NCBI GenBank assembly: GCA_903828665.1
Contig: CAIKMZ010000060.1
Coordinates: forward strand, 1-64,000
From: an uncultured beta proteobacterium
Lineage (GTDB): Bacteria; Pseudomonadota; Gammaproteobacteria; Burkholderiales; Burkholderiaceae_C
Length of the DNA: 64,000 nt
Reading direction: 5' to 3'
The translations under genes were made by a program, and so were the position numbers. The stretch's first letter is position 1. Each line of letters begins with the position of its first letter. Below, in pieces: positions 1-64,000 of the stretch. Under the pieces are notes generated by a model that searched no databases, was not told where the DNA came from, and saw only the letters and a program-made list of their open reading frames with translations.

Positions 1-103
1 AGCGTGCGCCACCCGAACAGATCTCCGCGACGGCGACCATGACGCCCAAGGTCGGATTCCAGATGGTGCGAAAGACATGGTTCAGCGAAGCACGACGCGG
101 CAT
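1..103 (-). CDS. Type V secretion (autotransporter/haemagglutinin-like) protein, N-terminal fragment
   Basis: Only the first 34 codons lie in the window; the gene runs off its left edge. The start ATG is at 103, with a GGAG ribosome site 7 bases upstream. The visible N-terminus (MPRRASLNHVFRTIWNPTLG, then VMVAVAEICSGG) fits the extended signal peptide region (ESPR) known from large autotransporters and two-partner secretion exoproteins: a short polar segment, an aromatic I-W-N core, then a hydrophobic V-A-V-A-E segment. That family uses the extension to slow inner membrane export of very large surface proteins. The passenger and barrel are outside the window, so the substrate and subtype cannot be given. 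The glycosyltransferase just upstream on the same strand might act on surface material, but this is only a guess. Confidence 0.6.
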   Translation of the reverse strand, partial: MPRRASLNHVFRTIWNPTLGVMVAVAEICSGGAR

Positions 104-210
104 GATGCAACTCCAGAATGCGGTCGTACTCCCATAAGACCAAGGACTTCTTTTACTTTTTATTACAACACACGCCCCCCACGATGTATAGCCCTTGTTG
201 CTGCCGAGCT

Positions 211-1413
211 TCAGCCCAGTAAAGCCTGCAAGGTTTGCCGGATAAATCCTTCCGCGTCCAAAGATTCAGGCGCCGGACATTGGGCCCGGACCTGTGCGGC
301 GCACCGTCTGATCTGCGGGTCCGAATTCAGGAGTGCAATTTCCTTCATGAAGCCGTTCTGGTCCTGGTAGGCCATGACGGCGCCGCCCTGCGCCACCAGG
401 TTCATCGCTGCAAACAAATGCTCCTGGTGCAGCGGTATCAACAACTGCGGAATGCCGGCGCGCACAAAGCAGGCCAGCGTGCTGTGGTTGCCATGGTTGA
501 CGACCCACGCCGCTTGAGCGGCCACTGCCGACAAGTCCAGCAACTGATCGGTGAAATGCAGATGCGCGCTGGTATAGGCGTCGCGCAGAGCCGGCGGCAA
601 ACCGCGCACATGGAGCAGTGCGCAGACCCCGGCTGACCGCAAGTCCTGCAACAGGCGCTCCAGCGAGGGGATCACGTTCAAATAGCCAAACACTTTCGGA
701 CCTGCCACTGCCGGCCACTGCGGCACCACTCGGCTCTTCAGCGGCTCGACGCCGAGGTAACGCTGCCCCGGGCGTTGGCCGAAGTGATCGAGCACGGGCA
801 GGGTCATCAGGAACTGCGCGTCGGCCTGGGCATAGATCTCGCGCAAGGCTGAGAGCGGCGCTGCGCCGAGGCCCTCCAGTGAGCGGTTGATCACGGTCAG
901 CAACACATCATCATCCGAATGCAGGCCGGCAAGGACCTCGGGTGTTCGGGGTGTGGTGGCAAACGGGGCGAACGGCGCTGACGCTTCGACGGGCAGCGGC
1001 GGAATGGCAAACCCGTTGCCGACCAGCACCTTCCTGAAACCATAGGAACGCGCGGCAATCAAGGCCGTCGGGCTGTGCTCGAACAGGACCAGATCCGGCT
1101 GAACCAGGTCGAACAGCGAACGCCAGGCGCGCAGATAGCTCCTCAGCTCGTCGACACCGGAGAAACACTGGCGCGCCATCAGGTGCGTGTAGCTCGGGAC
1201 GGCCGACTGGTCTGCGGCTTGTGCATTCTGTTTGAACGGCGCCTGCAGACAGGTGATCGGCAGGTCGCCCAGCACCGATGCAATGCGGTCCAACTGGCGC
1301 GCAGCCAGGCAGACCTCGTGCCCGAGGGCGAGCGCCACCTCGATGGGCAGGCGCAAGTGGCTCAAATGCCCGAGGTCGGAGCCCAGTTCCCACACGCACA
1401 GGATGCGGGCCAT
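211..1413 (-). CDS. GT-B fold glycosyltransferase (GT1/MGT-like)
   Basis: The 400-residue protein begins with MARILCVWELGSDLGHLSHL, a Gly/His-rich first loop typical of the N-terminal Rossmann half of UDP-glycosyltransferase-like enzymes. Near residues 300-320 the C-terminal half has VNHGNHSTL followed by AGIPQLLIP and a Q-E-H segment, which resembles the nucleotide-sugar-binding HGG-T...GVP...P-DQ motif of family GT1. The ATG at 1413 was chosen because homology-like sequence begins there and upstream codons read as low-complexity Arg/Ala; no clear Shine-Dalgarno is visible. Donor and acceptor sugars cannot be inferred. It follows the large Fe-S oxidoreductase by 35 bases on the same strand and precedes the ESPR protein start. 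Confidence 0.7.
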   Translation of the reverse strand: MARILCVWELGSDLGHLSHLRLPIEVALALGHEVCLAARQLDRIASVLGDLPITCLQAPFKQNAQAADQSAVPSYTHLMARQCFSGVDELRSYLRAWRSLFDLVQPDLVLFEHSPTALIAARSYGFRKVLVGNGFAIPPLPVEASAPFAPFATTPRTPEVLAGLHSDDDVLLTVINRSLEGLGAAPLSALREIYAQADAQFLMTLPVLDHFGQRPGQRYLGVEPLKSRVVPQWPAVAGPKVFGYLNVIPSLERLLQDLRSAGVCALLHVRGLPPALRDAYTSAHLHFTDQLLDLSAVAAQAAWVVNHGNHSTLACFVRAGIPQLLIPLHQEHLFAAMNLVAQGGAVMAYQDQNGFMKEIALLNSDPQIRRCAAQVRAQCPAPESLDAEGFIRQTLQALLG

Positions 1414-1448
1414 GATCGTGAACTCAGTGCGCGCAGCGCATTTTTCAG

Positions 1449-4400
1449 CTACACCAGAACGCGCTCGATGCCGCCCGCGTTGGCGCGCTTGACGTAGTCG
1501 GGCAGCCACTGCTGACCCAGGATCTGGTTGGCCATCTCGACCACGATGTAATCGGCCTCCAGAAGGCCGTTCTGCAGGTCGTCACCGAAGCGGCTCAGGC
1601 CCTGCAGGCAGGCCGGGCACGAGGTCAGCATCTTGATGTTTTCCTTGGCACCCAGGCCGCCCATTTCCCGCAGTTGCAGTTCACCCTTGCGGATCTCTTC
1701 TTCCTTGCGAAAGCGCACCTGCGTCGAAACATCGGGACGATTCAAGGCCAGCGTGCCCGATTCACCGCAGCAGCGCTCGGACTGGATCACCTTGTCGCCG
1801 AGTAGCGCGCGCACGGTCTTGATCGGTTCCTGCAGCTTCATCGGGCTGTGGCAGGGGTCGTGGAACAGGAACGAGCCCGCGTTCGGCAGGGTAATACCCT
1901 TCTCCAGCAGGTACTCGTGGATGTCGATGATGCGGCTGCCGGGGAAGATCTGGTCAAACTCGTAACCCTGCAACTGGTCGTAGCAGGTACCGCAGCTCAC
2001 CACCACGGTCTTGATGTCGAGGTAGTTCAGGGTGTTGGCGACGCGGTGGAACAGCACGCGGTTATCGGTGATGATCTTCTCGGCCTTGTCGAACAGGCCG
2101 CTGCCGCGCTGCGGGTAGCCGCAGCACAAGTAGCCCGGCGGCAGCACCGTCTGCACGCCGGCGTGCCACAGCATGGCCTGCGTCGCCAGACCGACCTGGC
2201 TGAACAATCGCTCCGAGCCGCAGCCGGGAAAGTAGAACACGGCCTCGGTCTCGGCGTTCGTGGTCTGCGGGTCGCGGATGATGGGGACGTAGTCCTTGTC
2301 TTCGATGTCAAGCAGCGCGCGCGCCGTCTTCTTGGGCAGGCCGCCGGGCATCTTCTTGTTGACAAAGTGGATGATCTGTTCCTTCAGCGGCGCGGTGCCG
2401 ACCGTGGCCGGTGGCGCCTTGGTCTGCCGGCGCGAAATAACCTTGAACAGGTCGGCGGCAAAACGTTGCGCGCGGATCGCGACATTGACCATCACCGAGC
2501 GCGCCATCCGGATCGTCTCCGGGCTGGTGGCGCTCAGCATGAACATGGCGGCGACACCGGCCGGGCGGAAGCTCTTCTTGCCCATCTTGCGCAGCAGGTT
2601 GCGCATGTTCATCGTGACGTCGCCAAAGTCGATCTTCACCGGGCACGGTGACAGGCACTTGTGGCACACCGTGCAATGGTCGGCCACGTCCTCGAACTCC
2701 TGCCAGTGCCGGATGGAGATGCCGCGCCGGGTCTGCTCTTCGTAGAGAAAGGCCTCGACCAGCAAGGAGGTGGCCAGAATCTTGTTGCGCGGGCTGTAGA
2801 GCAGATTCGCGCGCGGCACGTGCGTGGAACAGACCGGCTTGCACTTGCCGCAGCGCAGGCAGTCCTTCACGCTGTCGGCGATGGCGCCGATGTCGCTCTG
2901 CTGCATGATCAGCGACTCGTGCCCCATCAGGCCGAAGCTCGGCGTGTAGGCATTGGTCAGGTCCGCGCGCAAGTCCGGCGCTGATGGCGACAGTGCGGCG
3001 ACATGGCGCAGCAACTTGCCCTTGTTGAAACGCCCTTGCGGATCGATCCGGGCCTTGTATTCGGTGAAGGGGCGCAGTTCTTCATCGGACAGGAACTCGA
3101 GCTTGGTGATGCCGATGCCGTGTTCGCCCGAGATCACGCCGTCGAGCGAACGCGCCAGCGCCATGATGCGTTTGACCGCGCCGTGCGCTGCCTGCAGCAT
3201 CTCGTAGTCGTCGCTGTTGACCGGGATGTTGGTATGCACATTGCCGTCGCCGGCATGCATGTGCAGCGCCGCCCAGACGCGCCCCTTGAGCACGCGCTGG
3301 TGCACGGCGTCGCATTCGGCCAGAATGGCCTCGAAGGCGCCGCCGCTGAAGAGGTTCTGCAAGGGCGCGCGCAATTGCGTCTTCCAGCTCGCGCGCAGGC
3401 TGTGGTCCTGCAACTGCACAAACAGCGTGTCAACGTCACGCAGCCAACCCTGCCACAGGCCGCGCACGTCCTGGATCAGTGCCAGTGCCTGGGCCACGCG
3501 GTCTTCGAGCAACTCGGCCGCCGGGATCTGGCTGGCGTCGTCGTTCTTGCCCAGCGGCAGATTGCCGCTGGCGAAGAATTCTTCCAGCGCATCGCACAGC
3601 GCAATCTTGTTGCGCAGGCTCAACTCGATGTTGATGCGCTCGATGCCATCGGTGTATTCGGCCATGCGCGGCAGCGGGATCACCACGTCTTCGTTGATCT
3701 TGAAGGCGTTGGTGTGGCGCGAGATCGCGGCCGTGCGCTTGCGGTCGGCCCAGAACTTCTTGCGCGCGTCGGCCGCGATGGCGATGAAGCCCTCGCCGCT
3801 GCGCGAATTGGCGATGCGCACCACCTCGGAGGTTGCGCGCGCCACGGCATCGGCGTCGTCGCCGGCGATGTCGCCCACCAGCACCATCTTGGGCAGTCCG
3901 CCGCGCCGCGACTTGGTGGCATAACCCACCGCCTTCAAGTAGCGGTCGTCAAGGTGCTCCAGGCCCGCGAGCAGGACACCGCTGCGCGCCGCTTCGGCGA
4001 ACATGAAGTCCTTGATCTCGACGATGCTGGGCACGGCATCGCGCGCATTGCCGAAGAATTCCAGACAAACCGTGCGCGTGTGGCTTGGCATGCGGTGCAC
4101 GACCCAGCGCGCACTCGTGATCAGGCCGTCGCAGCCTTCCTTCTGGATCCCCGGCAGGCCGCTGAGAAACTTGTCGGTCACGTCCTTGCCCAGGCCCGCC
4201 TTGCGAAACGCGCCGCCGGGAATGTCGAGACGCTCGGTGCGCAGCAGCGTATTGCCGTCAGCCTTGAAGTACTTGAGCTCGAAGCTGGCCAGCGCGGCAT
4301 CGTGGATCTTGCCCAGGTTGTGCTGCAGCCGTGTCACCTCCAGCCACTCGGCCTGCGGTGTCACCATGCGCCAGCTCGCGAGGTTATCGAGCGCCGTGCC

Positions 4401-5339
4401 CCACAGCACGGCCTTCTTGCCGCCAGCGTTCATCGCGATGTTGCCGCCGATGCACGAGGCTTCGGCCGAAGTCGGGTCCACCGCAAAGACAAAGCCGCCG
4501 CGCTCGGCCGCGTCCGAGACGCGCTGCGTTACCACGCCGGCCTCTGTCCAGACCGTTGCCACGGGGCGATCAATACCGGGAAGCAGCACCATCTCGACTT
4601 CCGTCATGGCCTCGAGCTTCTCGGTGTTGATGACGACGCTGTTCCAGGTCAGCGGAATCGCCCCGCCCGTGTAGCCGGTTCCACCGCCGCGCGGGATGAT
4701 GGTCAGCCCGAGCTCGATGCAGCCCTTGACCAGACCCGCCATCTCGGCCTCGCTGTCGGGCGTCAGCACGACAAACGGATACTCGACGCGCCAGTCGGTC
4801 GCGTCCGTCACATGGCTGACGCGTGACAGGCCGTCGAACTTGATGTTGTCCTTGGCCGTCAAGCGGCTCAGCACGCGCTGGGTCTTGCGCCGCAGCGCTG
4901 CGACTTCGACAAAGGCCGCGTCGAACGACAGCACTGCCTTGTCGGCCGCCAGCAGCAGGTCGCCCACCATGGCATCGCGTTCCGGATCGGTGTCGGGCGT
5001 GCGGCGCTTCTGCACTTCCGACAAGCGGTGCTGCAGCGCCTCGACCAGCAGCACGCGGCGCTTCGGGTTGTCGAGCAGGTCATCCTGCAGATAGGGGTTG
5101 CGCTGCACCACCCAGATATCGCCGAGAACTTCGTAGAGCATGCGCGCCGAGCGCCCTGTGCGGCGTTCCTCGCGCAGGCGATTGAGCAAATCCCAGGCGT
5201 TCGCGCCGAGCAGACGGATGACGATTTCGCGGTCGGAGAACGAGGTGTAGTTGTACGGAATTTCCCGAATGCGGGCGTGTTCGTGCGGCGGGTGCACTGG
5301 CGTGCCAGGCAGTGGATGGGGCTGAGTCGGGACGTTCAT
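1449..5339 (-). CDS. Giant FAD-linked oxidase / Fe-S / CCG-domain oxidoreductase (DUF3683-type)
   Basis: This 1296-residue fusion resembles GlcD joined to GlcF. From the N-terminus it has an about 180-residue DUF3683-like region, then a PCMH-type FAD-binding domain (about 190-390, with a GGGTGYTGG flavin loop). The FAD-oxidase C-terminal domain follows to about residue 770, with HAGDGNVH near 698 and GEHGIG near 738. Two ferredoxin-type clusters come next ([11 protein letters not shown] near 828, [11 protein letters not shown] near 893), then two CCG domains (PGC...LCCG near 1040-1070 and DPCH...RCCGE near 1160-1190). Family knowledge points to oxidation of a 2-hydroxyacid such as D-lactate with electrons passed to the quinone pool, but the substrate is not known. 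The ATG at 5339 is preferred over an upstream in-frame codon at 5369 because the Pro/His-rich N-terminus is typical of the family. Confidence 0.85.
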
Positions 5340-5442
5340 CGGGTTAGGGATATTACCGCAGTGCAGCATTCACCTGCGGCCCGGCTGGTAACTCGCGCCC
5401 GGCCACCGCAACGCCAGTGATCGGACATTTTCCGAGCCGCGC

Positions 5443-6711
5443 TCAAATCAGCCACAGCAAAGGCATCAACCCCAGAACCGACAGCCCGACCAACAAAAAG
5501 GCGCTTTGGATGCCGGCCGCGCGGCGCGAGAGGAAGTACGCATAGGCCCCTTTGGCCACATTGTTGCTGGCGGCCGCAACCAGTATCCCGATCGCCGCAA
5601 CCGACGGCGGCGTCACCGTACCGGACGCCTGCGTCATGCCCATGATGAAGGGGTCGATATCGGCAACACCCATCATCGCCGACAGCGTATAGACGCCTGC
5701 GCGCCCGAGGTAGACGGCGGTGAGATGGGTCGCTATCAGCATGGCAAGAAACAGCAGGGTGAAGAGAAGCGCCGCGCGCAGCTCAAGCGGATTGCGCGGC
5801 GCAGCCGGTTCCTGGATCGCATCGCTGCCGGCATCGCGCCGCTGAGCCCAGACCCAGCCGATGCCAATCGCCAGAACACCCAATGCAAGAAACGAAGGCC
5901 CCAGCGCCATCATCAACTCCCGGTTGAACAAAGCCAGCAGCACAGCCAGCCGCAGGTACATCACGCCCGATGCAATCAGGATCCCGCCAGCGAACAAATG
6001 GGGCATGCTCTCCTTGGCCGAGCGCTTGGCCAGAACCACGGTGGTCACGGTCGACGAATAGGCGCCGCCCAGGACCGAGGCCAGGATCACGCCGCCCTGG
6101 CCTTTGGACAGCTTCTGAATGACATAGCTGCCATACGACACCGCGCTCACCGCGACAACCACCAGCCAGGTCTTGAACGGATTGATCTGAAACTGGCTGA
6201 AGCCCTCGTTTGGCAGGATCGGCAGGATCACCGCCGTCAACATCAAGAATTTGGTGAACGTGACAACATCTTCGGGCGCGATGCGCCGGGCCAGTCCTTC
6301 CAGGCCGCCCTTGAGCTCGAGCAGCAGCATGCTGACCACACCGAGCGTCGTGGCCATCCACAAATGCTGCTGGGACACCAGTGCGCCGATCAGGTAGGTG
6401 ATGAGGCCGGCCAGTTCGGTCGTGAGCCCGACCAATTCGCCCGTGACCAGTTTGTGCCAGTACGACAGCAAGAGGAATCCTGCAACCGCGATGAATCCAA
6501 GTGCCAGCGGCAGGATCTGGTTCCCCGACACGGAAGCCATCGCGTAGCCGATCAGGCCGATCAGCGGAAAGGTGCGAACGCCACCGAACACATAGATTTC
6601 AGCGACCGCTTTCTTCCCCTCCCGCTCAAGTCCGATCAGAAACGAGAGAAACAGGACCAACAGGATGTTCTGCGCCTGCGGCGGCAGCCACTCACTCAGT
6701 GCCATGGACAT
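5443..6711 (-). CDS. MgtC/DUF4010 family integral membrane protein
   Basis: The 422-residue protein is hydrophobic throughout, with about 11-13 predicted membrane segments. The N-terminal part carries the MgtC/SapB-like FLIGLEREGK motif (about residues 23-32) and GGVRTFPLIGLIGY, and the C-terminal part matches the DUF4010 pattern (SVLGGAYSSTVTTVVLAKR near the middle, SGTVTPPSVAAIGILVAAASN late). A GAGGGAGAT ribosome site lies 8 bases before the ATG at 6711. The family is common in bacteria; its transport or regulatory role is not settled. It lies 46 bases downstream of the FGGY kinase and could be the last gene of the glp operon, but the gap and different theme make this uncertain. Confidence 0.8.
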   Translation of the reverse strand: MSMALSEWLPPQAQNILLVLFLSFLIGLEREGKKAVAEIYVFGGVRTFPLIGLIGYAMASVSGNQILPLALGFIAVAGFLLLSYWHKLVTGELVGLTTELAGLITYLIGALVSQQHLWMATTLGVVSMLLLELKGGLEGLARRIAPEDVVTFTKFLMLTAVILPILPNEGFSQFQINPFKTWLVVVAVSAVSYGSYVIQKLSKGQGGVILASVLGGAYSSTVTTVVLAKRSAKESMPHLFAGGILIASGVMYLRLAVLLALFNRELMMALGPSFLALGVLAIGIGWVWAQRRDAGSDAIQEPAAPRNPLELRAALLFTLLFLAMLIATHLTAVYLGRAGVYTLSAMMGVADIDPFIMGMTQASGTVTPPSVAAIGILVAAASNNVAKGAYAYFLSRRAAGIQSAFLLVGLSVLGLMPLLWLI

Positions 6712-6757
6712 GCTGAATTATCTCCCTCATTTCGCAGTCAGCGCGTGCACGCCCGGC

Positions 6758-8209
6758 CTAGACACCGGTGGCCTGCGCCATCAGCGCGCGCCAGCGCCGG
6801 TAGCGCGCCTGCAGCGCCGCATTGCTGTTCGCCGGAAAGATATCCTCGTGCGCGCCCTGGTTCCAGTCAGAGGGCCGTCCGCAAGCCAGATAGGCGATGC
6901 CGCGCGCGCTCGCTTCCGGATCGTCGCGCCGGTGGACCGGCAGGCCGCTGATGCAGGCCATGCGCTGACACAGACCGTCGAGCAGTGAGACGCCACCGCT
7001 GACACGGATGCGCCGCGCCGCCGGCACATGGCTGTTCATGTGATCGATGTTGGCCTGCAGCAGGAAGGCCATGCTCTCGACCACCGCCACGGCCTTGAGC
7101 CAGGGCTCGGCCTCGCCGACAAAGCGCGACTGGAATTCAGGCTGCCAGAACGGTCCGCCCAAGCCTGCGATGCCGTTGAGGAACAGCGGCGGCTCATCAG
7201 GCCGTGCCAACCACTGCGGCAGCTGGTTCGCGAGATGGTCGATGCCAAACTCCTTTCGGACCCACTCCAACGCCGTGCCGGCACCGTTCACATTGCCTTC
7301 GACCATGTAGACGCGGCTCGCGCCGTCGTCCAGGATGATGCCGGTCAACTGGCGTGGTACCTGGCCCGGGAAATCGGTGAGTGCGCGTTGCACAAAGGCG
7401 CTGGTGCCGATGTTGATATAGGCCGAATCGGCTTCGGGCCAGCCAAAGGCAAAGACCGCCGCCGACTGGTCGCCGTTGACCGCTGTCAGGGGAATGGCAG
7501 CGCCGCCCAGGTCCAGTGTTCCCCAGGCATGACAGGTCGGCACGCTGCGCGGCAGAAAGCCTGGTGGCAGACCGAACAGCGCGAGCAGGTCCGGGTCCCA
7601 GTCATGCGTGCGCAGGTTCCACAACTGGGTACGCGCGGCGCACTGTGGATCGGCCAGAAAGGGCCGCTCGGCGCACAGGCGAAACACGACAAAGCTCGCC
7701 ATCGGTCCCCAGCACAGGGTCTGTTTCTCAAGCGCGGCACGCACGGCGGGCAGATGGTCGAGCGCCCAGCGCAATTTGCTGGCGCCATAGTGCGGCGAGA
7801 GAAAGAGCCCGGTCTTGCGATGCACGGCATCGGCGTGCGCTTGCAACTGGTCAATCCAGGCGTGGGCGCGCCGGTCCTGCCAACTGAAGATCGGCGACAG
7901 CGGCTCTCCCGTGACCCGGTCCCAGCAGATCGCGCTGGAGCGCTGGCTGGAGAGCCCCGCGGCCACCACGTCTTGGCGTCGCGACCCCAACGCCTGCAAG
8001 GCCTGCGTCGCGGCCATGCGCACCGACTCCACGATCTCGTCGCCATCCTGCTCGGCCCAGTCCGTCTGCGGGTAGGTGATGCTGATGTTGGCCACGCCGC
8101 TCGACAGTGTGCGCCCGTGTCGATCAAACACCAGTGCACGGCTCGCGTGCGTTCCCTGGTCAATGGCCAGAACCAGCGGGTTGCTCACGGCAGCGATTCG
8201 TTCGTCCAC
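6758..8209 (-). CDS. FGGY-family carbohydrate kinase, glycerol kinase-like
   Basis: The 483-residue protein has the ATPase-fold phosphate loop AIDQGTHASRALVFD near the N-terminus, GDQSAA near 246, and a late GG-S phosphate/adenosine motif, all in the order and spacing of GlpK. The glycerol-binding QRE of GlpK is QRS here (near residue 90), and W-Q-D-R-R replaces the usual W-Q-x-R-R context, so the true substrate may not be glycerol. The GTG at 8209 is chosen: GAAAGG sits 6 bases upstream and upstream codons overlap the preceding gene. It follows the HdrB-like gene by 16 bases, at the end of the glpAB-hdr operon, which argues for a glycerol or related polyol feeding into triose phosphates. Confidence 0.78.
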   Translation of the reverse strand: MDERIAAVSNPLVLAIDQGTHASRALVFDRHGRTLSSGVANISITYPQTDWAEQDGDEIVESVRMAATQALQALGSRRQDVVAAGLSSQRSSAICWDRVTGEPLSPIFSWQDRRAHAWIDQLQAHADAVHRKTGLFLSPHYGASKLRWALDHLPAVRAALEKQTLCWGPMASFVVFRLCAERPFLADPQCAARTQLWNLRTHDWDPDLLALFGLPPGFLPRSVPTCHAWGTLDLGGAAIPLTAVNGDQSAAVFAFGWPEADSAYINIGTSAFVQRALTDFPGQVPRQLTGIILDDGASRVYMVEGNVNGAGTALEWVRKEFGIDHLANQLPQWLARPDEPPLFLNGIAGLGGPFWQPEFQSRFVGEAEPWLKAVAVVESMAFLLQANIDHMNSHVPAARRIRVSGGVSLLDGLCQRMACISGLPVHRRDDPEASARGIAYLACGRPSDWNQGAHEDIFPANSNAALQARYRRWRALMAQATGV

Positions 8210-8225
8210 GGCATGCCTTTCGTTT

Positions 8226-9032
8226 CTAGAGTCCGAGGGATTTGGCCGGCAGTCCCAGTGCCAGTCCCAGGAGCTGTGTGTACAGCAAGGTGCGGATTGA
8301 CGCATCGGCCGTATCCGACTGAACCCCGTCGAAGCGAAGGTGGCAATGCGGGCAGGCCGTGCACATCACTTCGGCGCCACTGGCCAGGGCGTCGGCGATC
8401 TTGGCGCGGGTCATCGTCTCGGACAGCGGCGCATTAGCATCGTGCAGCGGGTCGCCGCAGCAATCGAGCCGGCGCGGCCAGTCGATGGGGGTCGCGCCGG
8501 TCAGGCTGATCAGGTCTTCGAAAATCGTCGGCGCCAGCGGGTTGTCAAAGCGTGCCATGTTGCTCGGACGCAGCGTGTGGCAGCCGTACTGCGCGGCCAC
8601 ACGCAAACCGGTGCGCGGCGCGCGCACGCCCGCAGCCAGCGCGTCAACGCCGATCACGCGCGCGAGCACAGGCAAGACATGCTCGACCTCGATCGCGCCC
8701 GACCAGGCCAAGCCCTCAGCGGCCAGCGCCTGCGTGATGCGCGCGCGTAGCGCCGCGTCCTCATCAAGCAAAGCGATTGCATGGCGCAGCGTGCCGAAGC
8801 AGCAGGCGCAAGGCGTCAGCACGTTCAGTCCGGCTTGCCCGGCCAGAGCCAGATTGCGGGCTGCGGCCAGCACGAAGCCGTCGCGGCTGACGCTGCGGGC
8901 GGGATAGCCACAGCAGTTGAAATCCAGATCAAGCAACGTGACGCCGAGGTGCTGGAACACGGCACGCGTCGAAGCGGCGTAGGCCGGCAACCGGGATGGA
9001 ATCTTGCAGCCCAGGAACAGCGCGTATTTCAT
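8226..9032 (-). CDS. HdrB/GlpC-like CCG-domain protein
   Basis: The 268-residue protein has two cysteine-rich CCG domains. The first shows FLGCKIPSR...FNCCGYP and CACC (residues about 5-80), the second QYGCHTLRPSN...DCCGDP and CTACPHCH (about 165-250). In heterodisulfide reductase HdrB and in the C-terminal half of GlpC such domains hold non-cubane or [4Fe-4S] clusters. The start ATG (9032) overlaps the stop of the preceding membrane Fe-S gene by 4 bases (ATGA), indicating translational coupling. In this operon it probably supplies the CCG half that E. coli carries in GlpC. That assignment is from context; a separate disulfide-reducing function is possible. Confidence 0.8.
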   Translation of the reverse strand: MKYALFLGCKIPSRLPAYAASTRAVFQHLGVTLLDLDFNCCGYPARSVSRDGFVLAAARNLALAGQAGLNVLTPCACCFGTLRHAIALLDEDAALRARITQALAAEGLAWSGAIEVEHVLPVLARVIGVDALAAGVRAPRTGLRVAAQYGCHTLRPSNMARFDNPLAPTIFEDLISLTGATPIDWPRRLDCCGDPLHDANAPLSETMTRAKIADALASGAEVMCTACPHCHLRFDGVQSDTADASIRTLLYTQLLGLALGLPAKSLGL

Positions 9033-10759
9033 GAAAATTCCTTCTGGCTGCGTACCGTTCCAAGGCGCTGCACGGCCAGCGTGCGCAACTCAAGCATGAT
9101 GTCGGCCACGCGTATGCCTTGCGGGCAGTGCTCCTGACACTGGTAGCAGGTGGCGCAACTCCAGACCATGCTTGAGCCCATTGCCAGGTCGCGCAGACCG
9201 AGCCGCAGCAGGTTCATCACCTTCTGCGGCGTCAGGTCAACGCCGCTGCCCGGATCTGTGCTGTGCGCCACCACCGGACAGACGTTGGTGCAGGTCTGGC
9301 ACTGCACGCAGCGCGAGAAACTGCTTCGATCCGCGGAGAGCGGCGCATCGCGTGCGTCTGGATCGAAGAAACTGCGCGGCCAGGAATCGCTCTGCAGCAA
9401 CTCGGCCCACGCCAGTGCGGGACGTGCCCGCACCCACTGCGCCGGCGCCGTCAAGCCCGCTCGAGCGAGGTCGGCGCGCCCGGACTGCCACAGGTCGTCC
9501 AGATCCAGCCCCACCGGGCAGACGCTGGTGCAGCGTCCGCAGTCGGTGCAGCCGAAGGCGCCTTCGGCCGCCCTCCATGCCGCGTCCCGTGCGCCGTCAG
9601 TTGGGTGACCGGACGGCAGCAAGCGGCCGCGGGTCAGCTCGCCGGTGGCGATAAGCTTGTGCGATGGCAGCAGATAGCGGTTGTCCAGATGACGCGCCAG
9701 CGGAGCCACCGAGCAGTGTGCGTCGCAGATACCGCAGCCCACGCAAGCATCCAGGGCCAGTGCGCGCCGCACTGCGCGACCGGCGCTCGACAAGGCCCGG
9801 CCCGGCCCGGCGCCATTGACCAGCAGGCTGATCGGTGCCGCGAACGCGTGGTAAAAGCGCGTAAACGGCAGGGTCGCAAGGCCGATGAAGCAGGCGAATA
9901 CGTGAAGATAGAGCAGCCAGGTTGGCGCCTGCCCCGCGTCGAGCACACGGGCCAGCGGCGCCAGCACGCGCGAGACCGGGTAGGAGACAAATGCGGAGGC
10001 TGCGCCGGCGTGGCAGGTTTCACAATCGGCCTCATGCATGGCACGCCCTTGTCGCAGCAAATCCGGTGCGATCGGCACCGTCAGATCATCAAACGCCACG
10101 CCGAACTCGCTGGCCCAGAATGCGCGCAGCGGTTTGAGCTCGGCCGGATCGGCGCTGCCGTTGAACTCCTTGGCCATGCGGTAGAAAACCTGCGGTGAGA
10201 CGATCTTGTCGGCTTCGAGCAGAAAGCCTGTCGCCAGGACAAAGCCCAGCAGCACGACGAAGGCCGCGTCCCTGGGCCGACGTGCCGGCGCATGGCGCGT
10301 GTGCCGGCGCCGGTGCCGCAATCCGAAGAGGAAGAAGGCCAGTCCGACCACCACCATCGCCCCGAACAGATTGCGCAGAAAGAGATACGGATTTCGAGTG
10401 GACTCGTAGCCCGTGAACAGTTTCAGAGTCACAACAGCCGCGAGCGCATGCATCAACAGCAAGCCCATGAAACCGACGAAGATCAACAGGTGCGTCAACC
10501 AGCGCGACTTGTCGCTACGGTACAAGCGGCGCTGCAGCAAGACATCGAGCAACAGGGCAGCGCCGACGTGAAACGCACGCCGCGTAAAGAGTGCGGCAGC
10601 AAGACCCCGCAACAGCGCGCGCAAGCGATGGACCAGCGTCACGTCCTGCACATCCGGCCCGATGCGCAAGCGGTACCAGGTCGACATGCGCCAGAGCAGG
10701 CCCAGTGCGCACAGCAGCAACGATGCGTCCAGGGCGGCATGAAAGAGTGTGTGCGACAT
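9029..10759 (-). CDS. Membrane-anchored HdrC/NarI-like multi-Fe-S electron-transfer subunit
   Basis: The 576-residue protein starts with about five membrane segments carrying His residues (for example LTHLLIFVGF, MHALAAV, YLHVFACF) like the b-haem NarI/DsrM family. A CETCH motif lies near residue 246 in the loop before the last segment. The C-terminal half has four Cys clusters: CVGCGICDAHC (about 338), CTDCGRCTSVC (403), CVQCQTCTNVC (486) and CATCYQCQEHC (535), the last two HdrC-like. The ATG at 10759 begins MSHTLFHAAL and lies 4 bases after glpB. In context it should take electrons from GlpAB and pass them to the membrane quinone pool. A c-type haem on the CxxCH motif is possible but unproven. 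Confidence 0.8.
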   Translation of the reverse strand: MSHTLFHAALDASLLLCALGLLWRMSTWYRLRIGPDVQDVTLVHRLRALLRGLAAALFTRRAFHVGAALLLDVLLQRRLYRSDKSRWLTHLLIFVGFMGLLLMHALAAVVTLKLFTGYESTRNPYLFLRNLFGAMVVVGLAFFLFGLRHRRRHTRHAPARRPRDAAFVVLLGFVLATGFLLEADKIVSPQVFYRMAKEFNGSADPAELKPLRAFWASEFGVAFDDLTVPIAPDLLRQGRAMHEADCETCHAGAASAFVSYPVSRVLAPLARVLDAGQAPTWLLYLHVFACFIGLATLPFTRFYHAFAAPISLLVNGAGPGRALSSAGRAVRRALALDACVGCGICDAHCSVAPLARHLDNRYLLPSHKLIATGELTRGRLLPSGHPTDGARDAAWRAAEGAFGCTDCGRCTSVCPVGLDLDDLWQSGRADLARAGLTAPAQWVRARPALAWAELLQSDSWPRSFFDPDARDAPLSADRSSFSRCVQCQTCTNVCPVVAHSTDPGSGVDLTPQKVMNLLRLGLRDLAMGSSMVWSCATCYQCQEHCPQGIRVADIMLELRTLAVQRLGTVRSQKEFS

Positions 10760-10763
10760 GATC

Positions 10764-12062
10764 CTAGGGCGCCTGTGTCTCACGCAACGGCTGCGCGACC
10801 TGCTCGATCGCCGCCCAGGCCGTCGCAATCGCGAGTCCCGAGCCGCACTTGGCGCGCATCCAGTCCTGGTCGGCCAGGATGGAGCCAATCGCGAAGAGGC
10901 TCTTCCACGCCGGCTTTCCGGTTGCGTCGAGCGGTCGCCAGACCTCGTCTGTCCGCAAGCCGGCGCGGTTGATGGCGTGACCCGCCGGATCGAGAAAGTC
11001 GTCTTGGTGCCAGGCGTCGCGCCCCCCGGGCTGCTGCACCGGCAAACCCAGAATGCTCTCGCGCACCGACTGCCGATCGGCCGTGAGTCCGTGGCCGCTG
11101 AAGCGCCCTGTGGCCAGTACCACCGCGCGGGCGCTGATGCGCTCGCCGCCGGGTGCGCCGTCGAGTTGCAGCAGCGCCGTGTCGCCTTCGAACGTCAGCG
11201 CGCGCACGCTGGAGAGTTGGCGCCGCCTCACGCCACGCGATGAGACAACGGACTCGAGGGCGCCCAGCAAACGCAGTCCGCTCACCGATGTCGGCATGGT
11301 CGGGATCTCGAACACCGGCACACCCAGGCCGGCTTCGAATGCCGCGTGAACTTCCTGCGATCGCGCAAGGCCCAGCAGCGCCGGCAGCCCGACCACACGC
11401 GCGTCGCCGAGCAGCGGTTTGATCAGCGCAATCGTGCGCTCGCGCGTTGCCCGTGTTTCCAGGGCGCGCGCCAGATGGACGGCGTAGACCTCGGGCACGG
11501 CTTCGAAGCCCGGAAAGTCAATGCGCTGATGACGCAGATCCGGCCAGTCATCGGCGAGCGTCGCGGCGATCTGGCGTGCGCTGAACTCGCGCAGGCCGCG
11601 AAAATCCACCAGCAGACAAGGCAGGCGGCGCTCCAGCGCGTCAACGCCCGCCGCCATCGTCATCGGCACGCCAAAGCTGGTCTTGACCGTTCCGATCGAG
11701 GTGAGCAGGTTGCTGTTGCGCTCACCGAGCGGCGCATACGCCAGTCCCGCAGAAGTCAGGGCGGCCACGAAGCTCTGGAAGGCCGCACGAATGGAGGTCG
11801 GATCGACCCGTGCGAGCGGATGCCCGGGTTGCTCGCCTGCGAGTGTTGCCAGAGCATCGTAGGGGGATTGCCACAGACGATGCTCTGCGACCGGATGCAC
11901 GGCCAGAAGATCCAGCAGGCCACTGGCGAACAGGATGCCGCCGCCGCTGCCGACCTGAACGCATGACAGGCCCCGCTCGGCGGCAAACAGCGCCGCCGCC
12001 ATACCCGCCATGCCGGCACCGATGACGGCGACGTCGTAGCGCGTGGCCGCTGCACCGCTCAC
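10764..12062 (-). CDS. glpB: Anaerobic-type glycerol-3-phosphate dehydrogenase subunit B
   Basis: The 432-residue flavoprotein has an N-terminal dinucleotide fold (VIGAGMAGMAAALFAAERG) and the GlpB-type segment with GGILFASGLLDLLAVHP near residue 40, matching the FSSGSLDLL region of E. coli GlpB. A second FAD-contacting segment, VVLATGRFSGHGL, lies late in the protein and precedes a conserved HQDDFLDPAGHAINRAGL stretch. It starts with GTG at 12062, overlapping the glpA stop by 4 bases. GlpB is known to link the catalytic GlpA with the Fe-S GlpC subunit. Length (E. coli 419) and context both fit. Confidence 0.88.
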   Translation of the reverse strand: MSGAAATRYDVAVIGAGMAGMAAALFAAERGLSCVQVGSGGGILFASGLLDLLAVHPVAEHRLWQSPYDALATLAGEQPGHPLARVDPTSIRAAFQSFVAALTSAGLAYAPLGERNSNLLTSIGTVKTSFGVPMTMAAGVDALERRLPCLLVDFRGLREFSARQIAATLADDWPDLRHQRIDFPGFEAVPEVYAVHLARALETRATRERTIALIKPLLGDARVVGLPALLGLARSQEVHAAFEAGLGVPVFEIPTMPTSVSGLRLLGALESVVSSRGVRRRQLSSVRALTFEGDTALLQLDGAPGGERISARAVVLATGRFSGHGLTADRQSVRESILGLPVQQPGGRDAWHQDDFLDPAGHAINRAGLRTDEVWRPLDATGKPAWKSLFAIGSILADQDWMRAKCGSGLAIATAWAAIEQVAQPLRETQAP

Positions 12063-13645
12063 GGTCTGACCTCGCGCACGACAGCGGCGAACAGCGCCGA
12101 TTGCCGCAACTCTTCACCGAACAGGCCGCAGTGCAGGGCCTCAGCCAGCTCGGCCTGTGCCAGTTGCTCGCCCCACAGGACAGGACGCTGGCCGCGCCAG
12201 CGTTCACTGAAGAAATCGACGATCTCGGCCAGGCCCCGCTGCGCCTGGAAATCACCTGTTTGATAAAGATGCGCCACGGTGCGCAGGCCGCAGAAGGCGC
12301 CCTGGCAGGCGCCTTTGCCGACGCGGCTGCGCAAGCCGATGTCGGTCAGTGTCGCGGTGTCGCCGGCCGCACGCATCGCAGCGTAGATGGCATCGACGGC
12401 GCTGCCCTGCACCATTTCGCATTCGCACAGCAGCGTGTCATCCCCTTGATGGGCGCGCACCCATTCGCGCGCCGAGTGAGCCGGCTCCGTCCAGGCACTC
12501 TCGGTTGCGTGCGGCAAGAGCGTCGTGGCAGTGAGGCAGGGTCGCGTCACGCCCAGACGCCGGCAGACCAGATCGGCTGCGCGTTCGGCCATCAACCGGC
12601 AGGTGGTGAGCTTGCCGCCGGTCAGTGTCGCGAAATTGTCCAGACCGTGCATCTCATGGTCGATCAACGCGAAGCCACGCGAGACGACACGGCTGTCTGC
12701 GGTTCCGGCGGAGCCCAGCAGCGGGCGTACGCCGGCGTAAGCGCGGATGAAGCGGGCGCTCACCAGCCCCGGCAGCATCGGCGCCGCTTCGGCAATGATC
12801 AGATCGGCCTCGGCGGTCGTGGGGCGAATGTCTTCCAGCACGTCGACACGCGACGATGTCGTGCCGACGATGGAGACCGTGCCGCCGGGCATCATGATGT
12901 CGCCATTGCCGGGACGACGCAGGCGATTGATCACGCGACTTGCCAGACGGGTGTGCGTGACCAGCAGCGTGCCCTTGGCATACGTCATCGCGATCGACGC
13001 GCCGGCCAGCAGCGCAACGTCCCGCGCCCAGGCGCCAGCGGCATTGACCACCTGCTCGGCTTCGACCCGCACCTCATCGCCGCCTGTCAAGGACTGCAGG
13101 CGCACGGCGCGAATGCGCCGGCCCTCGCGCTCGAAGCCGACCACACGCGTGCGCCGCATCAGCCGCGCGCCCAGGCTGCGCGCTTGCGCCATGCTCTCCA
13201 GCGAAAGCCGAAACGGGTCGATCGCCGCATCGGGCACTTCGAACACCGCGATCGCGCGCTCCGAGAGCGCGGTTTCCTGCTCGCGTGCGGCGGCGACATC
13301 GACCGCGCGCGCCGTGATGCCCGAGCGCGCGCACTGCGCTGGGAAGTCGGCGATGTAGCGTTCGTCATCCCCTTGCACCGCAACGAAAAAGCCGCCCGTG
13401 TCCTGGATCGTCTGCGCGGCCACGCGCTTGAGAATGTCGCCCTCGGCGCGGCACTCCATGGCTGCATCGGCGTCGCCCGCGACGTAACGCGCGCCGCTGT
13501 GCAGCAGGCCATGGTTGCGCCCAGAGGCACCGGCGTTGATGTCGCTCTTCTCGACCAGAATGCAGTCGACACCGCGCAAGGCGAGGTCACGCGCCAGCGC
13601 GGTCCCGGTGACGCCGCCGCCGATGATCAGGACCTTGGTCTGCAT
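12059..13645 (-). CDS. glpA: Anaerobic-type glycerol-3-phosphate dehydrogenase subunit A
   Basis: The 528-residue protein oxidises sn-glycerol 3-phosphate to dihydroxyacetone phosphate. It has the FAD loop VLIIGGGVTGTALARDLALRG at the N-terminus, the DAO-family segment EKSDINAGASGRNHGLLHSGARY, and a C-terminal BFD-like [2Fe-2S] domain with CEC near residue 405 and CQGAFC near 447. Those cysteines separate GlpA from the aerobic GlpD. The ATG at 13645 (MQTKVLIIGGG) is preferred; an in-frame ATG at 13669 is also possible, and neither has a clear Shine-Dalgarno. It is the first gene of the operon glpA-glpB-hdrC-like-hdrB-like-FGGY, next to the divergent ugp operon. Confidence 0.88.
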   Translation of the reverse strand: MQTKVLIIGGGVTGTALARDLALRGVDCILVEKSDINAGASGRNHGLLHSGARYVAGDADAAMECRAEGDILKRVAAQTIQDTGGFFVAVQGDDERYIADFPAQCARSGITARAVDVAAAREQETALSERAIAVFEVPDAAIDPFRLSLESMAQARSLGARLMRRTRVVGFEREGRRIRAVRLQSLTGGDEVRVEAEQVVNAAGAWARDVALLAGASIAMTYAKGTLLVTHTRLASRVINRLRRPGNGDIMMPGGTVSIVGTTSSRVDVLEDIRPTTAEADLIIAEAAPMLPGLVSARFIRAYAGVRPLLGSAGTADSRVVSRGFALIDHEMHGLDNFATLTGGKLTTCRLMAERAADLVCRRLGVTRPCLTATTLLPHATESAWTEPAHSAREWVRAHQGDDTLLCECEMVQGSAVDAIYAAMRAAGDTATLTDIGLRSRVGKGACQGAFCGLRTVAHLYQTGDFQAQRGLAEIVDFFSERWRGQRPVLWGEQLAQAELAEALHCGLFGEELRQSALFAAVVREVRP

Positions 13646-14024
13646 GACAGATGGGAAATTCAATGCCATTGGCGTGAGTCCACGGGTGTCGCAGCACTGC
13701 GACGGCGCAAGCATCGTTGAAACACTTGCACGGCTAGAGCATAGACACGTATGCCGCGGCGGCATTGATGCACGTCAATCGTGGACGAATGCCTCCAGTC
13801 CTGTCAGGGCTGCTGTTTCCCGATCGGCAACATGCCGCGCACGATTGGCTGGATGATGCTTGCGGTTTGCGAGGCGCATTTCTTCAGCCCCGTCCTGATG
13901 AAAACCCGGATGCGCCGCCACGAACAATGTGTGCTTAATCAAGCTTTGCGCTTATTGGCATGCTTTTGACGCCTTGTCGTCACAATCTGGCGCTATGCTT
14001 GAGTTTTTCCACGAAGGAGATGAT
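13646..14024. other. Divergent regulatory region between glpA and ugpB
   Basis: The 379 non-coding bases between the two divergent G3P operons must hold both promoters. I see an FNR-like palindrome (13765-13778) and an AT-richer stretch next to ugpB, including TTGACG near 13968 and TATGCT near 13994, whose spacing is too long for a standard promoter. The short reading frames here look random. A shared regulator for glpA and ugpB is plausible from the layout. Confidence 0.6.
13765..13778. promoter_or_regulatory. FNR/ANR-like binding site candidate
   Basis: The bases TTGAT-GCAC-GTCAA match the FNR/CRP-family consensus TTGAT-N4-ATCAA at 9 of 10 defined positions. The site lies 120 bases upstream of the glpA start and about 250 upstream of ugpB. 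It fits oxygen control of an anaerobic-type G3P dehydrogenase. A single match of this quality can occur by chance. Confidence 0.45.
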
Positions 14025-15326
14025 ATGAATTTCAAGATTGCTGCCGTTGCCCTCGCAGCGGCTTTTACCGTATCGGCCCAGGCCCAGACCGAAATCCAGT
14101 GGTGGCATTCGATGACCGCTGTCAACGGCGAGTGGGTCAACGACTTGGCCAAGGAATTCAACGCCAGCCAAAAGGAATACAAGGTAATTCCCACGTACAA
14201 GGGTAGCTATGCTGAATCCATGACCGCGGCAGTTGCAGCGTTTCGCGCTGGCAATGCCCCCAACATCCTGCAGGTGTTCGAGGTCGGCACCGCCACCATG
14301 ATGGCCAGCAAAGGCGCCATCGTGCCCGTCGGTCAGGTCATGAAGGATGCCGGGTACAAATTTGATCCGACCGTTTACGTTTCCGCGGTTGCGGGCTATT
14401 ACACAGCACCGAACGGCCAGATGCTGAGCTTCCCGTTCAACAGCTCGACCACAATTTTCTACTTCAACAAGGATGCCTTCAAAGCCGCCGGCATTGACAC
14501 CAACAAGCCACCGACCACATGGCCGGAAGTGGCGCTGGCAGCTGCCAAGCTCAAGGCCAGCGGCCATAAATGCCCGCTCACGATCGCTTGGCAAAGCTGG
14601 ACCCAGTTGGAGAGTTTCTCGGCCTGGCACAACGTGGAGTTCGCCAGCAAGTCCAACGGTCTGGGCGGCATGGATGCGCGCCTGAAAGTGGACTCGCCGC
14701 TGCATGTGCGCCATATTGAAAATCTCGCCAACATGGCCAAGCAGGGCCTGTTCATCTACAAGGGCCGTGAAAACGTGCCTGAGGCGACTTTCATTTCTGG
14801 CGAATGCGCGATGATCACGACCTCGGCCGGCTTCTATGGCAACGTCGCCAAGAACGCCAAGTTCAATTACGCCCTGGCCACCCTGCCCTATTACCCGGAC
14901 GTTCCCGGTGCACCGCAAAACACCGTGATCGGCGGCGCCAGCCTGTGGGTCATGGCCGGCAAGAAGCCTGTTGAATACAAGGGTGTAGCCGACTTCTTCA
15001 ACTTCATCTCCAGGCCCGAAGTGCAGTCCGCCAGCCACAAGCGCACCGGCTATCTGCCCATCACCACGGCAGCCTACCAGTTGACTGAAAAATCCGGCTT
15101 CTACAAGGAAAAGCCCGGTACCGACATTGCGGTACAGCAAATGATCCGCAAGGTGACCGACAAGAGCCGTGGCATCCGTCTGGGCAACTATGTGCAGATC
15201 CGCCAGATCGAGGATGAAGAACTGGAACAGGTCTGGAGCGGCAAGAAGTCGGCCAAGGAAGCACTGCAGGCGATTGTGAAACGGGGCAACGAACAGTTGG
15301 AACGTTTCGAAAAAGCCAACAAGTAG
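14025..15326 (+). CDS. ugpB: G3P/glycerophosphodiester ABC transporter, periplasmic binding protein
   Basis: The 433-residue protein has a clear signal peptide (MNFKIAAVALAAAFTVSAQA, cut before QTEIQWWHSM). The WWHSM and YAESM regions and the FRAGNAPNILQVFEVGT segment match E. coli UgpB (438 residues), which binds sn-glycerol 3-phosphate and glycerophosphocholine in the periplasm. The ATG at 14025 has an AAGGAGA ribosome site 6 bases upstream and starts the signal peptide. First gene of ugpBAEC-ugpQ, read away from glpA. Confidence 0.93.
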   Translation: MNFKIAAVALAAAFTVSAQAQTEIQWWHSMTAVNGEWVNDLAKEFNASQKEYKVIPTYKGSYAESMTAAVAAFRAGNAPNILQVFEVGTATMMASKGAIVPVGQVMKDAGYKFDPTVYVSAVAGYYTAPNGQMLSFPFNSSTTIFYFNKDAFKAAGIDTNKPPTTWPEVALAAAKLKASGHKCPLTIAWQSWTQLESFSAWHNVEFASKSNGLGGMDARLKVDSPLHVRHIENLANMAKQGLFIYKGRENVPEATFISGECAMITTSAGFYGNVAKNAKFNYALATLPYYPDVPGAPQNTVIGGASLWVMAGKKPVEYKGVADFFNFISRPEVQSASHKRTGYLPITTAAYQLTEKSGFYKEKPGTDIAVQQMIRKVTDKSRGIRLGNYVQIRQIEDEELEQVWSGKKSAKEALQAIVKRGNEQLERFEKANK

Positions 15327-15375
15327 GTCCTGAACACGTCTGGAAAGGTGGTCGGCTGGCCATGCCAGCCCCGTT

Positions 15376-16257
15376 ATGGAAAAACGCGTCCAGTTCCGAG
15401 CCCCACTGCTGCCCTGGCTGCTGATCGCGCCACAGGTGCTGGTGATCAGCGTGTTCTTTTTCTGGCCGGCTGCACAGGCTTTGCTGCAGTCCTTTCAGAT
15501 TGAGGACGCGTTCGGCATTTCAACACAGTGGGTTGGAATGGAAAATTTCAACCGCCTGTGGAATGATGCCAGCTACCTGACGTCTTTCAAGACCACCGCC
15601 ATTTTCTCGCTGCTGGTCGCGGTACTGGGTATCGGCCTGTCCCTGATGCTCGCGATTTTTGCTGATCGCGTCATCAAGGGCGCCATGTTCTACAAGACCA
15701 TGTTGATCGTGCCCTATGCCGTGGCACCGGCGGTCGCCGGCGTGTTGTGGATCTTCATGTTCTCGCCTTCGCTGGGCGTCGTTTCCTATGGCTTGGGGAA
15801 ATTGGGCATCGACTGGAACCACCTGCTCAATGGCAGCCACGCCATGACGCTGATCGTGATGGCCGCCGTTTGGAAGCAGATTTCCTACAACTTTCTGTTC
15901 TTCCTGGCCGGTCTGCAGTCGATCCCGAAGTCCCTGATCGAAGCGGCGGCCATTGACGGGGCCAAGGCGTGGCGCCGCTTCTGGACGATTCAGTTTCCGC
16001 TGCTGTCGCCCACCACCTTCTTCCTGCTCGTCATCAACATGATTTATGCCTTCTTCGACACGTTTGCCATTGTCGATGCCACGACGCACGGCGGACCGGG
16101 GCAAGCGACGTCGATCCTGGTCTACAAGGTCTATTACGACGGTTTCAAGGCCATGGACCTGGGCGGCTCGGCGGCGCAGTCGGTTGTGCTGATGACGATC
16201 GTGATCGCCCTGACCGTGGTGCAGTTCCAGTTTATCGAGAAGAAAGTGAACTACTGA
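15376..16257 (+). CDS. ugpA: G3P ABC transporter permease UgpA
   Basis: The 293-residue inner membrane protein has six predicted membrane segments and the ABC permease coupling motif [20 protein letters not shown] near residues 190-210, which contacts the UgpC ATPase. Its [19 protein letters not shown] segment is typical of UgpA. Length equals E. coli UgpA (295). It forms the membrane channel with UgpE and lies 49 bases after ugpB and 39 before ugpE. Confidence 0.93.
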
Positions 16258-16296
16258 TGAGGCCCCCACGCTTGGCACTTCACGAGCACTCGCGCC

Positions 16297-17148
16297 ATGG
16301 TTGAGCGCAGTCCCTTTCTGACGTTCCTGGGTCATGCCATCATGATTTTGGGCGTCATCGTCGTCGCCTTTCCGATTTACCTGGCTTTTGTTGCGTCGAC
16401 CCACACGGCGCAGGAAATCGTGCAAGCGCCAATGCCCATGCTGCCTGGCAGCAACATGTGGGAAACCTATCGCAAGGCGCTCGTCGGTGGCGGCTATGGT
16501 GCCGGCTCCACGGCGCCGGTTGCGCACATGATGTGGGTCAGTCTGGTGACGGCGCTGGTGATCACCTTCGGCAAGATTGCCATCTCCCTGCTGTCGGCCT
16601 TTGCCATCGTCTATTTCCGCTTCCCGTTCAAGAACTTCTTCTTCTGGGCCATTTTTGTCACGCTGATGCTGCCGGTCGAGGTACGCATCGGACCGACCTA
16701 CAAGGTGGTGTCGGACCTCGGCATGCTCAACACCTACGCCGGGTTGACCATTCCACTGATCGCCTCGGCCACCGCAACCTTTTTGTTCCGGCAATTCTTC
16801 ATGTCGGTGCCTGACGAGTTGGCAGAAGCCGCCCGCATGGACGGCGCCAGTCCGCTGCGCTTTTTCATCGACATCCTGATACCACTGTCCAAGACCTCGA
16901 TCGCTGCGTTGTTCGTGATTCAGTTCATTTATGGCTGGAACCAGTACCTATGGCCGCTGCTGGCAACAACCTCGGAAAAAATGTACCCGGTGGTCGTCGG
17001 CATCAAGATGATGGTGGCCGGCGGCGATTCGCAGAACGAATGGAACGTGGTGATGGCAACCGCCCTGCTCGCGATGCTGCCGCCCGCCCTGGTTGTGATG
17101 CTGATGCAGAAATGGTTTGTCAAAGGGCTGGTGGACACGGAAAAGTAA
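16297..17148 (+). CDS. ugpE: G3P ABC transporter permease UgpE
   Basis: The 283-residue protein has six predicted membrane segments and the EAA-loop motif EAARMDGASPLRFFIDILIP near residue 172. The N-terminus (FLTFLGHAIMILGVIVVAFP) and the PMPMLPGSNMWETY periplasmic segment match UgpE (281 residues in E. coli). It pairs with UgpA. The next gene, ugpC, starts 57 bases downstream. Confidence 0.93.
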   Translation: MVERSPFLTFLGHAIMILGVIVVAFPIYLAFVASTHTAQEIVQAPMPMLPGSNMWETYRKALVGGGYGAGSTAPVAHMMWVSLVTALVITFGKIAISLLSAFAIVYFRFPFKNFFFWAIFVTLMLPVEVRIGPTYKVVSDLGMLNTYAGLTIPLIASATATFLFRQFFMSVPDELAEAARMDGASPLRFFIDILIPLSKTSIAALFVIQFIYGWNQYLWPLLATTSEKMYPVVVGIKMMVAGGDSQNEWNVVMATALLAMLPPALVVMLMQKWFVKGLVDTEK

Positions 17149-17205
17149 TATGTTTGCGGGACAGACCGAAGCGAAGCAGAGCTCTGTCACCAACTGAGTA
17201 AGACT

Positions 17206-18230
<1,025 letters not shown>

Positions 18231-18231
<1 letters not shown>

Positions 18232-19004
18232 TGCCCGTGGTCACGTTCGATCACTGGCCTTACCCACGCTGGATCGCGCACCGCGGCGCGGGCAATCTGG
18301 CGCCCGAAAATACGCTGACGGCTTTTCGTCTGGGCGCAAGCCACGGCTACCGCATGTTCGAATGTGACGTCAAGCTCAGCGCCGATGGCGTCCCGTTCCT
18401 GATGCACGATGCCACGCTGCAACGCACCACCGACGGCCCGACGCGTCTGGGTAGCGAAGCCAGCATGGTCGGTGGCGATCATCCCTGGGGCACGCTCTCA
18501 CAGCTTGATGCCGGCAGTTGGCACTCGCGCCACTACGCCGGTGAGCCGCTGCCAAGTTTTGAGAACATCGCTCGCTATTGCGTGCAAAACGGGCACTTCC
18601 TGGACATCGAAATCAAACCAACACCGGGCCTGTTACGTCAGACCGGCGAAGCCGTGGCACGCGAAGCAGCCCGGCTTTGGCAGAGTGCTGCCGTGCCGCC
18701 GCTGCTCACGTCATTCAAGCTCGACGCACTGGCAGCAGCGCGCGATGTTGCACCCCATCTGCCGCGCGGCCTGTTGCTCGCCACGCTGCCCAAAGACTGG
18801 CTGGAAACGGCCGCCGAACTGGGCTGCGTCGCCGTCATCTGCGATCATGCGCTATGGACTAAAGCCAGCGTTGCGCAAGCCAGAAGCGCCAGGTTGCGCA
18901 CGCTGAGCTACACCGTCAACGACGAGTGGGCAGCCCAGCGCCTGCTCGACCTTGGGACCGACGCCATCATCACGGACCGGGTTGACCTGTTTACCCCAGT
19001 TTGA
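18231..19004 (+). CDS. ugpQ: Glycerophosphodiester phosphodiesterase
   Basis: The 257-residue enzyme hydrolyses glycerophosphodiesters to G3P and an alcohol. The GDPD motif HRGAGNLAPENTLTAF starts near residue 17, with metal ligands in FECDVKLSADG and the catalytic His in LMHDATLQRTT. There is no signal peptide, so it is cytoplasmic like E. coli UgpQ (247 residues). The ATG at 18231 overlaps the ugpC stop; a GTG one codon earlier is possible. It ends the ugpBAECQ operon and provides substrate for GlpAB. Confidence 0.92.
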
Positions 19005-19051
19005 CCCCTTCTTTGCTATGATTTTGTCCCCACCCTGGAGGATTGAACATC

Positions 19052-20167
19052 ATGGCGCTGAATCTGAAACATCTTGGCCTGGCATGGGCCGCCTGCACCT
19101 TCATTTGCGTCGGCGCAGTCCATGCCGCCGAGCCCAAGGTGCTCAACATCTACAACTGGTCCGATTACATCGCCGACGACACGCTGCAGAACTTCGAAAA
19201 GGAAACCGGCATCAAGGTCCGCTACGACACCTACGACAACAACGAGATCCTTCACGCCAAACTGGTCGCCGGCAAGACCGGCTACGACATCGTGGTGCCG
19301 GGCTCGCACTTCGCCAAAACGCAGATTGAAGGCGGCTTGCTGCAAAAGCTCGACCGCAGCAAGCTGAGCAATTGGGGCAATCTGGACAAGGGCCTGCTGG
19401 CGCAACTGGCCAAGCTCGATCCCGGCAACGCCTATCTGGTCGACTGGCTGTGGGGCTACGTCACGGTCGGCATCAACGTCAACAAGGTCAAGGCCGCCTT
19501 GGGAAGCATGCCGATGCCCGAGAACGCCTGGAGTCTGCTGTTCGACCCGAAATACGTCAGCAAGCTCAAGAGCTGCGGCGTGAGCGTGCTCGATTCCGCA
19601 TCCGAGGTGCTGCCTGCCGCGCTGATGTATGTCGGCAAGCCACCCTACAGCCGCAACGCGGCGGACTATGCCGTGGCAGCCCAGATGCTCAAGTCGATTC
19701 GTCCCTACGTCACCCGTTTTTCATCGTCGGGCTACATTGAGGAAATGGCCAGCGGCGCGACCTGCCTGGTGATGGGGTTCTCAGGTGATATCAACATTGC
19801 CCGCAGCCGCGCCCTCGAGGCCAAGGCCAAGCCGCCGGTGGTGATCGAAGCCTTTGTACCCAAGACCGGCGCCACCCTGTTCTTTGACACGATGGCGATC
19901 CCCAAGGACGCGCCGCACGTCGAGAACGCCCACTTGTTCATCAATTACATCCTGCGGCCGGAAGTTCATGCCTCGCTGACCAACAAGGTGTTCTATGCGA
20001 ACCCGAACGCGGCATCGCTCAAATATGTGAAAAAGGACGTGGCCGAGAACAAGTCCATCTTTCTGGACGCCGCGGCCGCCAAGACCATGATCGCACCCGA
20101 CGCCCTGCCGCAGGACCTGCGCCGGGTGCAGACCCGAACCTTCAGCAATTTCAAGGCCGACAAGTAA
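19052..20167 (+). CDS. potF: Polyamine-type periplasmic binding protein (PotF/SpuD-like), orphan
   Basis: The 371-residue protein has a signal peptide ending at VHAAEP and the PotF pattern LNIYNWSDYIADDTLQNFEKETGI, CGVSVLDSASEV and a C-terminal FYANPNA. A GGAGGA ribosome site lies 9 bases before the ATG at 19052. The putrescine-binding W/S/D/Y set near NWSDY and the FFD region are kept. The G-W-A-G-D segment of PotF is GFSGD here, so one aromatic contact is changed (Trp to Phe, position from memory). No permease or ATPase gene is next to it, so partners must be elsewhere. Putrescine or spermidine is the likely ligand class. Confidence 0.82.
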   Translation: MALNLKHLGLAWAACTFICVGAVHAAEPKVLNIYNWSDYIADDTLQNFEKETGIKVRYDTYDNNEILHAKLVAGKTGYDIVVPGSHFAKTQIEGGLLQKLDRSKLSNWGNLDKGLLAQLAKLDPGNAYLVDWLWGYVTVGINVNKVKAALGSMPMPENAWSLLFDPKYVSKLKSCGVSVLDSASEVLPAALMYVGKPPYSRNAADYAVAAQMLKSIRPYVTRFSSSGYIEEMASGATCLVMGFSGDINIARSRALEAKAKPPVVIEAFVPKTGATLFFDTMAIPKDAPHVENAHLFINYILRPEVHASLTNKVFYANPNAASLKYVKKDVAENKSIFLDAAAAKTMIAPDALPQDLRRVQTRTFSNFKADK

Positions 20168-20185
20168 GGCTGTTTTGCGATCTGC

Positions 20186-20464
20186 TCAAGCGCGCCAGGC
20201 GCGCAAGAAGAACCACTGACTGCTGGCACAGGCCAGCAGCATGCCGATATAGGTCGCCATCTTGCCGTCATGGCCGAAGAACCACAGGCCCAGACCCAGC
20301 ACCATCAGGTTCAGGGTGAAATTGGCCGTCATCTGCGTCCACAGCCTAGCGGCGGCACGTTGCCTGCGCATCGCCAACCGCGCGAGCAGCGGCATCAGCA
20401 CGGCCAGCCACAAGGCCGGTGCCAGCCAATTGAGCAAGTGGTTCAGCAGATCGATCGGACCCAT
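20186..20464 (-). CDS. Small integral membrane protein, unknown function
   Basis: The 92-residue protein has two or three hydrophobic segments (LLNWLAPALWLAVLMPLLA; FTLNLMVLGLGLWFFGHDG; MATYIGMLLACASSQWFFL). It is convergent with potF (18 bases apart) and divergent from hemA. A similar small membrane protein is, to my knowledge, often found beside hemA in Burkholderiales, but I cannot name a family. Coding is supported by the clean hydrophobic pattern and by filling the gap between two real genes. Confidence 0.62.
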   Translation of the reverse strand: MGPIDLLNHLLNWLAPALWLAVLMPLLARLAMRRQRAAARLWTQMTANFTLNLMVLGLGLWFFGHDGKMATYIGMLLACASSQWFFLRAWRA

Positions 20465-20513
20465 CTATTTCCAGAAAAAGAGTAATCGGCCGCAGGTCGG
20501 CGCAAGCTGATTT

Positions 20514-20519
20514 TATAAT
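20514..20519 (+). promoter_or_regulatory. Perfect -10 box immediately upstream of hemA
   Basis: TATAAT ends 6 bases before the hemA ATG at 20526. If transcription starts at the usual 6-7 bases downstream, the mRNA would begin at or within one base of the start codon. No good -35 box and no Shine-Dalgarno are visible. Confidence 0.5.
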
Positions 20520-20525
20520 CGCGCC

Positions 20526-21785
20526 ATGGCAGTCTGGGCTTTAGGTATTAATCACACGACCGCGCCGCTCGATTTGCGCGGTCGTTTTGCGTTCGCGGTC
20601 GATCAGGTCGAGCCAACTTTGCGCGCCTTGCGCGATTCGTTCACACGTGAACCTGAAGCAGCGTTGATTTCGACCTGCAATCGCACCGAGATCTACTGCG
20701 CCGGCGACAAACCCCAGCTCGAGCACACCTTGGACTGGCTGGCCCAGTCCGGCGGCGTCTCGTCGACGTTGCTGCGTTCGCACACCTACACCATGCAAGA
20801 CGGATTGGCCGCACGGCACGCCTTTCGTGTCGCCAGCGGACTCGATTCAATGGTGCTGGGCGAACCGCAGATCCTGGGCCAGATCAAGGACGCGGTACGC
20901 GCCGCTGAAGCCGCAGGCGCCTTGGGCACGACGCTGAGCCAGTTGTTCCAGCGCTCGTTTGCGGTGGCCAAGGAAGTGCGCACCTCGACCGAAATTGGCG
21001 CGCACTCGATCAGCATGGCCGCCGCTGGTGTGCGACTGGCCGGGCAGTTGTTCGAGGACCTGGGCCAGGTCAAGGTCCTGTTTGTCGGCGCCGGCGAAAT
21101 GATCGAACTCTGCGCGACGCACTTTGCCGCGAAGAATCCGAAAAGCATGTCGATTGCGAATCGCACGCTCGAGCGTGGCGAGAAGCTCGCAAGCCGCTTC
21201 GGTGCCGAGGTCATGCATCTGGCTGAGTTGCCGGACCGGCTGCACGAGTTTGACGCCGTCATCAGTTGCACCGCCAGCACGCTGCCCATCATTGGCCTGG
21301 GCGCGGTCGAGCGCGCCTTGAAGCGGCGCAAGCACCGTCCGATGTTCATGGTTGATCTGGCCGTGCCGCGCGACATCGAAGTCGAAGTCAAGGCGCTCGA
21401 GGACATCTACCTGTACACGGTGGACGACCTGGCCAGTGTCGTGCAAACGGCGCAGGCCAGCCGTCAGGCCGCCGTGGCGCAGGCCGAGGCGATTGTGGAT
21501 GCGGGTGTGCAGAGCTTCATGCACTGGGTCGACCAGCGCGGCTCGGTGCCGCTGATCCAGCAGCTCAACGCCCAGGCCGACGAGTGGCGCGCACTGGAGC
21601 TCAACCGCGCTCGCAAACTGCTGGCCAAGGGCGAAGACGTGGAAGCGGTGCTCGAAGCGCTGTCCAAGGGATTGACGCAAAAGATGCTGCACGGCGCCAT
21701 GGCCGAACTGCGTGCCGGGGACAACGAGGCGCGCGAACGCGCCAGCGCCGCGATCCAGCATTTCTTTCTGCGCAAAGAGCGCTAG
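20526..21785 (+). CDS. hemA: Glutamyl-tRNA reductase
   Basis: The 419-residue enzyme reduces Glu-tRNA(Glu) to glutamate-1-semialdehyde, the first step of C5-pathway tetrapyrrole synthesis. The catalytic Cys is in STCNRTE (Cys51), followed by [16 protein letters not shown] and an NADPH fold with [10 protein letters not shown]. Length equals E. coli HemA (418). Haem supply is of obvious use beside a 23-haem cytochrome island. It heads the hemA-prfA-prmC block. Confidence 0.95.
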
Positions 21786-21843
21786 CTGTCAGGGCGGGCC
21801 TGACCCGCGATCCATGGTTCCCGGATCCGATCCGGGATGACAG
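21786..21843. repeat. Compound palindromic (REP-like) intergenic element
   Basis: The hemA-prfA gap holds two stem-loops inside an outer CTGTC...GACAG repeat: GTCAGG-GCGGG-CCTGAC (21788-21804) and TCCCGGAT-CCG-ATCCGGGA (21819-21837), with TCCATGG between. The composition resembles dispersed bacterial palindromes that carry 'tccatgg...ccggga'. It could also fold in the mRNA and separate hemA from prfA expression. Confidence 0.6.
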
Positions 21844-21877
21844 TGACCCACGCTTCCTTTGCCCGCCCCTTTTGCCC

Positions 21878-22978
21878 ATGAAACCTTTCCTCCGCCAACA
21901 ACTCGCACGCTACGCCGACCGCCTGGGCGAGCTTGAATTCCTGCTCTCGCGCGAGGACATCATGAAGGACATGAAGCAGTTCCTCGTGCTGTCGCGCGAA
22001 CACACCGAGGTTGCTGCCGTAGCCACGCGATGGACGCGCTATCAGCAGCGCGAAGCCGATTTGGCCGCCGCACAGGATCTGCTGGACAGCGCCGCGGACG
22101 ATGCCGACATGGCAACCATGGCGCAGGAGGAAATCGAGGGCGCCAGCGCCGAAATCGCGCAGCTCGAAAATGAACTGCAGCGCATGCTGCTGCCGAAAGA
22201 CCCGGACGATGCGCGCAATGCTTTCATGGAAATCCGCGCCGGCACCGGCGGCGATGAGTCCGCCCTGTTCGCCGCCGATCTGCTGCGCATGTACACGCGC
22301 TACTGCGAACGGCGCGGCTGGAAGACCGAGATCATCAGCGAATCGGCCAGCGAACTCGGTGGCTATAAGGAAGTTGTGATCCGCATCGAAGGCGACAACG
22401 TCTATGGCGCGCTCAAGTTCGAGTCCGGCGGCCACCGCGTGCAGCGGGTGCCCGCCACCGAGACCCAGGGCCGCATCCATACCAGCGCCTGCACGGTGGC
22501 CGTGCTGGCCGAGCCCGACGAGACGGTGGCGATCCAGATCAATCCGGCCGACCTACGCATCGACACCTACCGCGCCAGCGGCGCCGGCGGCCAGCACATC
22601 AACAAGACCGATTCGGCCGTGCGCATCACGCACCTTCCGACTGGCATAGTGGCCGAGTGCCAGGACGGCCGCAGTCAGCACAGCAACAAGGCGCAAGCGC
22701 TCAAGGTGCTGACCGCACGCATCCAGGAAAAGGACCGGTCGGAGCGCGCGGCCAAGGATGCGGCCGAACGCAAGAGCCTGATTGGCAGTGGCGACCGCAG
22801 CGACCGCATCCGCACCTACAACTTTCCGCAAGGACGGTTGACCGACCACCGTATCAACCTCACGCTGTACAAACTGCTCAACATCATGGAAGGTGACCTG
22901 GACGACGTGGTGCAGGCCTTGCAGGCCTATGAGGCGGCAGAGCAACTGGCCGCGCTGGAACTCGGCGCCGGCGCCTGA
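21878..22978 (+). CDS. prfA: Peptide chain release factor 1
   Basis: The 366-residue factor ends translation at UAA and UAG. It has the catalytic GGQ loop ([18 protein letters not shown], near residue 237) and the GRTDHRINL-type C-terminal region. The ATG at 21878 gives the usual N-terminus MKPFLRQQL; upstream in-frame codons run through hemA and the palindromic element and are rejected. prmC, which methylates the GGQ Gln, starts 7 bases later. Confidence 0.95.
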
Positions 22979-22985
22979 GGATCGC

Positions 22986-23822
22986 GTGACGACGCTCGAA
23001 CAAGCACTGCAGAAGGCCCAGGCTGCCGGCCTGGAGCGCTTGGATGCACAAATGCTGCTGCTGCACGTGCTGGGGCGATCGACCCACGACCGTGCCTGGC
23101 TGCTGGCCCATGACACCGACGCATTGGCAGCGCCGGTTCAAGCGGCGTTCGAGGCCGGCGTGCGACGGCGCCGCGGCGGCGAGCCGCTGGCCTACATCAC
23201 GGGCCACAAGGAATTCTTCGGCCTGGACCTGCAGGTGGACGCACGCGTGCTGGTGCCGCGCCCCGATACAGAGGCACTGGTCGACTGGGCGCTCTCGCTG
23301 CTCGCTGACACGCCGACAGCAACGGTCCTCGACCTCGGCACCGGCAGCGGTGCCATCGCACTGGCGCTCAAAGCCAGCCGGCCCGAGCTATCCGTGCGCG
23401 CCACTGACTTCAGCGCCGAGGCGTTGGCGGTGGCACGGTCCAACGCGGCCCGACTGCATCTCGATATCACCTTCCAGCAGGGGTCCTGGCTGGAAAACGT
23501 CGACGGCCACTATCAGCTGATCGTTTCGAACCCGCCCTACATTGCGGCGCAGGACCGGCATCTGGCGGACCTGTTGCACGAGCCAGTCCAAGCCCTCACT
23601 GCCGGCGATGATGGGCTGGACGACCTGCGTCGCATCATCGCGCAGGCTCCCGCGCATCTGCATGCCGGCGGCTGGCTGCTGCTGGAGCATGGCTACGACC
23701 AGGCAGATGCGGTGCGCCGCCTACTGCTTGAATCTGGCTTTCAAACCGTTGGTTCCCGGCGCGATCTCGGCGATATCGAACGCTGCAGCAGCGGGCAGTT
23801 GCCCTGGCCAGCCCTGTCATAA
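22986..23822 (+). CDS. prmC: Release factor glutamine methyltransferase
   Basis: The 278-residue SAM-dependent enzyme methylates the GGQ glutamine of RF1 and RF2. It has the N-terminal helical domain, motif I VLDLGTGSGAIALAL, and the catalytic NPPY (VSNPPYIAAQ, about residue 181). The start is GTG at 22986, 7 bases after prfA. The next expected neighbour in many Burkholderiales, a monothiol glutaredoxin gene, is absent; the cytochrome island begins instead. Confidence 0.93.
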   Translation: MTTLEQALQKAQAAGLERLDAQMLLLHVLGRSTHDRAWLLAHDTDALAAPVQAAFEAGVRRRRGGEPLAYITGHKEFFGLDLQVDARVLVPRPDTEALVDWALSLLADTPTATVLDLGTGSGAIALALKASRPELSVRATDFSAEALAVARSNAARLHLDITFQQGSWLENVDGHYQLIVSNPPYIAAQDRHLADLLHEPVQALTAGDDGLDDLRRIIAQAPAHLHAGGWLLLEHGYDQADAVRRLLLESGFQTVGSRRDLGDIERCSSGQLPWPALS

Positions 23823-23906
23823 GCGCTTCGGCCTGCGGCTATAACGTCCACTGCCGACTTCGCGTGTCGGCTTGACTACCGCCCATTCCGGGCCGACCAA
23901 ATGAAA

Positions 23907-23929
23907 ACAGACACCTTCAAGGTGCCTGT
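23907..23929 (-). terminator. Hairpin, likely terminator for the membrane cytochrome gene
   Basis: ACAGACACCTT pairs with AAGGTGCCTGT (one mismatch) around a small loop. Read on the minus strand it is followed by a TTTTC run. It lies 66-88 bases after the stop at 23995 and may also serve prmC from the other side. A second inverted repeat (GCGCCA...TGGCGC) lies at about 23941-23958. Confidence 0.5.
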
Positions 23930-23994
23930 TCTATTGGTGCGCGCCACCAGCCTGGCGCTACAGCAGCCACCCGCGGCGGCGGCTTGTTTGGTCT

Positions 23995-24786
23995 TTACCC
24001 GACAGAGATTTCGTCCACACCTTGACGGCGCATCACGGCCTCCGGCGTACCCGAGAACCACAACTGGTACATGGACGTGACCCACATGAACGCAAAACAC
24101 AGGCCCTGCAGCGCGCCTGCACCCATCGTGATGAAAGCAAACGGGTGATACAACTTGACGAGGTACCAGGAAATGACGTCAAGCGAAAGGCAAACAAATG
24201 GCAATGCGACCACCGTCGCCTTCAGCCAGACCGGCCGCCAATAGGCATGGCTGAAGATGCTGCCGACCAGGAAGAAGATGAAAGTCAGGCCAAACAGGTG
24301 GATATGCGATACCCGGACCAAAGTGAAGATATCAGTGCCGGTATCCTGCTCGGTCACCTTTTGCAGATTGTCCAATCCATTCAGGCTCACCAAGTGCGGA
24401 TTGCTGCCGTCGTGACAACTCAGGCAGCGCTTTTCTATCGTTGGCTTGATTGTCGATTCATACTTGGTCTTGTCCGCACCCTGTTGCACCCAGGAAACCA
24501 GCACATTGAGTTCGTCCGGCGGGAGCATGCTCGACATCGGCCCACGCAGCGCAGATTCCAGACGCGATCCCTTGCCGCTACCCGTATATGCAATGACCAA
24601 ATCGTCATAAGACAAATTGTTGGGATTCCCGTCGCGCCCAGAGTAAACGTGAAACAGATACAGCGCGGCGAACATGTAGGCAAGCCCCAGCACGAGCAAG
24701 ACTGCCGTTTGCATAACGCGCATGCTGGTCGGCAACTCGGAAAAATGCAGGTAATGTCGATGCAGTGGCGTGTTACTCGTACTCAT
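23995..24786 (-). CDS. Membrane protein with one c-type haem site
   Basis: The 263-residue protein has an N-terminal membrane segment (VMQTAVLLVLGLAYMFAAL), a periplasmic region with one haem site (EKRCLSCHDG, near residue 123), and four more membrane segments with His residues (SHIHLFGLTFIFF, IFSHAYW, LYHPFAF). The layout suggests a membrane-bound cytochrome passing electrons between the membrane and soluble cytochromes. I do not recognise a named family. It is read with the tetrahaem and dihaem cytochromes as a likely unit on the minus strand. The ATG at 24786 follows a weak GGAT site. Confidence 0.7.
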   Translation of the reverse strand: MSTSNTPLHRHYLHFSELPTSMRVMQTAVLLVLGLAYMFAALYLFHVYSGRDGNPNNLSYDDLVIAYTGSGKGSRLESALRGPMSSMLPPDELNVLVSWVQQGADKTKYESTIKPTIEKRCLSCHDGSNPHLVSLNGLDNLQKVTEQDTGTDIFTLVRVSHIHLFGLTFIFFLVGSIFSHAYWRPVWLKATVVALPFVCLSLDVISWYLVKLYHPFAFITMGAGALQGLCFAFMWVTSMYQLWFSGTPEAVMRRQGVDEISVG

Positions 24787-24861
24787 AATCTATCCGTTAA
24801 TTGGTGGGCTGAAAGTTCAAAAAACGCAAACCGGGCACGTTACCAGTGCACGGACAAACGG

Positions 24862-26091
24862 TCACTTCGATGGTGGCAGGATGAGGTAAGCCATGCCGCG
24901 CGCCTTCTGACGCGCATAGTGGGCAGCGAGGCCGTCAACCAACGCGTCATCCAGGGCTTCGGTCATCACGACCATTTCCTTGCTCTTTCGCTCGCCCTTC
25001 TTGTAGGCGTACAACACCTTCTCGAGGTAGTCGGCGCGTTGCGCAGCCAAAGCCGGTGAGCGGGGGTCGGTACTGTTGCCGTTGACACCGTGGCAACGGT
25101 CGCACCGCTCGGCCCATTCCGCAACCGTCATCGGTTTGGCAACCTTGACAGCCTGTGGGGCCTGGCTCGCGTAATACGCGGAAAGATTCTTGACCGTCGC
25201 CTCATCAAGCGACCCGGCCGGGCCCTTCATCGTGGCATCGCTACGCGACCCATCCTTATAGGCGCGCATGGCGCTGACAAAATATTGCGACTCCTGCCCG
25301 GCAAGGCTTGGCGTCGTCGGACTACCGCTCACGCCGCCCTCGCCGTGGCATCCAACACAACCCGCGGCGGCCGTCTTGCCTGCAGCGGCATTGCCGGACG
25401 CTGGTGTCTGCGCCTTCTCCGGCTTTTGCAGCGCATAGTAAAGCGCGATATTGCTGATCTCTGCCTCCGTCAGTTCAGACACCAGAGCCTTCATCATGTC
25501 GTTCTTGCGCTGGCCGCCCTTGTAGGCGCTGATCGCTGAAATGAAATACTTGGGATCCATGCCAATCAGGCTGGGCATGCCGGCCAATTTACTGACCCCG
25601 GCCTCGCCGTGGCAGCCACCGCAGGCTGCGGCTGCTGCCTTGCCAGCCGCTACCGCGTCCGGCTTCGCTGGAGCGGCTTTGACACTGGCGCCACTGGGAT
25701 CCGCCGGCTCACGGCTCGCGTAATAGGCCGCCACCTTCATAATGGCATCGTCGCTCAGGTACTTGACCGCATTGGCCATACCGCTTGCGCCACGCCCACC
25801 TGCCTGATAGACCTTCATCTCCAGATGAAGATAAACCGGCCGCTGTCCCGCGATGTTGGGAACACCCTTTTGACCACCGACGCCGTTGATACCATGGCAA
25901 CTTGCGCATGTGGTTTGCGCCACGCGCTTGCCTTCGGCCACGTCCTGTGCTGTGGCATACACCACTTTGAAGTCCGCAATGTTGGCAGCACCCATATTGA
26001 TGGTCTGAGCGACCGCGGTCGTCATCAACAAGCTGCCGAGAAAGCCGGCGAGCAGCCCCTTCAGGAAAACACTCTGCACATTTCGTTTCAT
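24862..26091 (-). CDS. Periplasmic tetrahaem cytochrome c (four class I domains)
   Basis: The 409-residue protein has a signal peptide ending TTAVAQ and four successive cytochrome c domains with haem sites CASCH, CGGCH, CVGCH and CDRCH, each followed by a P-x-L/I-A/I-G segment and a Met-rich C-terminal half. Domains resemble cytochrome c4 halves, so this is like two fused c4 proteins. The ATG at 26091 is chosen over a TTG one codon earlier; AAGGA lies 7 bases before it. It probably shuttles electrons in the periplasm between the membrane complexes of this island. Confidence 0.85.
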   Translation of the reverse strand: MKRNVQSVFLKGLLAGFLGSLLMTTAVAQTINMGAANIADFKVVYATAQDVAEGKRVAQTTCASCHGINGVGGQKGVPNIAGQRPVYLHLEMKVYQAGGRGASGMANAVKYLSDDAIMKVAAYYASREPADPSGASVKAAPAKPDAVAAGKAAAAACGGCHGEAGVSKLAGMPSLIGMDPKYFISAISAYKGGQRKNDMMKALVSELTEAEISNIALYYALQKPEKAQTPASGNAAAGKTAAAGCVGCHGEGGVSGSPTTPSLAGQESQYFVSAMRAYKDGSRSDATMKGPAGSLDEATVKNLSAYYASQAPQAVKVAKPMTVAEWAERCDRCHGVNGNSTDPRSPALAAQRADYLEKVLYAYKKGERKSKEMVVMTEALDDALVDGLAAHYARQKARGMAYLILPPSK

Positions 26092-26328
26092 CAACTATTC
26101 CTTGACCAATGATTTGTATCGGGAACAAATCTTGTTTGTGTATTCGCACCTGTTGCACCGCCAAGCAACAGGGGCGGGCCGAGCGGCACGCCCACATCAC
26201 TTTTCTGTTTCAACGTATCAAAAAATTTTAACACGAAGCCTTTTCGCGCCCTTCCTTGCGCCGGCCCAGTGCCGCAAGGTGTCAACGAGGGACGAAATGC
26301 CTCTGCTCGTCATCCAAAAGCGCCTTCA

Positions 26329-26997
26329 TCACTTCTTGGTAGGGGCCGTGCTTTCGTTGAACATGTAGATAACGGCAGCCCGCATTTCCGCGTCGCTCAG
26401 ATCCGCCAGGCCGCCACGCGCAGGCATGGACCCGCGACCATGGACTCCCGAAGCAATCACGGCGTCAAGGCCTCGGCGAACACGGGCCACCCAGGCGTCA
26501 CGGTCACCAATTTTGGGCGCGCCGTCTTTTCCGGTCAGATGGCATTCAACGCACTTGGCCTTGACCACTTGTTCGCCGCTGCGGACCTTTGGCGGAGCCT
26601 CCTTGTTGACAGGCTCGATCCAATTCCCGCCGGATTGATTCACCATATACGTAATAGCGCGTTCCAGATCAGCACTGCTCAAACCGGCACTGCCGCCATG
26701 TGCGGGCATGTTGCGGATTCCGTCCAGCGCATGTTGCGACAAGCTGGATAGCCCTTGCGCCCGGCGCTTTTCCCACGCGCTCTTGTTGCCTATGACTGGC
26801 GCGCCGTTTTCGCCGCGTTGGTGGCAGGAAGCGCAAACCTCCTTGACAATTTCTGCCCCGCTGCGCTCAGCACTGTGCGCAACTGGGATGCCCGTCGCAA
26901 ATGGAATCACGAGCGCCAGCAAAGCGCCACGAAGCGACCGCCCGGGATTCGAACCGATGAAGAAAGAAGTAGGGAACTCGAGTGGTTTTCTGCACAT
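26329..26997 (-). CDS. Dihaem cytochrome c (c5-like domains)
   Basis: The 222-residue protein has an N-terminal hydrophobic segment (LRGALLALVIPFATGIPVAHSA, a signal peptide or anchor) and two domains of the class I c5 type, with haem sites CASCH and CVECH and axial Met candidates in NMPAHGG and SMPARGG. The ATG at 26997 follows AAAGGCGAG with 8 bases spacing; upstream codons were rejected. First of three minus-strand cytochrome genes that diverge from the hexahaem gene. Confidence 0.82.
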   Translation of the reverse strand: MCRKPLEFPTSFFIGSNPGRSLRGALLALVIPFATGIPVAHSAERSGAEIVKEVCASCHQRGENGAPVIGNKSAWEKRRAQGLSSLSQHALDGIRNMPAHGGSAGLSSADLERAITYMVNQSGGNWIEPVNKEAPPKVRSGEQVVKAKCVECHLTGKDGAPKIGDRDAWVARVRRGLDAVIASGVHGRGSMPARGGLADLSDAEMRAAVIYMFNESTAPTKK

Positions 26998-27366
26998 TTT
27001 CAGATTCTCGCCTTTGTTAACAATCGCCCTGAGATCGCCTGTTTGAGAACACCAAGATTCACTTCGCCAAACCGGCAACACATCGCCCAAGCGCGACTGC
27101 ATCCAGCGGATTTTCGGCAAAGGCCAAACGACTATAGCCCAAATCCGGCGACCCCTTCTTCGCGGCAAAAACCCGGGAATACCCTCTCCTTTGTTCGCCA
27201 AATACCTTGATCTATCACAAAGGTATCACAAATATGTTAAGCAAAATGGACCTCACACGATGACAGACAAAGCGTGTCAGGGAGATTGGGCGCAGGGAGG
27301 ATTCGCCAGGCGCAAAGATCCCTTCTCATCAACGACCATTTGGCGCGAGAAAAACGAAAGGTGAGC
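26998..27366. other. Divergent regulatory region of the cytochrome island
   Basis: The 369 bases between the dihaem and hexahaem cytochrome genes contain no convincing gene. They are more AT-rich than the coding flanks. The notable element is the inverted repeat at 27203-27227, followed by TATGTT near 27234. Both cytochrome operons probably start from this region. Confidence 0.5.
27203..27227. promoter_or_regulatory. Inverted repeat with an embedded FNR-like sequence
   Basis: ATACCTT (27203-27209) and AAGGTAT (27221-27227) form a perfect 7-base inverted repeat with centres 18 bases apart. Inside lies TTGAT-CTAT-CACAA (27208-27221), matching FNR at 8 of 10 positions. It is placed between two divergent respiratory operons, so an operator is likely; which regulator binds is unknown. 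Confidence 0.4.
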
Positions 27367-28347
27367 ATGCCCAAACATATATTTCGATTGGTATCCCTGA
27401 TTGTTGGCTTGATGGTGGTTGCGGTCATCGCAAAACCATTTCTCACGGTTGATTCCTTTTACCGTTTTGGCCACTATCGAGCCAATGCGGTCCCTGAGAT
27501 TGCCGCCAAAGCACCCGTCTTGCAAACTGCCCGTTATTGCCGTGACTGTCACACCGAGCGCCACGCGCTTTGGTCAGCCGGCAGTCACAAGTCCGTCACC
27601 TGCGAGATTTGCCACGGCGCAGCGCAAGGGCATACCGACAAGAACAAGTTGCCGATCCCGAAGGACAGTTTGAAACTTTGTACGCTGTGTCACGAAACCA
27701 TGACGGGCCGACCCAGCACGCAACCTCAGATTCAGTTGTCCAAGCACAACCCCGGTCAACAGTGCATCGTCTGCCACAACCCACACTCACCCAAGATCGT
27801 CGCCAATGCCATCAAGGTCACAGGCGACGCGGCAACCGGCAAGAAACGCGCCGAAGACTGCGCGGGCTGCCATGGCGCCGAGGGGAACAGCCCGAACGAC
27901 ACCTGGCCCAACCTGGCTGGACAAAGCGCCGCCTATCTGGCCCGCATTCTCGGCGCCTACAAGTCAGGCGACCAGAAGAATGAGATTATGTCCCCGTTGG
28001 CGAACGACCTGAGCCCGGCCGATGTGCAAAATCTCGCCGCCTACTTCGCGAGCGTCCCCTGCAAGCCCATGCCGCCCACAGTCAAACCGGTCGGTAACAG
28101 CGCCGCAGGCAAGGTGCTGGCCGAGAACTGCATTGCCTGCCACGGCGAAGGCGGCCTGGGCGCGAACCCGGCCTGGCCCAAGCTTGCCGCGCAAAAGCCC
28201 GGCTACCTGGTCAACGTACTCAAGGCATTCAAGGCCGGTCTGCGCAAGGATCCCATGATGGCCGGTGTCGCCCGGGGCCTGAGCGACACCAACATGGCTG
28301 ATCTGGCTGCCTACTACGCTGCTCAAAGCTGCCAGCCTGCTAAATAA
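27367..28347 (+). CDS. Membrane-anchored hexahaem cytochrome c
   Basis: The 326-residue protein has one N-terminal anchor (RLVSLIVGLMVVAVIAKPFL), then four close haem sites (CRDCH, CEICH, CTLCH, CIVCH) of a NapC/tetrahaem-like region, then two c4-like domains (CAGCH, CIACH) with PxLAGQ and PKLAAQ loops. The ATG at 27367 follows GAAAGGTG. With the Fe-S protein and the NrfD-like protein downstream it gives the layout of quinol:cytochrome modules such as Geobacter CbcSTU or the A-B-C core of alternative complex III. Here it likely passes electrons between the NrfCD pair and periplasmic carriers. Confidence 0.82.
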   Translation: MPKHIFRLVSLIVGLMVVAVIAKPFLTVDSFYRFGHYRANAVPEIAAKAPVLQTARYCRDCHTERHALWSAGSHKSVTCEICHGAAQGHTDKNKLPIPKDSLKLCTLCHETMTGRPSTQPQIQLSKHNPGQQCIVCHNPHSPKIVANAIKVTGDAATGKKRAEDCAGCHGAEGNSPNDTWPNLAGQSAAYLARILGAYKSGDQKNEIMSPLANDLSPADVQNLAAYFASVPCKPMPPTVKPVGNSAAGKVLAENCIACHGEGGLGANPAWPKLAAQKPGYLVNVLKAFKAGLRKDPMMAGVARGLSDTNMADLAAYYAAQSCQPAK

Positions 28348-28364
28348 GAAGAGAAGACCAAACC

Positions 28365-29231
28365 ATGAACAAAGATGATTCAAAGCCAACTTTGACAGCG
28401 CGACGCGCCTTCCTGGGCAAGCTCGGCGGTGCAGCAACCTGCGCGGGCGCAGCCGTCGGGGCTGCGGCACTGGGCGTGATTCCGGCTATCGCGGCCAAAC
28501 CCGAGGGTGCGCCAGCAGGCGCAGCGGCTTCGGGCGCCTCGTTCCCAACCAAGGACTACGACTGGTCGAAACACCAGTGGGGCTTTGGCGTCGACGCCAC
28601 CAAGTGCATTGGCTGCCTGCGTTGCGTCGAGGCCTGCAAGAAGGAGAACAGTGTTCCCCAGAATGCACACCAGTTCCGTACCTGGGTTGAACGCTATGTG
28701 CACATCGAAGGTGATCCAGACGTGCACATCGACAGCCAGCAGGACCCCGTGAACATAGCAGCCTCGGGCTCCGAGAAGGAGTTCCGGTTCGCCAATCGCT
28801 ACAAGGACGTGAAGGTTGAGAAAGCGTTCTTCGTGCCCAAACTGTGCAATCAGTGCAGTCATCCAGCCTGCGTTCAGGTCTGCCCGACCGGTGCAACCTT
28901 CCGAACTGAGGACGGGGTTGTACTGATCGATTCGACCTATTGCATCGGCTGCCGCTACTGCGTGCAGGCCTGCCCCTACGGTGCGCGTTACTTTGACGAG
29001 GACCGAGGCGTGGCCGACAAGTGCAACTGGTGCTATCACCGCATCACCAAAGGACTCAATCCGGCTTGCGTGGAGGTTTGTCCGGTCGGCGCCCGCGTCT
29101 TTGGCGACCAAAAGGACAAGCAAAGTCCGATCAGCCTGTTCATTCGCAACAACCGCGTGCAGGTCCTGCGACCCGAGACCGGCAACGCGCCGAATGTGTT
29201 TTACGTTGGCATCGACAAAGAGGTGAACTAG
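28365..29231 (+). CDS. Tat-exported NrfC/DmsB-like Fe-S protein with four [4Fe-4S] sites
   Basis: The 288-residue protein has a twin-arginine signal (TARRAFLGKLGGAATCAGA) and four cysteine clusters in NrfC/DmsB order: CIGCLRCVEAC, CNQCSHPACVQVC, CIGCRYCVQAC and CNWCYHRITKG...CVEVC. The proteins of this family sit on the periplasmic face and wire an NrfD-type quinone-binding subunit to a redox partner. The stop overlaps the NrfD start by one base (TAGTG). No molybdopterin catalytic subunit is adjacent, so the partner is more likely the upstream hexahaem cytochrome. Confidence 0.88.
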   Translation: MNKDDSKPTLTARRAFLGKLGGAATCAGAAVGAAALGVIPAIAAKPEGAPAGAAASGASFPTKDYDWSKHQWGFGVDATKCIGCLRCVEACKKENSVPQNAHQFRTWVERYVHIEGDPDVHIDSQQDPVNIAASGSEKEFRFANRYKDVKVEKAFFVPKLCNQCSHPACVQVCPTGATFRTEDGVVLIDSTYCIGCRYCVQACPYGARYFDEDRGVADKCNWCYHRITKGLNPACVEVCPVGARVFGDQKDKQSPISLFIRNNRVQVLRPETGNAPNVFYVGIDKEVN

Positions 29232-30415
29232 TGGAATCGATTATTCAATTCTCCCCTTATACGGGCTGGGTCTATCCGAACGAAACCGTCTTCGAATGGT
29301 CGGTGCTGATTGCCGTCTATCCCTACCTCACCGGGCTAGTCGCCGGCGCGTTCACGGTATCGAGCCTGTACCAGGTGTTCGGCTTTGAACGACTCAAACC
29401 GGTGGCGCACATGGCTTTGCTGACGTCGCTGAGCTTCATGTTTTTTGTTCCAGTTCCGCTGCTGATGCACCTCGGTCATCCGGAACGTGCATTCAACTCG
29501 ACGATCACGCCACATCTCTCCTCGGCCATGGCCATGTTCGGTTTCTTTGCGAGCTTCTATGTCGCCCTGCTGCTGCTTGAAGGATGGTTTGCATACCGAC
29601 CCTTCATTGTGCAGCAGGCCCAGGCGCGAACCGGGCTGCTGGGTCGCTTCTACCGCCTGTTGACACTTGGCTCCTACGACGTCTCCGAACATGCCATGGG
29701 CTACGACAAGAAGTGGATCTTCGCCTTGGCGGTGATCGGCATACCGGCTGCGCACGGCCTGCATGGATACGTCGGCTTCATGTATGGATCACTGAAGTCG
29801 CGCGAGTGGTGGTCATCCGACCTGATGCCGGTCATCTTCCTGTTCTCGGCGATCATTTCCGGCGTCTCGCTGCTATCCGTGCTCTATGTCGTATCGTGCA
29901 AGTTGCGCAAGATTCCGGTCGATCTGGCCTGCCTCAAAGGCCTGGCCTATACGATCTGGTCTTTCATCATGGTCGCGCTGGTGCTTGAAGCCCTGGAGTT
30001 CGCCAACATCGTTTACAAGGGCCGCGAGGGCGTTGACATGATCATGCAGTACGTGACCGGGCCCTTGCTATGGCCTTACTTCATTCTGCAGTTCGCCGTT
30101 GGCGCCATAACACCACTGCTGTGGCTGTCTTACATGATCTGGCGCGGCACTACGGGCCGTGCCCTCGTCGTGGGTGTCACGGTATGCGCCTGCCTGGTCC
30201 TGTTCTCCGTATTCATGATGCGATGGAACGTCGTGATTGGCGGACAGGAAATCTCCAAGACCGGCAAAGGGCTCCTGAGCTACAAGTTGCATCTGTTCGG
30301 CAAGGAAGGCGGGCTGGTCGCCGCCTTGTTGACGATGGCGCCCTTGGCTGTGCTCTATATATTGACACGGTTGTTTCCGCCGTGGACGGATCACGTGACC
30401 GACGCTCCCACGTGA
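29231..30415 (+). CDS. NrfD/PsrC-family quinone-interacting membrane subunit
   Basis: The 394-residue protein has about ten predicted membrane segments. The start is GTG at 29231, overlapping the Fe-S gene stop. The early HPERAFN motif (LMHLGHPERAF, about residue 80) and the YPYLTGLVAG start are typical of NrfD/PsrC/ActC proteins, which oxidise or reduce quinones at the periplasmic side without haem. It forms one unit with the two upstream genes. Confidence 0.87.
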   Translation: MESIIQFSPYTGWVYPNETVFEWSVLIAVYPYLTGLVAGAFTVSSLYQVFGFERLKPVAHMALLTSLSFMFFVPVPLLMHLGHPERAFNSTITPHLSSAMAMFGFFASFYVALLLLEGWFAYRPFIVQQAQARTGLLGRFYRLLTLGSYDVSEHAMGYDKKWIFALAVIGIPAAHGLHGYVGFMYGSLKSREWWSSDLMPVIFLFSAIISGVSLLSVLYVVSCKLRKIPVDLACLKGLAYTIWSFIMVALVLEALEFANIVYKGREGVDMIMQYVTGPLLWPYFILQFAVGAITPLLWLSYMIWRGTTGRALVVGVTVCACLVLFSVFMMRWNVVIGGQEISKTGKGLLSYKLHLFGKEGGLVAALLTMAPLAVLYILTRLFPPWTDHVTDAPT

Positions 30416-30609
30416 ATGGCCGGAAATTCCACGCGCCAGAACGCCTTCCTGCTTGGGCATTGAGCACATTTTGCCCCTACCGCAAAGGTAACGGACGCGT
30501 GACGGCTTCGCCAGTTGCGCGACCGGTCCATGAATACATTTCTCGGACGCAAAGCGCATCAACCATCAGCATCATTCATCTCTCAACAGACCAGTTTGGA
30601 AAACTCCCC

Positions 30610-30900
30610 ATGAAAAACCTTGTCATCGCATTGATCACCGCCATCGCCGTATCAGCACCCGCCTTGGCGGACGAGGGGATCGCCAAGGCCAAGAAATGCA
30701 ACACGTGCCACTCCATTGACAAGACCAAGGTTGGCCCCAGTTTCAAGGACTTGGCCAAGAAGTACGCCGATCAAAAGGACGCGGTTGGAAAACTGACCAA
30801 CACGGTCATCAAAGGGAATGGTGGTGCAATGCCGGCCAATTCACAGATCAGTGAAGCGGATGCCAAGGCACTGGTGGAGTGGATCCTGTCTTTGAAGTAA
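30610..30900 (+). CDS. Small class I cytochrome c (c551/c552-like)
   Basis: The 96-residue protein has a signal peptide (MKNLVIALITAIAVSAPALA), one haem site (CNTCHSIDKTKVGPSF) and the axial Met in GGAMPAN. It is a soluble periplasmic electron carrier. Upstream in-frame codons for 180 residues are non-coding-like and rejected. It sits 194 bases after the NrfD-like gene and 279 before the nine-haem fusion, which suggests it carries electrons between these complexes. Confidence 0.88.
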   Translation: MKNLVIALITAIAVSAPALADEGIAKAKKCNTCHSIDKTKVGPSFKDLAKKYADQKDAVGKLTNTVIKGNGGAMPANSQISEADAKALVEWILSLK

Positions 30901-31179
30901 TCCACCCTTCAGATTCTTTCGCACCTGATGCGCCCGCAGTCGAAGCCATGCCGGGCCAGCGAAAGTCAGACCCGGCGTTTCGTGCCGAGCACCCAACACC
31001 ATCAAGCGTCGATGCCGTGGCATGCCTCCCGTTCCTGAATCACCGAGCAATCGCGCTGAGACAGTCAATCAAAGGTCCGCCGACACCCGCATTTGATCCA
31101 TGTCATACCGGAGCCAGTCTCCATCAAACTCTGAATTCTTGCAGTTAAACTCGCGAAACTCATCTTGGAAGGTATTGTC

Positions 31180-33195
31180 ATGCGTCTTGAGCGTTCGGCC
31201 CTGTGGACCACTGCGGTCTGTCTTGCGAGTCTGTTTTTGGTCCTGCCCGCCAGCGCCGCTACTGCTGCTCCCACACCGACAGCACCTCCATCACTTGACA
31301 ACGCCACCTGCTTGAGCTGCCATGACGGCAAGAAGAGCAAGCTGGAAGTACCCGGTGCGGAAAACAAGCCGCGCTTGCTGCGCAGCATCGCAAGCGACAA
31401 GTTCGCCCAGAGCGTTCATGCCAATATGCAATGCGTGGCATGCCATAGCGACATCGTGGACCTTGCCGACAAGGGCAACGCACACACCAAGGATCCGGCC
31501 GTCCCGCTGAAGAAGGTCGATTGCGCGGGCTGCCACGAAGAATTGTGGGAACAGACCGTGAAACGGGGTCGGGCCACCGAACAACCACGATTGGGCGTGG
31601 TGGCGAAGAATATCGAGGCCTATCGGAAGTCATTCCATGCACGCCCCAATGCTGACGACAAGACCCAGCCCAACGCCAAGTGCGACAACTGCCACGACAC
31701 GCACAGCTTCAACGTTCCGCCAAAGAATACGCCGCAGCACACGCAGTGGCGCCTGAGCATTCCCGAAGTCTGCGGCAAAACCTGCCATACAGAACAACTC
31801 GAAGCCTATCTGGGCTCGGTCCACGGCCAGGAAAACAGCAAGAAGATGCTGGCGCAAGGCGCAGTCTGCTCGGACTGCCACACAGCCCATTCGATCAGCA
31901 GCACCTCGGGTGACGCCTTCAAGCTGACCGTCTCCAGCAACTGCGGCAACTGCCACGTGGACAAACTGGAGTCATACAAGGACACGTTCCACGGCCAGGT
32001 CAGTACGCTCGGCTACGCCTATACCGCCAAGTGCTACAACTGTCACGGCAGCCACGAGATCCTGCGCGTCAGCAACCCGAAGTCGATGGTTCACCCGGAC
32101 AACCGGCTGAAGACTTGCCAGACCTGCCACAACGCGAAGAAGGGCCTGCCCGACGTGCCGGCCGGTTTCGCCAGCTACCAGCCACACGGCAATGCGCATG
32201 ACTTCAACAAGTACCCGCAAATCTGGATCGCCTGGCAGATCATGGTGCAATTGCTAGTCGGTACCTTCGGCTTCTTCTGGCTGCACACCGCGCTCTGGTT
32301 CTACCGCGAATACAAGGAGCGCAAGGAACGCGCTGGTCAGCCGCACATCAAGCCTGACTCGGTGCCTGCGCAATACAAAGGGAAGCACGTTCAGCGGTTT
32401 ACCCCTATCTGGCGCATTGCCCACATCACCTTTGCCCTGAGCCTGATGGTGCTGACGCTCACCGGCATGCCGCTGTTCTACTCCAGCGTCAGCTGGGCGC
32501 CAACCCTTATGAAGGCACTTGGCGGAGTGCACACCGCTGGCATCATCCACCGCGTGGCAGCCGTGATCTTTGCCGGCGTGTTCTTCTGGCACCTGATCTA
32601 CATGGTCATCGGCATCGTGCGCAACCGCAAGACGTTCAAGATCATGGGCCCGACCTCGATGGTGCCCAATCTGCAAGATGGCAAGGACATGCTGGCGATG
32701 TTCCAGTGGTTCTTCGGCCAAGGCCCGCGTCCGAAATTCGACCGCTGGACCTATTGGGAGAAGTTCGACTATTGGGCTCCGTTCTGGGGGGTCACCATCA
32801 TCGGCGGCAGCGGCCTGATCATGTGGTTGCCAGGCTTCTTCGGCGCCTTCCTGCCGGGCTGGATCTTTAACGTGGCAGCCATCTTCCACGGCGAGGAAGC
32901 GTTCCTGGCGGTGGTGTTCCTGTTCACCGTGCACTTCTTCAACAACCACTTCCGCCCGGACAAGTTCCCGCTTGAAGTGGTGATGTTCACCGGCACTTTC
33001 TCGCTGGAAGAGTTCAAGCATGACCACGGCGTCGAGTACCAGCGACTGGTGGACAGCGGCGAGTTGGAGAAATACCTGGTCGATGCGCCGTCGCCCGCCA
33101 AGCTGGCCGCCTCGAAGGTGCTGGGCTTTACCCTGATCACGATTGGCCTGACCTTGCTGACACTGGTCGCCATCGGGTTCTTCACAAGTCATTGA
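31180..33195 (+). CDS. Nine-haem cytochrome c fused to a membrane cytochrome b domain (CbcL-like layout)
   Basis: The 671-residue protein has a signal peptide (to about residue 27), then a periplasmic domain to about 345 with eight CxxCH sites and one CxxxCH site (CGKTCH, near residue 198), then a membrane domain with about five segments and conserved His (FWLHTALWF, WRIAHITFALSL, GIIHRVAAV, FFWHLIYMV, AIFHGEEAF, FTVHFFNNHF) of the FdnI/HydC cytochrome b type. This order matches Geobacter CbcL, an inner membrane quinol oxidase that feeds extracellular Fe(III) reduction. ATG at 31180 follows GGAAGG by 7 bases. A tetrathionate or thiosulfate reductase subunit is a weaker alternative. Confidence 0.8.
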   Translation: MRLERSALWTTAVCLASLFLVLPASAATAAPTPTAPPSLDNATCLSCHDGKKSKLEVPGAENKPRLLRSIASDKFAQSVHANMQCVACHSDIVDLADKGNAHTKDPAVPLKKVDCAGCHEELWEQTVKRGRATEQPRLGVVAKNIEAYRKSFHARPNADDKTQPNAKCDNCHDTHSFNVPPKNTPQHTQWRLSIPEVCGKTCHTEQLEAYLGSVHGQENSKKMLAQGAVCSDCHTAHSISSTSGDAFKLTVSSNCGNCHVDKLESYKDTFHGQVSTLGYAYTAKCYNCHGSHEILRVSNPKSMVHPDNRLKTCQTCHNAKKGLPDVPAGFASYQPHGNAHDFNKYPQIWIAWQIMVQLLVGTFGFFWLHTALWFYREYKERKERAGQPHIKPDSVPAQYKGKHVQRFTPIWRIAHITFALSLMVLTLTGMPLFYSSVSWAPTLMKALGGVHTAGIIHRVAAVIFAGVFFWHLIYMVIGIVRNRKTFKIMGPTSMVPNLQDGKDMLAMFQWFFGQGPRPKFDRWTYWEKFDYWAPFWGVTIIGGSGLIMWLPGFFGAFLPGWIFNVAAIFHGEEAFLAVVFLFTVHFFNNHFRPDKFPLEVVMFTGTFSLEEFKHDHGVEYQRLVDSGELEKYLVDAPSPAKLAASKVLGFTLITIGLTLLTLVAIGFFTSH

Positions 33196-33199
33196 ATGG

Positions 33200-33216
33200 A
33201 GCCGGCTTTGCCGGCT
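33200..33216 (+). terminator. Hairpin between the cytochrome fusion and frdA
   Basis: AGCCGGC-TTT-GCCGGCT is a perfect 7-base stem 5 bases after the stop at 33195. It lacks a real T-run, so it is a weak terminator or an mRNA-stabilising element that separates the cytochrome and frd messages. Confidence 0.4.
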
Positions 33217-33261
33217 TGCCTGTTGTTGAGTTGAAATCACTGCGGTGATGGAAAGGAAAAA

Positions 33262-35019
33262 ATGGAAATAGTCACAACCGATGTCGCCATCATTGGCGCC
33301 GGGGGCGCGGGATTACGCGCCGCCATCGCGCTGGCCGAGGCCGACCCGAAGTTGCGCATCGCACTGATCTCCAAGGTCTACCCGATGCGCAGCCACACCT
33401 GTGCCGCTGAAGGCGGCGCAGCTGGCGTCATCAAGAAGGACGACAGCTTTGACCTGCACTTCGACGACACGGTCGGAGGCGGCGATTGGCTGTCAGACCA
33501 GGACTGTGTCGAATACTTCGTCAAGGAAGCGCCCAAGGAACTGACGCAACTCGAGCACTGGGGTTGCCCCTGGAACCGCGAAGCCGATGGCTCGGTGGCC
33601 GTGCGCCCGTTCGGCGGCATGAAAAAGAAGCGCACCTGGTTTGCGGCCGACAAATCAGGCTTCCACATCCTGCACACGCTGTTCCAGACCACTCTGCAAT
33701 TCCCATCGATCCAGCGCTTTGACGAGTATTACGCGCTCGATCTGCTGGTAGACGACGGCCGCTGCCAAGGCGTTACCGCCATGGAAATGCGCAGCGGCAT
33801 GATCAAGCAATTCCACGCCAAGTCGGTCATCATTGCCGGCGGTGGCGCAGGGCGCATGTTCCCGTTCAGCACCAACGGCGCGATCAAGACGGGTGACGGC
33901 ATGGCGCTGGCCTACCGCGCCGGCGTGCCGCTCAAGGACATGGAGTTTGTGCAATACCACCCGACCGGCTTGCCCAACACCGGCAGCCTGCTGACCGAGG
34001 CCTGCCGTGGTGAAGGCGGCGTTCTGCTCAACAAGAACGGCCGGCGCTACCTTCAGGATTACGGGATGGGCCCTGAGACGCCGCTGGGCAAACCGCAACT
34101 CAAGACCATGGAGCTCGGCCCGCGCGATCGCGTCAGCCAGGCCTACTGGCACGAACTGCAAAAGGGCAACACCGTCACCACGCCGTGGGGCGAATGCGTG
34201 ATGCTCGACATGCGCCACCTCGGTGAGAAATACATCGACGAGCGCCTGCCGCTGGTGCGCGAACTGGGCATTGCCTACCTCGGCGTTGACATCGTCAAGG
34301 AGGCGATCCCCATCCGCCCGGTTGTTCACTACATGATGGGCGGCATTTCGACCAATACGAAGGCGGCGACCCAACTGCCAGGTCTGTTCGCAGCTGGCGA
34401 ATGCGCCTGCGTCAGCTTGAACGGCGCGAATCGGCTCGGTTCCAACTCACTGGTTGAGTTGCTGGTGTTCGGCAAGAGCGCTGCGATGTCGGCCATTGAA
34501 CACATGAAGGGCCTGCCGGCGCCGAACAAGGCAGCACTGGAAGCCAGGGCCGATGAATCCCAGGCCCGTGTGCGCGAGTTGTTCCAGCGCACCGATGGCA
34601 CTGAGTCGATGTCCGGTCTGCGCAAGGAAATGATGGACACGATGGAGAAGAATGCCGGCCTGTATCGTGAAGAGAACGGCCTCAAGGAAGCGGTTGCAAA
34701 GATCGCCGAACTGCGCCAGCGTTACCACAAGATCGTCCTGCATGACAAGAGCAACGTCTTCAACACGGACCTGTTCCAGGTGCTCGAACTCGGCTCGATG
34801 CTGGATTGCGCAGAGGCGCTGACCGTCAGCGCCCTGGCCCGCAAGGAATCACGCGGCGCGCACCAGCGGCTGGACTACGTGGAGCGTGACGACAAGACAT
34901 TCCTGCGCCACAGCATGGCCTATTACCAGGGCCAGAGCGCCCCGCGCCTGGACTATCTGGACGTCGTGATTACGAAGTCGCCACCCGGCGTGCGTGACTA
35001 CTCGGGAGACCACAAATGA
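33262..35019 (+). CDS. frdA: Fumarate reductase flavoprotein subunit
   Basis: The 585-residue catalytic subunit reduces fumarate to succinate on the cytoplasmic side. It has the FAD loop AIIGAGGAGLRAAIAL, the covalent-FAD histidine in RSHTCAAEGGAAG, the substrate motif HPTGLPNTGSLLTEACRGEGG and the late VHYMMGGISTN and NRLGSNSLVELLVFG segments of E. coli-type FrdA. GAAAGG precedes the ATG at 33262. The four-gene order frdABCD and small membrane subunits mark it as a fumarate reductase rather than a succinate dehydrogenase. Confidence 0.93.
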   Translation: MEIVTTDVAIIGAGGAGLRAAIALAEADPKLRIALISKVYPMRSHTCAAEGGAAGVIKKDDSFDLHFDDTVGGGDWLSDQDCVEYFVKEAPKELTQLEHWGCPWNREADGSVAVRPFGGMKKKRTWFAADKSGFHILHTLFQTTLQFPSIQRFDEYYALDLLVDDGRCQGVTAMEMRSGMIKQFHAKSVIIAGGGAGRMFPFSTNGAIKTGDGMALAYRAGVPLKDMEFVQYHPTGLPNTGSLLTEACRGEGGVLLNKNGRRYLQDYGMGPETPLGKPQLKTMELGPRDRVSQAYWHELQKGNTVTTPWGECVMLDMRHLGEKYIDERLPLVRELGIAYLGVDIVKEAIPIRPVVHYMMGGISTNTKAATQLPGLFAAGECACVSLNGANRLGSNSLVELLVFGKSAAMSAIEHMKGLPAPNKAALEARADESQARVRELFQRTDGTESMSGLRKEMMDTMEKNAGLYREENGLKEAVAKIAELRQRYHKIVLHDKSNVFNTDLFQVLELGSMLDCAEALTVSALARKESRGAHQRLDYVERDDKTFLRHSMAYYQGQSAPRLDYLDVVITKSPPGVRDYSGDHK

Positions 35020-35768
35020 CACAGCTAAAAAAGAGAATGGTTCAGCTCGAAGTGCTGCGCTATGACCCCGAAAAAGATACCGAGCCGCACTTTCAGAAGT
35101 ACACGGTGGAGTGCAATGAAGAGTGGGTGGTGCTCGATGCACTCAACGCCGTCAAGGAAACCATCGATCCGACGCTGAATTTCCGCTGGTCCTGCCATAT
35201 GGCGGTCTGCGGCAGCTGCGGCATGATGGTCAACGGCGAACCCAAGCTCTCATGCCACGCCTTCCTGCGCTCTTATGAAGGCGTGATCCGGGTCGAACCG
35301 CTGGCCAATTTTCCGATCGAGCGCGATTTGGTCACGGTGGCCGACGACTTCATCGAGAAGCTCAAACGCGTCAAGCCCTACATCATCCCGAAGGAAAAGA
35401 AGAGTATCGAGCAGGGCGAGTACAAGCAAACGCCAGCGCAATTGATGAAGTTCCGGCAGTTCTCGATGTGCATCAACTGCATGTTGTGCTATGCCGCCTG
35501 CCCCGAGTACGCGTTGCAGCCGAAGTTCATCGGCCCGGCGGCCATCGCTCTGGCACACCGTTACAACCTCGATTCACGCGATGGTGGTCGTGACGAACGC
35601 CAGGAAGTCATTGCCACCAACGAAGGCGTGTGGGAATGCTCATTTGTCGGCGCCTGCTCCGAAGTCTGCCCGAAAGCCGTGGATCCGGCCGGCGCACTGC
35701 AGCAGGTCAAGGTCGCCAGCACCATCGACTGGTTCAAGGAACATCTGTTACCGGGAGGCGCAAAATGA
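35016..35768 (+). CDS. frdB: Fumarate reductase iron-sulfur subunit
   Basis: The 250-residue protein carries three clusters: [2Fe-2S] in CHMAVCGSCGMMVNGEPKLSC, then CINCMLCYAACPEY and CSFVGACSEVCPKAVDPAGA. The PKFIGPAAIALAHRYNLDSRD segment is characteristic of E. coli-type FrdB. It conducts electrons from the quinol site to FrdA. Its start overlaps frdA (ATGA) and its stop overlaps frdC, showing translational coupling. Confidence 0.93.
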   Translation: MTQLKKRMVQLEVLRYDPEKDTEPHFQKYTVECNEEWVVLDALNAVKETIDPTLNFRWSCHMAVCGSCGMMVNGEPKLSCHAFLRSYEGVIRVEPLANFPIERDLVTVADDFIEKLKRVKPYIIPKEKKSIEQGEYKQTPAQLMKFRQFSMCINCMLCYAACPEYALQPKFIGPAAIALAHRYNLDSRDGGRDERQEVIATNEGVWECSFVGACSEVCPKAVDPAGALQQVKVASTIDWFKEHLLPGGAK

Positions 35769-36157
35769 GCCGCAAACCCTACATCCGCCAGGTTTCGAAA
35801 ACCAGCTGGTACCTGAAGCAACCGCGCTACATGCGCTACATGTCGCGCGAAGTGACATGCATCTTCATTGGCGCCTTTGCGCTGCTGATGGTTTGCGCTG
35901 TCGAGCGCCTGTCGCAGGGACAGGCCGCGTTCGAGTCCTTCATGGCCGCCATCACGGGCCCGTGGAGCTTCCTCGGGCTTTTCGTCATACTGGCCTTCGC
36001 TGTGCACAATGCCACCAACTGGTTCAATGTCACACCCAAGGCCATGCCGGTGCAGATCGGTGAAGAGTTCCTGAATGGCAAGTACATTGTTGGCGCTCAC
36101 TACGCGATCTGGATAGTTGCCTCGCTGGTGGTCTTGTTTTTCGCGGGAGTGATGTAA
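35765..36157 (+). CDS. frdC: Fumarate reductase membrane anchor subunit C
   Basis: The 130-residue protein has three predicted membrane segments and the FrdC N-terminus SRKPYIRQVSKTSWYLKQPRY. With FrdD it anchors FrdAB and binds quinol without haem. ATG at 35765 overlaps the frdB stop by 4 bases. Length matches E. coli FrdC (131). Confidence 0.92.
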   Translation: MSRKPYIRQVSKTSWYLKQPRYMRYMSREVTCIFIGAFALLMVCAVERLSQGQAAFESFMAAITGPWSFLGLFVILAFAVHNATNWFNVTPKAMPVQIGEEFLNGKYIVGAHYAIWIVASLVVLFFAGVM

Positions 36158-36159
36158 CC

Positions 36160-36501
36160 ATGGCCAAATCGAATAAACCCATTTTCTGGAGCCTGTTCGC
36201 TGCGGGCGGTACCCTGGCCGCATTTCTGGCGCCGGTGCTGGTGCTGCTGTTCCTGCTGCTCTCACTGGGTCATGCACCCGCCGTGCTGAGCTATGCGGGG
36301 CTGCATGCGTTTGCTGCGCACTGGTTCGGCAAGCTCTTCCTGCTTGCCGTGATCACGCTGTTCCTGTGGCATGCGGCGCACCGACTGCGCGTGACCGTCT
36401 TTGACTTCGGCCTGCGCCAGGATTCGGTCGTCGCCGTTGTGGTGTACCTGATTGCAGCCGCCGGAACAATTACCACGGCCCTGTGCCTGTTACGCATCTG
36501 A
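36160..36501 (+). CDS. frdD: Fumarate reductase membrane anchor subunit D
   Basis: The 113-residue protein has three predicted membrane segments, starts with NKPIFWSLFAAGG as in E. coli FrdD (119 residues), and has HAAHRLR after the second segment. It starts 2 bases after frdC. It completes the FrdABCD complex. The terminator follows 46 bases after its stop. Confidence 0.92.
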   Translation: MAKSNKPIFWSLFAAGGTLAAFLAPVLVLLFLLLSLGHAPAVLSYAGLHAFAAHWFGKLFLLAVITLFLWHAAHRLRVTVFDFGLRQDSVVAVVVYLIAAAGTITTALCLLRI

Positions 36502-36547
36502 GTGTTATCCTCTGGCCTTGAATCAACCCGTCACACTGCGCGGCGGG

Positions 36548-36570
36548 AGCCCCTTCGGGGGCTTTTTTTT
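36548..36570 (+). terminator. Rho-independent terminator after frdD
   Basis: AGCCCC-TTCG-GGGGCT is followed by a run of eight T. It ends the frd message, so rquA, 12 bases further on, needs either read-through or its own promoter. The rquA ribosome site (AAGG at 36571) abuts the T-run. Confidence 0.9.
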
Positions 36571-36581
36571 AAGGTCAATTT

Positions 36582-37331
36582 GTGAGCTCGAAGAAACCTG
36601 TACGCCTGTCGAACGCTGAATCACCACTGTCCATCGTGAACACGGGCTCAGCCTTTGCACCGGTTCCGGTCCCGGAATATCTGCAGAAGACCTACTGGTG
36701 GGCCTACGTCCACCCGAATGCGGTTCGCGTTTTTGAACGCCAATGGCTGGTCAACCTGATCTTGTGGGGCAACTTTGCTCGCCTGCGCGACGCAGCCCTG
36801 GACGAACTGGGCACGGTCATCAACGGCAAGATCTTGCAGGTGGCATGCGTCTACGGCAACTTCACTGAACATGTCGTCAAGCGCTTGGGGCCGCAGGGGC
36901 ATCTGGATGTGATCGACGTTGCGCCGGTCCAGATCACGAATCTGCACGCCAAACTCAAGGATGCGCGCCAGGTCACGGTGCAGCGCCAGGACTCCACCGA
37001 CCTGCAGTTTGCGGACGCCAGCCGTGATGCCGTCGTGGTGTTCTTTCTGCTGCATGAGCAACCGGCGGATGTGCGGCAAAGGACGATCGCCGAAGCCCTG
37101 CGTGTCACGAAACCGGGCGGCAAAGTCATCTTCGTGGACTACCACCGTCCTGTGGCCGTCAATCCGTTTCGTTACATCATGGTGCCGATCCTGACCACGC
37201 TGGAACCGTTCGCCATGGACATCTGGCGCAACGAAATCACGGACTGGCTGCCGGCAGGTCTTGCAGTGGCCAAGGTGGAGAAGCAGACCTACTTCGGCGG
37301 CCTGTACCAGAAGGTCGTCATCACGCGGTGA
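36582..37331 (+). CDS. rquA: Rhodoquinone biosynthesis methyltransferase-like protein RquA
   Basis: The 249-residue protein has a UbiE-like SAM fold but shows the RquA pattern: YLQKTYWWAYVHPNAVRVFE, then LVNLILWGNFARLRD, and an altered motif I (LQVACVYGNFTEHV) in place of the canonical D-x-G-x-G. RquA is known to replace the 2-methoxy group of ubiquinone by an amino group, giving rhodoquinone. The start is GTG at 36582. The position right after frdABCD fits, because fumarate reductase needs a low-potential quinol such as rhodoquinol. Confidence 0.83.
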   Translation: MSSKKPVRLSNAESPLSIVNTGSAFAPVPVPEYLQKTYWWAYVHPNAVRVFERQWLVNLILWGNFARLRDAALDELGTVINGKILQVACVYGNFTEHVVKRLGPQGHLDVIDVAPVQITNLHAKLKDARQVTVQRQDSTDLQFADASRDAVVVFFLLHEQPADVRQRTIAEALRVTKPGGKVIFVDYHRPVAVNPFRYIMVPILTTLEPFAMDIWRNEITDWLPAGLAVAKVEKQTYFGGLYQKVVITR

Positions 37332-37344
37332 GCGTGGGCCCGAC

Positions 37345-37521
37345 TCAGGCGATGCGCTCCAGGATCAGCACGGCAAAGAATCCAAAGCCGGCAATCAGGA
37401 CCCATTTGAGCGTGAGCAATCCGTAGCGCTTGAAGCGCGGTTGCCCGGTGGCGGTGTAGAAGACAAAGGACACCACGGCGCCCAGCAGCAGCAGCAGAAT
37501 CAGCCAGCGAAACAGCAGCAT
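37345..37521 (-). CDS. Small two-segment membrane protein after lpxC
   Basis: This 58-residue frame reads MLLFRWLILLLLLGAVVSFV, then a short polar link with GQPRFKRYG, then TLKWVLIAGFGFFAVLILER, i.e. two membrane segments. A GAAGGGAAA ribosome site precedes the ATG at 37521, and it lies 17 bases after lpxC on the same strand, so it is likely co-transcribed with the division cluster. Function unknown. Stop at 37345 is 14 bases from the convergent rquA stop. Confidence 0.68.
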   Translation of the reverse strand: MLLFRWLILLLLLGAVVSFVFYTATGQPRFKRYGLLTLKWVLIAGFGFFAVLILERIA

Positions 37522-37538
37522 CGTTTCCCTTCTATGGG

Positions 37539-38462
37539 CTACCAGGCCGGCGCCAGTTGCGCAAACCCGCGTGGCGCGAGTTTCTCGTTTTCAAAACTCA
37601 CAATCTCCCACGCATCGGTGCGCAGCAGCAATTCGCGCAACAGCTTGTTGTTGAGCGCGTGGCCCGAGCGGAAGGCGCTGTAGCTGGCCAGCAGCGGTTT
37701 GCCGATCAGATAGAGGTCGCCCATCGCATCAAGAATCTTGTGCTTGACGAATTCGTCGTCGTAGCGCAAGCCGTCGGAATTGAGCACCTTGTAATCGTCC
37801 ATCACGATCGCATTGTCCAGGCCGCCGCCGAGCGCCAGCCCGTTGGCGCGCATCATTTCCACATCCTTGGTGAAGCCAAAGGTGCGTGCACGGGCGATGT
37901 CTTTCGCATAGGAACCTGTGCTCATGTCGAAGCAGACGCGCTGCCCGGTGACATCGACCGCAGGATGGTCGAAGTCAATCTCGAAACTGAGCTTGTAGCC
38001 GTGATAAGGCTCGAGCCGAGCCCACTTTTCTTGGGCACCCTGGCCTTCACGCACCTCCACCGGCCGCGTCACGCGGATGAAGCGCCGCGGTGCATCCTGC
38101 ATCACGATGCCGGCACTTTGCAGGAGGAAGACAAACGACGCGGCGGAGCCATCCAGAATCGGCATCTCCTCGCCGTTGATGTCCACGTACATGTTGTCCA
38201 CACCGAGCCCGGCACAGGCCGACATCAGATGCTCGACCGTATGCACCTTGGCGTTCCCGCTGCACAAGGTGGACGCGAGCCGCGTATCCGACACCGCCTC
38301 GGCCGACACCACGATGTCCACCGGCTCGGGCAGATCAACGCGCCGAAACACGATGCCGGTATCGGGCTGGGCTGGCCGCAGCGTCAACTCGACGCGCTGG
38401 CCGCTGTGCAGCCCGACGCCAACGGCGTGGGTCAGGGATTTGAGAGTTCGTTGTTGCAGCAC
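37539..38462 (-). CDS. lpxC: UDP-3-O-acyl-N-acetylglucosamine deacetylase
   Basis: The 307-residue zinc enzyme catalyses the committed step of lipid A synthesis. It has the zinc site [17 protein letters not shown] and a second zinc ligand region with [14 protein letters not shown]. It begins with GTG at 38462 (QQRTLKSL, like E. coli KQRTLK). Twelve bases after ftsZ; last large gene of the cluster. Confidence 0.95.
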
Positions 38463-38474
38463 GCGCTTATTTTA

Positions 38475-39734
38475 CTAATCAGCCTGCTTGCGCAGGAACG
38501 CCGGTATTTCGAAGTCATCCATCCCGCCGGAAGCCAGCGCGTCGACCTTGGCCGCGGCCTGCGTGCGGTCGCGCGTGCGCCATACGCTGGGCGTGGCCAT
38601 CGATCCGTAGTCAGGCTGGGCGCGACCCATCGGCGCATTGGCCATCATGCTGGTTGGCTGCACCCCGCTCAACGGCGACTCCAGCGTCGGGATCTGGAAC
38701 GACACATCGTGGGTTCCCGTGCGGACCTGCACCTGCGGCGCGCTTTGCGTCACGATCAGTTTGGGACGCGAACCCTGGCGGCTCAAGCCGGTGGCCACCA
38801 CGGTGACACGGATCTGATCATTCAGGCTGTCGTCGTACGCGGTACCGTAAATCACGTGCGCATCGGGTGAAGCGTAAGCGCGGATCGTGTTCATCGCGAG
38901 TTTGGACTCGCTGAGCTTGAGCGATCCCTTGGCCGCCGTGATCAGGACCAGCACGCCTTTGGCGCCCGAGAGATCGATGCCTTCGAGCAGCGGGCAGGCC
39001 ACGGCCTGTTCCGCCGCAATGCGCGCCCGGTCCGGTCCGGCTGCCACGGCCGTGCCCATCATGGCCTTGCCCGGCTCACCCATCACGGTGCGAACGTCTT
39101 CAAAGTCGACATTGACGTGACCGGGCACGTTGATGATTTCGGCGATGCCGCCAACCGCGTTCTTGAGCACGTCGTTGGCATGGGCAAAGGCCTGGTCCTG
39201 CGTCACATCATCACCGAGCACTTCGAGCAGCTTCTCGTTGAGAATCACGATCAGCGAGTCAACATTGGCCTCCAGTTCCGTCAGCCCGGCATCGGCATTG
39301 CTCATGCGCCGGTTGCCTTCAAACTCGAAGGGCTTGGTGACCACACCGACCGTCAGAATGCCCATCTCGCGCGCCACCCGTGCGATCACCGGCGCGGCGC
39401 CGGTCCCCGTGCCGCCACCCATGCCCGCCGTGATGAACAGCATGTGCGCCCCAGCGATCGCGCTGCGGATTTCCTCCTCCGCCATTTCCGCCGCTTCGCG
39501 GCCGCGCTCGGGCTTGCTGCCGGCACCCAGACCGCTGCTGCCGAGCTGGATCGTGCGATGGGCGGCACTGCGGCTCAAAGCCTGCGCATCGGTATTGGCA
39601 CATACGAATTCAACGCCCTGCACCGCCGTGTCGATCATGTGCGTCACAGCGTTGCCGCCGCCGCCGCCAACACCGATCACCTTGATCTGCGTGCCCTGGT
39701 TGAACGCGATTTCTTCAATCATTTCGATGGCCAT
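38475..39734 (-). CDS. ftsZ: Cell division protein FtsZ
   Basis: The 419-residue tubulin-like GTPase forms the Z ring. It has the G-box GMGGGTGTGAAP, the N-terminal KVIGVGGGGGNAV and a conserved C-terminal peptide (DDFEIPAFLRKQAD) that binds FtsA and ZipA. An AGGAGA ribosome site precedes the ATG at 39734. The 152-base gap to ftsA leaves room for an own promoter, with TTGAAC and CTTAAT 18 bases apart within it. Confidence 0.96.
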   Translation of the reverse strand: MAIEMIEEIAFNQGTQIKVIGVGGGGGNAVTHMIDTAVQGVEFVCANTDAQALSRSAAHRTIQLGSSGLGAGSKPERGREAAEMAEEEIRSAIAGAHMLFITAGMGGGTGTGAAPVIARVAREMGILTVGVVTKPFEFEGNRRMSNADAGLTELEANVDSLIVILNEKLLEVLGDDVTQDQAFAHANDVLKNAVGGIAEIINVPGHVNVDFEDVRTVMGEPGKAMMGTAVAAGPDRARIAAEQAVACPLLEGIDLSGAKGVLVLITAAKGSLKLSESKLAMNTIRAYASPDAHVIYGTAYDDSLNDQIRVTVVATGLSRQGSRPKLIVTQSAPQVQVRTGTHDVSFQIPTLESPLSGVQPTSMMANAPMGRAQPDYGSMATPSVWRTRDRTQAAAKVDALASGGMDDFEIPAFLRKQAD

Positions 39735-39886
39735 TTTTTTTCTCCTGGAGTTTCAATTAAGTTGACAGTTGCCGTATTGGTTCAAATTTGTTCTTTTGTC
39801 GCGCACTAGGAGGGCGGATCCGTGCATCGCCATCGCCAATGCAGGCAGCGCAGCAGACACGGCGATGAGCGTGCGGATTTCATGGG

Positions 39887-41116
39887 TCAGAAATTCCCTA
39901 CCAGCCAGTCCTTGACCTGGCTGAAGGCCGTCTTCATGGAGCCGTTCTTCTGCGCCACCTTGAAGCCGCGCATGCGCGCCAGCCGCGCTTCTTCCAGCAG
40001 GCCCATGACGGTGGCGGCACGCGGTTGCGCCACCATGTCGGACAGGGCGCCGCTGTATTTTGGAAAGCCGCGCCGCACCGGCTTGAGAAAGATGTCTTCG
40101 CCCAGTTCCACCATGCCCGGCATGATGCAACTGCCGCCGGTGAGCACGATGCCGCTGGAGAGCATCTCCTCGAAGCCGGACTCGCGCATGACCTGGTGCA
40201 CCAATGAAAAGATCTCCTCGACCCGCGGCTCGATGACGCCGGCCAGCGCCTGCCGGCTGAGCATGCGCGGACCGCGGTCACCCAGGCCCGGCACTTCGAC
40301 CTGGGACTCGGGGTCGGCCAACAGCTGCTTGGCATAGCCGCTCTCGACCTTGATGTCCTCGGCGTCCTTGGTCGGCGTGCGCAGCGCCATCGCGATGTCG
40401 CTGGTGATCAGGTCGCCGGCGATCGGGATGACGGAGGTATGGCGAATGGCGCCGTTGGTGAAGATCGCCACGTCGGTGGTGCCGGCCCCGATGTCGACCA
40501 GGGCCACGCCGAGTTCGCGCTCGTCTTCGGTCAGCACCGACAGGCTGCTGGCCAGCGGGTTGAGCATCAGCTTTTCGACTTCCAGGCCGCAGCGGCGCAC
40601 GCACTTGATGATGTTCTCAGCCGCGCTCTGGGCACCGGTCACGATGTGCACCTTGGCCTCGAGCCGGATGCCGCTCATGCCGATCGGCTCCTTCACATCC
40701 TGGCCGTCGATCACGAACTCCTGCGGCTCCACCAGCAGCAAGCGCTGGTCGGTCGAGATGTTGATGGCCTTGGCCGTTTCGACCACGCGCGCCACATCGG
40801 CGGCGCTGACTTCGCGGTCCTTGATGGCGACCATGCCGCTCGAATTGAAGCCCCGGATGTGGCTGCCGGTGATGCCGGTGTAAACCCGCGTGATCTTGCA
40901 GTCGGCCATCAGTTCGGCTTCCTTGAGCGCCTGCTGAATGCTCTGCACGGTGGTTTCGATGTTCACCACGACGCCGCGCTTGAGTCCATTGCTCGGCGCA
41001 ATGCCCAGACCGGCCAGTTTGAGCTCTCCCCCGGGCAGCACTTCGGCCACGACCACCATCACCTTGGCGGTGCCAATGTCCAGCGCTACGACCAGATCTT
41101 TGTATTCTTTCGCCAT
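39887..41116 (-). CDS. ftsA: Cell division protein FtsA
   Basis: The 409-residue actin-like protein tethers FtsZ to the membrane. It has the phosphate loops VVALDIGTAKV and VDIGAGTTDVAIF, the SHUB-type 1C domain and a C-terminal amphipathic tail (AFSQVKDWLVGNF). It starts at ATG 41116, 44 bases after ftsQ. Confidence 0.95.
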   Translation of the reverse strand: MAKEYKDLVVALDIGTAKVMVVVAEVLPGGELKLAGLGIAPSNGLKRGVVVNIETTVQSIQQALKEAELMADCKITRVYTGITGSHIRGFNSSGMVAIKDREVSAADVARVVETAKAINISTDQRLLLVEPQEFVIDGQDVKEPIGMSGIRLEAKVHIVTGAQSAAENIIKCVRRCGLEVEKLMLNPLASSLSVLTEDERELGVALVDIGAGTTDVAIFTNGAIRHTSVIPIAGDLITSDIAMALRTPTKDAEDIKVESGYAKQLLADPESQVEVPGLGDRGPRMLSRQALAGVIEPRVEEIFSLVHQVMRESGFEEMLSSGIVLTGGSCIMPGMVELGEDIFLKPVRRGFPKYSGALSDMVAQPRAATVMGLLEEARLARMRGFKVAQKNGSMKTAFSQVKDWLVGNF

Positions 41117-41160
41117 ATGTTCACCTGTTGCTTGTGTTGCCGCTAATACGCCTGTTACCG

Positions 41161-41946
41161 TTATTTCTTCTGTCCACTCACCGCGCCGGTCGTGACCCCG
41201 CGCAGGCGGATGGCATAGCCATCCTCATGACGCAGGTCCGCCGTCTCCAGCGCCTCGGGCGTCCTGCCGTAGCGCGATGTCACCTGCGTCAGCGTCTTGA
41301 GGAAGCGCTGCGTGCGCTCCAGCACCTCGGCCACCGAGCCGCCCCCGAGTTCCAGCGTGGCGCCGGTGTCGAGCTGAACCCGCCAACCGCCGCGCCCGCT
41401 CAGCTCGAGTTGCTCCAGGGCCATGTCCATGCCAGCGAACAAGGGCTGCAGCGTCTGATACATCGCCAGCACCGCTGCGCCCTGACCATCGGGTCCGTTC
41501 AATCGCGGCAGGTCTGCCTGTTCGACCTCGTCCACATTGGCTTCAAACACTTCGCCGAAGTTGTTGAGCAGGCGCGAATCGCCTTCCACCCCCCAATAGG
41601 CGAACGGCTTGTGCTCCTGCAACACGATCTTCAGACGATTCGGAAACTCGCGCCGCACGACGGCCTTGCGCACCCACGGCAAGGCCTCGAAAGCCTGTCG
41701 TGCGCGATCAAGGTCCATGGTGAAGAAGGTGCCGCTCAGTTGCGACGCCACATTGGCGCGCACGGTCACTGCATTGCTGTGCGTCACCTCACCCGTCACT
41801 GCGATCGCGCGCACCGCGAACACCGGCTGGCGCAAGACCCACAGCGCGAGCATGCCGACCAGCAACAACGCAAACAGCACGAACAGGGCGGACGCCGTCA
41901 GGTTCATGAGCTTCACGTCGACCGGTTGCGGCAGGCTCTTTGTCAT
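41161..41946 (-). CDS. ftsQ: Cell division protein FtsQ
   Basis: The 261-residue protein has a short cytoplasmic start, one membrane segment ([19 protein letters not shown]), a POTRA domain ([14 protein letters not shown]) and a beta domain. It scaffolds FtsB and FtsL at the divisome. ATG 41946 overlaps the ddl stop by 4 bases. Confidence 0.92.
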
Positions 41947-42911
41947 CCGGTCACCTCGGCTTGATCAACGCCATAGTCCAGCGCCGCATGCTGCAACACC
42001 GCCAGGCACAGCGCCGGATAATCGATGCCCGCTGCCTTGGCCGCCATCGGCACCAGCGAGTGCCCGGTCATGCCGGGCGAGGTGTTGATCTCGAGCAGGT
42101 ACGGTTGTCGCGTGGTCGCGTCGATCATCACGTCGGCACGGGCCCAGCCGCGGCAACCCAGCACACGGTAGGCATCAAGCACCAGCGCCTGGATGCGCGC
42201 TTCCTCGCCGGCGGGCAGACCGCAGGGCACCAGATACTGCGTGGTGTCGGTAAAGTACTTGTTCTGGTAGTCGTAATTGCCTTCCAGCGCCACGATGCGG
42301 ATCACCGGCAGCGCGCGCGCCGCGGCACCCGTGCCCAGCACGGCAATCGTCACTTCGTCGCCCTGGATGAACTGTTCGCACAGCACCTCGGGGTCACATC
42401 CGCACGCCAGTTCATACGCGCCAGCACACTGCGCCAAGGCGGTCACCTTGCTCAGACCGATGGTGGAACCTTCACGCGCCGGCTTCACAATCATCGGGCT
42501 GCCTAGTTTCGCAAAGGCCTGTTCGGTCGCAACCGCGCTGTCAACCTGCTGCCAGGCCGGCGTTGCCAGACCCTCGGCGCGCCAGATGCGCTTGGTCATG
42601 ACCTTGTCGATGGCAATGCTCGACGCCATGACACCGGAGCCGGTATAGGGCATGCCGAGCAACTCGAGCGCGCCCTGCACCGTGCCGTCTTCGCCAAAGC
42701 GGCCATGCAGCGCGATGAAGCAGCGCGCAAAGCCGTCGCGCTTGAGTTCCGCCAGGTCGCGCTGGGACGGATCAAAGGCATGGGCATCCACGCCCTTGGC
42801 GCGCAAGGCCTGCAGCACGCCCTGCCCCGACATTAGCGAGATTTCGCGCTCCGCCGACGCGCCGCCCATGAGGACCGCCACCTTTCCGAAACCAGTATCT
42901 GTTGCGCTCAT
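41943..42911 (-). CDS. ddl: D-alanine--D-alanine ligase
   Basis: The 322-residue ATP-grasp enzyme makes D-Ala-D-Ala for the peptidoglycan pentapeptide. It has [19 protein letters not shown] at the start, the [16 protein letters not shown] motif, and the metal-binding [17 protein letters not shown] region near the end. The ATG at 42911 overlaps the murC stop by 4 bases and gives the usual DdlB length. Confidence 0.95.
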
Positions 42912-44341
42912 AAACCCCGCACCTCCTGCTTCGATGGCGCCATGGTCTGCGCCAGTTCCAGCACCTTGGCCGGCACGGCGCCGATCGAACCGGCCCCCAT
43001 GCACAGCACCACATCACCGGCACGCGCCGTCTCCAGGATCACCTGCGCCATCGTCTCGATGCGATCGACAAAGACCGGCTCGATGCGGCCCGCCACGCGC
43101 AAGGCACGCGCCAGGCTGCGGCCGTCGGCCGCGACGATCGGCGCCTCGCCAGCGGCGTAGACCTCGGACAACAGGACGCAATCGGCTTGCGCGATCACGT
43201 TGACAAAATCCTCGAAGCAATCGCGCGTGCGGGTGTAACGGTGCGGCTGGAAGGCCAGCACCAGACGCCGGCTAGCAAAGGCGCCGCGCGCGGCCGCCAG
43301 CGTCGCTGCCATCTCCACCGGGTGGTGGCCGTAGTCGTCGATCAGCGTGAAGGTGCCGCCCTCGCGCGCCATCACTTCGCCGTAACGCTGGAAGCGCCGT
43401 CCGACACCCTTGAAGCCGGCCAGCGCCCTTTGCACGGCGCCATCTTCCACGCCGAGTTCCACCGCCACCGTGATCGCCGCCAGGGCGTTGAGCACGTTGT
43501 GGCGTCCCGGCAGGTTCAGCACCACGTCCAGGTCCGGCAACACGACGCCGTTGCGGCGCTGAACGGTGAAGTGCATTTGCCCCTCCACCGCCCGCACATT
43601 CACCGCGCGCACCTGCGAATCCTCGTCGAAGCCGTAGCTCGTGATCGGGCAGGTCACCTGCGCCACGATATCGCGCACGGCAGCATCTTCCGTGCAAAGA
43701 ATGGCCGTTCCATAGAAGGGCATGCGGTGCAGGAAATCGACAAAGGCCTGCTTGAGGCGGCCGAAGTCGTGACCGTAAGTCTCCATATGGTCGGCGTCGA
43801 TATTCGTGACCACCGCCATCACCGGCAGCAGGTTCAGGAACGATGCATCCGACTCGTCTGCCTCGACCACGATGTAGTCGCCCTGACCGAGCCGGGCATT
43901 CGCACCCGCGCTGTTGAGGCGCCCGCCGATGACAAAAGTGGGATCGAGCCCGCCTTCGGCCAGCACGCTGGCGACCAGGCTGGTGGTCGTCGTCTTGCCG
44001 TGCGTGCCGGCGATCGCAATGCCCTGCTTGAGACGCATGAGCTCGGCCAGCATCAGGGCGCGCGGCACCACCGGAATGCGCTTCTCGCGTGCCGCCACGA
44101 CCTCGGGGTTGTCGGCCTTGACCGCGGTCGAGGTCACAACGGCGTCGGCGTCGGCCACGTTGCTCGCAGCATGTCCGACAAAAGTCTGCAGACCCAGCGC
44201 CGCCAGCCGTTTCAGGGTCGCGCTGTCGCTCAGGTCCGAGCCGCTGATCGTGTAGCCCAGATTGAACAGGATTTCGGCAATGCCCGACATGCCGACACCA
44301 CCGATGCCGACAAAATGGATGCGACGAATGGCGTGTTTCAT
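42908..44341 (-). CDS. murC: UDP-N-acetylmuramate--L-alanine ligase
   Basis: The 477-residue ligase adds L-Ala to UDP-MurNAc. It has the [15 protein letters not shown] start, the P-loop [12 protein letters not shown], the [13 protein letters not shown] segment and the C-terminal [13 protein letters not shown] motif. Overlaps murG and ddl by 4 bases on either side. Confidence 0.96.
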
Positions 44342-45417
44342 GCGGTCAACTCCTCGCAGGCGCGCACGATTTCTCGGCTCGCCCCGGTTTTTTCAAGCGT
44401 TCGGGCCTGCTGCGCACACTGCAGCAGCGCGTCGCGCCCGGTCTTGCGCAGCCAGTCGGCCAGCCAGGCCGGGCTGAGCTGCGACTGCGGCACGAGCCAG
44501 CCAGCCCCATGTGCCAGCAGAAAGCGCGCGTTGCCGGTCTGATGGTCGTCGACTGCGAACGGGAACGGGACGAACAGGGCCGCCGCACCGACTGCGGCAA
44601 TCTCGGTGACGGTACTGGCACCGGCGCGGCAGATCACCAGATCGGCATCGGCAAAGGCCTGCGCGGTATCGTCGATGAAGGGCGTCAGTTGCGCCGCCAC
44701 ACCGGCGGCGGCGTAGTTGGCACGCAGCGCATCGATCTGCGCCGCGCCGCTCTGGTGTGTCACGACGGGCCGCTCCTGTGCCGGCATCAGCGCCAGCGCC
44801 TGCGGCACGATGTCGTTGAGGGCGCGCGCGCCCAGACTGCCACCCACCACCAGCAGGCGCAGCGGCCCGCTGCGAGCGGCAAAACGCGTCGCCGGTTCGG
44901 GTACGCCGATGAAGGCGCTGCGCAGCGGATTGCCGACCCAGATACCGTTCTTGATCACATCCGGGAAGGCCGTAAAGATCCGCGTCGCTACCTTGGCCAG
45001 CAGTTTGTTGGCCATGCCGGCGACCGAATTTTGCTCGTGCAGGATCAGCGGCTTGCGCAGCAGCACCGTCATCAGGCCGGCCGGGAACGTGATGTAGCCG
45101 CCCAGTCCGAGCACCACATCGGGCCTGACCCGGCGCAGCACCTGCAGGCTTTGCCAGCACGCGTGCAACAAACGCCAGGGCAGCCCGAGAAGCGAGCGCA
45201 TGCCTTTGCCGCGCACACCCGAGAAATCGACCGCCTCGAACGCAAAGCCCTGCGGCGGCACCAGACGGCTCTCCATGCTGGCATGCGCGGCGCTGCCCGC
45301 GCCACCGAGCCAGTGCACGCACCAGCCGCTGTCCCGCAGCGCCTGCGCCACTGCCAGCCCCGGGAAGATATGGCCGCCCGTGCCCCCTGCCATCACCAGT
45401 GCAACACGCTGGTTCAT
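44338..45417 (-). CDS. murG: Lipid II synthase (GlcNAc transferase) MurG
   Basis: The 359-residue GT28 enzyme adds GlcNAc to lipid I. It has [15 protein letters not shown] at the N-terminus, GGYITFPAG, and [11 protein letters not shown] and [15 protein letters not shown] in the donor half. Membrane-associated on the cytoplasmic side. Confidence 0.96.
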
Positions 45418-46589
45418 ACGCGTCCTCCGCGCATCATCAGGCGGTTCTCGAAGTCGATGCGCAGCACGACGGCGACGGCGACCAGGTTCACGATGATTGC
45501 GGAACCGCCGTAGCTCATCAACGGCAGCGTCAAGCCCTTGGTCGGCAAGGCGCCGAGATTGACGCCCATGTTGATGAAGGCCTGAAAGCCCATCCAGATG
45601 CCGACCCCTTGCGACACCAGTCCGGCAAAGACCCGGTCCAGCGCGATCGACTGGCGCCCGATGTGCATCATGCGTCGCGTCAACCAGAGAAACAGGCCGA
45701 TCACGCAGACGACGCCGACCAGTCCGAATTCCTCGCCGATCACCGCCAGCAGAAAATCGGTGTGTGCCTCGGGCAGCCAGTGCAGTTTCTCGACGCTGCC
45801 GCCCAGGCCGACACCGAAGATCTCGCCGCGCCCGATGGCGATCAACGAGTGCGTCAACTGATAACCCTTGGCCAGCGCGTTCTTCTCGCTCCAGGGATCG
45901 AGGTAGGAAAAGATGCGCTCGCGCCGCCAGTCGCTCAGAGCAATCATCAAGCCGAACGCCACCAGCAAGACCGCAATGAGCAGAGCAACCACGCGCACAT
46001 TGACGCCACCCAGGAACAGGATGCCCATGGCGATCACGGCGATCACCATGAAGGCGCCCATGTCAGGCTCGGCCAGCAGCAGCACGCCAACCAGCGCCAC
46101 GGCGATGCCCATCGGCGCGACGGCACGCAGAAAGCTCTCCTTGACCTCCATCTTGCGCACCATGTAATCGGCGGCGTACAGCAGCACCGAGAACTTGACC
46201 AGCTCGGACGGCTGAAAGCTCAGGGGCCCGAGTGAGATCCAGCGCCGCGCGCCATAGACCACCTTGCCCAGATGCGGAATCAACACGGCCGCCAGCAACA
46301 CCAGCGACGCGATGAACAGCCACGGCGCCGCCTTTTCCCATCGCGCAACCGGAACCTGGAACGCGAGCAGCGCCGCGACAAAAGACATCGCCAGCCACAT
46401 GATGTGGCGCGTCAGGAAATAGGTGTGCGTGTACTTGGCGAAACGCGGGTTTTCCGGCATCGCGATCGATGCCGAGTAGACCATCACCATGCCCCAGGCC
46501 AGCAAGGCCACGGTGACCCACAGCAGCGCCTGATCGAAACCGACAACCCGCGACGGGGCATTGCTGGAATTGGCAATCTGCGTGCTCAC
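45414..46589 (-). CDS. ftsW: Septal peptidoglycan glycosyltransferase FtsW
   Basis: The 391-residue SEDS protein has about ten membrane segments, the [19 protein letters not shown] motif and the C-terminal [12 protein letters not shown]. It works with FtsI at the septum. The start is GTG at 46589, overlapping murD by 4 bases. Confidence 0.95.
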
Positions 46590-48139
46590 AGCGCGCCCTC
46601 CAGAGTCACACCAGCGGCATTGGCGAGATCACGGACGGCTTGGCAAAACATCTGCGCCCGATGCTCGTAGTTGTCGAACATATCAAAGCTCGCGCAGGCC
46701 GGCGACATCAGCACCGCATCACCGGCCTGCGCCAGTTCGTGCCCTGCCGCCACCGCCTGCGCCATCGTTGCCGCATCCACCAACGTGATGCCCGTGGACT
46801 GCAGCGCGGCGCGAATCGGCGGCGCATCGCGCCCGATCAGCACCACGGCGCGCGCGTGGCGCATCACCGGCGCCGCCAGTGGCGAGAAATCCTGGCCCTT
46901 GCCCTCGCCACCGAGGATCACAACGATCTTGCGCTCCAGCCCCAGCCCGATGAGCGCAGCCACGGTCGCGCCGACGTTGGTGCCCTTGCTGTCATCAAAG
47001 AATTCGACCCCGTTGAAGCTGCCGATCAGTTCAACCCGATGCGGCTCGCCGCGGTATTCGCGCAGGCCATACAGCATCGGGCCCAGCGCGCAGTCGGCGG
47101 CAGAGGCCAGCGCCAGCGCGGCCAGCGCATTGACGGCGTTGTGGCGGCCGCGGATGCGCAGCGCGTCGGCCGGCATCAGGCGCTGCAGGTGCAGTTCCTG
47201 ATTATCGGTGTTGTTGCGCTTCTTGATCGTCTCGTCGGCCTCCAGCGCACGCACCAGCCAGACCATGCCATTGACCTCTTCGAGACCGAAGTCGCCGGGA
47301 CGCGCCGGCAAGTCGGCGCCGAAGGTAAGGTGCGCGCGCAGCTTGGGTGGCAGCACCCTGGCCCGCGACGCGCGCTGCGCCACAGCCGGCGCAGCGGACA
47401 CCGCCGGACGCAGCATGGCCATCACCAGCGGATCTTCGCGATTGAGCAGCATCAGGGCGTGCTGGCCGAAGACACGTGCCTTGGCGCCGATATAGGCCTG
47501 CATCGAGCCATGCCAGTCAAGGTGATCCTGCGTGATGTTGAGCACCACGGCGGCGCTGGGTTCGAAGCCGTTGTCGCCGTCGAGCTGGAAGCTCGAGAGT
47601 TCGATCACCCAGACCTCGGGTAGTACGCCGGCATCAAGGCAAGCCGACAGGGTGTCGAGCAGGGTGGGACCGATATTGCCGGCCACCATCACGCGCTTGC
47701 CGGCGCGGCTGACCAGTTGGCCGGTCAGCGCTGTCACGGTCGTCTTGCCATTGGTGCCGGTCACGGCCAGCACCTTGGGCGTGTACTCGCGCGCAGTGCG
47801 CAACTCGGCGAGCGCCTGCGAGAACAGCGCCAGTTCGCCGCCCATCGGGATGCCGGCCGATTGCGCTGCCGCGGCAACCGGGGCGAGGTCAGCCGGTGCC
47901 AGACCCGGGCTCTTGAATACGGCATGCGCTGCGGCGCCATCGATCAGGCTGGCGTCCAGCGGACCGCTGATGAAACGCGCAAGCGGCAACTCTTTCTGCA
48001 ATGCGGCCAGCTGCGGCGGTGCGTTGCGCGTGTCGGCCACCGTGACCTGCGCGCCGCAACGCACGCACCAGCGCGCCATCGCCAGGCCGGACGCACCGAG
48101 GCCCAGAATCAGAACGTGTTGGTCTTTCAGATGTTCCAC
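46586..48139 (-). CDS. murD: UDP-N-acetylmuramoyl-L-alanine--D-glutamate ligase
   Basis: The 517-residue ligase adds D-Glu. It has [17 protein letters not shown], the P-loop [15 protein letters not shown], and [13 protein letters not shown]. It is about 70 residues longer than E. coli MurD because of an extra segment in the central domain (around [11 protein letters not shown] to NNTDNQELH), as commonly seen in Comamonadaceae-type proteins. The GTG at 48139 is chosen, 2 bases after the mraY stop; longer readings overlap mraY and are not real. Confidence 0.92.
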
Positions 48140-48141
48140 GG

Positions 48142-49320
48142 CTACCTGAGCTTCAGTGTTGACAGGCCGACCAGGCACAGCAGCATGGTGATGATCCAAA
48201 AGCGCACGACAACCTGCGTCTCCTGCCAGCCGCTCTTCTCGAAATGGTGGTGCAGCGGCGCCATCTTCAGCAGGCGCCGGCCTTCGCCGTATTTCTTCTT
48301 GCTGTACTTGAACCAGGTCACCTGAAGCATCACCGACAGCGCCTCGACGACGAAGATGCCGCCCATGATGGCCAGCACGATTTCCTGGCGCACGATCACC
48401 GCCACCGTTCCCAGCGCGGCACCGAGCGCCAAGGCGCCGACATCGCCCATGAAGACCTGGGCCGGGTGCGTGTTGAACCAGAGAAAGGCCAGGCCGGCGC
48501 CGGCCATGGCCGAGGTGAAGATCAACAACTCGCCCGAGCCCGTGATATGCGGGAAGAACAGGTACTTGGAATAGACCGCGCTGCCGGTCACGTAGGCAAA
48601 GACCCCGAGGCTGGAGCCGACCAGCACCACCGGCATGATGGCCAGTCCGTCCAGGCCGTCGGTCAGGTTGACTGCATTGCTGGAGCCGACGATCACGAGG
48701 TAGGTCAGGATGACAAAGCCAAGAACGCCCAGCGGGTAGCTCACTTCCTTGAAGAACGGCAGCAACAGCCCGGCCTTGGGCGGCAGGCTCAGGTCGAATC
48801 CCGACTGCACCCATTTGAAGAACAGTTCCAGCACCCGCATGTTGGAGTTCTCCGAGATGCTGAACACAAGGTACAGCGCGGCGACCAGGCCGATGACCGA
48901 TTGCCACAGGTACTTCTCGCGCGAACGCATGCCCTCGGGGTTCTTGTCCACCACCTTGCGCCAGTCGTCCACCCAGCCGATGGCACCGAAACCCAGCGTG
49001 ACCAGCAACACGATCCAGACGAAGCGGTTGCTCAGATCGGCCCACAGCAGGGTGGCAACCGCGATGCACAGCAGAATCAGGACACCGCCCATGGTCGGCG
49101 TGCCGCTCTTGCTCAGGTGCGAGGCCATGCCATAGCCGCGAATCGGCTGTCCGATCTTGAGTTCGGCCAGGCGCCGGATGACCCAGGGTCCGGCCAGCAA
49201 GCCCATCAGCAAAGCTGTCATGGCAGCCATCACGGCGCGCAGCGTCAGGTATTGGAAGACCCGCAGGAAGCCCCATTCAGGCGCCTGGGTTTGCAGCCAC
49301 TGGGCCAGACTCATCAGCAT
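48142..49320 (-). CDS. mraY: Phospho-N-acetylmuramoyl-pentapeptide transferase
   Basis: The 392-residue, ten-segment membrane enzyme makes lipid I. It shows [21 protein letters not shown] (Asp-rich Mg site), [11 protein letters not shown] and APLHHHFE(K)SGW, all diagnostic. It overlaps murF by 7 bases. Confidence 0.96.
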
Positions 49321-50759
49321 GGTGGGCCCCCGGCTGGCGTTTCAAAATGCATGGTTTTTTCCTTGTCCTGTGCCGCGTATTCGGTGATCGCAGACACCAC
49401 GCGCTCCATCTTCATGAAGCGCGAACCCTTGACCAGCACACTGCCGGTGTGCGCGAGCGCCGCGCGCACCGCATCCTGCAGGGAATCGATATCGGAAAAG
49501 TGCCGACCGGCGCCGAAACTGCCGGCCGCGACGGCGGACAGGTCACCCAGCGCGTACAGCGCTTCAATGCCTAGGCTGTGCGCCAGTTGCCCGGCTTCCG
49601 CATGAAATTGCGGACCTTGGTCACCCACCTCGCCCATGTCGCCCAGCACCAGCAGGCGCGGACCGGGCAGCGTCGCCAGCACCTCAATGGCGGCACGCAC
49701 CGAGTCCGGGTTCGCGTTGTAGCTGTCGTCCACCAGCGTGATGCGGCGCTCGCCCAGCGAGACCACGAGCGCGCGTGAACGGCCCTTGACCGGCTCGAAC
49801 GCCGCCAGACCCGCCGCAATCGCGCCCGGTGGCACACCGGCGGCCAACGCGCAGGCGGCGGCGGCCAGCGAATTCTTCACGTTGTGCCGACCGGCAATGT
49901 GCAAGGCGTATTGCAGCGACCCGGCCACGGTCTGCAGCGCCACTTGCCAGGCGTCACCGGCCCATGCGGCCTGCGTGCAATGCACGTCGGCCGCAGCATC
50001 CTGCGCAAGGCAGAAGCGCAACACGGCCCGCGGCCCGGCCAGCGCGGACCACAGCGCGCGGTATTCGTCATCCGCCGGGAACACCGCGACACCGTTGGCC
50101 GCCAGCGCAGCGATGACCTGTCCGTTTTCCTGCGCCACCGCTTCAACCGTCGCCATGAACTCGAGATGTTCGCGCTGCGCGTTGTTCACCAGCGCCACCG
50201 TCGGCTGGGCGATTGCCGCCAGGGTCGCAATTTCGCCCGGATGGTTCATGCCGAGTTCGATCACCGCGATTTCGTGCCCGGCGCGCAAGCGCAGGACCGT
50301 CAGCGGAACGCCGATGTCATTGTTGAGATTGCCCTGCGTCGCGAGAAAGGCCTGCGGCTTGTAGGCGCGCAGGATGGCCGCGATCATCTGCGTCACCGTG
50401 GTCTTGCCGTTGCTGCCGGTCACGGCAATCACGGGCAGCCTGAATTGCGCGCGCCAGCGCGTCGCCAGCGCACCGAGCGCCTGTTTGCTGTCGCTCACGA
50501 CCAGCCCCGGCAAGCCGGCTGCGCGCAGCCGCGACTCGGCATCACCCTGGCACAGCGCGGCCACCGCGCCCCTGGCCTTGGCCTCGGACAGAAAATCATT
50601 GGCATCAAAGCGTTCGCCGCGCAGCGCCACGAACAAATCACCGGGCTCGATGCTGCGGGTGTCGGTATGGACGCGCTTGAAGGCCACTTCGCCGCTGCCA
50701 ACGAGGCGCGCGTTGTCCAGCCATTGACCAGCCAGCTGCAGGCTCATCATGTCATTCAT
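49314..50759 (-). CDS. murF: UDP-MurNAc-tripeptide--D-Ala-D-Ala ligase
   Basis: The 481-residue ligase adds the D-Ala-D-Ala unit. It has the [14 protein letters not shown] start, P-loop [13 protein letters not shown] and the [16 protein letters not shown] region. ATG 50759 overlaps murE by 8 bases; longer readings into murE are rejected. Confidence 0.95.
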
Positions 50760-52263
50760 GGACAGCCCCCGATCTGGCGGCGAACTCGGATCGGACCTTG
50801 AGCGCGCGGCGCACATGATCGAGATCGGAAAATGCCAGGCGCTTGCCGGCCACTTCCTGGTAGTCTTCGTGCCCCTTGCCGGCCACCAGCAAAACATCGT
50901 TCGCGTGCGCCAATGCCAGCGACTCTCGAATAGCCTGCGACCGATCGACCTGGACAATGGGCGGCGCATGGCCGGCCATGCCGAGCAGAATCTGGCTGAT
51001 GATGGTCTCCGGCTTTTCACTGCGCGGGTTGTCGCTGGTCACCACCACCCGATCGGCGTGGTTGGCCGCCATCGCGCCCATCAGCGGGCGCTTGGCGGCA
51101 TCGCGGTCGCCGCCGCAGCCGAAAACACACCAGAGCCGGCCACCACGCTGATCAGCCAGCGAGCGCAGCGCCGCGAGCGCCTTGCCCAATGCGTCGGGCG
51201 TGTGGGCATAGTCGACCGCCACCAGCGGCTGACCCTCGGCTCCGACGCACTCCATGCGACCGGGCACCGGCGTCAACTGCGCGCAGGCATCGGCGGCAGC
51301 CGCCAGCGGCACGCCGATCGAGCGCATCGCCGCCAGAACGCCGAGCAAGTTCGACACGTTGTAGAGACCGATCAGCTGCGTTTGCAGACGATGGCTTTGC
51401 GCACCCTCGCGCACACTGAAACTCAAGCCCTGTGCGGCATAGCGGACGTCCTGCGCCCACAGTCGCGCCGCGCCGATGCAGGAGACCGTCCACAGGTCGA
51501 GGGCGCTCGAGCCCAGATCATCGGCCAGCACGCGGCCCTGCGGATCATCGATGTTGACGATGGCGGCTCGCAGGCCCGGCCAGGCGAACAACTGCGCCTT
51601 GGTCTGCCAGTACGTGTCCATGGTGCCGTGGTAATCGAGGTGATCCTGCGTCAGATTGGTGAAGATGGCGCTGCGGATGCGGCAGCCAGCCAGGCGCTGT
51701 TCCTCAATGCCGATGGAGGAGGCTTCGATGGCGCAGGCCTTGACGCCCTCGTTCACCAATTGCCGCAATACCTGCTGCAACAGCACCGGGTCTGGCGTGG
51801 TCAATCCGGTGGCGACTACATCGGGCACCCGCCCGATGCCCAGCGTGCCGACCATGGCGCAGGGGATCGGCGCCACCTGCTGCAGCCTGGAGAGCGCCTG
51901 CGCGAGCCACCAGACGGTCGACGTCTTGCCATTGGTGCCGGTCACCGCCAGCAGGTCGAGCTGTTCCGATGGCTGATCGAAAAAGGCAGCGGCTATCGGG
52001 CCGCTCGCAGCCTTGAGCCCGGCATAAGCGGCAACGCGGTCGCTCTGGAACGCGTACGCCTCGACGCCGCTGCGCTCGACCAGGCAGGCGCTTGCACCCT
52101 GGGCCAAGGCGCTGGCCACATAGCGGCGAGCGTCGCTCGCGGCACCCGGCCAGGCAATGAAACCGTCGCCAGCTTGCAGCTTGCGACTGTCGCTGCGCAG
52201 CGTGCCGTCGACACGGCTGCGCAACCACTGGGCGGCTTCGGCGAACGTATGGAGCTCCAGCAT
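50752..52263 (-). CDS. murE: UDP-MurNAc-L-Ala-D-Glu--meso-DAP ligase
   Basis: The 503-residue ligase has DSRKLQAGDGFIAW, the P-loop [14 protein letters not shown] and the VTSDNPRSEKPE motif; DNPR is typical of the meso-diaminopimelate-adding MurE. Its start overlaps the ftsI stop by one base (TGATG). Confidence 0.95.
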   Translation of the reverse strand: MLELHTFAEAAQWLRSRVDGTLRSDSRKLQAGDGFIAWPGAASDARRYVASALAQGASACLVERSGVEAYAFQSDRVAAYAGLKAASGPIAAAFFDQPSEQLDLLAVTGTNGKTSTVWWLAQALSRLQQVAPIPCAMVGTLGIGRVPDVVATGLTTPDPVLLQQVLRQLVNEGVKACAIEASSIGIEEQRLAGCRIRSAIFTNLTQDHLDYHGTMDTYWQTKAQLFAWPGLRAAIVNIDDPQGRVLADDLGSSALDLWTVSCIGAARLWAQDVRYAAQGLSFSVREGAQSHRLQTQLIGLYNVSNLLGVLAAMRSIGVPLAAAADACAQLTPVPGRMECVGAEGQPLVAVDYAHTPDALGKALAALRSLADQRGGRLWCVFGCGGDRDAAKRPLMGAMAANHADRVVVTSDNPRSEKPETIISQILLGMAGHAPPIVQVDRSQAIRESLALAHANDVLLVAGKGHEDYQEVAGKRLAFSDLDHVRRALKVRSEFAARSGAVHE

Positions 52264-54008
52264 CAGAAACTCTCTTCCTCGGCCTTGGACACGATCTGCG
52301 GCTTGACCGCCATGTCCGGGCTGACACCCATCATGCGCAAAGTCTGTTGCACCACTTCGCTGAACACGGGCGCGGCCACGGCGCCGCCGTAATACTGGCC
52401 GGCGCTGGGCTCATCGATCATCACGCCCACGATGATGCGCGGCTGCTCGATCGGCGCCATGCCGACGAACCAGCCGCGGTATTTGCGGTTGCCGGCGCTG
52501 CCATAGCCCTTGCCGATTTGCTTGTAGGCGGTGCCGGATTTGCCGCCCACCGAGTAGCCGATGGTCTGTGCCTTCTGACCGGTGCCGCCAGGGCCGGCCG
52601 CGAGTTGCAGCATCTTGCGCACCTGACCGGCAGTTGTCTGGGACAACACCCGCACGCCAATCGCCGGCTCGCTGTTCTTGAGCATGGTGACCGGGATGAT
52701 CTTGCCCTCGTTGGAGAACACGGTGTACGAGCGCGCCATCTGAAACAGTGAAGCCGACAGGCCGTAGCCGTAGGACATGGTGGCCTGTTCGATCGGGCGC
52801 CAGGTCTTGTAAGGGCGCAGCCGGCCCGAAACCGCGCCCGGAAAACTGATCTGCGGTTTCTGGCCAAAACCGGCGCTGGAAAACAGTTCCCACATTTCGC
52901 GCGGCTGCATGCGCAGCGCGATCTTGGCGGTGCCGATGTTGCTCGACTTCTGGATCACACCCTCGACCGTCAGCACGCCATTCGGATGCGAATCGGAAAT
53001 CGTGGCCCCGGTGATCGTGAATTTTCCAGGCCCGGTATCGATGATCGTCTGCGGCGTGACACGCCCGGTTTCCAGCGCCAGGCCAATGGTGAAGGGCTTC
53101 ATCACGGAGCCGGGCTCGAAGGTGTCAGTCAGCGCCCGGTTGCGCAGTTGTTCGCCGGTCAGATTGCGCCGCTTCGCCGGCACATAGCTCGGGTAATTGG
53201 CCAGCGCCAGCACTTCGCCGGTGACAACGTCGAGCACGACCACGCTGCCGGCCTTGGCCTTGAATTGCTGCACGGCGTCGTGCAATTTCTGGTAGGCGAA
53301 GAACTGCACCTTGCTGTCGATGCTCAGCTGCAGATCGGGCCCGTCGACCGGCGAGATCTGCTCGCCGACGTCCTCAACGACGCGCCCGAGCCGGTCCTTG
53401 ATCACGCGGCGCGAACCGTTGTGCCCGGCCAGTTGCTTGTTGAAGGCCAGTTCGACGCCTTCCTGTCCGATGTCTTCAACGTTGGTGAAGCCAACCACAT
53501 GCGCGGCAGCCTCGCCCTCCGGATATTGCCGCCGGTATTCCTTACGCTGGTAGACGCCCTTGATGCCCAGGGCCATGATTTCCTGCGCCACCGTGTCGTC
53601 GACCTGGCGCTTGAGCCAGACGAAGGTCTTGTCTTCGTCCTCAAGGCGTTTTTCAAGCTCGGCCAGCGGCATTTCAAGCAGTCTGGCGAGTTCGGTCAGT
53701 TGCGCCGGGTCGCGCTCGATATCTTCGGGAATGGCCCATATGCTGGGTGCCGGCACGCTCGAGGCCAGGATCAGACCGTTGCGGTCCAGGATGCGGCCAC
53801 GATTGGCCGGCAACTCCAGCGTGCGCGCAAAGCGCACTTCACCCTGCTTCTGAAAGAACGCATTCGCGATCACCTGAATGTAGGTCGCACGCCCGGCAAG
53901 ACCGGCAAAACCCAGGGCGATCGCCGCCACAATGAACTTGCTGCGCCAGACCGGCGTGCGGCTGGCCAGCAGCGGACTCGTCGTGTAGTTGATGCTGCGG
54001 CTGCTCAT
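52263..54008 (-). CDS. ftsI: Septal transpeptidase FtsI (PBP3)
   Basis: The 581-residue class B penicillin-binding protein has one N-terminal membrane segment (FIVAAIALGFAGLAG), a dimerisation domain with RGRILDRNG, and the transpeptidase motifs SVMK (EPGSVMKPF), SSN (QKSSNIGTAKIA) and KSGT (GKSGTAYK). It cross-links septal peptidoglycan. ATG 54008 overlaps ftsL by 4 bases. Confidence 0.95.
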   Translation of the reverse strand: MSSRSINYTTSPLLASRTPVWRSKFIVAAIALGFAGLAGRATYIQVIANAFFQKQGEVRFARTLELPANRGRILDRNGLILASSVPAPSIWAIPEDIERDPAQLTELARLLEMPLAELEKRLEDEDKTFVWLKRQVDDTVAQEIMALGIKGVYQRKEYRRQYPEGEAAAHVVGFTNVEDIGQEGVELAFNKQLAGHNGSRRVIKDRLGRVVEDVGEQISPVDGPDLQLSIDSKVQFFAYQKLHDAVQQFKAKAGSVVVLDVVTGEVLALANYPSYVPAKRRNLTGEQLRNRALTDTFEPGSVMKPFTIGLALETGRVTPQTIIDTGPGKFTITGATISDSHPNGVLTVEGVIQKSSNIGTAKIALRMQPREMWELFSSAGFGQKPQISFPGAVSGRLRPYKTWRPIEQATMSYGYGLSASLFQMARSYTVFSNEGKIIPVTMLKNSEPAIGVRVLSQTTAGQVRKMLQLAAGPGGTGQKAQTIGYSVGGKSGTAYKQIGKGYGSAGNRKYRGWFVGMAPIEQPRIIVGVMIDEPSAGQYYGGAVAAPVFSEVVQQTLRMMGVSPDMAVKPQIVSKAEEESF

Positions 54009-54340
54009 TGGATGCGTCCGGCAATGGCCGGGCCGACGCCCTGCGCGAGGGCGGCGCTGGCAGGCGCACGGGCCACGCTGCCATACGTCACATAGTGCGT
54101 GATGGCCGGCGTCGTCGAGCGCATCTGCAATTGCTCCTTGGCCAGCTTCTCCACGCGCAGCGGTGTGGCCTGCGCCCGGCGCTCGACCTGCAGGCGTTCG
54201 TTGTCTGCCTCGATCCGGTGCGCCTGCGAACGTGCCTTGTCCAGTTCCGAGAACAGCCGGCGCGACTCGTACTGCACGCTCACCAAGTACAGGGCGCTGG
54301 CCAGCAGGGTCAGCAGCAAGAACAGGTTCACTCTGCTCAC
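54005..54340 (-). CDS. ftsL: Cell division protein FtsL
   Basis: The 111-residue protein has one membrane segment ([20 protein letters not shown]) followed by a coiled coil rich in E, R and L, the FtsL pattern. It works with FtsB and FtsQ. The start is GTG at 54340, overlapping rsmH. Confidence 0.9.
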
Positions 54341-55278
54341 GCTGCCGTCCTTTGCGCCACGCGCATGATGGCGCTGCGCGCGCGCGGGTTGGCTGCGACC
54401 TCGTCCGCGCCGGGTTTGACGCGATCAATCGCCTTGAGCTTCATCACCTTGGGCGCTGCAAAGGGCGCACGCCGGTCGTACTCGTCACGCGAGTGCCGGG
54501 CGATGAACTGCTTGACGATGCGGTCTTCCAGCGAATGAAAGCTGATCACGACCAGCCGCCCGCCCGGCTGCAGTACATCAAGACTGGCCTCTAGCGCCTG
54601 TTGCAGCTCCTCAAGCTCGGCGTTGATGAAAATCCGAAAAGCCTGAAATGTGCGCGTTGCAGGGTTCTGGCCCGGCTCGCGGGTTTTGACCGTGTCAGCC
54701 ACGAGCTGGGCCAGTTCAGTGGTGGTTGAAATGGCGCCCCGTTCCTGTCGGCGAGCAACAATCGCCTTTGCAATGGCCCCAGCAAACCGTTCTTCACCAT
54801 AGTCACGTATCACCTCCGCTATTTTTTCTGCATCGGCTGTTGCCAGCCACTGCGCAACGCTGATTCCGCGCGTGGTATCCATGCGCATGTCGAGCGGACC
54901 TTCGAACCTGAAACTGAAGCCGCGTGCCGGGTTGTCGATTTGCGGCGAACTGATGCCCAGATCGAGCAGCACGCCGGCGACACTGGCTTTGGGCAATTCG
55001 CCGAGTTGCGCGAATCCCTGGTGCCTGATGGAAAACCGCGGATCATTCAGACTCGCGGCAGCGGCCAGCGCATCGGGATCCTTGTCGAAGGCAATCAGCC
55101 GCCCCTGCGGCGCCAGCCGGGAAAGAATCAGGCGCGCATGGCCGCCGCGGCCGAAGGTGGCATCCACATAGCAGGGCGCAGCCGCGCTGACAACGCCGGG
55201 TTCGGCCTGGGGATCATTGAAGAGAGCGTCAACTGCTTCATTCAACAAAACGGTGGTATGCGTCCATGAGGTGTTCAC
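54337..55278 (-). CDS. rsmH: 16S rRNA m4C1402 methyltransferase
   Basis: The 313-residue SAM enzyme (formerly MraW) methylates N4 of C1402. It has [26 protein letters not shown] (motif I), [14 protein letters not shown] and a [15 protein letters not shown] late motif. The start is GTG at 55278, 9 bases after mraZ. Confidence 0.95.
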
Positions 55279-55287
55279 CGCCGGCCT

Positions 55288-55716
55288 TCAGAAAGAAAAA
55301 TCCTTGAATACATCAGGCATGTCGCCGGCCATGGCCTTCGCTTCCTGTGCTTCATAGGTCGCCTTGTCCCACAACTCGAAATGCTGACCCATGCCAAGCA
55401 GCATCGCATCCTTGGCAATGCCAGCGGCCGCGCGTAATTCGGGCGCCACCAGCACGCGGCCCGTGGCATCCATTTCGACGTCCATGGCATTGCCCAGGAA
55501 GATCCGCTTCCACCACTGGGCCGACATCGGCAGCGCCGCCAGGCGCTCGCGGAATTTCTCCCACTCCGGGCGCGGAAAGACCATCAGGCAACCATGTGGA
55601 TGCTTGGTGATGGTGAGCTGACCGCTAGCTGTGGCGGTCAGGACGTCACGATGCCGGGTCGGCACCGACAGGCGACCCTTGGAATCGAGACTTAATGACG
55701 AGGCCCCTTGAAACAC
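55288..55716 (-). CDS. mraZ: Transcriptional regulator MraZ
   Basis: The 142-residue protein has two SpoVT/AbrB-like repeats ([37 protein letters not shown]). MraZ is known to bind repeated sites at its own promoter and repress the cluster. GTG at 55716 (VFQGASSL) is the family start; AAGGA lies 9 bases upstream. Longer readings would translate through the operator. Confidence 0.93.
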
Positions 55717-55765
55717 CGCAGCACATCCTTCGTTGGCAAAAACAGCAAAAAACAGAAGTGCAAAG

Positions 55766-55802
55766 GCACTTTTCACCACTTAATTGCACTTTTTTGCACT
55801 GT
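55766..55802 (-). promoter_or_regulatory. MraZ operator: four boxes with exact 10-base period
   Basis: On the plus strand GCACTTT (55766), CCACTTA (55776), GCACTTT (55786) and GCACTGT (55796) recur at exactly 10 bases. On the mraZ strand they read [A/T]AAGTG[C/G] with 3-base spacers, plus a weaker fourth. MraZ boxes in other bacteria (TGGG- or AAAGTG-type) have the same period. They begin at the -10 box and extend toward mraZ. Confidence 0.82.
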
Positions 55803-55825
55803 ACCAGCAAAAGCAAGGAATGCAA
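55798..55825 (-). promoter_or_regulatory. Promoter of the division cluster
   Basis: On the minus strand TTGCAT (55825-55820) and TACAGT (55803-55798) are 16 bases apart. The -10 box overlaps the fourth MraZ box, so MraZ binding would block RNA polymerase. The region upstream to 55930 is markedly AT-rich. Confidence 0.6.
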
Positions 55826-55975
55826 GCAGGCTCGCAAGAATTTATTTCAATGAAATCAAGTACTTAGCCGTTGTTTTGGAAGAAAGAACAAAACAAACTC
55901 GTTCTAAATTAAGCACTTAGCGCATGTTATGAAAGTGATGCTTGAGGGTAGGCAGCATCGCAACCGAATCGTTGC

Positions 55976-55994
55976 GGCCCTCGCATGGAGGGCC
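55976..55994 (-). terminator. Hairpin after hslU
   Basis: GGCCCTC-GCATG-GAGGGCC is a perfect 7-base stem 26 bases after the hslU stop. There is no T-run, so termination may be partial. The rest of the 303-base gap 55717-56019 holds only the mraZ regulatory region. Confidence 0.45.
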
Positions 55995-56019
55995 CATCGT
56001 CACAGGCCCGATCAGCGAA

Positions 56020-57342
56020 TCACAGAATGAAACGCGAAAGGTCCTCATCGCGACTCAATTCGCCGAGCCGCGCGTCGACATAGGCAGCGTCGACGCAAAT
56101 CGTCTGGCCGCCAAGATTCGCAGCGTCAAAACTCACCTCATCAAGCAGGCGTTCCATCACCGTGGACAGCCGCCGGGCGCCGATGTTTTCGGTGCGTTCG
56201 TTGACGTCGAACGCAATGTGCGCAAGCCGTGCAATGCCTTCATCGAGGAACTCGATCTGCACGTTTTCAGTGGCGAGCAGGGCTTGGTACTGCTTGACCA
56301 GCGAGGCATGAGTCTGGGTCAGGATGGCGACAAAGTCCTGCACCGACAGCGACTGAAGTTCGACCCGGATCGGAAAGCGGCCCTGCAACTCCGGAATCAG
56401 GTCGCTGGGCTTGCTCAAGTGAAAAGCACCCGATGCGATGAACAGGATGTGATCGGTCTTGACCATGCCGTACTTGGTGGACACCGTGGTCCCTTCGACC
56501 AGCGGCAACAGGTCACGCTGCACGCCCTGGCGCGACACCTCGGCGCCGCTGCCTTCGGAGCGTGAAGTGACCTTGTCGATTTCGTCGATGAACACGATGC
56601 CGTTTTGTTCGAGCATGTGCAGCGCCTGTGTCTTGATTGCGTCCTCATTCACCAGCTTGGCCGCCTCTTCATCGGTAAGCAGCCGCAAGGCCTCCGGGAT
56701 CTTGAGTTTGCGTGTCTGGCGCTTGGACTGCCCGATCTGACCGAACATGCCGCGCAATTGCTCGGTCATTTCTTCCATGCCGGCCGGGCCCATGATTTCT
56801 AGTTGTGGCGGCGTCTGCGCGAGATCGATCTCGATCTCGCGATCGGCCAGCTGGCCCTCGCGCAATTTCTTGCGGAATGTCTGGCGTGCCACGCTCGGCG
56901 TCTCGGTCTTTGGCTCAACACCGATCTCGGCGCGCGGTGGCGGAATCAGAATATCGAGCAGGCGTTCCTCGGCCGTGTCCTCGGCTCGCGCGCGCACCTT
57001 CTTCATTTCGGCGACGCGGGTCTGCTTGACCGCAATATCGGCCAGATCTCGAATGATGGCATCCACATCTTTTCCGACGTAACCGACCTCGGTGAACTTG
57101 GTGGCCTCGACCTTGATGAAGGGCGCGTCGGCGAGCCGCGCCAGCCGGCGCGCGATCTCGGTCTTGCCGACCCCCGTGGGGCCGATCATCAGGATGTTCT
57201 TGGGCGTGATTTCCGCGCGCAGGCCCGGCTCCACCTGCTGGCGGCGCCAGCGATTACGCAAGGCAATGGCGACGGCACGCTTGGCCTGATGCTGGCCAAC
57301 GATGTGCTTGTCGAGTTCGCAGACAATTTCCTGGGGCGTCAC
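56020..57342 (-). CDS. hslU: ATP-dependent protease ATPase subunit HslU
   Basis: The 440-residue AAA+ unfoldase has Walker A ([16 protein letters not shown]), the pore-loop context EVGYVGKDV, Walker B ([10 protein letters not shown]) and the C-terminal [12 protein letters not shown] tail that docks in HslV. Starts with GTG at 57342, overlapping hslV by 4 bases. Confidence 0.96.
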
Positions 57343-57896
57343 GGCGCGTCTCCCAGGGTTTCAATGGTGTGATTCATGTTGGTGTAGATGCACAACTCGC
57401 CAGCGATCTCGAGCGAGCGCTTGACGATATCGTGCGCCGACAGCTCGGTATGGTTCAACAGGGCGATGGCGGCGGCCTGCGCATAAGGGCCGCCCGAGCC
57501 GATCGTCACGATGCCGTTCTCGGGTTCCAGAACGTCGCCATTGCCGGTGATGATGAGAGAGGCCTCGCTGTCGGCGACCGCCAGCATGGCTTCGAGCCGC
57601 CGCAACACGCGGTCGGTGCGCCAGTCCTTTGTCAGTTCGATGGCAGCGCGCACCAGATGCCCCTGGTGCTTTTCAAGCTTGGCTTCAAAGCGCTCAAACA
57701 GCGTGAAGGCATCGGCGGTGGCGCCGGCGAAGCCAGCCAACACCTTGCCGTGATAGAGCTTGCGCACCTTGCGCGCCGTACCCTTGACCACAATGTTCCC
57801 CAGGGTGACCTGCCCGTCTCCGCCAATGGCCACTGTCGTACCTGCAACCGTCTTGCGCCGCACGCTGATGATCGTCGTACCGTGAAATTGTTCCAT
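57339..57896 (-). CDS. hslV: ATP-dependent protease peptidase subunit HslV
   Basis: The 185-residue peptidase has the leader MEQFHG before the catalytic Thr (TTIISVRR), [12 protein letters not shown] and the [11 protein letters not shown] motif of proteasome-like beta subunits. It forms the HslUV protease with the next gene. Confidence 0.96.
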
Positions 57897-57969
57897 GCCT
57901 GCTGTACCTTGGGGTTACCGGCCCGAAAACAAGTATGGGCCAGGAAAGGACTTGTTGACGAGCCCCGGA

Positions 57970-59688
57970 TCAACTGTTGCGCAACAAGACCTTTGCATGC
58001 TCGTTGATGCCGATGACGTTGAAGAAAGCGGCCACCAGGCACGGCACGTCGCGAAACTGAACCGGACAGCCTTCAGCTTCGCGCGCCATCACCCAGTTGA
58101 GGATGCTTCCGGCGGCCGAGAAATCGACCCGGATCAAACGATCGCAGGAGATGATCAGACCTTGCGCCGGGGCTGCACCAGCCAGTAGCTTGCCCAGGGA
58201 CTCGGACGCATCACCGATCACCTCGCCACTGAGCTCAATTGCATTGGCCGGCAAGGTCTCCAGACCCATAGGTTCGGTTGGTGCATTGCTCGAACGCGCC
58301 TGACTTGCGCTGGTTTCGTCGCCAACATAGCCGCAGCGTGCATCATCCCAAGGCGGAGGCGATAGTTCATGAATCACACAATAGTCCAGCGCAGCCAGTT
58401 CAAATTCATCCTGCAGCCGCATGACACGCAAGGCATCCAGGCGCAGTCGCCACCAGACCATCTCAACCTTCCGGTCGCCGGCCGGCGTGCATGTGCGCAG
58501 GACATTCACGAGCGCGTCGACCCCTGAAAAATGCAGCGTGACCGACTGGGCGCACCACTGCGCAAACAGCTCTGCCAGCGCCTGCGCGGCATCGGATGCG
58601 ATCTTGCGCAGCGCATGCCAATCCAGATGCCATGGCCCCGGCGTCTGCGCCAGGATGACGCGCAATGCCTGCAACGCCGACTGGTCAAGCTCGGCCGGGC
58701 ACGCCCAGGTGATCGCATCCGCCATGCGACCGTTTCGCTCCAACAGATCCGGTGTTGAAAACCACGAAGGCGCCGCCTGGCCGAAACGCTCGGCGCATTC
58801 CATGGCGATCTGCTCAAAGCGGTCCTGCTGTCCGGTTGCGCGATACAGATCGAACAAGGCTGCCGACCAGCCTTTGGCGGATTCCGGCCGCACCTTGTCG
58901 GAGCGCAGCGCGGCGAGCAGACCGGCCTCAGCGCCCGCATCGTCCCGATTGGCGAAGCGGATGGCCGCCTCCTCGGTGTCAGGATCAACAAGGCTGTCGC
59001 CCAGATCAATGGAGAACAAACCGGACAGGGAGAACTCCTTGGCTTCGGCCACCGGGGCATTGCCACCGAAATTCCCGAATTCCATCATCGGTTGCGTTAC
59101 GACGCGGGACACCGTGTCCGGCTCGGACAATCCAGCCGGCTGTGTCGTCGCATAGGCCCGTCCCCGCCCCTGCTCAGCCCCGGCGTAGGCCTCGGGCGGC
59201 TGGGTCTGAGAGAACTCACTGGGCGCCCCACCCGGCGCCCGGGTGTCCGAGGCCTTTTCGTTGTCGGCTGGCGACGCGTTCGGAGCAGGCGTGGTGCGCG
59301 CAGCCGAATCACCCTGCTTGCCCTTCCACCACTGCTTGGACATCTGGGCTTCGATGTCATCAATCTTCTTGATCGTGCTGGCCCGCTCGTCCGGATTGTT
59401 GCCAGTGGTACTGGCCAGAAAGAACGATGGCCGGCCATTTGCGTCGGAGTTGACGACAGGAATGTTGCGGCGCAGTTTGCGCAGCTGGTCAAACTCGCGG
59501 TCGCGCACAAAATCGTTGCGCCGCTTGCGCTCGATCATTTCCTTGAGCGCCTGCTTGCTGTAGCCCTTATCCTGCTCCGAATCGGGCTCAGCGCCGATTT
59601 GATCAAGCTCGGACCAGTCCTTGGTCGGATGGCGAACAAACTTCACCACCTTGGACATGAAACCGGAGCTGTTATCTTTCGTCGCCAT
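57970..59688 (-). CDS. STAS-domain protein with long charged N-terminus
   Basis: The 572-residue protein begins with a charged, possibly coiled-coil region (ALKEMIERKRRNDFVRDREF), continues with a low-complexity Ala/Pro/Ser linker (about 130-200), a helical middle, and ends with a STAS-like domain (LPANAIELSGEVIG...RVDFSAAGSILNWV). Such C-terminal domains occur in anti-anti-sigma factors and MlaB-type proteins; the role here is unknown. It lies between dksA and hslV, an order I associate with Comamonadaceae. ATG 59688 starts the conserved-looking MATKDNSSGFMSKVVKF. Confidence 0.75.
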   Translation of the reverse strand: MATKDNSSGFMSKVVKFVRHPTKDWSELDQIGAEPDSEQDKGYSKQALKEMIERKRRNDFVRDREFDQLRKLRRNIPVVNSDANGRPSFFLASTTGNNPDERASTIKKIDDIEAQMSKQWWKGKQGDSAARTTPAPNASPADNEKASDTRAPGGAPSEFSQTQPPEAYAGAEQGRGRAYATTQPAGLSEPDTVSRVVTQPMMEFGNFGGNAPVAEAKEFSLSGLFSIDLGDSLVDPDTEEAAIRFANRDDAGAEAGLLAALRSDKVRPESAKGWSAALFDLYRATGQQDRFEQIAMECAERFGQAAPSWFSTPDLLERNGRMADAITWACPAELDQSALQALRVILAQTPGPWHLDWHALRKIASDAAQALAELFAQWCAQSVTLHFSGVDALVNVLRTCTPAGDRKVEMVWWRLRLDALRVMRLQDEFELAALDYCVIHELSPPPWDDARCGYVGDETSASQARSSNAPTEPMGLETLPANAIELSGEVIGDASESLGKLLAGAAPAQGLIISCDRLIRVDFSAAGSILNWVMAREAEGCPVQFRDVPCLVAAFFNVIGINEHAKVLLRNS

Positions 59689-59729
59689 GGGGCTATGCAG
59701 ACAGGCGGGAGGACGCGGGGCGTCGGTCG

Positions 59730-60779
59730 TCAATCCCCAAACATCTTCTGCTTGAGTTCACGACGTTGTTGCGCTTCGAGTGACAGGTTGGCTGTCGGCC
59801 GCGCCAACAAACGCCCGACACCGATGGGTTCACCGGTTTCATCGCAATAGCCATAGTCACCCGAGTCGATGCGCGCGATCGACTGCTCGATCTTCTTGAG
59901 CAACTTGCGTTCCCGGTCGCGCGTGCGCAACTCGAGCGCGTGCTCTTCCTCGATCGTGGCGCGGTCGGCCGGATCGGGCACGACGACCGTATCCTCGCGC
60001 AGATGCTCGGTGGTTTCACCCGCGTTGCTCAGGATGTCCTTCTTCAGCTGGATCAACTTGCCACGGAAGAACGCCAACTGGGTCTCGTTCATGTAATCGT
60101 CATCGTGCATGGCGATCACTTCTGCATCCGTCAACTGCTCAACCGGCTTTGTCTTCCAGTTATTCGCCAACTTCGGATCCTTCTTGATGGCCGAGGCCAA
60201 GGGCGGAACGATCAGCGGGGACGACACCGTTTGCGTGAAACTGGCTTTGGCGGCCGTCGAGGCCACCGATTGCGCCATGGACGGAACCGTCAACTGCGCC
60301 AGCCTTGAAGAAGGCCGACCCGCCCGCGCCGGCACCGAGGGGCTGACCACCGGGGCAGGCGTCGGCGCGACCTTGGCTTTGAGCGCCACCACGGCGGCCT
60401 GGGGAACTTTCGCGATCATTGCTTTCACTGAATCCTTTGTTTGAACTTTGACAACCGGTTTGGCGACCTTGGCGGCCTTCACCGGCGCAACCTTGACTGG
60501 CTTGACTGGCTTGACTGGCTTGGCCGCCACTTTGACAGCCGGTTTCTGTACTTTGCCCGCCACAGCCTTCTTGACCGGCGCTTTCGCTGGCACAGTCTTC
60601 TTCGCTGCCGGTTTGCCCGCAGCCTTGCTTGCAGTCTTGACCACCGGTTTGGCTTTCACCACCGTCTTCGCTTTGGACTTGACAGGCGCTTTCGCCGCAG
60701 ACTTGGGCTTGGCAGCCGGCTTCGCTGCACTCTTGGCTTTGTTGCTTACCACTTTGCTTTTCCCTGTTTTTGCTTTCAC
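59730..60779 (-). CDS. dksA: RNA polymerase-binding factor DksA with Lys/Ala/Pro-rich N-terminal extension
   Basis: The 349-residue protein ends in a DksA domain of about 135 residues: coiled-coil tip PDPADRATIEEEHALELR and finger region YCDETGEPIGVGRLLARPTA. Only the first of four zinc Cys is kept, as in many alpha- and betaproteobacterial DksA proteins. The first about 200 residues are Lys, Ala, Pro and Val repeats (KPVKPVKPVK, KAPVK) like histone H1 or AlgP tails. The GTG at 60779 has a GAGGAGA site 6 bases upstream; an ATG 67 codons earlier lacks one. DksA acts on RNA polymerase together with ppGpp. Confidence 0.92.
   Translation of the reverse strand: MKAKTGKSKVVSNKAKSAAKPAAKPKSAAKAPVKSKAKTVVKAKPVVKTASKAAGKPAAKKTVPAKAPVKKAVAGKVQKPAVKVAAKPVKPVKPVKVAPVKAAKVAKPVVKVQTKDSVKAMIAKVPQAAVVALKAKVAPTPAPVVSPSVPARAGRPSSRLAQLTVPSMAQSVASTAAKASFTQTVSSPLIVPPLASAIKKDPKLANNWKTKPVEQLTDAEVIAMHDDDYMNETQLAFFRGKLIQLKKDILSNAGETTEHLREDTVVVPDPADRATIEEEHALELRTRDRERKLLKKIEQSIARIDSGDYGYCDETGEPIGVGRLLARPTANLSLEAQQRRELKQKMFGD
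60492..60518. repeat. 9-base tandem repeat inside dksA
   Basis: CTTGACTGG occurs three times in a row and a partial fourth copy follows. It encodes the PVK repeats of the DksA extension. Slippage here could change the tail length without changing the frame. Confidence 0.75.
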
Positions 60780-61009
60780 GATTTGTCTCCTCGCAGCGTC
60801 TTCCTGCGCATGCGCAACGCCAACGGACCCCTTTTTGATACCCCCGGATGATTCCGACGAATGCGAGCTTACCCCTTCTGCAAGGGAATTGACGCCATGG
60901 TCTCGGAGATCTTCGCTGGCGCGCGAGTGTACAGGTTTACCCAGAGAGAAACCCATAAGTTGCAAAATCGAGACAAACATGGCGCGTTTCAGCTAGCGGT
61001 TTAATGCGC

Positions 61010-62059
61010 TCACACCAGGCATTGCAGCAGACCCTGCATGAAGATGTCCTTTGGCAGGTCAATGCCGATGAACACCATCTTGCTGGAGCGCGCTTCATCT
61101 TTGGCCCAGGCCGGCCCCAGATCACTGCCCATCAATTGGTGTACACCCTGAAAAATGACCTTGCGCTCGGTTCCCTTCATCGACAGAACGCCTTTGTAGC
61201 GCAACATGCGCGGACCGTAGATATTCACGATGGCCCCGAGGAAGTCCTCCAGTTTCGCCGGATCAAACGCGCGCTCGGACTTGAAGACAAAACTCTTGAC
61301 ATCGTCGTCCTGCGCGTGGTGATGGCCGGCGCCATGCTGATGCGAAGGATGATCACAGTGTTCGCCGCTCGCGTGATCGTGGTGTTCGTGCGCGTGCTCC
61401 TCTTCCTTGAGGAAGTCCGGATCGATATCAAGCTTCGCATTGAGGTTGAAGCCGCGCAGGTCAAATACCTCGCTCAAGGCCACCTCGCCAAAATGCACTG
61501 CCTTCTGCGCCGCACGCGGGTTCATGTGCGTCAGGCGATGCATCAGGGCAGCGACCTCCGCGGCAGGGACGAGATCGGTCTTGCTGATGAAAATCTGATC
61601 GGCAAACCCAACCTGGCGCCGTGCTTCCTGCCGCTCATCCAGCTGCGTCTGTGCGTGCTTGGCGTCCACCAGGGTCAGGATTGAATCGAGCAGGTAGCTC
61701 TCGGCGATTTCATCGTCCATGAAGAAGGTCTGCGCGACCGGACCCGGATCGGCCAGGCCGGTGGTCTCGATCACGACCCGGTCGAAATCGAGCTCGCCCT
61801 TGCGCTTCTTCTCGGCCAAGTCGCGCAGGGTCGCGCGCAGATCTTCGCGGATGGTGCAGCAGATGCAGCCGTTGCTCATCTGGATGATCTGCTCCTGGGT
61901 TTCGGACACCAGGATGTCGTTGTCGATGTTTTCTTCGCCGAACTCGTTCTCGATCACGGCGATCTTCTGGCCGTGCGCCTCTTGCAGCACGCGCTTGAGC
62001 AGCGTGGTTTTGCCCGAGCCCAGAAAGCCGGTCAGTATCGTTGCAGGTATGAGACTCAT
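61010..62059 (-). CDS. CobW/COG0523-family GTPase with His-rich metal loop
   Basis: The 349-residue protein has Walker A (GFLGSGKTTLLKRVL), the metal site GCICCTI, GTPase motifs TTGLADP and SKTDLV, a His-rich loop (HAHEHHDHASGEHCDHPSHQ, then HGAGHHH) around residues 215-250, and a CobW C-terminal domain. The CxCC motif and His loop suggest zinc or similar metal delivery; the client is unknown. No cobalamin genes are near. It lies downstream of rlmI and upstream of dksA. Confidence 0.88.
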   Translation of the reverse strand: MSLIPATILTGFLGSGKTTLLKRVLQEAHGQKIAVIENEFGEENIDNDILVSETQEQIIQMSNGCICCTIREDLRATLRDLAEKKRKGELDFDRVVIETTGLADPGPVAQTFFMDDEIAESYLLDSILTLVDAKHAQTQLDERQEARRQVGFADQIFISKTDLVPAAEVAALMHRLTHMNPRAAQKAVHFGEVALSEVFDLRGFNLNAKLDIDPDFLKEEEHAHEHHDHASGEHCDHPSHQHGAGHHHAQDDDVKSFVFKSERAFDPAKLEDFLGAIVNIYGPRMLRYKGVLSMKGTERKVIFQGVHQLMGSDLGPAWAKDEARSSKMVFIGIDLPKDIFMQGLLQCLV

Positions 62060-62105
62060 CGTTTTCCCGTTGAATGGGCGTTCACAAAGGTGGGGAGTTT
62101 AACGG

Positions 62106-63302
62106 TCAGGCGCTTGCGGCCTGTTTGCGCATCACCACAAGCCCCTTGAGGTATTCACCTTCCGGAAAATTGATCGTCATCGGATGATCCGGCGCTCCGC
62201 CCATGCGTTCCGCAATGTAACCGTCAACCCCGGCATCGATGCCGGCCGAGGCCACGATCTTGTGAAACAGGTCGGCGCTGATGCCGCCCGAGCAGGAATA
62301 GGTGAACATGACCCCGCCGGGCGCCAGAATCTTGAACGCCAAACGGTTGATGTCCTTGTAGGCGCGCGCCGCCCGCTCCGCATGCGCCGCCGTCGGCGCA
62401 AACTTGGGCGGATCCAGCACAATGGCATCAAAGGTCTGCCTCTGGGCGTCGAACTGGCGCAGTGTCGCGTTCACATCGGCGTCCATGAATGTTGCGCGGC
62501 TGGCGTCGAAACCATTCAGGGCCACATTGGCGGCGGCCTGTTCGAGGGCCGGACCGGAAGAGTCGATCGAAGTCACATGCGCGGCGCCCGCGCTCAGCGC
62601 CGCGACGGTAAAACCGCCGGTATAGCAATAGCAGTTGAGCACGCGCTCGAACTTCAGGCGGCGCGTGATGTCGGCGAACTTCTTGCGGCTGTCGCGCTGA
62701 TCCAGGTAGAAACCGGTCTTGTGCCCGCTGGCGATGCTCAGGCCGAGTCGCCATTCGTGCTCGCGCAGCACCAGGTCGGTCGCGCCCTCGCCGCGCAGCC
62801 AGCCGCTGACCTCGGGCAAGCCCTCGCGCACCCGACCGCTCGCATCGGAGCGCTCGTAGAGCTTGTTCAGGCCGGTGGCGGCCAGCAGGGCGTCGGCCAG
62901 CGCCGCTTTCCAGCGCTCGGCGCCCGTGGAGAGAAACTGCGCCACCAGCGTATCGCCATAGCGGTCCACGATCAGGCCGGGCAGACCGTCCGATTCACCG
63001 TGCACCAGCCGCATGCCATCGCTCTGGATATCGAACCGGCTTCTGGCTTGAACCGCGCTGGCGCAGGCGGCGGCCAGAAAAGAGGCATCGATGCGCTGCG
63101 CCTCGTCAAAACTCCAGACCCGCGCCCGGATCTTGGAGACCGGACTGAAAGCGGCCCAGGCCAGAAATCCACCGTCGAAGGACTCGACGCGCACGGTCTC
63201 GCCCGCATCGGCCGAACCGCGGGCGATGGCAGACTCAAATATCCATGGGTGACGGCGCAGCAGCGAACGCTCTTTGCCAGCTCTTAATCGAATCGTTTTC
63301 AT
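62106..63302 (-). CDS. rlmI: 23S rRNA m5C1962 methyltransferase-type enzyme
   Basis: The 398-residue protein has an N-terminal PUA domain (KTIRLRAGKERSLLRRHPWI), a SAM-binding NCYCYTGGFTVAAL and the DPPKF and SCSGGIS motifs of the RlmI family. It methylates C1962 of 23S rRNA in E. coli. ATG 63302 starts the PUA domain; longer readings are rejected. Confidence 0.9.
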   Translation of the reverse strand: MKTIRLRAGKERSLLRRHPWIFESAIARGSADAGETVRVESFDGGFLAWAAFSPVSKIRARVWSFDEAQRIDASFLAAACASAVQARSRFDIQSDGMRLVHGESDGLPGLIVDRYGDTLVAQFLSTGAERWKAALADALLAATGLNKLYERSDASGRVREGLPEVSGWLRGEGATDLVLREHEWRLGLSIASGHKTGFYLDQRDSRKKFADITRRLKFERVLNCYCYTGGFTVAALSAGAAHVTSIDSSGPALEQAAANVALNGFDASRATFMDADVNATLRQFDAQRQTFDAIVLDPPKFAPTAAHAERAARAYKDINRLAFKILAPGGVMFTYSCSGGISADLFHKIVASAGIDAGVDGYIAERMGGAPDHPMTINFPEGEYLKGLVVMRKQAASA

Positions 63303-63451
63303 GGCCTGATTGTGGGGCCTGGCGCGCCCGTCCGCGAAGCAGCGGGGCCTTATTCCGTTTCCAAATCGTTCCTGTCCAGGCGCGAAGCCGCAGACAGTGC
63401 TCCAGCACGGCAAGGCGCCGCAACAACGACAGGGATGGTTTAGAAATGGAA

Positions 63452-63763
63452 TCAGTAGGTGACAGCCATCGCGGGCACGTCAACCTTGATCATCGGCTTC
63501 TTCAGCGCGCCATGAACCGCCTTGACGTACTCTGCGGCCCACTTCTCGTTTTCGAACCAGCTGGCCCCGGCGGCCTGGGTTACGCACAGCACCTTGTCCG
63601 CCGTCAGGACCTTGCCGCTGGCGCGCAGCGGTTCGCAATCCAGCGCCGTGAACTGCGCGTCCAGCCAGGCACGCGCGAGATCAGGCGCCAGCGGTGGCGC
63701 GTCTTCGACGTGGAAATGGAATTCAACCCCTTTGTCCAGGAGGACCAGTATCTGGCTGCGCAT
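63452..63763 (-). CDS. Small protein of unknown function
   Basis: The 103-residue protein has an alternating hydrophobic/charged start (MRSQILVLLDKGVEFHFHVE) and no membrane segment or Cys motif. An AGGAGG-like site is not visible upstream. It sits between xerC and rlmI on the same strand. I do not recognise a family; coding is supported by a clean frame and its place in an otherwise empty gap. Confidence 0.5.
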   Translation of the reverse strand: MRSQILVLLDKGVEFHFHVEDAPPLAPDLARAWLDAQFTALDCEPLRASGKVLTADKVLCVTQAAGASWFENEKWAAEYVKAVHGALKKPMIKVDVPAMAVTY

Positions 63764-63837
63764 AAATACACCCTTCTTGATGATGACTGACAGTTTCGCT
63801 GAATTGACCGCAAAAGAACATAGCAGCGGTGCTGAAA

Positions 63838-64000
63838 TTATTTGATTTTGGCACGCGGATGCGCTGCATCATAGGCCTTGGCCAGATGCTGGAAGTCAAG
63901 CCGCGTATAGACCTGCGTCGTCGTGATGCTGGCGTGGCCCAGCAACTCCTGCACCCCGCGCAAATCGCTGCTTGACTGCAGCAGGTGGCTGGCAAAGGAA
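63838..64000 (-). CDS. xerC: Tyrosine recombinase XerC, C-terminal fragment
   Basis: The last 54 codons are in the window; the rest lies beyond the right edge. They encode [38 protein letters not shown] and an end AKIK. The LLGH and catalytic Tyr in QVYTRL are the tyrosine recombinase C-terminal signature, and the sequence is XerC-like. XerC resolves chromosome dimers at dif with XerD. Confidence 0.9.

Follow-up and report, generated by a model that had tools for sequence, protein, structure and literature searches.

In many bacteria, rquA is no more than 15 genes away from complex II genes and from other respiratory genes, and an operon has been suggested (Stairs et al. 2018, PMC5953543). 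Both frdABCD and rquA are on record for Candidatus Thiosymbion oneisti, which lacks menaquinone and in which rhodoquinone could, as its describers suggest, take over that role (PMC8269255). Fumarate serves R. ferrireducens as electron acceptor (PMC2755013), and anaerobic fumarate reduction is a proposed step in wastewater bacteria that accumulate glycogen (PMC4930944). As for the proteins, RquA of Rhodospirillum rubrum has SAM-site aspartates at D118 and D143 (PMC9814641), and the cytochromes CbcL, MtrH and MtoC combine an N-terminal multiheme c domain with a six-helix diheme b domain (PMC9129911, PMC6295460).

In this study, we analyzed a DNA stretch of 64,000 nucleotides (the window) from a genome that is 98.5% complete and that its relatives place in Rhodoferax. 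We conclude, with a probability of roughly 85%, that frdABCD and rquA form a module for rhodoquinone-dependent fumarate respiration. Such a module would link the production of a rare, low-potential quinone with its expected user enzyme, in a genus where fumarate use is known from a cultured species.

Gene content and identity of the products

The five genes occupy positions 33262-37331 on a single strand, with 80 bases between frdD and rquA, exactly as the initial annotation had placed them. The frdC start at 35765 was chosen from the sequence and the match to 1kf6_C; the mechanical list of open reading frames holds a longer frame (35630-36157).

Features of the frd-rquA region, in positions of the window
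Feature	Position	Strand	Basis or remark
c-type cytochrome, possible cassette extension	27364-28347	+	
4Fe-4S protein, possible cassette extension	28365-29231	+	
NrfD-like membrane protein, possible cassette extension	29231-30415	+	
Small monoheme cytochrome c	30595..30900	+	
CbcL/MtrH/MtoC-like cytochrome, immediately 5' of frdA	31180..33195	+	8 CXXCH and 1 CXXXCH, b561-like membrane domain
frdA, E. coli-type fumarate reductase flavoprotein	33262..35019	+	ORF translation, profile and structure-sequence matches; Glu in MRSHTCAAEGG
frdB, iron-sulfur subunit	35016..35768	+	Profile match; Lys retained at the position of E. coli FrdB K228
frdC, membrane anchor	35765..36157	+	Pfam match; Glu retained at the position of E. 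coli FrdC E29
frdD, membrane anchor	36160..36501	+	Profile match; Trp and His-Arg retained at the positions of E. coli W14, H80 and R81
Terminator-like hairpin with a run of eight T after it, in the frdD-rquA gap	36547..36570	+	Ten close relatives have a hairpin of this form
rquA, rhodoquinone biosynthesis enzyme, GTG start	36582..37331	+	Profile, alignment, tree

FrdA, FrdB and FrdD each score above their NCBIfam equivalog cut-off, while FrdC stays below its own (77 bits against 143) and passes that of Pfam Fumarate_red_C (115 bits, cut-off 24). All four subunits belong to the right families for an E. coli-type quinol:fumarate reductase, and the profiles confirm that the operon of this type is complete, as initially described. 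Their best match among solved structures is in every case PDB 1kf6, which we take to be E. coli fumarate reductase. The residues that we presume to line the Qp site in E. coli FrdB, FrdC and FrdD are all retained here, and position E29 of FrdC is also displayed by the 4kx6 row of the structure matching. No residue of FrdB, FrdC or FrdD was found to separate rhodoquinone from menaquinone use: five tested residues are identical in 13 of 13 FrdC loci and, since loci that have rquA and loci that lack it agree at the tested Qp positions, they do not indicate the quinone. A misplaced alignment column, C_H82, was left out of this comparison. Elsewhere in the genome, a second complex II flavoprotein is 47% identical to FrdA and carries Gln at the position of FrdA's Glu.

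The product of the last gene reaches 320.9 bits with the NCBI RquA equivalog NF038261 (cut-off 175), against at most 43.1 bits with UbiE/MenG models and 40.6 bits with Pfam Ubie_methyltran. A tree of 73 rows places it with RquA, split with support 100/99 from 18 other methyltransferases, which were taken as the next-best matches to the RquA model and not named by family search; the program flagged long branches joining at this split. The motif FLLHE.P is present in 17 of 17 RquA-proper rows and in none of the 18 others, and the altered SAM motif I pattern [AST][CAH][AV][YF]G in 16 of the 17 and again in none of the 18; the canonical SAM motif pattern that we used matched just 2 of these 18, so that the lack of a match proves little. 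Both motifs quoted in the initial annotation, VACVYG (the altered motif I) and YWWAYVHPNA, are present in the translation. D112 is invariant across 25 aligned rows, and D112 and D137 are spaced by 25 residues as are D118 and D143 of R. rubrum, by the published positions of a sequence that stands outside the alignment. Comparison with RquA and UbiE/MenG profiles and placement in a tree, in line with the two checks proposed at the outset, agree on RquA. A UbiE-like methyltransferase in its place would suit the fold family common to both, to which the Pfam match belongs, and is practically negligible in view of the NF038261 score, the tree and the motif; the UbiE reading was rejected on that score and the tree.

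Linkage in relatives, menaquinone genes and the intergenic hairpin

Among the best 80 RquA loci, 35 have frd genes directly upstream of rquA on the same strand, across gaps of 12-292 bases, and the adjacency is therefore above chance. A neighbor count based on clustering dropped RquA from 26 of the 105 loci and is not part of these counts. Linked loci occur in Rhodoferax-type bacteria and in Competibacteraceae, and the inverted order, rquA-frdABCD, in genomes G264 and G417, whose Frd lies in a separate clade. In a sample of the genus (n = 60), FrdC was found in 13 genomes, with rquA adjacent in 12 of them; in G548, a genome of this sample with 84% completeness, frd genes are present and rquA was not found. 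RquA is present in 41 genomes of the genus, and FrdC was not found in 29 of these; rhodoquinone therefore probably serves further purposes there besides Frd. In a sample of the order (n = 399), 13 genomes have FrdC, 36 have RquA above cut-off and 7 have both (Fisher p 3e-5, uncorrected for kinship). Six of these 13 FrdC genomes have neither RquA above cut-off nor MenD; five of the six have no MqnA-family match above cut-off either, and the sixth is G142. No other quinone genes were recognized by eye beside frd in the open frames of the six rquA-less loci.

RquA co-occurs with a second protein that is RquA-like and membrane-anchored; no conserved neighbors of the gene for this second protein were recognized by eye in 7 loci. 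Matches in plasmid records are all below 60% identity, both for RquA (15 records) and for this second protein (5 records).

MenD, sought at E<=1e-40, was found in 0 of 17 genomes, our own among them, with 7 of 14 controls positive. The MqnA family has no match in our genome and weak ones in 3 of the 17: G142 (27.5 bits, narrowly above the cut-off of 26), G203 (20.5 bits; 31 with neighboring pieces, above cut-off) and G299 (19.6 bits). The expectation that this genome lacks menaquinone genes thus held, with no MenD over cut-off and no MqnA-family match. On the same results we rejected menaquinone as the true partner.

A shared frdABCD-rquA transcript is doubtful in view of the terminator-like hairpin in the gap between frdD and rquA; a simple consensus terminator scan did not list this hairpin. 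The initial annotation was silent on it, as on the nonaheme cytochrome gene before frdA. Its proposal that synthesis and use of the quinone are genetically linked stands as far as conserved linkage, in two gene orders, is concerned, and is doubtful for a single transcript. A search of six upstream stretches for FNR boxes gave just two sites, at 27207 and 31093, with two mismatches each.

The proposed module and its alternatives

In the module that we favor, RquA would exchange a methoxy group of ubiquinone for an amino group from SAM, following the published chemistry of the family, to give low-potential rhodoquinone. At low oxygen, dehydrogenases would reduce it to rhodoquinol, which the four-subunit FrdABCD would oxidize while reducing fumarate to succinate. 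Rhodoquinone production, its use by FrdABCD and the timing of gene expression are what we infer here; the same respiration, already suggested by the initial annotation, is supported at the sequence level by profile, tree, linkage and the negative MenD (over cut-off) and MqnA-family searches. In Competibacteraceae, the same arrangement would identify the quinone with which fumarate is reduced anaerobically. Gene identities, conserved linkage, quinol-site residues, no MenD over cut-off, no MqnA-family match and the second complex II flavoprotein speak for the module; the hairpin, the frd genomes of the order without RquA and MenD, G548, and the RquA genomes without FrdC speak against it.

The module may also be wider, with rhodoquinone as a hub that exchanges electrons with periplasmic multiheme cytochromes via the CbcL/MtrH-like protein as well, fumarate being one acceptor; we consider this unlikely. 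The protein has nine c-heme motifs, a Ni_hydr_CYTB match, and six hydrophobic stretches in addition to a signal-like helix. Of the 27 linked loci of Rhodoferax type, 6 are too short upstream to judge; in 16 of the other 21 its gene immediately precedes frdA, as a hub would have it, and in 7 further loci, without frd, it directly precedes rquA, in L215 as a mere fragment. These 7 form one clade nested among frd-linked loci, however, and are therefore probably remnants of frd loss; an independent origin is unsupported. Within the genus sample, 30 genomes have a CbcL-like match and 30 have none; RquA occurs in 27 of the former and 14 of the latter. Across the order no clear co-occurrence was found, with RquA above cut-off in 4 of 26 CbcL-like genomes, and just below it in two more, against about 2.3 expected by chance. 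The cytochrome, FeS and NrfD genes (27364..30415) are all three upstream in L161 and L170 too, in favor of a hub, whereas 8 of 8 Competibacteraceae-type linked loci have no CbcL-like gene. It is quite unlikely that rhodoquinone in this Rhodoferax lineage would be a two-way hub on which CbcL/MtrH-like, NrfD, FeS and cytochrome proteins exchange electrons with periplasmic or extracellular partners, FrdABCD passes them to fumarate, and the second RquA-family enzyme modifies or tunes the quinone.

FrdABCD could instead be mainly ubiquinone-linked, a second succinate dehydrogenase, with rquA a neighbor that serves other enzymes. The 6 of 13 order genomes with E. coli-type frd and neither RquA above cut-off nor MenD would fit, as would rquA without FrdC in the genus and the hairpin between frdD and rquA; the linkage recurs in two gene orders, however, and FrdA has Glu where the second flavoprotein has Gln, which makes this very unlikely.

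Comparison with known systems

RquA of the window resembles that of R. rubrum (PMC9814641) in its NCBIfam equivalog, altered SAM motif I and a putatively equivalent pair of Asp 25 residues apart, and differs in adjoining frdABCD and in having a predicted activity. The cytochrome is like CbcL, MtrH and MtoC (PMC9129911, PMC6295460) in its nine c-heme motifs and six-helix b-type domain, an assignment made by the published build; unlike them, it precedes frdA and rquA. Linkage of frdABCD and rquA is not stated in the excerpt on Candidatus Thiosymbion oneisti (PMC8269255), and neither the five-gene cassette nor the adjoining cytochrome is described in Section 8 of the 2018 survey (PMC5953543). Since rquA lies near complex II in that survey, our cassette is a further case of a known kind: the frd-rquA pairing is sound, but mostly an already known type of arrangement. 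Compared with E. coli FrdABCD (1kf6), the Qp residues are common to both enzymes and the membrane subunits are weakly alike; E. coli has menaquinone, its MenD control being positive, whereas the genome studied here, with no MenD over cut-off, has rquA instead.

The frd and rquA genes and the quinone markers of their genome

The initial annotation placed a complete fumarate reductase gene set directly before rquA, and the coordinates of all five genes on the plus strand were confirmed. The genes lie close together: frdA shares 4 bases with frdB, as does frdB with frdC, 2 bases separate frdC from frdD, and rquA, which starts with GTG, follows frdD after 80 bases. In profile searches FrdA, FrdB and FrdD exceed their NCBIfam equivalog cut-offs; FrdC is over its Pfam cut-off and under its NCBIfam cut-off. 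The top solved-structure match of each subunit is PDB 1kf6, which we take to be E. coli fumarate reductase, with FrdC E29, FrdD W14, H80 and R81, and FrdB K228 presumably its quinol-site residues. Equivalents of these five residues are kept in the window, and they are conserved in 13/13 FrdC loci of the order sample. Elsewhere the genome encodes a second complex II flavoprotein, 47% identical to FrdA, with Gln where FrdA has Glu, presumably a difference between succinate dehydrogenases and fumarate reductases.

As proposed, the fifth product is RquA. The RquA equivalog, whose cut-off is 175 bits, matches it with 320.9, and no UbiE/MenG model gives more than 43.1 bits; in a 73-protein tree it lies inside RquA. 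The split between the RquA side and 18 other methyltransferases (next-best matches to the RquA model, taken without naming by family search) has a support of 100/99, with long branches meeting there and a tool warning. The motif FLLHE.P is present in 17/17 rows of RquA proper, 6/7 of a more distant RquA group, 5/8 divergent rows and 0/18 other methyltransferases. The Rhodospirillum rubrum enzyme is described as transferring the amino group of SAM to ubiquinone with Mn2+ (PMC9814641).

The genome containing the window (3.74 Mb, 98.5% complete) has its closest RquA relatives, among named records, in Rhodoferax and betaproteobacterial MAGs. Some Rhodoferax contain rhodoquinone. By profile search, MenD was over cut-off in 0/21 genomes including this one, the weaker matches in 21/21 being other enzymes; at E<=1e-40 it was found in 0/17 chosen genomes versus 7/14 controls. 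The possible lack of menaquinone genes raised initially was thus borne out for these markers, and since this genome has neither MenD over cut-off nor an MqnA-family match, rhodoquinone is the only quinone of low potential to which the genes searched point.

Features of the window and of the same genome (G000)
Feature	Position	Strand	Remarks
Protein without Pfam match, in the cytochrome cluster	23995-24786	minus	
c-type cytochrome gene cluster	23995-27201	minus	cytochromes 24862-26094, 26329-27201
Cytochrome c, 4Fe-4S and NrfD-like genes	27364-30415		also upstream in loci L161, L170
CbcL/MtrH-like nonaheme cytochrome c-b fusion	31180-33195		directly 5' of frdA; motifs and b561-like domain
frdA	33262-35019	plus	
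frdB	35016-35768	plus	
frdC	35765-36157	plus	
frdD	36160-36501	plus	
Hairpin	36547-36570	plus	
rquA	36582-37331	plus	
Second RquA-like protein	L002 1354-2148 = G000:C97:14381-15175		

Linkage of frd and rquA

The frd-rquA linkage noted initially extends beyond the window: among the best RquA loci of named genomes, frd lies directly 5' of rquA on the same strand, at 12-292 bases, in 35/80. In 6 of these 35, frdA is absent or truncated by the contig end, and for some of the other 45 (L163 and L213, for example) the upstream contig is too short to judge. The linked loci comprise 27 from Rhodoferax-type betaproteobacteria and 8 of Competibacteraceae types, including one MAG labelled Synechococcaceae. 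That cassette (L207), on a contig labelled Synechococcaceae cyanobacterium, is nested among Competibacteraceae, and the MAG is probably mislabelled.

FrdC was detected in 13 of 60 genomes of the genus, with rquA adjacent in 12; rquA was not found in the thirteenth (G548, 84% complete). In the order sample, FrdC occurs in 13/399 genomes, RquA over cut-off in 36/399 and both in 7 (Fisher p 3e-5, kinship uncorrected). Of these 7, G000, G264, G030 and G203 have frd and rquA side by side, and G064, G103 and G329 have them apart. G203 has two RquA genes over cut-off (L043 and L082), one beside frd, the other without frd within the stretch covered. Together, then, frd and rquA occur often, not always, which argues against strict dependence, because 6/13 FrdC-bearing order genomes lack both RquA over cut-off and MenD (G142, G248, G271, G299, G322, G328), and FrdC was not found in 29/41 RquA-bearing genomes of the genus. 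An MqnA-family match over cut-off is absent from five of those six, G142 being narrowly over (27.5 versus 26 bits). Loci L288, L289 and L291 (G248, G271, G322) carry an E. coli-type frd, with FrdA 75-86% identical to that of the window; these three genomes have no RquA over cut-off, no MenD and no MqnA-family match.

In G264 and G417 the order is reversed, with rquA 5' of frdA, and their Frd forms a clade separate from the frd-rquA type; two origins of the pairing, one for each gene order, are therefore probable. The RquA tree (unrooted, quick method, long branches) suggests that the cassette is old and that frd was lost from it later, because the majority of frd-less loci nest among frd-bearing ones.

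The frdD-rquA gap contains a G+C-rich hairpin with eight T, which speaks against a simple frd-rquA operon. Because the hairpin is terminator-like, rquA may have its own promoter or rely on read-through. The tool's consensus terminator scan did not list it; a loose test gave some terminator-like call, many with only four T, in 24/39 gaps. Ten close relatives have a hairpin of the same form, and other loci have short gaps without one.

Cytochrome genes and a second RquA-like protein

The protein encoded directly 5' of frdA has 671 residues, with eight CXXCH and one CXXXCH followed by a b561-like membrane domain. A CbcL-like gene occupies this place in 16/21 linked Rhodoferax-type loci with enough upstream DNA (6/27 were too short to assess); it is absent upstream of frdA in L169, L173, L179, L184 and L198, and from all 8 linked Competibacteraceae-type loci. 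Seven frd-less loci, forming one clade in the RquA tree, have it directly 5' of rquA (a fragment only in L215). In the genus, RquA is present in 27/30 genomes with a CbcL-like match versus 14/30 without; in the order, RquA showed no clear tracking by the CbcL-like protein (4/26, about 2.3 expected). A wider rhodoquinone-cytochrome hub is a lead, not a result. The cytochrome c, 4Fe-4S and NrfD-like genes further upstream possibly encode a quinone-cytochrome complex.

The second RquA-like protein has one predicted N-terminal membrane helix, and its match to the RquA model, 115 bits, is under cut-off. FLLHE.P and an altered SAM motif are found in it and in 23/23 rows of its clade, a count that includes one gene twice. 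In the tree this clade has a long branch and falls on the side of RquA. It co-occurs with RquA, across genera too: RquA is found in 35/40 carriers versus 6/20 other genomes of the genus (p 1.3e-5), over cut-off in 4/6 versus 4/94 among 100 family genomes of different genera (p 2.5e-4; kinship ignored in both), and in 2/2 carriers in the order sample. No conserved neighbours were recognised in seven loci.

Comparison with known systems

By build, the nonaheme protein resembles the quinone-cytochrome oxidoreductases CbcL, MtrH and MtoC as described in print (PMC9129911, PMC6295460), a comparison by description. The word rhodoquinone is absent from the CbcL survey, and the one paper found joining rhodoquinone and multiheme proteins concerns purple bacterial reaction centres. 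For rquA together with frdABCD, our search returned two reports: Stairs et al. (2018) noted rquA near complex II genes and suggested an operon (PMC5953543), and for a symbiont that has both frdABCD and rquA, rhodoquinone was proposed to serve in respiring anaerobically (PMC8269255). Because of these reports, the frd-rquA cassette, itself well supported, is of a kind already on record.
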